DNA from: a virus
DNA length: 33,767 bases
Direction: 5' to 3' (one strand)
IMG/VR virus record: IMGVR_UViG_3300014497_000019
Span: 1-33,767 of that record
Below are positions 1-33,767 of this stretch, piece by piece. The stretch's first letter is position 1. Each line of letters begins with the position of its first letter. The position numbers and the translations under genes are program-made. The notes under the pieces are model-generated. The model made no database searches. It saw only the letters and a program-made list of their open reading frames with translations, and had not been told where the DNA came from.

Positions 1-470
1 AGCGCATTGCGGAGGGGTAGCAGCAGGTTGCTCATGCGCTTGCGCGTGACGTGCTGCTTCGAGATCCAATCGCGCAGCACCCCCACGCTCAGCGTCCCCA
101 CCTGGATGTCGCCGAACTCAGGAATCAGCACGTTGTCGATCGCCTTCCGATACCCGCTCCATGTGCTGGGCTGCAGCGATGCCTTGGAGCGGTTCTTGTA
201 GTCGGTCAGCAAGGTCTTGATCAGTGTCGTCTTGCCGCTGCTGTGGCCGAATACCTTGCAGCGCGGCGAGTCGGGAAAGTAGTCGTCGTAGCGGAACAGG
301 CCCCGTTCGATCCTCGACTTGATCTCCGAGCGGAGTCTGTCGGCAAACGCGAGGTTTGCCTTCGTCGGCGGCAAGTCGACGATCTCGCGGCACTGAGCAC
401 CGCGGAAGCTGAACGCTATCTGGATGACCTCTTTGTGCTTCCTGGAGATGACGGTGATGCCGGTGGCCAT
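1..470 (-). CDS. int: Phage integrase (tyrosine recombinase), C-terminal part outside window
   Basis: This is a site-specific recombinase that would insert and excise the prophage. Only the first 156 codons lie in the window; the catalytic domain (Arg...His-x-x-Arg...Tyr) is beyond the left edge, so catalysis cannot be checked. The N-terminal part, starting MATGITVISRKHKEV, has the look of the arm-type DNA-binding domain found in many proteobacterial prophage integrases (DUF3596-like): a strand-rich start, then LPPTKANLAFADRLRSEI and a FRYDDYFPDS segment at about residues 35-65. A helical core-binding (SAM-like) domain starts near residue 85, with STWSGYRKAIDNVLIPEFGD. The ATG overlaps the stop of the excisionase gene (ATGA), so the two are translationally coupled. 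An integrase at this end suggests that one attachment site lies just left of the window. Confidence 0.9.
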   Translation of the reverse strand, partial: MATGITVISRKHKEVIQIAFSFRGAQCREIVDLPPTKANLAFADRLRSEIKSRIERGLFRYDDYFPDSPRCKVFGHSSGKTTLIKTLLTDYKNRSKASLQPSTWSGYRKAIDNVLIPEFGDIQVGTLSVGVLRDWISKQHVTRKRMSNLLLPLRNA

Positions 471-688
471 CAGCGCGACTTCTTGGCCTTGAGCGGACGG
501 CCCGCGGCCCAGTCGTTGACTGCCTCGATGTTGATCCAGGTCTGCTTGCTGCCCGCAGGAAGGCGGACGTGGACATCGCGCAGCCAGTGGCCGCTGCGCA
601 CGCGCTTGTCGACCGCGTCGGGTGTCTCGCCGAACAGTTCGCAGTAGCGGTTCATGGGGACCCATTCGAGGGCGACGACGTTTGTCAT
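470..688 (-). CDS. xis: Excisionase-like DNA-binding protein
   Basis: A 72-residue basic protein that probably acts as the recombination directionality factor for the integrase downstream. The pattern VALEWVPMNRYCELFGETPD, then DAVDKRVRSGHWLRDVHVRLP, then INIEAVNDWAAGRP matches the small winged-helix excisionase family (DUF1233 / P22-Xis-like): a recognition helix, a short beta-wing and a closing INxEAxxxW motif. GGAG lies about eight bases before the ATG. Its stop overlaps the integrase start, which is the expected xis-int arrangement. Family assignment is by pattern recognition; the location next to int makes it strong. Confidence 0.85.
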   Translation of the reverse strand: MTNVVALEWVPMNRYCELFGETPDAVDKRVRSGHWLRDVHVRLPAGSKQTWINIEAVNDWAAGRPLKAKKSR

Positions 689-747
689 GCGAGCACTCCG
701 AGCGGCGCTATGCTGCTTTCACGATCAGGCATATACCTAGGGGAACT

Positions 748-1377
748 ATGACGGCAGCGGATCCGGTGCAGATGTACGTGAATCGCATGGGCGAACTCAA
801 GAAGCGCTTTGTTGCGGTGGAGGCGGTGATTCAAGCGAACCCTGGCCTTGGTGCGGACGCAGTACCTCAGGCGGACTGGTATGCGCTCGAGAGCGTTTGT
901 CTCCAGCTTCGAAAGATTCTGGAGCTGATCGCGTTCAGCGGCTTGCTTGCTCACAAGTCGAAATATGAACAGGCGCACAAGGACTTTCTGACCCATATGT
1001 TCGTCACGAAGATTGCTCGCAGGCTCGATGCTGTCCATCCACGCTGGTTTCCAGAGCACGTCACGATCACAGCGATCGGTGATGGAAAGACGCAGGCGGG
1101 GGTGACGCCCACTGCTTCCGGCTTTAATCGAAAAATCTGGGCGGAGCTTTACGACCAGATGAGCGAAATCTTGCACGTCAACAATCCCTTCGCCGGGCGA
1201 ACTGTCGTGCACGCAACTTGGCGCATTCCGGAGACGGTCGCACGGTTGAAGCGGCACATGCAGACCCACTTGGTGCACATTGTCGATGGGCCCTCCTTGA
1301 TCGGAGACCTTGGGACTTGGCCCGCTGGCCGCTGTCAGGTTCACGAAGCCACTGTTGCTGATCCCGACAGCCTTTGA
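748..1377 (+). CDS. Conserved-looking hypothetical protein, 209 aa
   Basis: I do not recognise this family. The frame is open further upstream, but the ATG at 748 follows an AGGGGAA ribosome-binding sequence and gives a sensible start (MTAADPVQMYVNRMGELKKR). The protein is mostly helical with mixed charge, has no signal peptide or membrane segment, and contains a central HPRWFPEHVTI segment followed by a region around FNRKIWAELYDQMSEILHV. It is transcribed alone, divergent from xis and convergent with the minus-strand operon ending at 1434, which is a typical position for a lysogenically expressed accessory gene. Function unknown. Confidence 0.7.
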   Translation: MTAADPVQMYVNRMGELKKRFVAVEAVIQANPGLGADAVPQADWYALESVCLQLRKILELIAFSGLLAHKSKYEQAHKDFLTHMFVTKIARRLDAVHPRWFPEHVTITAIGDGKTQAGVTPTASGFNRKIWAELYDQMSEILHVNNPFAGRTVVHATWRIPETVARLKRHMQTHLVHIVDGPSLIGDLGTWPAGRCQVHEATVADPDSL

Positions 1378-1433
1378 ATTGCCTATCCAACTCGTCAACA
1401 CTTGCTGCTTTGAACTGGTGCAGGCTGGGTACT

Positions 1434-1640
1434 TCATCGCTTCGCACCCTCCGCCATGACAGCGCGAACAATGGCATTGCGCAGGCCCACCCGAGCAGTC
1501 TTGGGCAGCGTCTCCCAGAAGGTCGGGTGCTCCGCGTCGATGTGCTCCATCACCCTGAACGCCACAAGGTCCGCATCGATAGAGCCCGGCGACTTGGGGA
1601 CCAAACGCAGCGCTGGCTTGCTGGGGGCTGCGGTGGTCAT
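1434..1640 (-). CDS. Small hypothetical protein, last gene of the antirepressor operon
   Basis: A 68-residue soluble protein (MTTAAPSKPALRLVPKSPG...). An upstream in-frame start at 1700 is possible, but the ATG at 1640 overlaps the stop of the preceding gene (ATGA), which fits translational coupling and gives a normal start. The C-terminal half (ADLVAFRVMEHIDAEHP through ARVGLRNAIVRAVM) is predicted helical. No known domain is evident. It is the last gene of the chain that begins with the Arc-like gene at 3966. No clear terminator is seen between its stop and the convergent gene ending at 1377. Confidence 0.65.
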   Translation of the reverse strand: MTTAAPSKPALRLVPKSPGSIDADLVAFRVMEHIDAEHPTFWETLPKTARVGLRNAIVRAVMAEGAKR

Positions 1641-2431
1641 TGCATCCCTTTGAAGACGGCGGCATCCAGGCGTGAATGGGCCAGATCCAGCAGACGCCAT
1701 GCACCGTGCAGCGCGATGTCGTCGAAGTCGAGGAGCGCGGCGTCAAGGACAGCGCATGCGACGCCGATCGGAGCGCTGGCGTTCTCGCAGTCGCGCAGGT
1801 CCCGGGTGTCCAGCCCGCCAGCAAAGGCGGCCTTCGCGCGTTCCGCGGCGTAGATGGCGCCGTAGAGCAACTCGGTGTTGGCCTCTTGGCTGCGTGAGCG
1901 CATGACCGCGATGCCCTCGGAGAGCATTGCGCCGATCTCGTACATCTCGTGATCGTCCCAACTGGAATCGCTCTCGGTAGCGGCTGGAGCTTGTGCCGGC
2001 GTGACGGGCTCGCTGCCGTCCGGAAGATCCTTCAGGTACGCCGAATCCATCTCGCTGTTGGCTTCATCGAGCAGCACCCATGCCTCTCGGAGCATGGACT
2101 CGACCACCTCACCGCGCGATAGGGCAATGACCCCGTCAATCGCTGCGAGCGACGTGAACATGCCGGTGTAGGCCGCGTCGGCGTCGGAGCGCGTCAGGGG
2201 CTGCCGGTACATCGGTGCGATGGCTGCTGGCAGCATGTCTTCGACGACTGCGCGTAGCAGCACGTCGGCAGCATCGCCCGGGTCCGTCAGCTCAACCGAC
2301 TGATGAGCGAGTTGCAGCTTCTCCTGCCCGAGTTTGAGCTTGGAGAAGATCGAATCGAGCCGCGTTTTCAGTGTGCTCTTGGTCGCCTTCGGCTTGGCCG
2401 CAGCGCGGGGCTTGTCGATGACGGCGTTCAT
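1637..2431 (-). CDS. Hypothetical phage protein, 264 aa
   Basis: A 264-residue protein with a basic, Lys/Ala-rich N-terminus (MNAVIDKPRAAAKPKATKST) followed by an almost all-helical body rich in Ala, Leu, Asp and Glu. Two similar segments, LLREAWVLLDEANSEMDSAYLK-like around residue 115 and ALHGAWRLLDLAHSRLDAAV near the C-terminus, look like an internal helical repeat; a similar AIYAAERAKAAF helix occurs between them. I do not recognise the family. Its start overlaps the stop of the upstream gene and its stop overlaps the start of the next, so it is part of a coupled operon with the antirepressor. Role unknown. Confidence 0.75.
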   Translation of the reverse strand: MNAVIDKPRAAAKPKATKSTLKTRLDSIFSKLKLGQEKLQLAHQSVELTDPGDAADVLLRAVVEDMLPAAIAPMYRQPLTRSDADAAYTGMFTSLAAIDGVIALSRGEVVESMLREAWVLLDEANSEMDSAYLKDLPDGSEPVTPAQAPAATESDSSWDDHEMYEIGAMLSEGIAVMRSRSQEANTELLYGAIYAAERAKAAFAGGLDTRDLRDCENASAPIGVACAVLDAALLDFDDIALHGAWRLLDLAHSRLDAAVFKGMQ

Positions 2432-2790
2432 TGCAGGACTCCTTCCGGAAGCTCTGCATTTGCGCCGTAGATTTCGCGGTGGGCGTCCCCGATGGTGAGG
2501 TCGTCGTTGCCAATGTAGCTCAGCAAAATCGAGTTCATTGCATGGATACGCACGACCAAGGCCCGGATCACTACGCCTTCCGCCGGCTCAAGTTCGTCGG
2601 CGCGCGAGATCACTTCGTTTGCCAGCACCTCGATGTCGGCGGCAGCGTCAAAGACGAGTCGCCAGGCAAAGGTGCCACCCTCCGGCAGTGGCGTGTCGGC
2701 GGTGATCTGATTGGCGGTTGTCTGGCCAGACAAGGCCAGGCGAGGGGGCTCGTTTGGCCCCGAGGCGGGGCTGGTGCTATTCTTCGACAT
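2428..2790 (-). CDS. Hypothetical protein, 120 aa, in antirepressor operon
   Basis: The preferred start is the ATG at 2790 (MSKNSTSPASGPNEPPRL), preceded by AAGGA at good spacing. The frame stays open upstream to an ATG at 2955 that overlaps the stop of the antirepressor (ATGA), so a 175-residue form is possible. The upstream extension is basic, and the DNA there forms hairpins, so the short form seems better. The body has a flexible N-terminus and then helices containing AWRLVFDAAADIEVLANEVI and VVIRALVVRIHAMNSILLSY, resembling small helical phage proteins of unknown role. It is encoded between the antirepressor and the 264-aa protein. Confidence 0.65.
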   Translation of the reverse strand: MSKNSTSPASGPNEPPRLALSGQTTANQITADTPLPEGGTFAWRLVFDAAADIEVLANEVISRADELEPAEGVVIRALVVRIHAMNSILLSYIGNDDLTIGDAHREIYGANAELPEGVLQ

Positions 2791-2951
2791 GTGAATCCTT
2801 ACCTTTTTGACGGGGTGGGTTTTCATAGACGGTCGAGTGGGCTCAATCACTCGGCCGTCGCCTTTTGGGGCGACGCCATCTATGTTGGTGATCTTCAGAG
2901 TACAGGTCGGATCGCGTTTCCGTAAGGTTGCGAAGCGATCCGGCCCAGTTT
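2791..2951 (-). other. Inter-cistronic segment with two overlapping hairpins
   Basis: On the minus strand a 7-bp perfect stem (CGTCGCC with GGCGACG, loop CCAAAA) is followed directly by a 12-bp stem formed by GACGGCCGAGTG and CACTCGACCGTC with one C-A mismatch. The two stems share the GACG bases, so they could compete. They lie between the antirepressor stop and the AAGGA of the next gene. The stretch may be a regulatory RNA or leader, or simply the coding start of a longer downstream gene, because the frame is open through it. Confidence 0.35.
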
Positions 2952-3722
2952 TCATGCGGCCTCCTTTTCGGGGCCGAGCAGCGGCAGAACATTGGGGCTC
3001 CACTTCACTTGCTGAATCGGAACGCCGCTGCCGTGCTTCTTGCCGGTGTCCAGAATGCGTGCGAACTCGCGGCCGGCATCGGTGACCTCCCAGACATCAC
3101 CGCGCTTCATCTGCATACCGGCCTCGGCGAGCAACAGATTCACGCCGCGAGCACTGGCGCCAATGCGCTTGCCCAACTCGGTCGGCGTGAAGAACTGGGT
3201 GTCCTGCTTCTCGGCTTCGAGATGCACCTGGCCCAGGCCTTCGAGCAGGTTCACGTCGGTGAGCTTTCGCACCATCTGGTTGGCGCTGATCGCTGCAGCG
3301 TTCTTGTCGCAGCCGAGCAGGCGGGCCACGCGGAACAGCGGCGGGAAGGCCTTGGCCGCGTCGTAGGCCAGTCGGACAGGTGAGGGAGTCGCCTTCGGTG
3401 CCGTGTAGCTGCCCGTCTTGCGGATCGAAGGCAGCACTTCTTCGAACACCCAGCGCTCGAAGCGCTCGGCCGCTGGCAGGGTACTGTTGACGATCAGACG
3501 GAGCACGTCGGGCTCCGAAAGCACCCGTACCTCTTGCACGCCGCCAGCGGTTTGAAGGGGGTGCAGCTTTTGCGCCCCCTTGCAGTGAGAGCGGATTGCG
3601 GTCGTGGGATCAGCGTAGCCCAGCGCCTCGGCCACATCTTTGCCGACAAAGTAGGGCTCGCTGTCGATCTCAAGCGCCCGGATGTTTGCGCCTTCGAAGC
3701 TGTAGGGAACGATGTTGCTCAC
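2952..3722 (-). CDS. ant: Phage antirepressor, BRO-N plus KilA-C-like domain
   Basis: A 256-residue two-domain protein. Residues 1-110 match the BRO-N/Bro-like domain: FEGANIRALEIDSEPYFVGKDVAEALGY, a conserved L-SEPDVLRLI block and FERWVFEEVLPSIRKTG. Residues 125-250 look like the KilA-C/antirepressor C-terminal domain, with FFTPTELGKRIGASARGVN and EAGMQMKRGDVWEVTDAG. Phage antirepressors of this kind bind or inactivate repressors to trigger lytic growth. The start is a GTG with AAAGGA six bases upstream; no ATG fits. It is second in the operon behind an Arc-like repressor, the order seen around P22 ant. It probably relieves repression by one of the two XRE repressors in this window, but the target is not visible. 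Confidence 0.88.
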   Translation of the reverse strand: MSNIVPYSFEGANIRALEIDSEPYFVGKDVAEALGYADPTTAIRSHCKGAQKLHPLQTAGGVQEVRVLSEPDVLRLIVNSTLPAAERFERWVFEEVLPSIRKTGSYTAPKATPSPVRLAYDAAKAFPPLFRVARLLGCDKNAAAISANQMVRKLTDVNLLEGLGQVHLEAEKQDTQFFTPTELGKRIGASARGVNLLLAEAGMQMKRGDVWEVTDAGREFARILDTGKKHGSGVPIQQVKWSPNVLPLLGPEKEAA

Positions 3723-3780
3723 TGCGGTCCTTTCGTTGTCGACTTTGGTTGATTGAGGTGGCGCTGTCTGCTAAAGCGCT

Positions 3781-3966
3781 TTACTTGACATCGGTGTTGG
3801 GCTCGACCTCGAGCTGTCTATCCATTGCGCGACTCTGCTCAAGGCGCATGCGAATCTCAGCAGATAGGGATCGATACGATCTCGCCGCGGCTGTGACGAG
3901 AAAGCGCTGCAGGTCGTCAGGTAGACGGATTGCCACGTTCGGTTTCTGCTTGGTCTTAACCGCCAT
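3781..3966 (-). CDS. arc: Arc-family ribbon-helix-helix repressor
   Basis: A 61-residue protein: a basic N-terminus, the strand NVAIRLPDDLQRFL, and the helix pair AAARSYRSLSAEIRMRLEQS. This is the Arc/MetJ ribbon-helix-helix pattern, with the strand that enters the DNA major groove at about residues 9-15. The frame is open to an earlier ATG at 4026, but that extension would run across the palindromic control region; the ATG at 3966 follows GGGAG at about nine bases. In P22, Arc represses the ant operon, and here the gene sits 58 bases ahead of the antirepressor in the same direction, so autorepression of the operon is the natural inference. Confidence 0.85.
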   Translation of the reverse strand: MAVKTKQKPNVAIRLPDDLQRFLVTAAARSYRSLSAEIRMRLEQSRAMDRQLEVEPNTDVK

Positions 3967-3982
3967 AGAATGGCTCCCACTT

Positions 3983-4049
3983 AGTATTGATTGGTAATGA
4001 AGAGTAGATGGTCGTGGATTTTGCACGAGGAAATCTACTTGTCAATACT
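3983..4049. promoter_or_regulatory. Divergent control region with nested inverted repeats and a promoter
   Basis: AGTATTGA at 3983-3990 is matched by TCAATACT at 4042-4049, and inside this GTAGAT at 4004-4009 is matched by ATCTAC at 4033-4038. The nested symmetry between divergent genes is what an operator pair for the Arc-like or XRE regulator would look like. On the plus strand TTGCAC (4021-4026), a 17-base spacer and AATACT (4044-4049) form a plausible sigma70 promoter for the XRE gene, overlapping the operator. No LexA box was found here. Confidence 0.55.
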
Positions 4050-4073
4050 ATTTTTGACTCTTTAATCATTTTC

Positions 4074-4574
4074 ATGACTGACTTGCTCAAGGATCGGCTG
4101 ACCAAGACCAGAGCGGCCATGGGGTGGAGTCAGCAGGAACTCGCAGAAGCGAGCGGAGTTGCTGCAGCTCAGATCTCGCGGTATGAGTCCGGCCGCAGTG
4201 AACCTCGGCCAGAGGTGATCGGTAAGCTTGCAAAAGCTCTTGATGTTCAGTTCGACTGGCTTGCTCGCGGGGTTGGCCCAGTCGAGGGCGGCAATCCTGA
4301 ACGCAAATTGCCTGCTGGCAGCAAGGCCCTGCCACTTGATCTTTCGGATGGTGAGTACGACCGAATCGCGGCATTCGCTGAGCAGCACGGCCTGACCAAA
4401 GAGATGGCCGTAAGAAAGCTGCTCTTGGAGGGGTTGAAAGCCCTGTTGGGCGAGACTGAAGTCCAGGACGGCTCTTCGATGTCTGACCTTCAAAGGCGAA
4501 TTAGAGAGAACACTGAACTGCTTCAGGAGCTTCGCTCGCGTATGGAGCTGGTTGAGAGCGGTTCGAAGACCTGA
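4074..4574 (+). CDS. XRE/Cro-CI family transcriptional regulator without peptidase domain
   Basis: A 166-residue regulator. Residues 5-60 form a classical helix-turn-helix: LTKTRAAMGWSQQELAEASG, then AQISRYESGRSEPRPEVIGK. A DWLARGVGP segment follows, which is common in phage repressors. The C-terminal half (SDGEYDRIAAFAEQHGLTKE and MAVRKLLLEGLKALLG, then a charged coiled-coil-like tail) is not the S24/LexA self-cleavage domain. The frame is open to an ATG at 4008, but that would translate through the operator; the ATG at 4074 starts directly before the domain, although its ribosome-binding site is weak. It faces the Arc/antirepressor operon and may control it. Confidence 0.85.
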   Translation: MTDLLKDRLTKTRAAMGWSQQELAEASGVAAAQISRYESGRSEPRPEVIGKLAKALDVQFDWLARGVGPVEGGNPERKLPAGSKALPLDLSDGEYDRIAAFAEQHGLTKEMAVRKLLLEGLKALLGETEVQDGSSMSDLQRRIRENTELLQELRSRMELVESGSKT

Positions 4575-4967
4575 GTGGCTGAATGACATCCTCCGCAGGT
4601 TGCCCGCCACGAAGCCGCGTGTCATGGTGAATCGCTTCACCAGGGTTTGCCCGAGCCACGCGGCACTTGGCTGACGATCGGCGGCTGAGTTGAAGAATTG
4701 CATGCCGCCATGCTCACGGCGCTTGGTCCAATCGCAAAACCCTGGTGGGGGGATCGACCGAAAACAGGAGGCGCGGGAAGGGCTGTCACCCCAGTAGGGA
4801 TTGACGGCGCGTCGCCACGCTGACCGTTCTCGCTCTGCATCTTCCATCGCTGCCCCTGCTGGGCCCCGCCGTGCATCCGATGTGCTGCGGTATGGGTGGA
4901 CTATCTTCGTCTGACCCGACGAACTGAAGCCTGTCTACGGGCATGCCCTACAGGCGGCTGGCAGCCC
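4575..4967. other. Stretch without a convincing gene
   Basis: No gene with a ribosome-binding site is evident. The minus frame is open from 4847 down to 4062, through the XRE gene, but it is Arg/Ser/Pro-rich and is most likely non-coding. A perfect 6-bp hairpin (GGTGAA, loop TCGC, TTCACC) lies at 4626-4641 with no T-run. The stretch separates the regulatory block from the cargo block and may be an old junction or a dispersed repeat; I cannot show which. Confidence 0.3.
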
Positions 4968-5819
4968 TTACGGTGTACCGGCAGACCGTAGTTTTTTCCA
5001 ATCTCCGACCCAATCCCTTGCGGTTCTGAATGTCACAGAGACAACCTTGCCAGCAATCGCTGCGGCTGCCGCATCCATACTTTTGAATTCGATCATGTGC
5101 TTGTCGCACCAGGAAAAAACATCCTGTTTGAAGGCCCGATTCTCGGCATGTCGAGCCGCAGCAGCTGCTCGCGCGAGCGCACTGCGCGCATGTACTATCG
5201 CGTCTCGGTCTGCCGCCTCGTTGGCAAGCGCTGCCCCCTCGTTCCACATGCTGTCACCTCGCTCTAGGACTAAAGCCTCATGAGCTTCAGCCAGCCAGTT
5301 GAGGCCTCGCTCAAGGCGACCGGCTGCGATGTCCGTTGCGGCCTGATTGAACCAAGTGATAGCCATGGCCAGCAAGATGCTGGAGTCGTCTGGCGGGGCC
5401 TTGAGCGGGAGATCCGAGAGGAGCTTGGCTCGTTCAGGGGCTCTCTCAATGTTGGACAGTTCGTTGTAGAGCGTGAAGGCCCAGCCTTCGAAATTTCCAT
5501 ATCGCTCACCAGTCCAATCTCCCGGACCGATCTCCATGGTGCTTAGCCCGGCAAACGACATGTAATACGCGCCACTCCAGTTTGCGAACCAACTGTCTCG
5601 AACCGCTGCAGCAAGCACATATGGCAAATCATCTTTGTGCTTTTTCAGGAGGGCCTCGGTGGTGCTAACAACCACTTTGAGGTGCGTGGCTCCGAGCGGC
5701 CCGAAGGAATGCGAGAACTCGACAGTGTGCGGTAGTCCCAACGACAGAGTCTCCTGCAGGGCCGCGGCGCCGGCCTTCTGTCGCGCCCCGTCATGCCTCG
5801 TCAAAAAATCCTCGTTCAT
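4968..5819 (-). CDS. Hypothetical cargo protein, 283 aa
   Basis: I do not recognise this family. The chosen ATG at 5819 (MNEDFLTRHDGARQKAG) has AGGA about nine bases upstream; an in-frame ATG at 5846 lacks one. The N-terminal half is mixed strand/helix, with LPHTVEFSHSFGPLGATHLK. A Trp/Tyr/Gly-rich middle (NWSGAYYMSFAGLSTMEIG) follows, then long Ala/Glu/Arg helices at about residues 165-245. The C-terminal tail, VVSVTFRTARDWVGDWKKLR, is compact and basic. No signal peptide or membrane helix is present. It is transcribed alone and opposite to the cassette to its right. An accessory, lysogen-expressed role is an inference from position only. Confidence 0.7.
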   Translation of the reverse strand: MNEDFLTRHDGARQKAGAAALQETLSLGLPHTVEFSHSFGPLGATHLKVVVSTTEALLKKHKDDLPYVLAAAVRDSWFANWSGAYYMSFAGLSTMEIGPGDWTGERYGNFEGWAFTLYNELSNIERAPERAKLLSDLPLKAPPDDSSILLAMAITWFNQAATDIAAGRLERGLNWLAEAHEALVLERGDSMWNEGAALANEAADRDAIVHARSALARAAAAARHAENRAFKQDVFSWCDKHMIEFKSMDAAAAAIAGKVVSVTFRTARDWVGDWKKLRSAGTP

Positions 5820-5841
5820 GGCGATCCTGAAACTGCCGATG

Positions 5842-5865
5842 GGCAATCACACCCGTGATATTGCC
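5842..5865. promoter_or_regulatory. 24-bp imperfect dyad upstream of the 283-aa gene
   Basis: GGCAAT at 5842-5847 is mirrored by ATTGCC at 5860-5865, with partially symmetric CAC/GTG bases inside. It lies about 23 bases before the chosen ATG at 5819, where a repressor operator or a leader hairpin would act. No matching copy elsewhere in the window was noticed. Confidence 0.35.
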
Positions 5866-5898
5866 ATCAACTTGCCGAAGAGTTAGGACCGGGGCGGC

Positions 5899-6057
5899 TC
5901 AGTACGCGGGGGGCGCCTGCTTGATCGAGCGGGCCAACGCGTAGGCCTTCTGGACACCAAGGAAAATCCCCAAGGAGTCGCGCTCGATGCAAAAATACGT
6001 CAGTATCCGAGGCGAACACACCTTGCAGTCAACCTCGGGTCGAAGCAAGATACACAT
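5899..6057 (-). CDS. Possible small Cys-containing protein, 52 aa
   Basis: An open frame starting MCILLRPEVDCKVCSPRIL and ending RSIKQAPPAY. An upstream TTG at 6105 would lengthen it to 68 residues but would overlap the divergent gene starting at 6094. Codon third positions look moderately coding, and the protein contains four Cys, including a CxxC pair (CKVC). No good ribosome-binding site is visible. It could be a real small gene filling the gap between two divergent genes, or chance; confidence is low. Confidence 0.3.
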   Translation of the reverse strand: MCILLRPEVDCKVCSPRILTYFCIERDSLGIFLGVQKAYALARSIKQAPPAY

Positions 6058-6093
6058 TTTTACGGGTATGGCCTTGGCCTCTTCCACATCCTG

Positions 6094-6762
6094 ATGCTCG
6101 ATCAAATCGAATCAACCAACTTTTCAATGGTGGTGATTGCGCCTTTCGCGCCTTCAGTCTTTCAGCCCGTTTGGTTTGCTGACCAGGGGCTTGTTGGGCG
6201 CGAAGCTGCGGTCGCAGCAACAAAGGATGGGTCAGGTTTCGTTTTATTTGAGGAAGCGGCTAAGTTTACGCTGGGCATTTTTGACATCACTGTGCAAAAA
6301 GATCGGATGCAAGTGCTGACGACCCGGGAGGATGGCGTTCAGCCAATGGTTGACCTTTTCGTTGCCACGATGTCTCTCGTCGAGCCGCTGAAAGCTACCG
6401 CACTAGGTTTTAACTTCGCAGTCCATTTCAGAACGGGCTCTGAGCGTGGTTGGCATAAGGCCGGCGATCTACTCGCCGGCAAGGATTTTTGGAATGCGGC
6501 GTGGCCGAAGCATGTTGGATTGCTCAATCTACAACTTGCTCTTTCGAGAATTGACGACCATCCTGGTCAGGTGAATGTCCATGTTCAACCTTCTGGGCTG
6601 ACGCAATTCGGCGTCTTTGTCAATATTAATGATCATTTCGATTTCAAAGACGGAAAATCTGGTCCGGAAATAGCAAGCTTTGCATCTGCTGAATGGCAGA
6701 AATCTGCTTATCGGAGCACCGCTTTAATCGAAAAAGTTGTGAAGGAGTCGCTTCGTGAATGA
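6094..6762 (+). CDS. Unknown protein, first gene of the metallo-beta-lactamase cassette (222 aa)
   Basis: I do not recognise this family. It is a soluble, strand-rich protein. An N-terminal block (FSMVVIAPFAPSVFQPVWFA) is followed by an FTLGIFDITVQKDRMQVLT strand pair. The C-terminal half contains LGFNFAVHFRTGSERGWHK, FWNAAWPKHVGLLNLQLAL and TQFGVFVNINDHFDF, which read like conserved core strands. The start is uncertain: the ATG at 6094 has no strong ribosome-binding site and an internal ATG at 6127 is an alternative. It overlaps the next gene by eight bases, and the cassette of three genes has lower GC and more A/T-ending codons than the phage genes around it, suggesting separate acquisition. 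It may be the sensor or partner of the hydrolase encoded third. Confidence 0.75.
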   Translation: MLDQIESTNFSMVVIAPFAPSVFQPVWFADQGLVGREAAVAATKDGSGFVLFEEAAKFTLGIFDITVQKDRMQVLTTREDGVQPMVDLFVATMSLVEPLKATALGFNFAVHFRTGSERGWHKAGDLLAGKDFWNAAWPKHVGLLNLQLALSRIDDHPGQVNVHVQPSGLTQFGVFVNINDHFDFKDGKSGPEIASFASAEWQKSAYRSTALIEKVVKESLRE

Positions 6763-7471
6763 ACTTGTGACGGGGACCGGTCCAAGCCTGCTTCGAATTG
6801 CAAAGTTTCGACATTTCGAGGAGGCTACCAACTTAGCCAGGCGAACCGCGTTAGCTGCCACTGACACGGGGCCGTTAGCCCCGCGGCTTCATTCTTTTTC
6901 CTCTTCGGCTGATGAGGCTCCAGGTCCTTCAACCTTCTTCAGCCTCAACGAGTTTGGGCCAGATGCCAGTAGTTTTTCTCGAAGCGTGCCAGCAACTCCA
7001 CTTTCTTCCGGAGGGTGGAGTGAGAAGTCGTTTGATGCTGCTCGAGGTGACTCGCTCCAATCGGGAACTGCCACTGATCTCAAGAACTCCGTTGTTGAGA
7101 GCGCTGCGCGAACTTCGATTCGGGTAGTTCACCATGATTCAGCACCCACTTTCCGGCCACTGGAGCAGTGGACTGGAAGCGTGGAGTCCGTAGATCGGGA
7201 GGCCCGGACTTTTGTTGCTCGTGTCATCAGTTCCTCACAGGTACGTGACGAATTTGCCGACTTCACTTTTGACGAGGTTTCTGACGACGATCATGAATTG
7301 ATCAACGAAGGGTCTCTCTTCTATTGGAGCGTCGGTTACGAAATCGCGGCCTCCAAGCAACGATCTACCGTGTCGACCGTTAGATTTAGGCGCGTTCACG
7401 TATGGAAGCGTCCTCAGATCGAAAAAGCGCTGATACGGGCGAAATCCTTGACTGCGTGGTTGCTTGAGTAA
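6755..7471 (+). CDS. Unknown protein, second gene of the metallo-beta-lactamase cassette (238 aa)
   Basis: The start is a GTG at 6755 with AAGGAG seven bases upstream, inside the end of the previous gene. Residues 1-130 are Ser/Ala/Pro-rich and probably disordered. Residues about 135-215 form a compact strand-rich domain: LEQWTGSVESVDREARTFVA, DFTFDEVSDDDHELINEGSL, FYWSVGYEIA and STVRFRRVHVW. This W-G-x-V ... F-x-A ... FDEVS ... G-x-x-FYW-x-x-GY pattern looks like a small beta-barrel domain, but I cannot name it with certainty. The stop codon overlaps the ATG of the hydrolase gene by one base (TAATG), so all three proteins are made in step. Confidence 0.78.
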   Translation: MNELVTGTGPSLLRIAKFRHFEEATNLARRTALAATDTGPLAPRLHSFSSSADEAPGPSTFFSLNEFGPDASSFSRSVPATPLSSGGWSEKSFDAARGDSLQSGTATDLKNSVVESAARTSIRVVHHDSAPTFRPLEQWTGSVESVDREARTFVARVISSSQVRDEFADFTFDEVSDDDHELINEGSLFYWSVGYEIAASKQRSTVSTVRFRRVHVWKRPQIEKALIRAKSLTAWLLE

Positions 7472-8550
7472 TGCTAAGCAAAATTGGCCCTTCTACTGAT
7501 CAGCTTGAAATCACTCTTATAGGACCGGGCTACGGCGAATGCGTTGTTATTCACTGTGAAGGAGAATGGATCGTAATCGATAGTTGTCGCGACGCGCGTA
7601 ATAAAAGGCCGGGGGCTTGTGAGTACCTCACCTCCATTAACGTCGACGCTTCAGCTGTTAAATTAGTGGCATGCACTCATTGGCATGATGATCACATCGG
7701 AGGCTTGTCTGAGGTCTTCCAGACTTACAAGAACGCAGCGTTTTGCCTCTCAGGAGCTCTAAAGAGCGCAGAGTTTGCCAAAGTTGCCGAGATTTTCAGG
7801 GACTGGCATCTAAAGCAGCAGTTGCCGATCTCGTCGGGAATGGATGAGTTAACTGACATCCTAACTAGCATTCGGGAAAGTGGGCGTCGACCAAGCTTCG
7901 CTATAGCGAATCGGCAGATTTGGCAAAGTCCTTCGGGAGCAAGCCGGCTTGTCGCTTTGAGTCCCTCTGATGAGACTACGATGCAGGCGAATGCTCAGTT
8001 TGCTACGCTCGTCCCTGGTTTGTGGACTGATCAACGGCGAGCGCGCGATGCCTCGCCCAATCACATTGCAGTGGCGATGCATCTCGTGTGTGGAGTGCAT
8101 ACGGTGTTGCTCGGATCCGATCTCGAAGAGCACGGAAATCCTCATACGGGATGGAGCGCTGTAGTAGCGGATTCGGCGCGCCCTCAAAGTAAAGCGAGTC
8201 TGTACAAAGTCGCTCATCATGGTTCGGAGACTGCAGAGCACCCGCGCATCTGGGCAGATCTTTTGAAAGACAAACCAATCACTGTGATGAGTCCATTTTC
8301 GAAAGCTCTGAATCCTTTGCCCACTGCTGAGCAACGGGCGGTCATCAAGACACGCTCAGCGAGAAGTTTTGTGTCTGCGGATCTTGAAGCTCGCTCGATC
8401 AAGCGGCGTGGTCCACTCGGGCGTATCGTCGGGCAGCGAAATCTCCGGTTGGCGCAGCCGAATCTTGGTTGGGTACGCGCCAGAACTCTCGCTGCCGACC
8501 CGACCGCGGTATGGGAGGTTGAGTATGCCGGCGATGCAGTGGAGCTTTAA
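7471..8550 (+). CDS. ComEC-like metallo-beta-lactamase fold hydrolase
   Basis: A 359-residue soluble hydrolase. Residues 11-75 carry the opening of the fold, with ITLIGPGYGECVVIHCEGEW and then the metal motif THWHDDHIGG (His70-x-His72-x-Asp74-His75). Later motifs also match the ComEC/Rec2-type branch: SPNHIAVAMHL near 195, LLGSDLE with the bridging Asp217, and KVAHHGSE at 246-253. ComEC itself has a membrane channel and an OB domain, neither of which is present here. Related stand-alone hydrolases act on nucleic acids or nucleotides and occur as effectors in some phage-defence systems (for example AVAST type 1), but the substrate here cannot be read from sequence. Its C-terminal 70 residues are an unassigned extension. 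Confidence 0.88.
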   Translation: MLSKIGPSTDQLEITLIGPGYGECVVIHCEGEWIVIDSCRDARNKRPGACEYLTSINVDASAVKLVACTHWHDDHIGGLSEVFQTYKNAAFCLSGALKSAEFAKVAEIFRDWHLKQQLPISSGMDELTDILTSIRESGRRPSFAIANRQIWQSPSGASRLVALSPSDETTMQANAQFATLVPGLWTDQRRARDASPNHIAVAMHLVCGVHTVLLGSDLEEHGNPHTGWSAVVADSARPQSKASLYKVAHHGSETAEHPRIWADLLKDKPITVMSPFSKALNPLPTAEQRAVIKTRSARSFVSADLEARSIKRRGPLGRIVGQRNLRLAQPNLGWVRARTLAADPTAVWEVEYAGDAVEL

Positions 8551-8651
8551 GCGGTTGTCGCCATAGGTCTAACGAGCATTGCAGTGCTTGGCGTCATCAC
8601 GACCGAAAAGCCCGTGTTCAAGCTTTCTGAGGATCCGCGCTAGAAAAGCGC

Positions 8652-9428
8652 ATGCCTGAACCTCGCGGCCGCCGCCACCCCTTGTTTCTCCGACTTACGA
8701 AGCCGATCGAGCCGATCTACCCCAAAGCTGTGACGCCTGTCGCCTGGGACGACGACCAGCCACTGGATGAGGTTGCGGGCGTGGTCTACATCGTCACCCG
8801 GCATTGCGCGCGGATGCAGACTTGGGCGCGACAACTGCGCAAGCTCCACCGGGCCGACGAGACCTACAAGACGGAGGAGGGCATCAGCCCGCTCAGCGCG
8901 GCGCCGTTGCGAGAGGCGAACCTGCGCGAGCTCGGGACCAGCATCGATCTCTACTCAGAGCACGGCGGCGAAGTTCTGTCCGCGAGGTCCGCAGTGCGTG
9001 CATACGTGACCACCGACCTGCTGGCGGTCGTGACGGAGCGAGCCGATGGCGATGCCGTGGGCTTCGTCTCGTTCCAGTTGAAGTGGATCGTCGACGCCTT
9101 CGCTGGCCGGAAGAATGAGGTGGAGCTCGAGGTCGAACTCGACCAAGCCTGGATAGCGCCGGCGTTTCGCAAGAGACGTTGGGGCGAGACTGCTGCGGTG
9201 GCGATCGCTTTTGCGACCGAGCGCCACGTCAAGCACATCCGGGCGACAACACGGTGGCCACGAGAGTTCTACGCAAAGCTGCAGCTCACTGTCGGCGCCG
9301 ACCTCTACAGCCACAGCGGGGAAGCGCTGCTCGCGAAATGCGCCGAGTACGTGTCGTTTCAGTTCAGCTTTGAGCCTGAGCCGCAGCGACTGAGCGTGCC
9401 TCGGATCATCCTGGATGGGCGATGGTAG
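8652..9428 (+). CDS. GNAT-like acetyltransferase-related protein
   Basis: A 258-residue protein. The region at about 130-200 resembles a GNAT fold: AVGFVSFQLKWIVD as a beta-strand pair, then VELDQAWIAPAFRKRRWGET, where the AWIAPAFRKRRWG segment corresponds to the acetyl-CoA pyrophosphate-binding motif (V-x-P-x-x-R-x-x-x-x-G), followed by a long helix and a second strand. The last Gly of the motif is present, but the usual Q/R-x-x-G-x-G/A form is imperfect. The N-terminal 110 residues are unrelated and unassigned. The upstream region has only a weak ribosome-binding site. It lies between the hydrolase cassette and a membrane protein, in the same direction; shared transcription is possible. Substrate unknown. 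Confidence 0.65.
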   Translation: MPEPRGRRHPLFLRLTKPIEPIYPKAVTPVAWDDDQPLDEVAGVVYIVTRHCARMQTWARQLRKLHRADETYKTEEGISPLSAAPLREANLRELGTSIDLYSEHGGEVLSARSAVRAYVTTDLLAVVTERADGDAVGFVSFQLKWIVDAFAGRKNEVELEVELDQAWIAPAFRKRRWGETAAVAIAFATERHVKHIRATTRWPREFYAKLQLTVGADLYSHSGEALLAKCAEYVSFQFSFEPEPQRLSVPRIILDGRW

Positions 9429-9494
9429 GTCGATGTAAGGGCGACCGAGAGGGCTGTCGATATAGTGGCGTCGATTCAGCTTTCAGGCGCCATC

Positions 9495-9914
9495 ATGGAT
9501 CTCTCCATCCCGACACTCGTCATCAGTTCAGTCCTCGCCGTCGTTGGCATATCCATCTCGATCGCAGCTCTGGACGAAGCGAAGCGAGCCTGGCTTTTTG
9601 GTTTCTGGAGACGTTGGATAGGAAGGGGGTTCATCGTCGTGATGATCGCGAACTCCGCTCTTGGCATCTTCCTGTTCTGGTGGCTCAAAACTGCCCCTGG
9701 AAGGGGCGAGATTCTCATGCTTGGGTTGCACGCACTCAATCTTTTTTTGGCCGTTTTCATCATCTTCATGTCGGCACTAGAGAAAGCGCTCGACGCGCGC
9801 AACGCCAAGCGAGTCGCACTCGAGGAGACGATAAAAAAAATGGAACTGAAGATCGAAGCACTGACCTCGTTTAAGGCGATGCCGGCGACCATCGACGCGA
9901 GCAAGCGGCTATAG
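9495..9914 (+). CDS. Small membrane protein with C-terminal coiled coil
   Basis: A 139-residue protein with three predicted membrane segments: PTLVISSVLAVVGISISIAA near the N-terminus, FIVVMIANSALGIFLFWWL around 45-65, and LNLFLAVFIIFMSALE around 78-95. A charged, heptad-like helix (RVALEETIKKMELKIEALTS) follows and probably lies in the cytoplasm. The ATG at 9495 follows AGGCG; an in-frame GTG at 9465 is less likely. No family is recognised. Position between cargo genes and the immunity region suggests a lysogeny gene, for example a surface or superinfection-exclusion protein, but that is a guess. Confidence 0.65.
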   Translation: MDLSIPTLVISSVLAVVGISISIAALDEAKRAWLFGFWRRWIGRGFIVVMIANSALGIFLFWWLKTAPGRGEILMLGLHALNLFLAVFIIFMSALEKALDARNAKRVALEETIKKMELKIEALTSFKAMPATIDASKRL

Positions 9915-9975
9915 GGGCGAGGAGCTAACCCTGGGAGCGGACGCCAGCAAGAGACATCCTCCTCGCCTCTCGGCC

Positions 9976-10590
9976 TCAGCCACGCAGCGAGGATGCCCAG
10001 GTGTCCTCATGCACGATCAGTAGTCGGACGCCTGCTTCCTTGTGCTGGATGGCTTTTTCAATCTTCGTGCCGAAGCTGCCGTGCTTCCATTCAGGACTCC
10101 CAAGTCCGCCGACCACCAAGTAGTGCAGCTTCTTGTTGACGCCGGAAACCAAGCCGCCGCGGACTTCTATCGCCTGTTCGCAGAGTCGGCGGGGGCCATA
10201 CACAAAGTCGCCAGTAAAGCAGAAGAGCTTTTCCTTGATCTCGATACCTTCGGGCCGATCGATGGGCAACTCTGTGACGAACCCGGCGCCCGCGACTTCG
10301 TCGAGCTTCCCGCCGATCAACTGGTTCAGGGTGAGGGCCAGATGCGCGCGTTCTTCCTCTGTGACCGATCCATCCGCCAAAATCGTCTCGACCTGCGCTT
10401 TGATGACGGTGCCTGGCCATGACAGTGCGACTGTCTCTGCATCAGCCAGCCAGCCTCGAAGAAATTGGATCTCCGAGTCGTTCAGGTGCCCGTCCGCCAT
10501 GATCCCCTGCACGATGCCGATCAAGGCCGCGCACGAAGTGCGCATCTCGTTTCGGAAGGCCGTTGCTTGGCGTTGGTAGATGTTGATCAT
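9976..10590 (-). CDS. TerB-like plus BRCT domain protein
   Basis: A 204-residue two-part protein. Residues 10-95 are helical and carry two acidic loops, MADGHLNDSEIQFL and LADGSVTEEERAHL, the duplicated DG-x-x-x-x-E pattern seen in TerB-like domains. Residues about 118-200 form a BRCT domain of the bacterial DNA-ligase type: KLFCFTGDFVYGPRRLCEQA, the turn VRGGLVSGVNKKLHYLVVGG, GTKIEKAIQHK and a closing HEDTW. BRCT domains bind DNA ends or phosphorylated partners, so a role in DNA replication or repair control is plausible. The ATG follows GGGAGG and abuts the stop of the gene ahead of it, so the two form an operon. Confidence 0.82.
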   Translation of the reverse strand: MINIYQRQATAFRNEMRTSCAALIGIVQGIMADGHLNDSEIQFLRGWLADAETVALSWPGTVIKAQVETILADGSVTEEERAHLALTLNQLIGGKLDEVAGAGFVTELPIDRPEGIEIKEKLFCFTGDFVYGPRRLCEQAIEVRGGLVSGVNKKLHYLVVGGLGSPEWKHGSFGTKIEKAIQHKEAGVRLLIVHEDTWASSLRG

Positions 10591-10968
10591 TCAACCTCCC
10601 AGTTCGGCCGCAGCCTTCCAGATCGCTGAGAGGTCTCCGGTGAATGTGACGACCATTCCGGTGGAGGTGCATGTGTGGGTAGCACCAACGGCAGGATCGA
10701 TCGAGAGATCCTCGCCGCGGAGCCCTTGCCACATCGCAAGGTAATGCAATGCACCGGCACGCTTACCAGCCTTGATGGCCTTTCCACCGCCTACCCAAGG
10801 CAGACTCGGCAACTCGCCCCGCAGTGCTTGTTCGGCAAGCTCGGGAGACTCTTTGGCCTTCTCGATCCCCCGCAGCCAGGAGCACACAAGCCCTTTGTCT
10901 GGGCCTTCCCAGCGTTCTTCCCAGGATTCACCTTGGGGCGTAGCTGAAGCGAAACTGCGGTTGATCAT
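10591..10968 (-). CDS. Hypothetical protein, partner of the BRCT protein
   Basis: A 125-residue soluble protein starting MINRSFASATPQGESWEERW. The ATG at 10968 follows a strong GGAGGT; an earlier ATG at 10989 is not favoured. The sequence contains ELPSLPWVGGGKAIKAGKRA in the middle and a C-terminal STGMVVTFTGDLSAIWKAAA. I know no named domain for it. It is directly upstream of the TerB-like/BRCT gene with no gap, suggesting that they work together. A palindromic candidate operator lies 37-51 bases upstream of its start. Confidence 0.7.
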   Translation of the reverse strand: MINRSFASATPQGESWEERWEGPDKGLVCSWLRGIEKAKESPELAEQALRGELPSLPWVGGGKAIKAGKRAGALHYLAMWQGLRGEDLSIDPAVGATHTCTSTGMVVTFTGDLSAIWKAAAELGG

Positions 10969-11004
10969 GAGTGACCTCCAGTGCGGCATTCAGTAACAGC
11001 CGTA

Positions 11005-11019
11005 CCTCAGAAAATGAGG
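11005..11019. promoter_or_regulatory. Palindromic candidate operator upstream of the BRCT operon
   Basis: CCTCAGAAAATGAGG is a perfect 5-bp inverted repeat around a five-base A-rich centre, located just before the minus-strand operon that starts at 10968. Farther upstream (11028-11042) an A/T-rich stretch with GTTAAC and AGTTAC could hold the promoter. The binding protein is unknown; it is not identical to the LexA box. Confidence 0.4.
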
Positions 11020-11074
11020 TTTGAATTGTTAACTTTTAGTTACTCATGCCAATGAGGAAAACCCTGCGCCCGTG

Positions 11075-11098
11075 AAAAAGCCCGCGCTAGGCGGGCTT
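11075..11098 (-). terminator. Rho-independent terminator after the CI-like gene
   Basis: Read on the minus strand, AAGCCCGC (11098-11091) pairs perfectly with GCGGGCTT (11085-11078), with a five-base loop, and the stem is followed by a run of T (A at 11075-11079 on the plus strand). It would stop transcription coming from the CI-like repressor and separate it from the BRCT operon. Confidence 0.75.
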
Positions 11099-11282
11099 CG
11101 GAATGTGGTCGTGAACTCTTACGCGGTCCACGCTACGGCAAATTCGTTTGCATGAAGTCATTTTTGTTTTTTTCGTCGTAGTGACTTCGACGCGCTGGTA
11201 TGAGATTCAGCTTGCTTGGTAGGCAATGCCCAGTTGACTTGGGCAGAGCGCATTGTAGCAGGCGCTCTGTGCCGAGATCCCA
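11099..11282 (-). other. 3' untranslated stretch of the CI-like gene, with hairpins
   Basis: No gene is supported here. An 8-bp perfect inverted repeat (CAGAGCGC at 11244-11251 with GCGCTCTG at 11262-11269) and a smaller one (GCCCA...TGGGC at about 11228-11244) lie just after the repressor stop. Neither is followed by a T-run on the minus strand, so they are more likely mRNA-stabilising folds; the true terminator is further down at 11075-11098. Confidence 0.4.
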
Positions 11283-11705
11283 CTACGCCGCAGGCGGCGT
11301 GAAGAACCGCTCGATGTCGGCGATGGTCTGCTCGATGAGCGCGGTGTCCTCCGGGTGATCGACCAGATCGACCAACAGGTTCCCCAGATTCTTCCGAAGC
11401 GTCGGCCGCTGCTTGGCCGCGATCTCGGCCAAGTACTCCACCAGCGCCCGCACTGACGGCTCTGCATTCGCGCCGACGAGTGACAGGGCGGCGCGCTCGG
11501 TACGCGGCCCCTTGCCAGTCTCCAACCACTCTGGCGAGACGCGCAGCGCCTTGGCGATGGAAACGAGCTCCCGCGGCCGCTGCCTGAAGCCCGATTCGAT
11601 GTTGCCGATCGAGCTTTGGGAGACGCCCACTTCTTCCGCCAGTTGAACCTGGCTCCAGCCCAGCTCCTGCCGGACGGCTTTGACGCGTTCTGCGATTGTC
11701 TTCAC
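11283..11705 (-). CDS. cI: CI-like XRE repressor without peptidase domain
   Basis: A 140-residue helix-turn-helix repressor. The HTH occupies about residues 4-60: IAERVKAVRQELGWSQVQLA, EEVGVSQSSIGNIESGFRQR, then SIAKALRVSPEWLETGKGP. The C-terminal part is a short all-helical segment (RALVEYLAEIAAKQRPTLRK to ADIERFFTPPAA) that may dimerise; there is no S24 self-cleaving domain. The start is a GTG at 11705 with GGGAG upstream; a much longer open frame reaching 12113 runs through the divergent cro gene and is rejected. It faces the Cro gene across an operator-like region, the standard immunity layout, and probably maintains lysogeny. Confidence 0.88.
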   Translation of the reverse strand: MKTIAERVKAVRQELGWSQVQLAEEVGVSQSSIGNIESGFRQRPRELVSIAKALRVSPEWLETGKGPRTERAALSLVGANAEPSVRALVEYLAEIAAKQRPTLRKNLGNLLVDLVDHPEDTALIEQTIADIERFFTPPAA

Positions 11706-11734
11706 GAACGAAATTCTCCCACACCTTTTAAATT

Positions 11735-11763
11735 CGATAGTGTTAGGATTGAGGCTTCTATCG
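11735..11763. promoter_or_regulatory. Candidate immunity operator between cI and cro
   Basis: CGATAG at 11735-11740 is mirrored by CTATCG at 11758-11763, and related sequences (ATAGTGTTAG, TATCGTGTTT) repeat directly within it. The 78-base space between the divergent regulators must hold both promoters and operators, so this symmetric element is the best candidate. Clear -35/-10 boxes were not resolved. Confidence 0.5.
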
Positions 11764-11783
11764 TGTTTGAGTAAGGAGTTGTC

Positions 11784-12017
11784 ATGGAAGCGTTCCTGAG
11801 AGCTGTTGAGATTGCAGGGAGCCGGCTGAGGCTGGCCGAGTTGATCGGCGTTGCCAGTTCCACCCCCGGCATGTGGGCATTTCGAAAGAAAGTGCCGGCC
11901 GAGCACTGCCCCGCAATCGAGCGGGAGACGGGCGTACTCTGTGAAGATCTGCGGCCGGACGTCCCGTGGGGCGTGCTGCGCAATTCGAAGCGTCGATCGC
12001 GCAAGGCGACCGCCTGA
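11784..12017 (+). CDS. cro: YdaS-type Cro-like DNA-binding protein
   Basis: A 77-residue protein with the YdaS/Cro-like pattern: FLRAVEIAGSRLRLAELIGV (helix-turn-helix beginning), SSTPGMWAFRKKVPAEHCPA, then IERETGVLCEDLRPDVPWGV. The motif VPAEHCPAIERETG followed by LRPDVxW is characteristic of this family, which serves as Cro in many betaproteobacterial prophages. AAGGAG lies five bases before the ATG. It is the first gene of the rightward early operon and divergent from cI. It probably represses cI and later its own promoter. Confidence 0.85.
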   Translation: MEAFLRAVEIAGSRLRLAELIGVASSTPGMWAFRKKVPAEHCPAIERETGVLCEDLRPDVPWGVLRNSKRRSRKATA

Positions 12018-12394
12018 TGTCCGCCGTTCATCGTTTGTCCGCGCGCGGTGCCGCGCGGCCTCTCGGTGCGACGTCGACATCCTGTGCCGCAAGCCGCACT
12101 TCAACGTCACCATCGCGCCAACGAATTAAAAGTCGGCTGGTGCGCAGCATCACGCGCGCTGGTGCTCGACCCGCGGGATCTGCGTTGGTGCTGAGCGCTG
12201 TCCATGTGCTGTTGTGGATGAGGTCTGGGTCATTGGCTGCCGCTGGTAGGGCGTGGCGTGTGTTCATGGCTATGCAGTCTCGGCAAGCGAGACTGGAAGC
12301 ACCAGCAAGACAGCCAGCAGTCTCTTGCACTTGTCGCAACCTGCTGCACGGTGCCGGAATGACATGCACGCAGCTGCAAGGAGCTGCAACGTGA
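12017..12394 (+). CDS. Possible hypothetical protein between cro and cII
   Basis: A 125-residue frame whose ATG overlaps the cro stop (TGATG) and whose stop overlaps the GTG of the CII-like gene (GTGA). Such two-sided overlap is usual for real early phage genes. Against it, the sequence is very rich in Ser, Arg and Ala (for example SARGAARPLGATSTSCAASR) and matches no family I know; it might be chance in a stretch of about 370 bases. No ribosome-binding site other than coupling is seen. Reading it as non-coding leader is the main alternative. Confidence 0.4.
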   Translation: MSAVHRLSARGAARPLGATSTSCAASRTSTSPSRQRIKSRLVRSITRAGARPAGSALVLSAVHVLLWMRSGSLAAAGRAWRVFMAMQSRQARLEAPARQPAVSCTCRNLLHGAGMTCTQLQGAAT

Positions 12395-12690
12395 CCGTCG
12401 ACCCTCCCGAAGATCGCGCTCGCAAGATCGTGTCGAGCGTTCTCAAGGCGACTCAGCGCGATGCCTCCCAGACGGCAATCGCCGCGGCTATGGGCGTGAG
12501 CGAATCAACCGTCTCCCGGCTGCTCAGCGATCACCTCGACAAGCTCGCGCTCGTGATGGCCCACGCGGGCCTGCGCGTCGTCGGGCAAGACATGCGCTGC
12601 TTCCCACCCGACTACGTGGATGCGCTGTTGCTCATGGCGAAGCAACACCTGAGCGCCGTGCAGACCGTCCGCACGCTGGAGTGGGACTGA
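12391..12690 (+). CDS. cII: CII-like transcriptional activator
   Basis: A 99-residue protein. The start is a GTG at 12391 with AAGGAG seven bases upstream; a longer reading from 12253 has no ribosome-binding site. Residues 8-60 resemble lambda CII: ARKIVSSVLKATQRDASQTA, then IAAAMGVSESTVSRLLSDHL as the helix-turn-helix, then LVMAHAGLRVVGQDMRCFPP. The C-terminal helix (DYVDALLLMAKQHL) may support tetramer formation, as in CII. It is placed exactly where cII lies in lambdoid phages, after cro and before the replication gene. It likely helps decide lysogeny. Confidence 0.75.
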   Translation: MTVDPPEDRARKIVSSVLKATQRDASQTAIAAAMGVSESTVSRLLSDHLDKLALVMAHAGLRVVGQDMRCFPPDYVDALLLMAKQHLSAVQTVRTLEWD

Positions 12691-12803
12691 TGCGCCGCGC
12701 AATCCTGTGGTTCGCCCACTTCCTCTACTGGCTGCGAGTGCATCGCGGCAATTTCAGCAATGCCCGCTGGGCAACCGATCACGAAATGGGAGCCTGGCGA
12801 TGA
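12690..12803 (+). CDS. Very small protein, 37 aa, coupled between cII and the replication gene
   Basis: The ATG overlaps the cII stop (TGATG) and the stop overlaps the ATG of the replication gene (ATGA). The peptide begins MRRAILWFAHFLYWLRVHRG and ends with a polar tail. The aromatic, amphipathic N-terminal helix could touch the membrane. Such tiny coupled frames are common in phage early operons; its function is unknown, and it may serve mainly to couple translation. Confidence 0.45.
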   Translation: MRRAILWFAHFLYWLRVHRGNFSNARWATDHEMGAWR

Positions 12804-13816
12804 CCAGCGACGCACGTATCTCCACTGGGCTGCCCGCCCATCCGAAGACCAAGAAGCTCATTCGTCGCGCTGGTGTTGCCGGAGCCTGGCATCTCGTGTG
12901 TCTTTTCCTGTGGGCGGCTGACAACCGCAGCGACGGCGCGTTGACGGGTATGAGCGATGAGGACATTGAGCTTGCTGTTGACTGGCCGGGCGAGGAGGGC
13001 GCTTTTGTGCGCGATCTCGTGGCAGTCGGCTTCCTCGATGGCGAGGAAGGGGCACGGAAGATCCACGATTGGGAAGAGCACAACCCATGGGCGGCTGGCA
13101 GCGATGCGCGTTCGGAGAAGTCCCGCTTTGCTGCGCTGTGCAAGCAACACGGACGCGCGGAGGCTGCTAGGAAGATGCCCGATTACGCGGCGCGCTTGCT
13201 ACCCGCTGTGCCAAATAGTGCCAGTGGCACTGCCCCGGGCACGCCAGTAGCACTGCCCAAATCTGCCAATGGCATGCCACTCGCTGAATCTGGCAGTGCC
13301 CCGTCTCCGTCTCCGTCTCCGTCTCCGTCTCCGTCTCCGTCTCCGTCTCCGTCTCCGTTACCAAATACAGAAACCCCCCTTACCCCCCAAGGGGGGAGGC
13401 GAGCCCGAAAGTCTCCGACCGCCAAGCTCGACTCCATGCCGGGGTTCCAGGCGTTCTACGCCGCCTACCCCCGTAAGGTCGGGCGAAAGGCGGCAGAGAA
13501 GGCCTGGTTCAAACTCGCCCCCGACGATGCGCTGCAGGCGACGATCCTGGGTGCCTTGGCAGTGCAGAAGCCGCACCTCGACTTTCGCGAGAACGGGCGC
13601 TACATCCCGCACGCTTCGACCTGGCTTAACGGCGGGCATTGGGAGGACGAAATCCCGGGCGGGCGCAAGCCAGCACCGGTCGATGCCGATGGCCGCGTGT
13701 GGTGGCAGGCCGCAGGCTTCACGCACATCGCGGAAGCGCAGAACGAGCACTGCCACCTCGGCAACTATCGCGAGTTCCGGGGTGGCAAGCGCGTGCTGCA
13801 GGAGGCGACCGCTTGA
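12800..13816 (+). CDS. Phage replication initiator (lambda O-like position)
   Basis: A 338-residue protein. Residues 1-100 look like an initiator-type winged-helix region: STGLPAHPKTKKLIRRAG, AWHLVCLFLWAADNRSDG and FVRDLVAVGFLDGEEG. A low-complexity linker (about 137-190) ends in a Ser-Pro repeat. Residues 212-300 form the conserved C-terminal module of many phage replication proteins: FQAFYAAYPRKVGRKAAEKA, LDFRENGRYIPHASTWLNGG, HWEDE. It is followed directly by the primase-helicase gene, whose TTG overlaps its stop. Repeats in its linker DNA may be the origin, as in lambda O. The start overlaps the stop of the 37-aa frame. It probably binds the origin and loads the helicase. Confidence 0.82.
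   Translation: MTSDARISTGLPAHPKTKKLIRRAGVAGAWHLVCLFLWAADNRSDGALTGMSDEDIELAVDWPGEEGAFVRDLVAVGFLDGEEGARKIHDWEEHNPWAAGSDARSEKSRFAALCKQHGRAEAARKMPDYAARLLPAVPNSASGTAPGTPVALPKSANGMPLAESGSAPSPSPSPSPSPSPSPSPSPLPNTETPLTPQGGRRARKSPTAKLDSMPGFQAFYAAYPRKVGRKAAEKAWFKLAPDDALQATILGALAVQKPHLDFRENGRYIPHASTWLNGGHWEDEIPGGRKPAPVDADGRVWWQAAGFTHIAEAQNEHCHLGNYREFRGGKRVLQEATA
13217..13300. repeat. Iteron-like repeats inside the replication gene, candidate origin
   Basis: GCCAGTGGCACTGCCC at 13220-13235 recurs as GCCAGTAGCACTGCCC at 13243-13258 (one difference), then in looser form at 13265-13280 (GCCAATGGCATGCCAC), and the inverse CTGGCAGTGCC lies at about 13290-13300. Spacing is 22-23 bases, two helical turns. The first copy lies within a near-perfect palindrome (AGTGCCAGTGGCACT). 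Lambda's origin also consists of palindromic iterons inside gene O. An A/T-rich unwinding region is not obvious next to it. Confidence 0.45.
13301..13360. repeat. Hexanucleotide microsatellite (CCGTCT) x9 in the replication gene
   Basis: Nine perfect tandem copies of CCGTCT occupy 13301-13354, followed by one altered copy (CCGTTA). They encode a Pro-Ser repeat linker. Because the unit is six bases, copy-number change by slippage keeps the reading frame and changes only linker length. The plus strand is a pyrimidine-rich tract and the minus strand a purine-rich one. Confidence 0.9.
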
Positions 13817-15645
13817 ACGCCGCCGAGGTGAAGCAGATGCTGGCCAGCCAAGCCGCCGAGATCGCGCGTCTGCTGCTGCCGCAGGGCAGGGCGAAGGGCA
13901 GCGAGTGGAAGGCAGGGAACACCAACGGCGAGCCGGGTGACAGCCTCTCGGTGTGCATCCGCGGTCACAAGGCGGGTGTGTGGTCCGACTTCGCCAGCGG
14001 CCAGGCGGGCGACCTGATCGACCTGTGGATGGCCTGCCGCAACCAGTCGATGGCTGAGGCCATGAAAGACATCAAGCGTCATCTCGGCATCCGCGACGAC
14101 TTCCCGCGACCGCCTGAGCGCACCTTCCGCCGCCCGGAGAGCCCGCGCGCGCCTGCCGCAAAAGCTCGCGCCGCCGAGTGGCTGATCGGCCGCGGGCTGG
14201 CCGAGGAGACCATCCGCGCGTTCAAGGTCGCCGAGCAGATGCAGCACGGCAAGACCTACGCCGTCTTCCCGTTCCTCGACGAGCACAACGAGCTCATCAA
14301 CATCAAGTACCGCAACCCCGACGAAAAGAAAGACATGCGGCAGGAGAAGGACGCGGCGCCGTGCTTGTTCGGCTGGCACCTGATCGATCCGAAGGCGCGC
14401 ACGGTCACGATCACCGAGGGCGAGATCGACGCCATGACGCTGCATCAGGTGCGCGTGCCGGCGTTGTCGGTGAACCAGGGCGCAGGCAACCACCAGTGGA
14501 TCGAACACGACTGGGAAAAGCTCGAGCGCTTCGACGACATCCTGATCTGCTTCGACAACGACGAGGCTGGAGACAAGGGCGCGGCCGAGGTCATCAACCG
14601 CCTGGGCGTGGAGCGCTGCCGGCGGGTACGTCTCGGCGCGAAGGATGCGAACCAGTGGCTGCAAGACGGCGCCGAGGCAGTTGATTTCCAGCAGGCGATG
14701 GAAGACGCGCGGCCGCTGGATCCCGACGAACTGCGGAACGCGAACGACTACACCGCAGCCGTCGAAGCGCTGTTCTATCCGCCACCTGGGACTCCGCTGG
14801 ATCCCGCGCTGTACATCGACAAGGAACTCGACTGGTTCCGCTTCCGCCTCGCCGAGTACACCTGTTGGACCGGCATCAATGGGCACGGCAAGAGCCTGAT
14901 GCTCGACCAGATCCTGCTTGGACTGATGCTGCAGGGCGAGCGCGTTGTGATCTTCTCCGGCGAGATGGGCGCTGCCCGCCACCTGAAGCGCTTGCACAAG
15001 CAGGCGAGCGGGTTGGACCGCCCGAGCCGGGAGTACATCCGCGCCATTGGCGACTGGTTCCGCGAGCGGCTATGGCTCTTCGACCTGGTAGGCGTGGCGA
15101 AGCTGGATCGGTTGCTCGAAGTGTTCGCCTATGCCGCGCGCCGGTATGGCGTGCGCCACTTCGTCATCGACAGCCTGATGATGATCGACGTTCCCCAGGA
15201 CGGGCCCGGCGCGATTACTAAGCAGAACGAGGCAGTGCAGAAGCTCGTTTCGTTCAAGAAGACGCACAACGTGCACGTCCACCTGGTGGCGCACCCGCGA
15301 AAGCTGCGTGACGAAACCGAGGCTCCCGGAAAGATGGAAGTCGCCGGAGCAGGGGGCATCGTCAACGGTGCCGACAACGTGTTCTCGATCTGGCGCGCCC
15401 AAAAGGACGAGGCCCCTGCCAACCCGAACGACCCCGAGGCGCTCGCCAAGTGGCAGGAAGAGCAGGAGGGCATCGACGCCAAGCTGATCCTCAAGAAGCA
15501 GCGCGAAGACGGAGTGCAGGACTACACGCTGCGGCTGTGGTTCGACAAGCCCACTCAGCAATACCGAACCGGACCAAGGAAGTATCCGCTTCGCTTTGTC
15601 GAGTTCTCAATCCAAGACCAGGAGATGCCTCATGAGCATGCGTGA
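13813..15645 (+). CDS. Bifunctional TOPRIM primase / DnaB-type helicase
   Basis: A 610-residue enzyme that would make primers and unwind the phage replication fork, like T7 gp4. The start is a TTG at 13813 with GGAGG eight bases upstream, overlapping the stop of the replication gene; a longer frame from 13639 is only a shadow of that gene. The N-terminal region has SVCIRGHKAGVWSDFASGQA, a primase-like substrate-binding start. TOPRIM motifs follow: ITEGEIDAMT (Glu202) and CFDNDEAG (Asp248, Asp250). The RecA-like helicase core begins near 335, with Walker A GINGHGKS (354-361) and Walker B HFVIDSLMMID (Asp453), then HLVAHPRK and GADNVFSIWR. No N-terminal zinc-finger cysteines are seen, so the zinc-binding domain of T7 gp4 is absent. 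Confidence 0.92.
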   Translation: MNAAEVKQMLASQAAEIARLLLPQGRAKGSEWKAGNTNGEPGDSLSVCIRGHKAGVWSDFASGQAGDLIDLWMACRNQSMAEAMKDIKRHLGIRDDFPRPPERTFRRPESPRAPAAKARAAEWLIGRGLAEETIRAFKVAEQMQHGKTYAVFPFLDEHNELINIKYRNPDEKKDMRQEKDAAPCLFGWHLIDPKARTVTITEGEIDAMTLHQVRVPALSVNQGAGNHQWIEHDWEKLERFDDILICFDNDEAGDKGAAEVINRLGVERCRRVRLGAKDANQWLQDGAEAVDFQQAMEDARPLDPDELRNANDYTAAVEALFYPPPGTPLDPALYIDKELDWFRFRLAEYTCWTGINGHGKSLMLDQILLGLMLQGERVVIFSGEMGAARHLKRLHKQASGLDRPSREYIRAIGDWFRERLWLFDLVGVAKLDRLLEVFAYAARRYGVRHFVIDSLMMIDVPQDGPGAITKQNEAVQKLVSFKKTHNVHVHLVAHPRKLRDETEAPGKMEVAGAGGIVNGADNVFSIWRAQKDEAPANPNDPEALAKWQEEQEGIDAKLILKKQREDGVQDYTLRLWFDKPTQQYRTGPRKYPLRFVEFSIQDQEMPHEHA

Positions 15646-15886
15646 GTTCGAGCAATACCTCAAAGCTTCAGATTTCTTCGCCGACACGAGGAACGCGCAC
15701 CGAGCGGCCACAGCCGAAGTCATCGCAGGTTTCGCTGCAGTGCTCAAAAAGCGGGGCCAGGTCACCGATGCCGAGATGAAGGAGTTGCTGCGTCGCATGG
15801 AGGATGCAACGGGACGACCGTCGATCGACAGCAGCAGGCGCAACTTGGCCGCCCGGATCGGCGACAGCCTGAAAGGTCGCGCGTGA
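15632..15886 (+). CDS. Small hypothetical protein, 84 aa, early operon
   Basis: A helical, charged protein (MSMREFEQYLKASDFFADTR, KKRGQVTDAEMKELLRRMED). The ATG at 15632 has GGAG about nine bases upstream and lies inside the end of the primase-helicase gene; its stop overlaps the next GTG. No family is recognised. Its position at the end of the replication block, ahead of the Q-like gene, is typical of small NinX-like genes, but no specific identity is supported. Confidence 0.7.
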   Translation: MSMREFEQYLKASDFFADTRNAHRAATAEVIAGFAAVLKKRGQVTDAEMKELLRRMEDATGRPSIDSSRRNLAARIGDSLKGRA

Positions 15887-16425
15887 AGGTGGTCGAGCGC
15901 TACGCCAGTGCAGTGCGGTCAACCAACCTGAAGGTCGATGAGCGCACGACTCGCTCAGACTCGGATGTCCTCGGTGCCATGGGGCTCGCTGCCCGCGAGT
16001 TTCCGCTGGCGGTCGCGTTGCAGCGCTTGTTCCTGGGCGATAGCACTGCGGCGCGTGAACTGGTGGAGATCCTGGCCGATGATGCTTGGCGGCAGGCTAG
16101 GGCGATGAAGATCAAGCTCAATCGGGTGCAGGCCTACGACCTCGCGCACGGGTGCGTCGCTTGGCACCGCAATCCGACGTGCGACCACTGCGGCGGCCAT
16201 GGGGCGACGGTCATCCCGGGCAGCACAACGCTAGGCGTGAGGTGCAAGCCATGCAAGGGCACTGGCCGGACCTCATTGAGCAGGCTGTTCAAGGAACACG
16301 CCGAGATCGCCGATTGGCTCGTGGCGCACATGGAGAAGCATCAGGCAATGGCTGGGCCGGAGGCAATGAAGCAGATCGCGGGGTATCTGGATCTGAAGAT
16401 CGCAGCCGCCGAGGCTGCAAGGTAA
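15883..16425 (+). CDS. Zinc-finger protein, probable late antiterminator (Q-like)
   Basis: A 180-residue protein starting with a GTG that overlaps the preceding stop. It carries a DnaJ-type zinc site: CDHCGGHG, then 21 residues to CKPCKGTG at about residues 103-133. This paired C-x-x-C-x-G-x-G arrangement occurs in phage Q-type antitermination proteins. The rest is helical, with WRQARAMKIKLNRVQAYDLA before the zinc site. It is the last early gene and is followed at once by a strong promoter and terminator hairpins, exactly where Q acts. The function is inferred from motif and place; another zinc-finger regulator is possible. Confidence 0.7.
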   Translation: MKVVERYASAVRSTNLKVDERTTRSDSDVLGAMGLAAREFPLAVALQRLFLGDSTAARELVEILADDAWRQARAMKIKLNRVQAYDLAHGCVAWHRNPTCDHCGGHGATVIPGSTTLGVRCKPCKGTGRTSLSRLFKEHAEIADWLVAHMEKHQAMAGPEAMKQIAGYLDLKIAAAEAAR

Positions 16426-16431
16426 ACACTA

Positions 16432-16461
16432 TTTACACGATCGGCGATTCGGGCTTAGAAT
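16432..16461 (+). promoter_or_regulatory. Candidate late promoter (PR'-like)
   Basis: TTTACA at 16432-16437 and TAGAAT at 16456-16461 are separated by 18 bases, a good sigma70 promoter. It begins seven bases after the Q-like gene and points toward the structural genes. A 6-bp hairpin (TCCCGG with CCGGGA) lies in the early transcribed region at about 16477-16495, where a pause or a Q-loading signal would be expected. Confidence 0.65.
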
Positions 16462-16508
16462 CATCCGGCCTGTACAAATCCCGGGTGAGCCGGGAACAAT
16501 AAGAGCAG

Positions 16509-16538
16509 CTCAGCCATTGATGGCGGAGCTTTCTCTTC
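16509..16538 (+). terminator. Terminator-like hairpin directly after the late promoter (tR'-like)
   Basis: GCTC-A-GCCAT, loop TG, ATGGC-G-GAGC forms a 9-bp stem with one A-G mismatch, followed by TTTCTCTT. It lies about 45 bases after the expected transcription start. A terminator so close behind a late promoter is the layout controlled by Q proteins. Confidence 0.65.
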
Positions 16539-16550
16539 AGGTTGATGATC

Positions 16551-16580
16551 CGCCCAGCGCAAGCCGGCGGGTTTTCTGTT
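16551..16580 (+). terminator. Second terminator-like hairpin of the late leader
   Basis: CCGCC (16551-16555) pairs with GGCGG (16567-16571); an inner GC/GC pair closes a GCAA tetraloop, and the stem is followed by GTTTTCTGTTT. It backs up the first hairpin. In the opposite direction the same region may end the minus-strand gene stopping at 16587. Confidence 0.6.
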
Positions 16581-16586
16581 TCCGGA

Positions 16587-16793
16587 TCAGTGCAGGTCAG
16601 CCTTGCGCAGTTCCCTCAACGCCGCCTGCTGCTCTTCCTCGGTGCCGCCAAAGGCCACGTCCTGGAACGTTCCATCCTTCAGGATCAGCCGTAGCGCGGT
16701 GCACTCCCGTTCGCCGGCCTCGGCTCGGGCAGTGAGCTCGCGGAGCTTCTCGATCAGCTCGTTTGGCCCGACATGGATCCGCTCTAACTTCAT
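16587..16793 (-). CDS. Small hypothetical protein, 68 aa, opposite to late genes
   Basis: A charged, mostly helical protein: MKLERIHVGPNELIEKLREL, TARAEAGERECTALRLILKD, then TFQDVAFGGTEEEQQAAL. A heptad-like first half may pair as a coiled coil. The ATG at 16793 is preferred to a TTG at 16802; neither has a clear ribosome-binding site. Codon use fits a real gene. It is antisense to late transcription and placed between the Q region and packaging genes, a usual place for extra genes made in the lysogen. Function unknown. Confidence 0.55.
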   Translation of the reverse strand: MKLERIHVGPNELIEKLRELTARAEAGERECTALRLILKDGTFQDVAFGGTEEEQQAALRELRKADLH

Positions 16794-16827
16794 TTGCCGC
16801 AATGTACGGCGCGTTGCTCAACGCGAG

Positions 16828-17052
16828 CTAGCGGGGTTTTCTGGAGTCCATGCGCTCTAACATGGCCCGCCCCGCGGGTGTGATCCCAAATACCGTAGCC
16901 GCGTGGGGAAGGCTGAACTCGCCAGCGCGGTCCAGCGTGGCGTCGATCAAATGAGCAACAAGTAGCATTTCGACCTTCCGGACTGCTCCCGGTTCGGTCA
17001 CCGCAAGGGGCAACGTGGCGCGTCTCAGGTCTCTCAAGTAGTTGATTGCCAT
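16828..17052 (-). CDS. Small hypothetical protein, 74 aa, opposite to late genes
   Basis: Starts MAINYLRDLRRATLPLAVTE with GGAAGG upstream of the ATG at 17052; an in-frame ATG at 17070 is less likely. The body AVRKVEMLLVAHLIDATLDR then FGITPAGRAMLERMDS resembles a small winged-helix: a helix pair, then a turn, then the end helix TPAGRAML, as in ArsR/MarR-type minimal domains. I do not know the named family. It is followed in the same direction by the 68-aa gene, 34 bases on, so the two are probably co-transcribed. Confidence 0.6.
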   Translation of the reverse strand: MAINYLRDLRRATLPLAVTEPGAVRKVEMLLVAHLIDATLDRAGEFSLPHAATVFGITPAGRAMLERMDSRKPR

Positions 17053-17295
17053 GACCGAAGGCCTTCCCAAGTCAGGGAGGCAGTTTGCGAGACCTGCGGA
17101 TGCCGTCGTGTCAGACCAGTCTTAGGCGGGCGCCAGAAACTGGCGATCGACGACGCCTCTAGCGCCGCTGATTGCCGCCTTCTCTCCCGATCGCAGGCAG
17201 TTGCCGCCGTTGCCCACCTCGTGCGGGCTTTCTTCTGGCGACAGGGCGGAGACCAGCGCCGTGAAGGCAGATGCGTTTCGCGTGGAACACCGGCC
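17053..17295. other. Gap before the HNH gene; possible cos region
   Basis: No supported gene. A perfect 6-bp hairpin (CGCCAG, loop AAA, CTGGCG) lies at 17131-17145. In HK97-like phages the cos site lies close to the HNH and small terminase genes, so this gap or 17617-17759 is where cos would be expected; the site itself was not recognised. Confidence 0.3.
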
Positions 17296-17616
17296 ATGAC
17301 ACTTGCAACCCTCAAGCCTCGGCTGTCGACAGTCAGTCTGACCCGCACACCCGTGCTGCAGACCAAAGCCGGCACCGTGGAGCGCCCACGCGGCCGTGCA
17401 TGGATGGCGACTCGAGAGCGGGTCGCCCAGCACTACGACTACCGCTGCGCCAAGTGCGGCGCGGTCTGGGTGTCCAGCCGTGACCACATCGACCACATCG
17501 TCGAGTTGGCCGACGGTGGCACCAACGAAGACAGCAACCTGCAGCCTCTGTGTGACGTGCCGTGCCACAAGGCCAAGACGGACGCGCAGGCGAAAGCAAG
17601 GGCGCGAGGCTTCTGA
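17296..17616 (+). CDS. HNH endonuclease of the packaging module
   Basis: A 106-residue nuclease. It has the zinc cysteines CAKCG (about 51-55), then the HNH core SRDHIDHIVELADGGTNEDS, NLQPLCDVPCHKAKTDA, with the second Cys pair in CDVPCH. The ATG at 17296 begins MTLATLKPRLSTVS, a usual start for this phage family. In HK97 and relatives, an HNH protein next to the terminase is needed for specific cleavage of DNA at cos. The gene lies 143 bases before the small terminase gene in the same direction, which supports this job rather than that of a homing endonuclease. Confidence 0.88.
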   Translation: MTLATLKPRLSTVSLTRTPVLQTKAGTVERPRGRAWMATRERVAQHYDYRCAKCGAVWVSSRDHIDHIVELADGGTNEDSNLQPLCDVPCHKAKTDAQAKARARGF

Positions 17617-17759
17617 GGTCTGGATCGTGCGCCCACGGCCCTCCTGACGCGGCGGCGGGGCCGCCCAAAGGGGGCGGGTCAAAAGTCCCGAGGCCCGAAG
17701 TGCCGGAAACCACCCGGTTCCTCACGCGCAGAAAAAAGTCCCGCTGGAGATTTTTGTTA

Positions 17760-18224
17760 ATGTCCCTGACCGCTAAACAAGCCGCCTTCGTCGCTACGTA
17801 TCTCGTTGATTCCAATGGGAAAAAGGCGGCAATCAAGGCAGGCTACAGCGCGTCTGGGGCCGAGGTGGCCGCCTCGCGTTTGTTAAGGCATCCGAAGGTT
17901 GCCGCGGCGCTGAAGAAAGCCAGGGCCGAAGCCGCTGCGCCCACGAAGTCGGCCAAGCCAGAGCCGCCGGCTCCGAAGTTCGATCTCGCAACGGCGCTAC
18001 AGCACAAGGACCCGAGGGCATTCCTGCTGGCGGCCATGAACGACCTGGACCTCGAGCCGAAGCTGCGAATCGACGCCGCCAAGACGCTCATGCCGTTCGA
18101 GTATCCCAAGAAGGGGGAAACTGGAAAGAAGGAGCAGGCCAACGAGAACGCGAAGAAGGTTGCCTCGCGCTTCGCAGCGGCTGCTCCGCCTAAGCTGGTG
18201 GCGGCGGGCGGCAAGAAGGTCTAA
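17760..18224 (+). CDS. terS: Terminase small subunit
   Basis: A 154-residue DNA-recognition subunit of the packaging motor. Residues 3-55 match the small terminase helix-turn-helix: LTAKQAAFVATYLVDSNGKK, AAIKAGYSASGAEVAASRLL, RHPKVAAAL. A Lys/Ala/Pro linker and a second helical part (LATALQHKDPRAFLLAAMND, LRIDAAKTLMPFEY) follow, then a basic Ala/Lys tail. The ATG follows GGAG about eleven bases upstream; a longer frame from 17562 is not supported. It lies two bases ahead of the large subunit gene. Confidence 0.9.
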   Translation: MSLTAKQAAFVATYLVDSNGKKAAIKAGYSASGAEVAASRLLRHPKVAAALKKARAEAAAPTKSAKPEPPAPKFDLATALQHKDPRAFLLAAMNDLDLEPKLRIDAAKTLMPFEYPKKGETGKKEQANENAKKVASRFAAAAPPKLVAAGGKKV

Positions 18225-18226
18225 GC

Positions 18227-19939
18227 GTGAAATGGACGACCGCCTGCCCGGACTGGGAGCGGCGCCTGATCGATGGCGAATCGATCATCCCGCCGCCAAT
18301 CTTCCAGGATGAGGCAGAGCGGGCGCTGGCGATCTTCAAGCAATTGCAGGTTGTCGACCTGGGGCAGGTCTACGACCCAGAGCTGGAGGACTACCGGTAT
18401 CCAAGGTTCGCCGAGTGCACCGACCAATGGGTCTTCGACTTCGTGGCCGCCATCTTCGGCGCTTACGACGCCGAAACGGGCAACCAGTTGATCCGCGAGT
18501 TCTACCTGCTGATCAGCAAGAAGAACACGAAGTCGACCATCGCCGCCGGCATCATGCTGACCGCGGTTATTTTGTGCTGGCGCAGCGGCGAGGAGCACCT
18601 GATCCTCGCTCCGACCAAGGAAGTCGCCGACAACAGCTACAAGCCGGCCGCGGCGATGGTCCGGGCAGATGATGAGCTGAAGGAGATGTTCCACGTTCAG
18701 GATCACGTCCGCACCATCACGCACCGCGTAACCGGCAACCTCCTGAAAGTGGTTGCGGCCGACACCGACACGGTGTCTGGCAAGAAGGCCGGCAAGGTGC
18801 TGGTCGATGAGCATTGGATCTTCGGAAAGAAGGCCAATGCCGACGGCATGTTCATGGAGGCCACCGGCGGCCAGGTGTCGCGCAACGAGGGTTGGGTTAT
18901 CTACCTGACCACGCAGAGCGAAGAGCCGCCTGCCGGCGTCTTCAAAGAGAAGCTGAACTATTACCGCGACGTGCGGGATGGAAAGATTCACGACCCCAAG
19001 CGCCTGGGCGTGCTGTACGAGTTCCCGCCGGCAATGGTGGCATCGAAGGCATACCTTGATTCGCGAAACTTCTACATCACCAACCCCAATTTGGGCCGGT
19101 CGGTCAGTCGGGAGTGGCTGGAAGACAACCTGCGGCTGGAGCAGGCGAAGAGGGATGGTGCTTTCCAGAAGTTCCTGGCGAAGCACCTGAACATCGAGAT
19201 CGGCATGAACCTGCGGTCCGACCGCTGGGCCGGCGCCGATTTCTGGAAGGCAGCGAAAGCAGCGCATCCCGTCACGCTCGATTACCTGCTGGAATGGTCC
19301 GAGGTTCTGGATGCCGGAATCGATGGCGGCGGGCTGGACGACTTGCTGGGGCTCTGCGTCATTGGGCGCCACAAGATCACTCGCAAGTGGCTGATCTGGA
19401 CGCATGCCTGGGCTCACCCTTCCGTGCTGGAGCGGCGGAAAGAGATCGCACCTCGCCTGCAGGACTTCGCGGAGCAGGGCGATCTGACACTGGTTCGGGA
19501 TATGGGCGACGACGTGGTCGAAGTCGCCGACATCGTGTCTCGTTGCGAAGCGTCTGGGCTGCTCGACAAGGTTGGTTGCGACCCTGCGGGGCTCGGCGCC
19601 ATCCTGGACGCGTTGATCGAGGCCGACGTACCCCAGGAAAAAATCATCGGTATCAGCCAGGGCTGGAAGCTCAACGGCGCCATCAAGACCACCGAGCGAA
19701 AGCTGGCGGAAGGGGCGCTGTTGCACGGCGATCAGGACTTGATGGCCTGGTGCGTGGGCAATGCAAAGGTGGAGCTTCGGAGCAATGCGATCGTCATTAC
19801 GAAGCAGGCCTCGGGCACCGCAAAGATCGACCCGCTCATGGCGGTTTTCAACGCAGTGACCTTGATGTCGCTGAACCCCGAGGGGATGGGCTCTATGGAT
19901 GATTGGCTGAGCAGCCCCGTGAAGGGCGGTCGCGCATGA
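18227..19939 (+). CDS. terL: Terminase large subunit
   Basis: A 570-residue ATPase-nuclease that cuts the concatemer and drives DNA into the prohead. The start is a GTG with AAGAAGG upstream. The ATPase half has the HK97-type Walker A variant LLISKKNTKST (residues 94-104) and Walker B GKVLVDEHW (189-197; Asp194, Glu195), then IYLTTQSEE as the coupling motif. The nuclease half begins near 360 with the acidic motif VLDAGIDGGGLDDLLG, and ends with MAVFNAVTLMSL. Length is usual for the HK97-like family. The stop overlaps the portal ATG. Confidence 0.95.
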   Translation: MKWTTACPDWERRLIDGESIIPPPIFQDEAERALAIFKQLQVVDLGQVYDPELEDYRYPRFAECTDQWVFDFVAAIFGAYDAETGNQLIREFYLLISKKNTKSTIAAGIMLTAVILCWRSGEEHLILAPTKEVADNSYKPAAAMVRADDELKEMFHVQDHVRTITHRVTGNLLKVVAADTDTVSGKKAGKVLVDEHWIFGKKANADGMFMEATGGQVSRNEGWVIYLTTQSEEPPAGVFKEKLNYYRDVRDGKIHDPKRLGVLYEFPPAMVASKAYLDSRNFYITNPNLGRSVSREWLEDNLRLEQAKRDGAFQKFLAKHLNIEIGMNLRSDRWAGADFWKAAKAAHPVTLDYLLEWSEVLDAGIDGGGLDDLLGLCVIGRHKITRKWLIWTHAWAHPSVLERRKEIAPRLQDFAEQGDLTLVRDMGDDVVEVADIVSRCEASGLLDKVGCDPAGLGAILDALIEADVPQEKIIGISQGWKLNGAIKTTERKLAEGALLHGDQDLMAWCVGNAKVELRSNAIVITKQASGTAKIDPLMAVFNAVTLMSLNPEGMGSMDDWLSSPVKGGRA

Positions 19940-21213
19940 AGAAGCCCGGCGCATTCACGCGCGTGCGGGCCGCGATCGACGGCTTTGTTCGTTCCTTCTC
20001 GCTTCGCGACAAGGATCTGTACATCGATCGGACGATGGCGAACGAGGCAGGCGTCGAGGTCACGCCCAAGTCGGTGATGCAGCTCGACGCGGCCTGGAGC
20101 TGCGTGCGGTTGATCTCCGAGACCATCGCCACGCTTCCGCTGGGAATGAACGAGCGCACCAAGGCCGGCAAGCGGCCCGCGCCGCAACACGGTCTGCACT
20201 TCGTGATCCATGACCAACCGAACGCGGATTCGACGGCATCGATCTTCTGGGAAGCAATGGTCGCGGCGATGCTGCTGCGCGGCGCTGGACGGGCCGAAAA
20301 GCTCTACGTCGGCCCGCAGCTGGTTGGCCTGTCGTTCCTCGACCCCAACAAGTTGGTCTGCAGCCGCGACCAGAACGGCCGCAAGCGCTGGCAGTACCCG
20401 CGGCCGAACGGCGAGATGCGCGAGATCCCCGAGTCCCGCATCTGGACGATTCCCGGCTTCACCCTCGACGGCATCAACGGGGTCTCGGTCATCAGCTACG
20501 GTGCCAAGGTGTTCGGCTCAGCCATCGCGGCCGACAAGGCGGCATCGCAGACGTTTAAGAACGGCCTGCTGCAGACCATCTACTACAAGATGGCGAACTT
20601 CCTCAAGCCCGACCAGCGAGCTGAGTTTAAGAAGAACCTGGCCGGCTCTATCGAGCGCGGAGAGGCGCCGCTGCTTGAAGGTGGAATGGAGGCAGACACG
20701 CTCGGCATCAAGCCATCGGATGCGCAGCTGCTGGAGTCGCGCGGCTTCTCGGTCGAGGCAATCTGCCGGTGGTTCCGGGTGCCGCCCTGGATGGTCGGCC
20801 ACACGGAGAAATCGACCAGTTGGGGGACCGGCATCGAGCAGCAGATGATCGGCTTCCTGACGTTCACGCTCGGTCCGTGGCTGCGCCGCATCGAGCAAGC
20901 CATCAGCAAGGATCTTCTGACCCCCGCCGAGAGGGTGCGCTTCTATCCGAAGTTCGCGGTGGAAGGTCTGCTGCGCGCGGATAGCGCAGGACGCGCGGCG
21001 TTTTACGGGGCAATGGTGAATAACGGCATCCTGACCCGCGACGAAGTGCGCGAGCTCGAAGACCGCGAACCGATGGGCGGCAATGCCGCGGTCCTGACGG
21101 TGCAGTCGGCAATGACCACTCTCGATGCGCTCGGTATGGCGAGCGACGCGAACCAAGCGCGGGCGTCCATCCGCGCATTCCTCGGCATCGACGCCGAACC
21201 CTTGAAGGGCTGA
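19936..21213 (+). CDS. Portal protein (HK97 family)
   Basis: A 425-residue protein that would form the twelve-part ring through which DNA enters the head. Conserved HK97-portal segments are present: AAWSCVRLISETIATLPLGM near 55, the QTFKNGLLQTIYYKMANFLK block, GFSVEAICRWFRVPPWMVGH near 280, and GIEQQMIGFLTFTLGPWLRR near 302. The ATG at 19936 overlaps the terL stop (ATGA); an earlier ATG in the same frame lies within terL and is rejected. Followed by the protease and capsid genes in the standard order. Confidence 0.95.
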   Translation: MKKPGAFTRVRAAIDGFVRSFSLRDKDLYIDRTMANEAGVEVTPKSVMQLDAAWSCVRLISETIATLPLGMNERTKAGKRPAPQHGLHFVIHDQPNADSTASIFWEAMVAAMLLRGAGRAEKLYVGPQLVGLSFLDPNKLVCSRDQNGRKRWQYPRPNGEMREIPESRIWTIPGFTLDGINGVSVISYGAKVFGSAIAADKAASQTFKNGLLQTIYYKMANFLKPDQRAEFKKNLAGSIERGEAPLLEGGMEADTLGIKPSDAQLLESRGFSVEAICRWFRVPPWMVGHTEKSTSWGTGIEQQMIGFLTFTLGPWLRRIEQAISKDLLTPAERVRFYPKFAVEGLLRADSAGRAAFYGAMVNNGILTRDEVRELEDREPMGGNAAVLTVQSAMTTLDALGMASDANQARASIRAFLGIDAEPLKG

Positions 21214-21217
21214 TCCC

Positions 21218-22090
21218 ATGAGCAAGAAAACACTACCGGGTGCGCCGGAGGGGCGCCCCTGCGCCGGCGTCACCAGCCAGGTGCTCCCGCGCGCCCTGGA
21301 TCGTTGGCATGCAGGCGTTCGAGCGGCCGCTTCGGATGGTGACGCCGAACGCTCGATCGGTATCTACGACGTGATCGGCTACGACTACTGGACCGGCGAC
21401 GGCGTGACGGCGAAGCGAATCGCCGGAGCACTGCGCAGCATGGGTGCGGGGCCGGTGACGGTCTACATCAACTCGCCCGGCGGCGACATGTTCGAAGGCC
21501 TGGCCATCTACAACCTGCTGCGCGAGCACGACGGCGAGATCACCGTGAAGGTGCTGGGCCTGGCTGCATCGGCGGCTTCCATCATCGCGATGGCCGGCGA
21601 CAAGGTGCAGATCGCACGGGCCGGCTTCCTGATGATCCACAACGCATGGGTGATGGCGATCGGCAACCGCAACGATCTGATCGAGGTAGCCGGCACCTTG
21701 AAGCCATTCGACGACGCGATGGCCAGCATCTACGCCGCCCGCACTGGCGAAGAGCAGAAGGCCATGGCAAAGCTCATGGACGCCGAAACCTGGATCGGTG
21801 GCGAGGCTGCGGTTGAAGGCGGGTTCGCCGATGAACTGCTTCCCTCTGACCAGGTGCAGAAGGGCTCCGGCAAGACCAGCGCTTCCGCGGCCCGACGAAT
21901 CGAAGCCGGCCTGCGCGCAAGCGGCATGCCGAAATCCGAGGCCATGCGCCTCATCAGCGAATTCAAGTCCAGTTCGGGCGATCCGGCTGGCGGCGGTGAG
22001 GGCGATCCCACCGGACGAGTCGAGCTCGCGCCCGGCTCTCTCAGCAGCGCAGCGGCATTGGCCGAATCCCTCACCTCCCTCATTGCTTGA
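21218..22090 (+). CDS. Prohead protease / scaffold, ClpP-like serine protease
   Basis: A 290-residue protease that matures the prohead. The ClpP fold is clear: VTVYINSPGGDMFEGLAIYN, the nucleophile region GLAASAASIIAMAG (Ser118), FLMIHNAW (His141) and KLMDAETWIGGEAAVEGGFA (Asp188). The C-terminal 70 residues are Ser/Gly/Ala-rich with a helix SGMPKSEAMRLISEF, and may act as scaffold. It uses the ClpP-type protease rather than the unrelated HK97 gp4-type, a known exchange among HK97-like head modules. The start is four bases after the portal stop. Confidence 0.93.
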   Translation: MSKKTLPGAPEGRPCAGVTSQVLPRALDRWHAGVRAAASDGDAERSIGIYDVIGYDYWTGDGVTAKRIAGALRSMGAGPVTVYINSPGGDMFEGLAIYNLLREHDGEITVKVLGLAASAASIIAMAGDKVQIARAGFLMIHNAWVMAIGNRNDLIEVAGTLKPFDDAMASIYAARTGEEQKAMAKLMDAETWIGGEAAVEGGFADELLPSDQVQKGSGKTSASAARRIEAGLRASGMPKSEAMRLISEFKSSSGDPAGGGEGDPTGRVELAPGSLSSAAALAESLTSLIA

Positions 22091-22100
22091 AAGGCAAACC

Positions 22101-23294
22101 ATGTCTCAAATCGAAAAGGACATCGAGTCCATCAACAGCAGCCTGAAGACCGTCGGCGATCAGATCAAGTCGCAGGCCGAAGCGTTCGCCAAGAACGCGA
22201 AGCAAAGCGAAGAAGTCGTCGCGAAGGTCGACGGCATGCTCATGAAGCACGGCGAACTGCAGAGCAGTCTGACGGCAACGCAGCAGGCCCTGGCCAAGCT
22301 CGAAGCCAATGGCGCGGGCGGCGACGTGCAGCACGAGTCGTTCGGTCAGCAGTTCGTGCGCAGCGAGAAGTGGAAGGCGTTCGTCTCGCAGACCACGCCC
22401 CGCGGCCGTGTGGACATGCCGATCCAGGCGGCGATCACCAGCTTGACGACCGACGCCGACGGCTCCGCAGGCGACCTGGTGCGCCCGACGCGCCTTCCCG
22501 GCGTGATCACCCCGCCCGAGCGCCGCATGACCGTCCGTGACCTGATCACCCCGGGCACCATGGACACTAACTCGCTCGAGTACGTCAAGGAGACGGGTTT
22601 CACGAACAACGCCGCTCCGGTGGCCGAAGGCGCGAAGAAGCCGGAATCGGCCCTGAAGTACGACCTGATCACCACGGGGCCGAAGGTCATCGCCCACTTC
22701 GTGAAGGCTTCGCGCCAGATCCTCGACGATGCCTCGCAGCTGGCGAGCATGATCGACGGGCGTCTCCGCTATGGCCTGGCCTTCAAGGAAGAAGCGCAGC
22801 TGCTGAACGGCGATGGCACCGGCCAGAACCTGCTGGGCATCATCCCGCAGGCCACCGCCTACGCAGCGCCTTTCGATCCGGCCGGCACCGAGACGAACAT
22901 CGACATGATCCGTCTGGCCATGCTGCAGGCCTTCCTGGCCGAGTACCCGGCGACCGGCCACGTCATGAACCCCATCGACTGGGCGCGCATCGAGCTCCTG
23001 AAGGACACGACCGGCCGCTACATCATCGGCAACCCGCAGGGCAGCATCGGCGCCACCCTGTGGAATCTGCCCGTGGTCGAGACGCAAGCCATTGCGGTGG
23101 ACAAGTTCCTGACCGGTGCCTTCCGTCTGGGTGCCCAGGTGTTCGACCGCTGGCTGGCGCGTGTCGAAGTCGCCACCGAGAACGAAGACGACTTCGTCAA
23201 GAACCTGGTGACGATCTTGGCTGAAGAACGCCTGGCGCTGGCGGTGTACCGCCCCGAGGCGTTCATCTACGGCGACTTCGGCAACGTCGCCTGA
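22101..23294 (+). CDS. Major capsid protein (HK97 fold)
   Basis: A 397-residue capsid subunit. Residues 1-75 form a charged coiled coil (the delta domain, MSQIEKDIESINSSLKTVGD onward), which guides assembly and is normally removed by the protease encoded just before. The HK97 fold follows: PTRLPGVITPPERRMTVRDL, FVKASRQILDDASQLASMID, LNGDGTGQNLLGII, NPIDWARIELLKDTTGRY and VATENEDDFVKNLVTILAEE. The ATG follows AAAGG; the frame is open well upstream only as a shadow of the protease gene. It is followed by a strong hairpin. Confidence 0.95.
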   Translation: MSQIEKDIESINSSLKTVGDQIKSQAEAFAKNAKQSEEVVAKVDGMLMKHGELQSSLTATQQALAKLEANGAGGDVQHESFGQQFVRSEKWKAFVSQTTPRGRVDMPIQAAITSLTTDADGSAGDLVRPTRLPGVITPPERRMTVRDLITPGTMDTNSLEYVKETGFTNNAAPVAEGAKKPESALKYDLITTGPKVIAHFVKASRQILDDASQLASMIDGRLRYGLAFKEEAQLLNGDGTGQNLLGIIPQATAYAAPFDPAGTETNIDMIRLAMLQAFLAEYPATGHVMNPIDWARIELLKDTTGRYIIGNPQGSIGATLWNLPVVETQAIAVDKFLTGAFRLGAQVFDRWLARVEVATENEDDFVKNLVTILAEERLALAVYRPEAFIYGDFGNVA

Positions 23295-23314
23295 TCGTCG
23301 GCAGTCCAGTAATC

Positions 23315-23346
23315 GAGAAGCCCGGTTCGCCGGGCTTCTCTGTTTC
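23315..23346 (+). terminator. Strong hairpin after the capsid gene
   Basis: GAGAAGCCCGG (23315-23325) pairs perfectly over 11 bp with CCGGGCTTCTC (23330-23340) around a TTCG loop, followed by TGTTTC. The stem is very stable, but the T-run is short, so it may be a partial terminator or a shield for the 3' end of abundant capsid mRNA. Confidence 0.65.
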
Positions 23347-23358
23347 AAGGAGATGACC

Positions 23359-23787
23359 ATGCTCATCAAGTTCAAGAAGCCCGATCCTCGCGCTGGCACC
23401 GTTGCGCAGATGGACAGCAGCCGCGGCCAGTTTTTCGTCGACAACGGCTCGGCGGAAAAGATCAGGGAGGATGGCGGCGGCTCGGTGCAGGGGCAGGGCG
23501 GGAAGCCTGTGCTCGTGCGAGCCGACCTGGATGCTGCGCTCGCAGCGCTCCCGGGCGAGAACGACGACCCGGAATACGTTGTGCGGTCGATGCGCATGCA
23601 TTTCGGGGATCTGTTCACTGAAGCCGATGAAGAAAGGGTGCGCGCAGTCGTTAAGACTCGTGCGACGAAGCCTTCGGACGGGCTCACGGTGACGCAGCTC
23701 AAAGAAGCGCTCGACGCCAAGAAAATTCCGATCCCCGACGGCGCGAAGAAACCCGAGTTGGTGGCTTTGCTGGACGGAGCGGCCTGA
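23359..23787 (+). CDS. Hypothetical head protein with C-terminal HeH/LEM-like motif
   Basis: A 142-residue protein between the capsid and connector genes. An ATG at 23353 touches its own AAGGAG, so the ATG at 23359 (MLIKFKKPDPRAGTVAQMDS) with six-base spacing is chosen. The C-terminal 35 residues, LTVTQLKEALDAKKIPIPDG then KKPELVALLDGAA, form a helix-extension-helix (HeH/SAP-like) motif that usually binds DNA. The N-terminal half is strand-rich with FFVDNGSAEKIREDG. Possibly a minor head or head-completion protein; the exact role is unknown. Confidence 0.7.
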   Translation: MLIKFKKPDPRAGTVAQMDSSRGQFFVDNGSAEKIREDGGGSVQGQGGKPVLVRADLDAALAALPGENDDPEYVVRSMRMHFGDLFTEADEERVRAVVKTRATKPSDGLTVTQLKEALDAKKIPIPDGAKKPELVALLDGAA

Positions 23788-24267
23788 ATGAGTTTGATCG
23801 ACCTGCCCACCGCCAAGGCCCATCTGCGCGTCGGCGTGGGCTATCCCGACGAGCAGGTCGTCCCGTATCTGAATGCGGCCGAGAGTTCGGCCGCTCAATT
23901 TCTCAGCCGGCGCATCTTCGAAAATCAGGGGGCACTGGACACCGCTGTTGCGGCAGTACCCGCTGCGCTCTCCGCTGCCGGCACTGCCTACCAGGCCGCG
24001 ATGACAACCGCAGGCGCGATCGAAGATGACGTTGCGCGTCGTGCGGCTGAGGGATACGCCCTGCGCGCCTACCGTGACGCACAGACCGCGGCGAGCGAAA
24101 CCTACGCCGGCATCGTTATCAATCCGCAGATCGAGGCCGCCATCCTGCTGACCATGGGGCATCTGTTTGAAAGTCGCGAGGATGTTGTGGTTGGCGCGAC
24201 GGCCACCGCGATGCCCTTCGGCTCGCAGCAGTTGCTGTTTCCTTTCCGTGTGGGGCTTGGCGTCTGA
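23788..24267 (+). CDS. Head-tail connector (gp6-like)
   Basis: A 159-residue protein with the start typical of the HK97 gp6/phage connector family: MSLIDLPTAKAHLRVGVGYP, DEQVVPYLNAAESSAAQFLS, and a C-terminal helix INPQIEAAILLTMGHLFESR with the closing FRVGLGV. A longer Ala-rich insert (about 45-95) separates the two halves. Connectors of this type form a ring below the portal. It directly abuts the gene before and overlaps the gene after by one base. Confidence 0.85.
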   Translation: MSLIDLPTAKAHLRVGVGYPDEQVVPYLNAAESSAAQFLSRRIFENQGALDTAVAAVPAALSAAGTAYQAAMTTAGAIEDDVARRAAEGYALRAYRDAQTAASETYAGIVINPQIEAAILLTMGHLFESREDVVVGATATAMPFGSQQLLFPFRVGLGV

Positions 24268-24596
24268 TGCGCGCAGGCACGCTCAAGGACTGGATCACGA
24301 TCCAGCAGGTCGGCAGTGTCAAAGACGAACTCGGGCAGACGATTCCCGGCTGGGTGCTCCTCGATACCGAATGGGCCGACATCCGCTTTCCCTCGGGGCT
24401 CGAAGTTGTGCGGGCGGATGGGGTTGTCAGCGTGATCAAGGCCAGCATCCGCATCCGCCGCCGCACCGACGTGCTCGCGAGCATGCGCGTGCTCGACGAC
24501 GAGGGTCGGATCTACGACATCAAGGCAGTGCTCCCGAACAAGCAGAGCCGGCAGTTCATCGACCTGGTCTGCGAGACAGGCGCCAACGATGGCTAA
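24267..24596 (+). CDS. Head-tail joining / head closure protein
   Basis: A 109-residue small barrel protein of the phage head-tail joining family (SPP1 gp16 / HK97 gp7 type): MRAGTLKDWITIQQVGSVKD, LDTEWADIRFPSGLEVVRAD, ASIRIRRRTDVLASMRVLDD, then IYDIKAVLPNKQSRQFIDLV. The pattern of a start with RxGxLxxxxxIQ and an ending IxxVxPxxxxxxxxxLxC is characteristic. It plugs the head after packaging. The start overlaps the previous stop (TGATG) and its end overlaps the next gene by eight bases. Confidence 0.88.
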   Translation: MRAGTLKDWITIQQVGSVKDELGQTIPGWVLLDTEWADIRFPSGLEVVRADGVVSVIKASIRIRRRTDVLASMRVLDDEGRIYDIKAVLPNKQSRQFIDLVCETGANDG

Positions 24597-25068
24597 TGGC
24601 CGCGGCAACCCGGACGGCAGCGCCTTTCACATCGGCTTCGACACGAGCGGCGCCGAAGCGTGGTTCGACGGCATCGCGCTCGCGACCGAAGAGTCGATCC
24701 GTCCTGCGGCGCAAGCTGGCGCCGAAGAGTTGTATTTCGAAGCGCGCATCCGCGCGCCGATGTCCGCCGAGTCGCATTACTTCTACGGGAAGAACAGCAA
24801 GTCAACTGGCGTTCGTTACCTCTTCGAGCCAGGCAGCCTGCGCAATGCGATCTATCAGGTGTACTCGAAGGACAACAGCGGTAAGTTGAAGGCGACCTAT
24901 CACATCTCGTGGAATCACCAGAAGGTGCCCTACGGGTTCATGGTCGAGTACGGCACCAGCCGCGCACCGGCGCATCCATTCATCCGGCCGGCCTATGCCG
25001 CCCGCGTCGACTTCGCGCTGGAGGTGGCTCGCGCGCATCTGGTCAAGCGAGTAGGGGAAGCGATATGA
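24589..25068 (+). CDS. HK97 gp10-like tail completion protein
   Basis: A 159-residue protein: FHIGFDTSGAEAWFDGIALA at the start, a helix PAAQAGAEELYFEARIRAPM, a region that begins GSLRNAIYQVYSKDNS, then YGFMVEYGTSRAPAHPFIRP with the family hallmark (G-x-S-x-x-P-A-x-P-F-x-R-P-A) and a closing helix. This is the signature of the HK97 gp10 tail component/neck family. The stop overlaps the ATG of the next gene. Confidence 0.88.
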   Translation: MANGRGNPDGSAFHIGFDTSGAEAWFDGIALATEESIRPAAQAGAEELYFEARIRAPMSAESHYFYGKNSKSTGVRYLFEPGSLRNAIYQVYSKDNSGKLKATYHISWNHQKVPYGFMVEYGTSRAPAHPFIRPAYAARVDFALEVARAHLVKRVGEAI

Positions 25069-25421
25069 CGGTCGAAGCTGATCTCCGCACGCTACTGAAT
25101 GGGCTCGCCGCCGGTGGCGCATATCCCGATCTGGCCGACGAGGGCGCTGTAGCGCCCTACATCGTCTACCAGGAAATCACCGGAACCTCGATTCAGTACC
25201 TCGAGCGGGCGCTGCCCTCGAAGAAGAACGGTCGCTTCCAGGTTGCAGTCTGGGCCAGCACACGAAAGGAAGCTGCAGCGATCGGGCTGCAGATCGAGAA
25301 CGCGATGCTGCTTACGACGGCCTTCCAAGTCGAGTTGATCGGTGGCCGCACCGCTGACCGTGACGCCGTCACCAAGCTGCGCGGCTCGCGGCAGGACTTC
25401 AGCATCTGGTCCAACCGATAG
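25065..25421 (+). CDS. Tail terminator-like protein (DUF3168 family)
   Basis: A 118-residue protein: MTVEADLRTLLNGLAAGGAY, APYIVYQEITGTSIQYLERA, GRFQVAVWASTRKEAAAIGL and a final strand GSRQDFSIWSNR. This matches the DUF3168/gpU-like tail completion family, which ends the growing tail tube and joins it to the head. The ATG at 25065 overlaps the gp10-like stop (ATGA); longer readings in the same frame are shadows. Two terminators follow it. Confidence 0.87.
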   Translation: MTVEADLRTLLNGLAAGGAYPDLADEGAVAPYIVYQEITGTSIQYLERALPSKKNGRFQVAVWASTRKEAAAIGLQIENAMLLTTAFQVELIGGRTADRDAVTKLRGSRQDFSIWSNR

Positions 25422-25442
25422 ACCGCATTCGATTTCAACCCG

Positions 25443-25465
25443 GCCCGCCTTGAGCGGGCTTTTTT
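25443..25465 (+). terminator. Rho-independent terminator before the tail tube gene, first of two
   Basis: GCCCGC (25443-25448), loop CTTGA, GCGGGC (25454-25459), followed by six T. This is a canonical intrinsic terminator within the late operon. Confidence 0.8.
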
Positions 25466-25489
25466 CTGCCCGCTCCGGGCTTGTCCATC

Positions 25490-25514
25490 AACCCGCTCCG
25501 GCGGGTTTTTCGTT
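25490..25514 (+). terminator. Rho-independent terminator before the tail tube gene, second of two
   Basis: AACCCGC (25490-25496), loop TCCG, GCGGGTT (25501-25507), followed by TTTCGTTT. It stands about 25 bases after the first. The tail tube ribosome-binding site (AAAGG) comes directly after, so transcription that stops here would not make tail proteins. Confidence 0.75.
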
Positions 25515-25531
25515 TCTGAAAGGCCTTCACC

Positions 25532-26179
25532 ATGTCTGCATTTCTCCCCAACGGCACCGTCTTCTCGCTTGCCGCGACGTATGGCGCGGCCATCCCGGTT
25601 ACCGCGCTCACCAACGCCGCGCCACCCGTCGCCACGGCGGCAGCCCATGGTCTCGTGAACGGTGACATCGTCGAGATCACCTCGGCCTGGACCGGCATCA
25701 ACGATCGTCCCTCGCGCGTCTCGGGGCAGACCGCTGGCACCTTCAACCTCGAAGGCCACGACACCACCAATCTCTCGAAGTACCCGGCGCTTGGTGGCGT
25801 GGGCTCTGTGCGCAAGGTGCTGACCTGGGCGCCCCTTTCGCAGGTGATGCAGAACGCATCGTCCGGCGGTGAGCAGCAATCGGTCGAGTGGACTTACCTG
25901 GAAGACGGCGTCGAGCGCAGCAAGAACACCTTCCGCAAGGCGAAGCTGCTCACCCTGACGCTCGCCGACGACCCGGCGATGAGCTGGTATCCGGTCCTCA
26001 TCGCCGCGGACCAGGACGTGAAGAACCGCATCTTGCGCGCTGCTCTGCCGAACGGCGGCTTCATCTACTACAACGTGAACGTCGGCTTCGACCCCGAGCC
26101 GAAGCTGGACGCGAACCAGATCATGACCGTGCAGGCCACCTTCCGCAGCCAGGGCCTCTTCATCCGCTACGCAAGCTGA
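25532..26179 (+). CDS. Major tail tube protein
   Basis: A 215-residue protein whose many copies build the tail tube. Typical features are a strand-rich start (MSAFLPNGTVFSLAATYGAA), an inserted small domain with VATAAAHGLVNGDIVEITSA and GINDRPSRVSGQTAGTFNLE (a beta-sandwich pattern seen in betaproteobacterial phage tube proteins), then GEQQSVEWTYLEDGVERSKN and a final VQATFRSQGLFIRYAS. Preceded by AAAGG and followed by the chaperone gene after one base, as in other siphophages. Confidence 0.9.
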   Translation: MSAFLPNGTVFSLAATYGAAIPVTALTNAAPPVATAAAHGLVNGDIVEITSAWTGINDRPSRVSGQTAGTFNLEGHDTTNLSKYPALGGVGSVRKVLTWAPLSQVMQNASSGGEQQSVEWTYLEDGVERSKNTFRKAKLLTLTLADDPAMSWYPVLIAADQDVKNRILRAALPNGGFIYYNVNVGFDPEPKLDANQIMTVQATFRSQGLFIRYAS

Positions 26180-26180
26180 T

Positions 26181-26492
26181 ATGGCACGGCTGACGCTCAA
26201 CCCAAATCCGACCTTCACGGCGAAGGTCGACATCTGCCAGCCCGGCGGCGAGCCCGTCGCTGTGGAGTTCACGTTCAAGCATCGCACCCGCGACGAGATG
26301 GACGAATTCATCAAGACCCTCGCCGAGTTGTCGATCGAGGACCAGGTCATGGCCGTGGCCAGCGGCTGGGAATTGGTGGAACCGTTCAACGTGGAAAACG
26401 TGAAACGCCTGGCGCAGAACTACATCACGGCGCCGGTCGCGATCCGCGACAAGTACATCGCTGAGCTCATCAAGGCCAAAGAAAAAAACTGA
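26181..26492 (+). CDS. Tail assembly chaperone G
   Basis: A 103-residue protein (MARLTLNPNPTFTAKVDICQ, FTFKHRTRDEMDEFIKTLAE, WELVEPFNVENVKRLAQNYI) that helps load tape measure protein before tube assembly. It stops at 26490-26492 just after a slippery A-AAA-AAC sequence. Most ribosomes would make this short form, as known for lambda G. Position between tube and tape measure genes is diagnostic. Confidence 0.9.
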   Translation: MARLTLNPNPTFTAKVDICQPGGEPVAVEFTFKHRTRDEMDEFIKTLAELSIEDQVMAVASGWELVEPFNVENVKRLAQNYITAPVAIRDKYIAELIKAKEKN

Positions 26493-26806
26493 TCGAGCTG
26501 GCGCGGGCCATCTACACGCCGGACGCTCTGCCGCATGAAGCGGCAGAGATCGGGCTGACCGTAGAGGAAGCCAGCCTGTCAGTTGAATGCTGGCCCGAGC
26601 ACCTGGCCGTCGTAGAGGTCTTCAAACACTTGACCACCCAGTGGCGTGTCGGCTTCGCCGGGGCTACCGGCCTCGACTACGGGGTTTTGCCGACGGTCTT
26701 CCGGTTGATCGGCGTTCCCCGCGCGCAGTGGTCGCGCCTCTTCGACGACATCCGCGTCATGGAACGCGGGGCGCTGTACCACATGCGCTCGCAAGCAAAC
26801 CAATAG
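26181..26806 (+). CDS. Tail assembly chaperone GT, made by -1 ribosomal frameshift
   Basis: The G frame continues by a -1 slip at 26483-26489 into a frame that is open for 105 codons to TAG at 26804-26806, giving about 208 residues. The extension begins KKLIELARAIYTPDALPHEA and contains SLSVECWPEHLAVVEVFKHL, TTQWRVGFAGATGLDYGVLP and FDDIRVMERGALYHM, similar to the DUF1799/T-type chaperone extension. It has no ATG of its own until close to its end, which argues strongly for frameshift expression. In lambda the G:GT ratio matters for tail assembly. Confidence 0.88.
26483..26489 (+). other. Slippery heptamer A-AAA-AAC for -1 frameshift
   Basis: In the G frame the codons are GAA AAA AAC TGA, so A-AAA-AAC stands in the exact X-XXY-YYZ register one codon before the stop. 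It is one of the most efficient -1 slippery sequences in bacteria. No obvious stimulatory pseudoknot was resolved downstream by eye. Confidence 0.88.
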
Positions 26807-26830
26807 CCGCCTTCGGGCGGTTTCTCTTTT
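26807..26830 (+). terminator. Terminator-like hairpin before the tape measure gene
   Basis: GCCGCC, loop TTCG, GGCGGT (one wobble-free 5-bp core CCGCC/GGCGG), followed by TTCTCTTTT. It directly follows the GT stop and precedes the tape measure ribosome-binding site. Confidence 0.65.
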
Positions 26831-26840
26831 CAGGACACCG

Positions 26841-29687
26841 ATGACCGATCTAACCGCAAAGATGGTGTTCGTCGCGGATGCGACCGGCGTAGAGGCCGGT
26901 GTCGACCGCGGGAAGCGTTCACTCGCGGATCTGGGCGTCACCGCAGTCACCGAAGGCAAGAAGGCCGCCGAGGGCGTCGCAGCCGTCGGAAAGGGCGGCG
27001 ACCAGGCCGCCGCGAAGCTCGATGCCGCGACGCGGAACATGATCGCGTCGATCCAGCGCACGACGGCCGCGGCCGAGACTGGCAAGAAGTCGGGCTCGGA
27101 GTACTTCGCCGCACTCGCGAACCAGCGAGGCATCCCCGCCGATGTGCTCAAGCCCTACCTCGCGCAGCTGGATTCCGCACTGGCAAAGCAGAAGGCCGCC
27201 GAAGCGGCGCTCAACGCCACCGCGCCGGCGCTGGGCAGGGTGAGCGTCTCCGCCGCGCAGACCGCGAACGCGCTGCGCGGTGTTCCTGCGCAGATCACCG
27301 ACATCATCACCAGCCTGCAGGGCGGCCAGGCACCGCTGACTGTGTTCCTGCAGCAGGGCGGCCAGTTGAAGGACATGTTCGGAGGCATCGGACCGGCTGC
27401 GCGCGCGGTGGGCGGCTACGTGCTGGGGCTCGTGAACCCGTTCACCGTCGCTGCGGCGGCCGTCGGGGCGCTGGCGCTCGCCTACTACAAGGGCAGCCAA
27501 GAAACCGTCGAGTACAACAAGGCGTTGATCCTCACCGGCAACTACGCGGGGCAGACTGCCGGGCAACTGCAGGACATGGCGAAGAAGATCGCCGACGGCG
27601 GCGCCACGCAGGGCAAGGCGGCCGAAGCGCTTACGGCGCTTGCCTCGACGGGCCGGGTAGCCGGTGACGCATTGCTGCAGGCGGGAGAGGCCGTCGTGGC
27701 CTCAAACCGGGCGATGGGAACGTCGATCAAGGATGCGGTCGCGGAGTACGTGAAGCTGGGCGAGGATCCAGCCAAGGCCTCCGCCAAGCTCAACGAGTCG
27801 TTGCACTACCTGACGCAATCGACCTACGAGCAGATCAAGGCCCTGGAAGATCAAGGCCGCAAGGAGGAGGCGGGCGCCTTGGCACAGGCGACCTACGCTG
27901 CGGCGATGAAGCAGCGCTCCGGCCAGGTCGTTGAGAACCTGGGCAGCATCGAGCGCGCACTGAAGAGCGGCGCACTGATCGCCAGCCAGTTCTGGGACGC
28001 ACTACTGGGCGTTGGTCGCAGCACCACCATGCAGGTGCAACTGGCGGACGTGCAGCGCAAGATCGCCGAGGCACAGAAGGCAGGTGAAGGGAACAGCGTC
28101 ACCGCGTCGTTCTACGAGCCGCTGATGAACCGCCTTCGTTCGCAACAGGCGGTCATGCAGGCGGCCATCGGATTCGAGAACGGATTCGCCAAGATGGCGG
28201 CCGAACGCGCGAAGGCAGAGCAGGCCGGCAGCGTCGCGACCGACGACATCAACAAATGGCAGGACAAGGCCAAGGGCGTCGGCGCGGTCACGCGCGAGCT
28301 CGAAAAATACCGTGCAAGCCTGGAGGCGGTCCGCAAGGTCAACCCGAACAGCGACCTTCTGAAGCCCGATGCCGTGAAGGCGGGCGAGGACGCCATTCGC
28401 AAGGAATTCGCCGGCGCCAAGGGCGCAGCGCCGAAGGCGTTCCAAGACGACGCCGCTACGAAGCTGCTCGAGACGCTTCGACAAACAGAGGACTCCCTCA
28501 AAGCGCAACTCGATGGTGAATCGAAACTCTCTGAGGCTCGAAAGAAGCAAGTCGAGTTCGAGGGGGAGATCGCGCGGCTCAAAGGCAAGGACATTTTGAC
28601 GGCTGATCAAAAGAGTCTCCTCGCCAACCAGGATGCAGTCAAAGAGCAACTGAAGAAGAACGTCGCCCTCTCCGATCAGGTGGAGTTCGAGAAGAAGATC
28701 GCCGACATCACGAAGAAGTCGGCAGAGGATGCCAAGCAGTTCCGCCAGATGATGGACGGGATCACTGCATCGATGGAATCGGGACAGCAGAGCCGTGATG
28801 AGCAATCCAGCCGCAGCCTTGCTGCGTTCGGCTTGGGCGATCGGACTCGCCAGGAAGTGGAGGCACAGCGCGCTATTCGTGCCGAATTCCAGCGCTACAG
28901 CGACGTTGCCACGCGGGACGCCAGCAAGAACGGCATGCTGAATTCGGAGGACTACAAGAAGAAGGCGGCGGAGATCCGCCAAGCCCTTGAAGACGCGCTC
29001 ACAGCGCAGAACAACTACTTCGAAGCCCTGAAGGCCAAGGAAGCCGATTGGACGAACGGCGCGACGACCGCCTTGGCCAACTACGCCGACTCGATCCGGA
29101 ACGTGTCAGCCAGCACCGAGCGCGCGTTCTCAGATGGCTTCCGAGGCGCGGAGGACGCACTGGTGAAGTTCGTCACGACCGGAAAGGGCAGCGTGAAGGG
29201 CTTGGCCGACTCGATCATTGCCGACCTCGCCCGCATCGGCGTGCAGCAGATGATTACTGGGCCATTGGCCAAAGGCCTCATGGGCGCATTTGCTGGCGAC
29301 GAGTTTGGCGACTTCATCAAAGCCAAAGGATTCATCGGGGCCGGCGACTCTGGCGGTGGTGGCGGTGGCCTGGGCGGTCTGCTCGGCACGTTCGGCAAAT
29401 GGTTCGGCGGCTTGCTTGGGTTTGCAGACGGCGGCAATCCCCCGGTTGGTGTGCCGAGCATCGTCGGCGAACGCGGACCCGAGATCTTCATTCCCAGTGT
29501 GCCCGGCACCATCATTCCGAACCACGCGCTCGGCAGCGGGTCAGGTGGCAGCGTCACGAACAACAACTACTACAGCGTGGGCGACATCGCGACGGTAGCC
29601 ATGCTGAAGCAGGCCCTCGCGGCGACGCAAGCCCAAACCGCCAGCCGGATCAACAGCAGCCGTACTCGTGGGGGTGCGCTCGCATGA
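26841..29687 (+). CDS. Tail tape measure protein
   Basis: A 948-residue protein that sets tail length. The ATG follows AGGA about nine bases upstream. Residues about 125-235 form the conserved TMP_2-type block: TANALRGVPAQITDIITSLQ, GGQAPLTVFLQQGGQLKDMF, then the hydrophobic VGGYVLGLVNPFTVAAAAVG. Residues 250-750 are long Ala/Glu/Lys helices with coiled-coil character. The lambda-H-like C-terminal domain starts near 770: FSDGFRGAEDALVKFVTTGK, GLADSIIADLARIGVQQMIT. A Gly-rich stretch (near 840) and GERGPEIFIPSVPGTIIPNH follow, the usual end. It is the largest complete gene here. Confidence 0.94.
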   Translation: MTDLTAKMVFVADATGVEAGVDRGKRSLADLGVTAVTEGKKAAEGVAAVGKGGDQAAAKLDAATRNMIASIQRTTAAAETGKKSGSEYFAALANQRGIPADVLKPYLAQLDSALAKQKAAEAALNATAPALGRVSVSAAQTANALRGVPAQITDIITSLQGGQAPLTVFLQQGGQLKDMFGGIGPAARAVGGYVLGLVNPFTVAAAAVGALALAYYKGSQETVEYNKALILTGNYAGQTAGQLQDMAKKIADGGATQGKAAEALTALASTGRVAGDALLQAGEAVVASNRAMGTSIKDAVAEYVKLGEDPAKASAKLNESLHYLTQSTYEQIKALEDQGRKEEAGALAQATYAAAMKQRSGQVVENLGSIERALKSGALIASQFWDALLGVGRSTTMQVQLADVQRKIAEAQKAGEGNSVTASFYEPLMNRLRSQQAVMQAAIGFENGFAKMAAERAKAEQAGSVATDDINKWQDKAKGVGAVTRELEKYRASLEAVRKVNPNSDLLKPDAVKAGEDAIRKEFAGAKGAAPKAFQDDAATKLLETLRQTEDSLKAQLDGESKLSEARKKQVEFEGEIARLKGKDILTADQKSLLANQDAVKEQLKKNVALSDQVEFEKKIADITKKSAEDAKQFRQMMDGITASMESGQQSRDEQSSRSLAAFGLGDRTRQEVEAQRAIRAEFQRYSDVATRDASKNGMLNSEDYKKKAAEIRQALEDALTAQNNYFEALKAKEADWTNGATTALANYADSIRNVSASTERAFSDGFRGAEDALVKFVTTGKGSVKGLADSIIADLARIGVQQMITGPLAKGLMGAFAGDEFGDFIKAKGFIGAGDSGGGGGGLGGLLGTFGKWFGGLLGFADGGNPPVGVPSIVGERGPEIFIPSVPGTIIPNHALGSGSGGSVTNNNYYSVGDIATVAMLKQALAATQAQTASRINSSRTRGGALA

Positions 29688-30277
29688 GTCTCCTCACGCT
29701 TCCGAGCAGCTTCCGGCCCGAGTCGTTCACGCCGCAACTGCTGACGAATCAGCGCGCATCGAGCTCGCCGGGTGGGGGTAGCGAGGAGGTCGTCGACATG
29801 CTGAATGATCGCTGGCTGTTCTCGCTCACGCTGCCGCGCGGCCCGCAGCACATCGCAGCCCGCAACGAAGCGTTCGTGAACGGGCTGCGCGGGCAGACCA
29901 ACACCGTGCTGCTTTGGCATTTCGTGCGGCCACAGCCCCTTGGCACCTATCGCGGTGCTCTGACGATCTTTCTTGCCACTGGACAGGGCGCTGATGCGGT
30001 CTACCTGCAGGGCGGGGCTGCTGGCCAGACCCTGCTGGCCGGCGACATGATCGGGGTAAATGGGATGCTTCTGCAGGTGTTGACCGATTGTGTGGCCGAC
30101 GGTTTGGGGCGCATCGGGGTGCCCATCGCGAACCGCCTGCGCCGCGCAACCGTGGTCGGCCAGTCCGTCGTGTGGGATCGCCCGTCCGTTCCCTTCCGGA
30201 AGGTGTCGCAGCCCGGATTCCAGTATTTCACTGGCTATGCGGAAGGCGTCCCGCTGGATTTCGTGGAGGCCCTCTGA
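29684..30277 (+). CDS. Minor tail protein following the tape measure, 197 aa
   Basis: A 197-residue protein starting MSLLTLPSSFRPESFTPQLL, with WLFSLTLPRGPQHIAARNEA, LRGQTNTVLLWHFVRPQPLG and a closing RKVSQPGFQYFTGYAEGVPL. It occupies the position of the distal tail protein and reads like one: a first strand layer measuring the sample, then a barrel with GDMIGVNGMLLQVLTDCVAD. The ATG overlaps the tape measure stop. The exact counterpart in lambda (M) is by place, not by clear sequence match. Confidence 0.82.
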   Translation: MSLLTLPSSFRPESFTPQLLTNQRASSSPGGGSEEVVDMLNDRWLFSLTLPRGPQHIAARNEAFVNGLRGQTNTVLLWHFVRPQPLGTYRGALTIFLATGQGADAVYLQGGAAGQTLLAGDMIGVNGMLLQVLTDCVADGLGRIGVPIANRLRRATVVGQSVVWDRPSVPFRKVSQPGFQYFTGYAEGVPLDFVEAL

Positions 30278-30861
30278 TGCGGTCTCTATCTCCTGCTGTG
30301 CTCACCGCCCTGAACGGACCGGTGCTCTATGTCGCGCAACTGATCTACCTGGCCTTCCCTGGTGTGCCCGTTGCGCTGTGTTCGGCGAACTTCGACATCG
30401 TTTTCGAGGGCGTGACCTACCGCGGTGCGGCCGGACTCGGCAGCATCAAACCGATCAACGATTCGCCCGGCGAGGTCAAGGGCCTGAATTTCGAACTGGC
30501 CGGTGCATCGCCGGAATCAATCGCGCTCGCGCTGGATGACGCCGACATCGTGCAGGGTACTTCGGCAATCATCCGCACGGCCATCCTCGACGCGAACCTG
30601 GTGCTTCTGGACGCGCCTGTCGACTGGACTGGCCGTCTCGACCTGATGAGCGTTCAGGAAGACGGCGAGACCTGCACGATTCCGGTGTCGGCCGAGAGCA
30701 GCGAGCTCGATCTGTTGCGCGGCACTCCGCTGACCTACAGCAGCGCGGACCAGAAATCTCTGTACCCGGGCGATCTCGCCTTCGACTTCCAAGAGTTCCA
30801 GCTGAACAAGCCGCTCGTCTGGGCTGGCAAGCAGTGGCTCATTGCGCTCAACGGACGATGA
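30277..30861 (+). CDS. Tail hub-like protein (DUF2163-like position), 194 aa
   Basis: A 194-residue protein: MRSLSPAVLTALNGPVLYVA, QLIYLAFPGVPVALCSANFD, GSIKPINDSPGEVKGLNFEL, then DLMSVQEDGETCTIPVSAES and a C-terminal LYPGDLAFDFQEFQLNKPLV. It matches the minor-tail/L-like or DUF2163-type proteins that join the tape measure end to the tip. The ATG at 30277 overlaps the previous stop (TGATG); the longer frame upstream is a shadow. Confidence 0.82.
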   Translation: MRSLSPAVLTALNGPVLYVAQLIYLAFPGVPVALCSANFDIVFEGVTYRGAAGLGSIKPINDSPGEVKGLNFELAGASPESIALALDDADIVQGTSAIIRTAILDANLVLLDAPVDWTGRLDLMSVQEDGETCTIPVSAESSELDLLRGTPLTYSSADQKSLYPGDLAFDFQEFQLNKPLVWAGKQWLIALNGR

Positions 30862-31277
30862 GACTTCCCGACTGGCAACTTCGGTTCTCGGCTTTCGCCC
30901 AGGACCGCGCAAGCACGCCCTTTCGCTGGGGCTCGAACGACTGCTGCGTCTTCGCGGCTTCCGCGGTCACAGCCTTGACCGGCTCGAACCCGATGGCGTC
31001 ATTCGAGCCCTACGGCACCGAAGCGGGGCCTCGCCGCAAAGCGCTGCGTCGCACGCTGCGACGCCTCGACAAGGCTGGCGGTCTGAAAGCCATCGCTTCA
31101 ATGCACCTCGGCGACCCTGTATCGCCACTCATGGCCGGCGTCGGCGACGTAGTGCTGGTGATGAACGCGGGTCGCGAAATGCTCGGCGTCTGCAACGGTG
31201 TGAACGTGCTCGCGCCCGGCGAGAGCGGGATCGTCACCCTCGGCATGAACTCCGCAATCGCGGCCTGGAAGATCTGA
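30858..31277 (+). CDS. Tail-associated cysteine peptidase-like protein (DUF6950/NlpC-P60-like)
   Basis: A 139-residue protein. FRWGSNDCCVFAASAVTALT at about residues 18-37 has the N-D-C-x-x-F-A pattern of papain-like NlpC/P60-related tail proteins, with the likely catalytic Cys in NDCC. The later VGDVVLVMNAGREMLGVCNG is the usual second block of such folds; a clear catalytic His was not identified, so activity is uncertain. In lambda the K gene at this place encodes an NlpC/P60 enzyme thought to process cell wall. The ATG at 30858 overlaps the preceding stop. Confidence 0.8.
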   Translation: MRLPDWQLRFSAFAQDRASTPFRWGSNDCCVFAASAVTALTGSNPMASFEPYGTEAGPRRKALRRTLRRLDKAGGLKAIASMHLGDPVSPLMAGVGDVVLVMNAGREMLGVCNGVNVLAPGESGIVTLGMNSAIAAWKI

Positions 31278-33767
31278 TGCCACAAGCAATCGCATACGGT
31301 ATCGGTGCTGTGATTGGCACCGGTGTAACGACCGGCGCGTTGGTGGTCTCCTACGCCATTACGGCAGTGGCAACGATCGCGCTGTCGGCGAGCCAGAAGC
31401 GCAAGGCCGAAAACAAGGCGCGTCAGCAATTCGAGGCCTCAGTGGTCGACCGCTTCGAGAACGGCCGCAGCACCGTGGGCCCGCGCGAGCTGGTACTCGG
31501 CCGTGTACGCAAGGGCGGATCGGTGTTCTTCGACTCGACCGACACGCCGAGCAAGGCGGTGCTGCTGCGTTGCATCGCGTTGGCCGGCCATGAGATCGAT
31601 GGCATCGAGCGGATCTACTTCGACGACACGCCCATCGACCTGGATGTCGACGGCAACGTCGTCACGGCCCCGTGGGGACGGATCTACACGCGCACCGTGA
31701 CAGACACGAGCGCGAATCCGACCCGGACGCTGGATCACACGCCGGTGGCGGGCTCGATCTTCGTCACTCCCGCGACCAATCTCCCGTATCCGAACATCAC
31801 GCCCGGCCAAGAGTCTCTGCCGTACACGATCGCCGGCAATGTTCTGACGATCACCAATGCCGACGGCCAACAGTTCTACACGCTGACTTACCAGTGGGTC
31901 GAGTTCATCTCTACCGCTCGCGTGTTCGTGCATCTGGGCTCACCGAATCAGCCGGCCGACGCGCGGCTGCAGCAGTACCTGCCGGGCACCTGGACCGCAG
32001 CGCACCGGGCTCGGGGGGTGGCGTGGTTGCTGTGCGAGTTCGTCTACGAGAACAGTTCCTTCCCGAACGGGGCGGTGTCCGTGACGGCTCAGATGCGCGG
32101 TGCGAAGCTGTACGACCCGCGCACCGGGGTGACGGCCTTCAGCGAAAACCCGGCGCTGATGATGCGGCACGTCATGCTGCACCCGCAGTTCGGCAAACGG
32201 ACCTCAATGACCGCGGCAGAAGATGCCCGGATCATCGCGGCGGCCAATGCCTGCGACACGCCGATTAGCTATTGGACCGGGGCGCCCATCGTTCCGATGT
32301 TCCGCGCGAATGGCGTGTTCCTGTTCGGGGCCGACCCACGCAGCGTGCTCGACGATCTGGCGCAGGCCATGGGCGGGGAGTGGGCCTACGGTCGCGGGGA
32401 ATACAGCGTGCGTGCGGGGGCCTATCAGGCGCCGGTAATGGCGCTCACGGAAGACGACCTGGCCGTGGTGCAGCGCGGCCCCGATGGCTCTGTCTCGCAG
32501 GTGCCGGTGACGATCAATCCGCACAAGCCTCGGAACGAAAAAATCAACGTCGTGGCCGCCCGGATCTGGGATGAGGCGGCCGGCTATGTCGAAGTGGTGT
32601 TGCCACCGTACCGCGCGGATGCCTACATCGCGCGCGACGGCATGGAGTTGAGCCAGGAAGTGAAGTTGTCGACCGTCTTCAATGCCGGTCAGGCCACGCA
32701 CATCGCCGGGATCATGCTGCGCGACAGCCGCGACGCGCTGACGGTGGTTCTGCCCTTCAAGATGAAGGCCTACCCGCTGGAGCTTTTCGACGGCATCACG
32801 CTGACGATCCCGCGCTACGGATGGTTCGCGAAGGAGTTCCGCATCCTCGGCCGCACATTCCACCCGGCGCCGGAAGGCTGCCTTGTTGAGCTGACGCTGA
32901 AGGAGACCACGGCCGCGATCTTCCAGTACGGTGCGGCCTACCTCCCGGGCGGCTACGCCAGCAACAGCGGTCTTCCCAAGCCTTGGGAAATCTCGCCGCC
33001 GATGATCTCGGACATTCAGAGCGGCGAGAGCGAGCTGATCGTGCAGACGGACGGCACCATCGTGAACAGCGTGCGCGTGACGTGGCCAGCTTTGTCCGAC
33101 GCATCGATCGTCAATGGCGGGTCCATCGAAGTTCAGTACCTCGTTCTTCCGAATGGCGATTGGATCACTGTCACGGTGCCCGGCGATGCGACCGAGGCGC
33201 GCATTCTGGGGCTCGATGACCTCGCGCAGATTCTTGTGCGTGCGCGCAGCCGCAACAGCCTGGCCGTCAGCGACTGGAGTCCGCAGCGGGTGCATCGTGT
33301 GGTCGGTAAGACCGAACCGCCGCCGAGCATCGAAAACCTCAACATCTCGGGCGCTGTGCTGTCGTGGAACATGCCGCGACGTGTGCCCGACCTTGCCGGC
33401 TTCGTCTTCCGGTTCCACTACGGCAACAACACCGACTGGAACAGCGCTGCGCCGCTGCACAACGAGGGTTTGATTCTGGCGAGCCCGTGGGAACCTGAGA
33501 CCCGGCCCGGCGGTGTGGTCACCATCATGGGCAAGGCGCAAGACACGAGTGGCAACCAGTCGCTCGAGGCCGCGGTCATCGTGATGAACCTGGGCGACCC
33601 GCCCGTCGCCAACGTTCTGGAGACGTGGGACTTCGAAGCGCTCGGCTGGCCCTATGACCCTGCCGAATCGATCGGCTGGGCGATCGTCTCTGGCGACCCT
33701 TCCGCTGATGCATTGGATTCGTTCTACGGCACCGATGACCAGAGCTTCTACACGGGGGACACGGAAT
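31277..33767 (+). CDS. Tail tip / host-specificity protein J-like, 3' end outside window
   Basis: The frame is open from the ATG at 31277 (TGATG overlap with the preceding stop) through the right edge: 830 codons and still open. A hydrophobic stretch near the N-terminus (GIGAVIGTGVTTGALVVSYA) is followed by QQFEASVVDRFENGRSTVGP and RELVLGRVRKGGSVFFDSTD, the usual start of this family. The central part contains FVYENSSFPNGAVSVTAQMR and RSVLDDLAQAMGGEWAYGRG. From about residue 575, strand-rich repeats such as VRVTWPALSDAS and LNISGAVLSWNMPRRVPDLA resemble fibronectin type III modules. It would bind the host receptor and end the tail. The C-terminal receptor-binding part is not in the window. 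Confidence 0.9.
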   Translation, partial: MPQAIAYGIGAVIGTGVTTGALVVSYAITAVATIALSASQKRKAENKARQQFEASVVDRFENGRSTVGPRELVLGRVRKGGSVFFDSTDTPSKAVLLRCIALAGHEIDGIERIYFDDTPIDLDVDGNVVTAPWGRIYTRTVTDTSANPTRTLDHTPVAGSIFVTPATNLPYPNITPGQESLPYTIAGNVLTITNADGQQFYTLTYQWVEFISTARVFVHLGSPNQPADARLQQYLPGTWTAAHRARGVAWLLCEFVYENSSFPNGAVSVTAQMRGAKLYDPRTGVTAFSENPALMMRHVMLHPQFGKRTSMTAAEDARIIAAANACDTPISYWTGAPIVPMFRANGVFLFGADPRSVLDDLAQAMGGEWAYGRGEYSVRAGAYQAPVMALTEDDLAVVQRGPDGSVSQVPVTINPHKPRNEKINVVAARIWDEAAGYVEVVLPPYRADAYIARDGMELSQEVKLSTVFNAGQATHIAGIMLRDSRDALTVVLPFKMKAYPLELFDGITLTIPRYGWFAKEFRILGRTFHPAPEGCLVELTLKETTAAIFQYGAAYLPGGYASNSGLPKPWEISPPMISDIQSGESELIVQTDGTIVNSVRVTWPALSDASIVNGGSIEVQYLVLPNGDWITVTVPGDATEARILGLDDLAQILVRARSRNSLAVSDWSPQRVHRVVGKTEPPPSIENLNISGAVLSWNMPRRVPDLAGFVFRFHYGNNTDWNSAAPLHNEGLILASPWEPETRPGGVVTIMGKAQDTSGNQSLEAAVIVMNLGDPPVANVLETWDFEALGWPYDPAESIGWAIVSGDPSADALDSFYGTDDQSFYTGDTE

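Follow-up and report, generated by a model that had tools for sequence, protein, structure and literature searches.

The window analysed here, a 33,767-base virus record from IMG/VR, carries an anti-repressor operon and a divergent regulator that we read, with a probability of about two in three, as a second immunity region resembling P22 immI, guarded by a hybrid repressor with an XRE helix-turn-helix (HTH) ahead of an RHH domain. In a lysogen, the XRE-RHH protein (4074-4574) would bind 10-bp-phased repeat arrays in 3982-4050, shutting the anti-repressor promoter, and would probably also control its own gene. After derepression, the small RHH protein encoded by the first gene of the RHH-BRO operon would damp the burst of BRO, as Arc does in P22, and BRO, by analogy, would inactivate a CI-like repressor encoded at 11.3-11.7 kb. 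The guard itself may have arisen when an XRE domain was placed ahead of a Mnt-like repressor composed of an RHH and a coiled coil; the XRE domain would then have taken over operator reading, with the RHH retained mainly as a subunit holder.

A Bro-N anti-repressor operon faces a divergent repressor

The module comprises the following genes, to which we add the next gene downstream in the operon:

2428-2955, minus strand: next gene of the left operon; its start codon overlaps the BRO stop codon (ATGA)
2952-3722, minus strand: Bro-N anti-repressor, 256 aa (Pfam Bro-N, 78 bits; PHROG 130)
3781-3966, minus strand: small RHH (Arc/TraY-like) gene, 61 aa (Pfam TraY; PHROG 228; position kept in relatives)
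4074-4574, plus strand: divergent putative XRE-RHH-coiled-coil repressor, 166 aa (HTH_3, 67 bits; AF2 pLDDT 86; family alignment)

Gene order and divergence are thus as an earlier, sequence-only reading of this DNA had described them. The product of 2952-3722 combines a Bro-N domain with whole-length similarity to a phage Ant family (PHROG 130 'anti-repressor Ant', E 4e-52, residues 1-244 covered), confirming a BRO-type anti-repressor, and it has 451 relatives in IMG/VR; the KilA-C part once ascribed to it fell away, as the Pfam scan of this protein returned Bro-N as its sole domain, with KilA-C absent. Directly upstream, co-oriented and separated by a 58-bp gap, lies the small RHH gene. Its designation as Arc stands insofar as the product is an RHH protein matching PHROG 228 'Arc-like repressor' (E 3e-5), but its Pfam Arc score falls below the cut-off (14.5 versus 20.4 bits), whereas TraY exceeds its own (27.3 versus 21.3 bits). 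For the product of 2428-2955, no Pfam family was found.

Beyond the RHH-BRO pair, the left operon (470-2955) appears to continue via overlapping ORFs toward xis- and int-like genes, so that the anti-repressor promoter could drive excision genes too; a gene on the opposite strand (about 739-1377) interrupts it, and the contig ends inside int. This continuation on the same strand would also fit an alternative that we consider improbable, in which BRO is not part of a lysis-lysogeny switch and instead acts as a DNA-binding regulator of other genes, such as the excision genes on its own side and strand. Bro-network proteins can indeed repress, as exemplified by CapR (PMC10111431), but the interrupting gene, the whole-length likeness of BRO to a phage anti-repressor family, and the guarding of true P22_AR anti-repressors by the same repressor type in other phages all argue for an anti-repressor.

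The module recurs around related anti-repressors

Direct searches of viral and genome contigs with the window XRE protein found nothing, and relatives were instead reached through the BRO protein, drawing on both viral and genome contigs, and through relatives of the XRE protein. Of the 20 viral loci with the nearest BRO relatives (L004-L023), 15 retain the full arrangement of divergent repressor, small RHH gene and anti-repressor, so the gene order proposed for the window is kept in its relatives. Four others (L009, L010, L014 and L015) have the divergent repressor, with no small RHH gene recognised, and a second anti-repressor gene lies in between in L011, L013, L016 and L017. The immI analogy therefore holds for the module. 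Close BRO relatives in genome contigs come from Xylophilus, Comamonas, Achromobacter and Advenella, so that the window probably derives from a betaproteobacterial phage. One Comamonas locus (L086:3998-5768) carries two tandem Bro-type genes behind a single small RHH gene and a single XRE-RHH guard.

Most of the divergent regulators near BRO are RHH-only and Mnt-like, with lengths of 100-244 aa (Pfam Arc bit scores: L004, 30; L009, 46). An XRE-first regulator was seen in the window, L005/L165, L007, L014, L015 and L086; the recognition helix of the L005 protein reads AATQLSRYE.

The divergent repressor appears to be an XRE-RHH hybrid

For the window XRE gene, the listed ORF begins at 4008; we took the ATG at 4074 as its start, which fits the homologues. 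Three parts can be delineated on the plus strand:

4086-4268: XRE helix-turn-helix, residues 5-65, with recognition helix AAAQISRYE (Pfam, AF2)
4323-4451: predicted RHH, residues 84-126 (family profile, L192 alignment, AF2)
4476-4562: predicted C-terminal long helix or coiled coil, residues 135-163 (AF2 helix)

AF2 modelling with 21 sequences (mean pLDDT 86) placed helices at residues 5-16, 20-27, 31-39, 46-55 and 60-65 in the XRE domain, and at 92-105, 109-124 and 135-163 behind it. The solved folds nearest to the XRE domain of the first model were P22 c2 and 434 Cro, in a PDB comparison whose matches span only residues ~1-76 and are uninformative on the RHH part. The AF2 models are monomeric and so could not show the RHH strand, which forms in an intertwined dimer. 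A PDB profile search gave as its best match an immunity repressor (8bny) that extends past the HTH and is poorly similar in the RHH region; we did not use it.

Evidence for the RHH came from the family. In L192, a single ORF contains HTH_3 (60.7 bits) and Arc (48.9 bits), both above the Pfam cut-off, and this protein aligns with the window protein across the RHH columns, so that the window segment is matched column by column to a Pfam-recognised Arc domain. The C-terminal part of L014 shows two colinear matches to the RHH-only repressor of L009, one across the RHH (E 1e-6) and one across the tail (E 4e-15), the pattern that a fusion onto a Mnt-like protein should produce. Profile-profile comparison by hhalign of 17 fused RHH segments, assembled without L192, against 17 stand-alone Arc/Mnt segments gave a probability of 90% (E 1.5e-6). 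The window protein thus appears to consist of an XRE domain, a Mnt-like RHH and a coiled coil.

A simpler alternative is a plain swap, namely an ordinary XRE repressor whose unrelated helical C-terminus serves multimerization and resembles an RHH by coincidence. The window RHH segment alone has no significant match in Pfam or to an Arc/Mnt HMM, Pfam likewise found nothing significant in most C-terminal fragments, and the structure lists contain mostly plain HTH repressors. With the Arc/Mnt HMM, one shuffled decoy reached 15.4 bits, about level with the L014 C-terminal fragment, so this test is weak on its own even for L014. A coincidental resemblance is nevertheless unlikely in view of the L192 fusion, the colinear RHH and tail homology of L014, the family profile match, and the two helices of RHH length that AF2 places in this segment. 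The proposal that XRE had taken the place of Mnt consequently proved only half right: the HTH is clear (HTH_3, 67 bits), but the RHH that lies behind it in this protein family had been missed.

Opposed, phased repeats overlap the predicted anti-repressor promoter

The start codons of the two divergent transcription units are separated by 107 bp of 36% G+C, in a record of 62% G+C overall. This gap contains the following elements:

3982-3990, plus strand: half-site TAGTATTGA, first of three plus-strand repeats (GTA at 3984, 3994 and 4004)
3994-4009, plus strand: phased repeats two and three; also the left arm of the 16-nt inverted repeat
4033-4050, minus strand: opposed array TAGTATTGACAAGTAGAT (GTA at 4048 and 4038), complement GTCAATACTA
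4018-4045, minus strand: predicted RHH-BRO operon promoter (TTGACA 4045-4040, 16-nt spacer, CAAAAT 4023-4018)

A 9/9-nt inverted repeat joins 3982-3990 to 4042-4050 (TAGTATTGA/TCAATACTA); when the 107-bp gap was dinucleotide-shuffled, 1.9% of the resulting sequences contained an exact 9-nt arm, and TAGTATTGA has these two exact matches only in the whole window. A second, imperfect inverted repeat (13/16 nt) joins 3994-4009 to 4033-4048. Their axes differ by 5 bp (4016 versus 4021), and the repeats are therefore interleaved rather than concentric. Every GTA in the gap lies in 10-bp phase (3984, 3994 and 4004 on the plus strand; 4048 and 4038 on the minus strand), an arrangement equalled in 0 of 5000 shuffles, although the pattern was chosen after the fact. 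The inverted repeats described earlier as nested are thus present, but are better described as opposed, 10-bp-phased repeat arrays. The promoter said to lie beneath them was also recovered: the sigma-70-like TTGACA/CAAAAT pair on the minus strand spans the repeats, with 10/12 matches (shuffles averaged 0.3 sites) and its -35 element inside TAGTATTGACA.

Putative operator repeats follow the XRE recognition helix

The complement of the opposed array, GTCAATACTA, recurs before other XRE-RHH genes. In a search of the 130 bp ahead of the XRE gene that tolerated 0-1 mismatch, it was present in 12 of 15 loci with an (A/P)AQISRYE helix and in none of the 5 whose recognition helix differs; the motif and GTA phasing were noticed before counting, so these figures describe conservation rather than independent events, and TTGAC in the motif is partly accounted for by the -35 hexamer. 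The palindromes of the window are thus conserved in relatives that share its recognition helix. In L189, L191 and L194, the 10-mer match was no better than in shuffles. Between the window and a Proteus prophage, 16 contiguous nucleotides (ACTTGTCAATACTATT) are identical.

Unsupervised motif finding recovered a pair of GTCA words with 10-bp spacing, at a log-likelihood of 82 (at most 45 in shuffles). Tetramer repeats at a lag of 10 numbered 59 against 6 expected (z=16.1, 11 loci), with all other lags at or below z 2.7; the loci are related, so that the motif and lag statistics, like the Arg-13 counts below, overstate independence. This lag-10 signal was absent from RHH-only loci (z 1.3) and from loci with other helices (z -1.0), in which other spacings stood out (lag 24 with z 7.4, lag 22 with z 6.5, based on a small number of related loci). 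RHH-only modules carry other palindromes, such as GACCACGGTGGTC and AAAGCACGGTGCTTT (L018:4720-4812 and L009:4901-5000; GACCACGGTGGTC in L018), which presumably recall the P22 Mnt operator.

RHH repressors such as Arc, MetJ and omega use short repeats in near-helical phase, and the phased repeats could accordingly be the operator of the small Arc-like RHH, with the XRE protein binding elsewhere. The array also contains GTAGA/TCTAC, which we take to resemble Arc half-sites. We nonetheless regard this assignment as improbable. Modules in which the XRE gene has no Arc-like neighbour (L170, L178, L179 and L186-L190) share both the motif and its 10-bp phasing, and the repeats follow the XRE recognition helix, whereas RHH-only modules use other palindromes. 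Many loci with the (A/P)AQISRYE helix lack an adjacent Arc-like gene, which makes the XRE-RHH protein, and not Arc, the most likely owner of the repeats. It is most likely the XRE domain that reads the operator, with the RHH demoted to assembly.

Fused RHHs seldom retain Arc-type contact residues

The residue at the position equivalent to Arc R13 is basic (Arg or Lys) in 18 of 19 stand-alone RHHs versus 2 of 20 fused RHHs, and 13 of the 20 fused RHHs place an acidic residue at one of three positions that contact DNA in Arc, assignments that depend on the alignment where RHHs are divergent. At these three positions the window protein has A, P and D, whereas L192 has Q, N and R.

These residues bear on whether the repressor might be bivalent, with the HTH on GTCA words and the RHH on neighbouring repeats. 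Retention of the Arc-type contacts Q, N and R in L192 would suit such a protein, as would repeat arrays that flank the promoter on both sides; the A, P and D of the window and the acidic contact positions in 13 of 20 fused RHHs speak against it, leaving it a rather unlikely account. The simplest reading is that, in most members, the XRE domain would read DNA and the RHH would join subunits, L192 being perhaps an intermediate or a bivalent protein.

XRE-RHH repressors pair with diverse anti-repressors

A further set of loci (L174-L197) was fetched using only XRE-RHH proteins from a Klebsiella phage and from a Proteus prophage as queries. In 24 of 24 (~16 distinct), a divergent gene begins no more than about 290 bp from the XRE start, and the divergent genes that were scanned are anti-repressors, placed there directly or behind a small RHH gene:

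L174: Bro-N with HNH_3
L194: Bro-N
L176, L179, L192 and L197: P22_AR (P22_AR_N/P22_AR_C in L192, beside the HTH_3 plus Arc ORF)
L188: KilA-N
L191: ORF6N
L195: KilAC/ANT

The Arc position between repressor and anti-repressor is filled by a small RHH gene in L191 and L195. The hybrid XRE-RHH guard thus proves common once looked for, and we found no description of this pairing in the open-access literature. More broadly, and still tentatively, guards of this type may be widespread among anti-repressors: an XRE domain would have been grafted onto an RHH, operator reading would have moved between folds and from palindromes to 10-bp-phased repeats, and the RHH, having lost its contacts, would persist as an assembly domain, across at least five anti-repressor domain types.

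Several of these loci show further variation. The L195 repressor (L195:3926-4798) has two tandem XRE domains followed by an RHH-like segment, and diverges from the small RHH gene and KilAC anti-repressor. In L170:2286-3917, L174, L175, L177 and L178, XRE-RHH repressors guard anti-repressors of ~420-560 aa in which Bro-N is preceded by an HNH_3 nuclease-like domain (L174 scanned). Three candidates were set aside: CUS-3, whose record shows two mnt-type genes; Pseudomonas phage PS-1, a tblastn match in which the repressor runs into an apparent LexA-type peptidase region; and a plasmid match in P. aeruginosa, annotated without a divergent anti-repressor.

Relation to known systems and to the main immunity region

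For the functions of Mnt, Arc, sar and Ant, P22 is the precedent (PMC2629481, PMC7549136). Like P22 immI, or 'ant moron' (PMC2629481), the window combines an operon of a small RHH gene and an anti-repressor gene with a repressor divergent across a promoter-operator region, apart from the CI-type immunity region. It differs in its guard, which begins with an XRE HTH whereas P22 Mnt is RHH-only, with an N-terminal RHH and a coiled coil; in its anti-repressor, Bro-N rather than P22_AR; and in its location, beside int/xis rather than between tail genes. A search of the window for a sar-type RNA gave no Rfam match.

Two other phages come close. Pseudomonas phage Medea1 (NC_074658, L199) has an anti-repressor, a gene of the Arc family (35 bits for Pfam Arc) and a divergent HTH gene in the same order, but its anti-repressor is of the Rha type, the module lies between tail genes, and an RHH is not confidently recognisable in the HTH protein. 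Klebsiella phage ST101-KPC2phi6.1 (MK448231, L170) has an XRE-RHH protein with an identical recognition helix, a divergent Bro-N gene and the same operator word, but with HNH_3 ahead of the anti-repressor, without an Arc-like gene, and among tail genes. In phage TF-smORF modules (PMC10432266), an HTH/XRE regulator likewise adjoins a gene for a non-cleaving inactivator of cI, but there the regulator activates and controls a small ORF, with no Bro-type anti-repressor.

The presumed target of the anti-repressor is the main immunity region, which is separate from the BRO module:

11283-12690, both strands: main immunity region (Pfam)
11283-11708, minus strand: short XRE repressor, putatively CI-like (Pfam)
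11784-12017, plus strand: YdaS-type Cro (Pfam)
about 12370-12690, plus strand: CII-like gene (Pfam)

No self-cleaving peptidase domain was found by Pfam in the CI-like repressor. The CI-like and Cro-like genes are 75 bp apart, and between them TAGGATTGA (11744-11752) differs by one mismatch from the operator half-site; the XRE-RHH protein might touch this region too. The whole window contains four such one-mismatch matches. Elsewhere in the window, a 359-aa ORF (7471-8550) has the HxHxDH motif (HWHDDHIGG) of the metallo-beta-lactamase fold, amid plus-strand genes (6094-9428) that may form an accessory island, and an ORF with ~ten Ser-Pro repeats (12707-13816) lies near the replication genes.

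Some P22-like phages must control ant otherwise than by Arc (PMC2629481, eps34 paper), and XRE-RHH guards would be one non-Arc means of doing so in other phages, though not in CUS-3. Collectively, our analysis puts forward a concrete control circuit for many Bro-N, P22_AR, KilA-N and ORF6N anti-repressors, in which the co-variation of operators and recognition helices makes repressor specificity directly testable. It also brings to light apparent natural intermediates in which a repressor would have changed its DNA-binding fold while keeping the same place and the same job.
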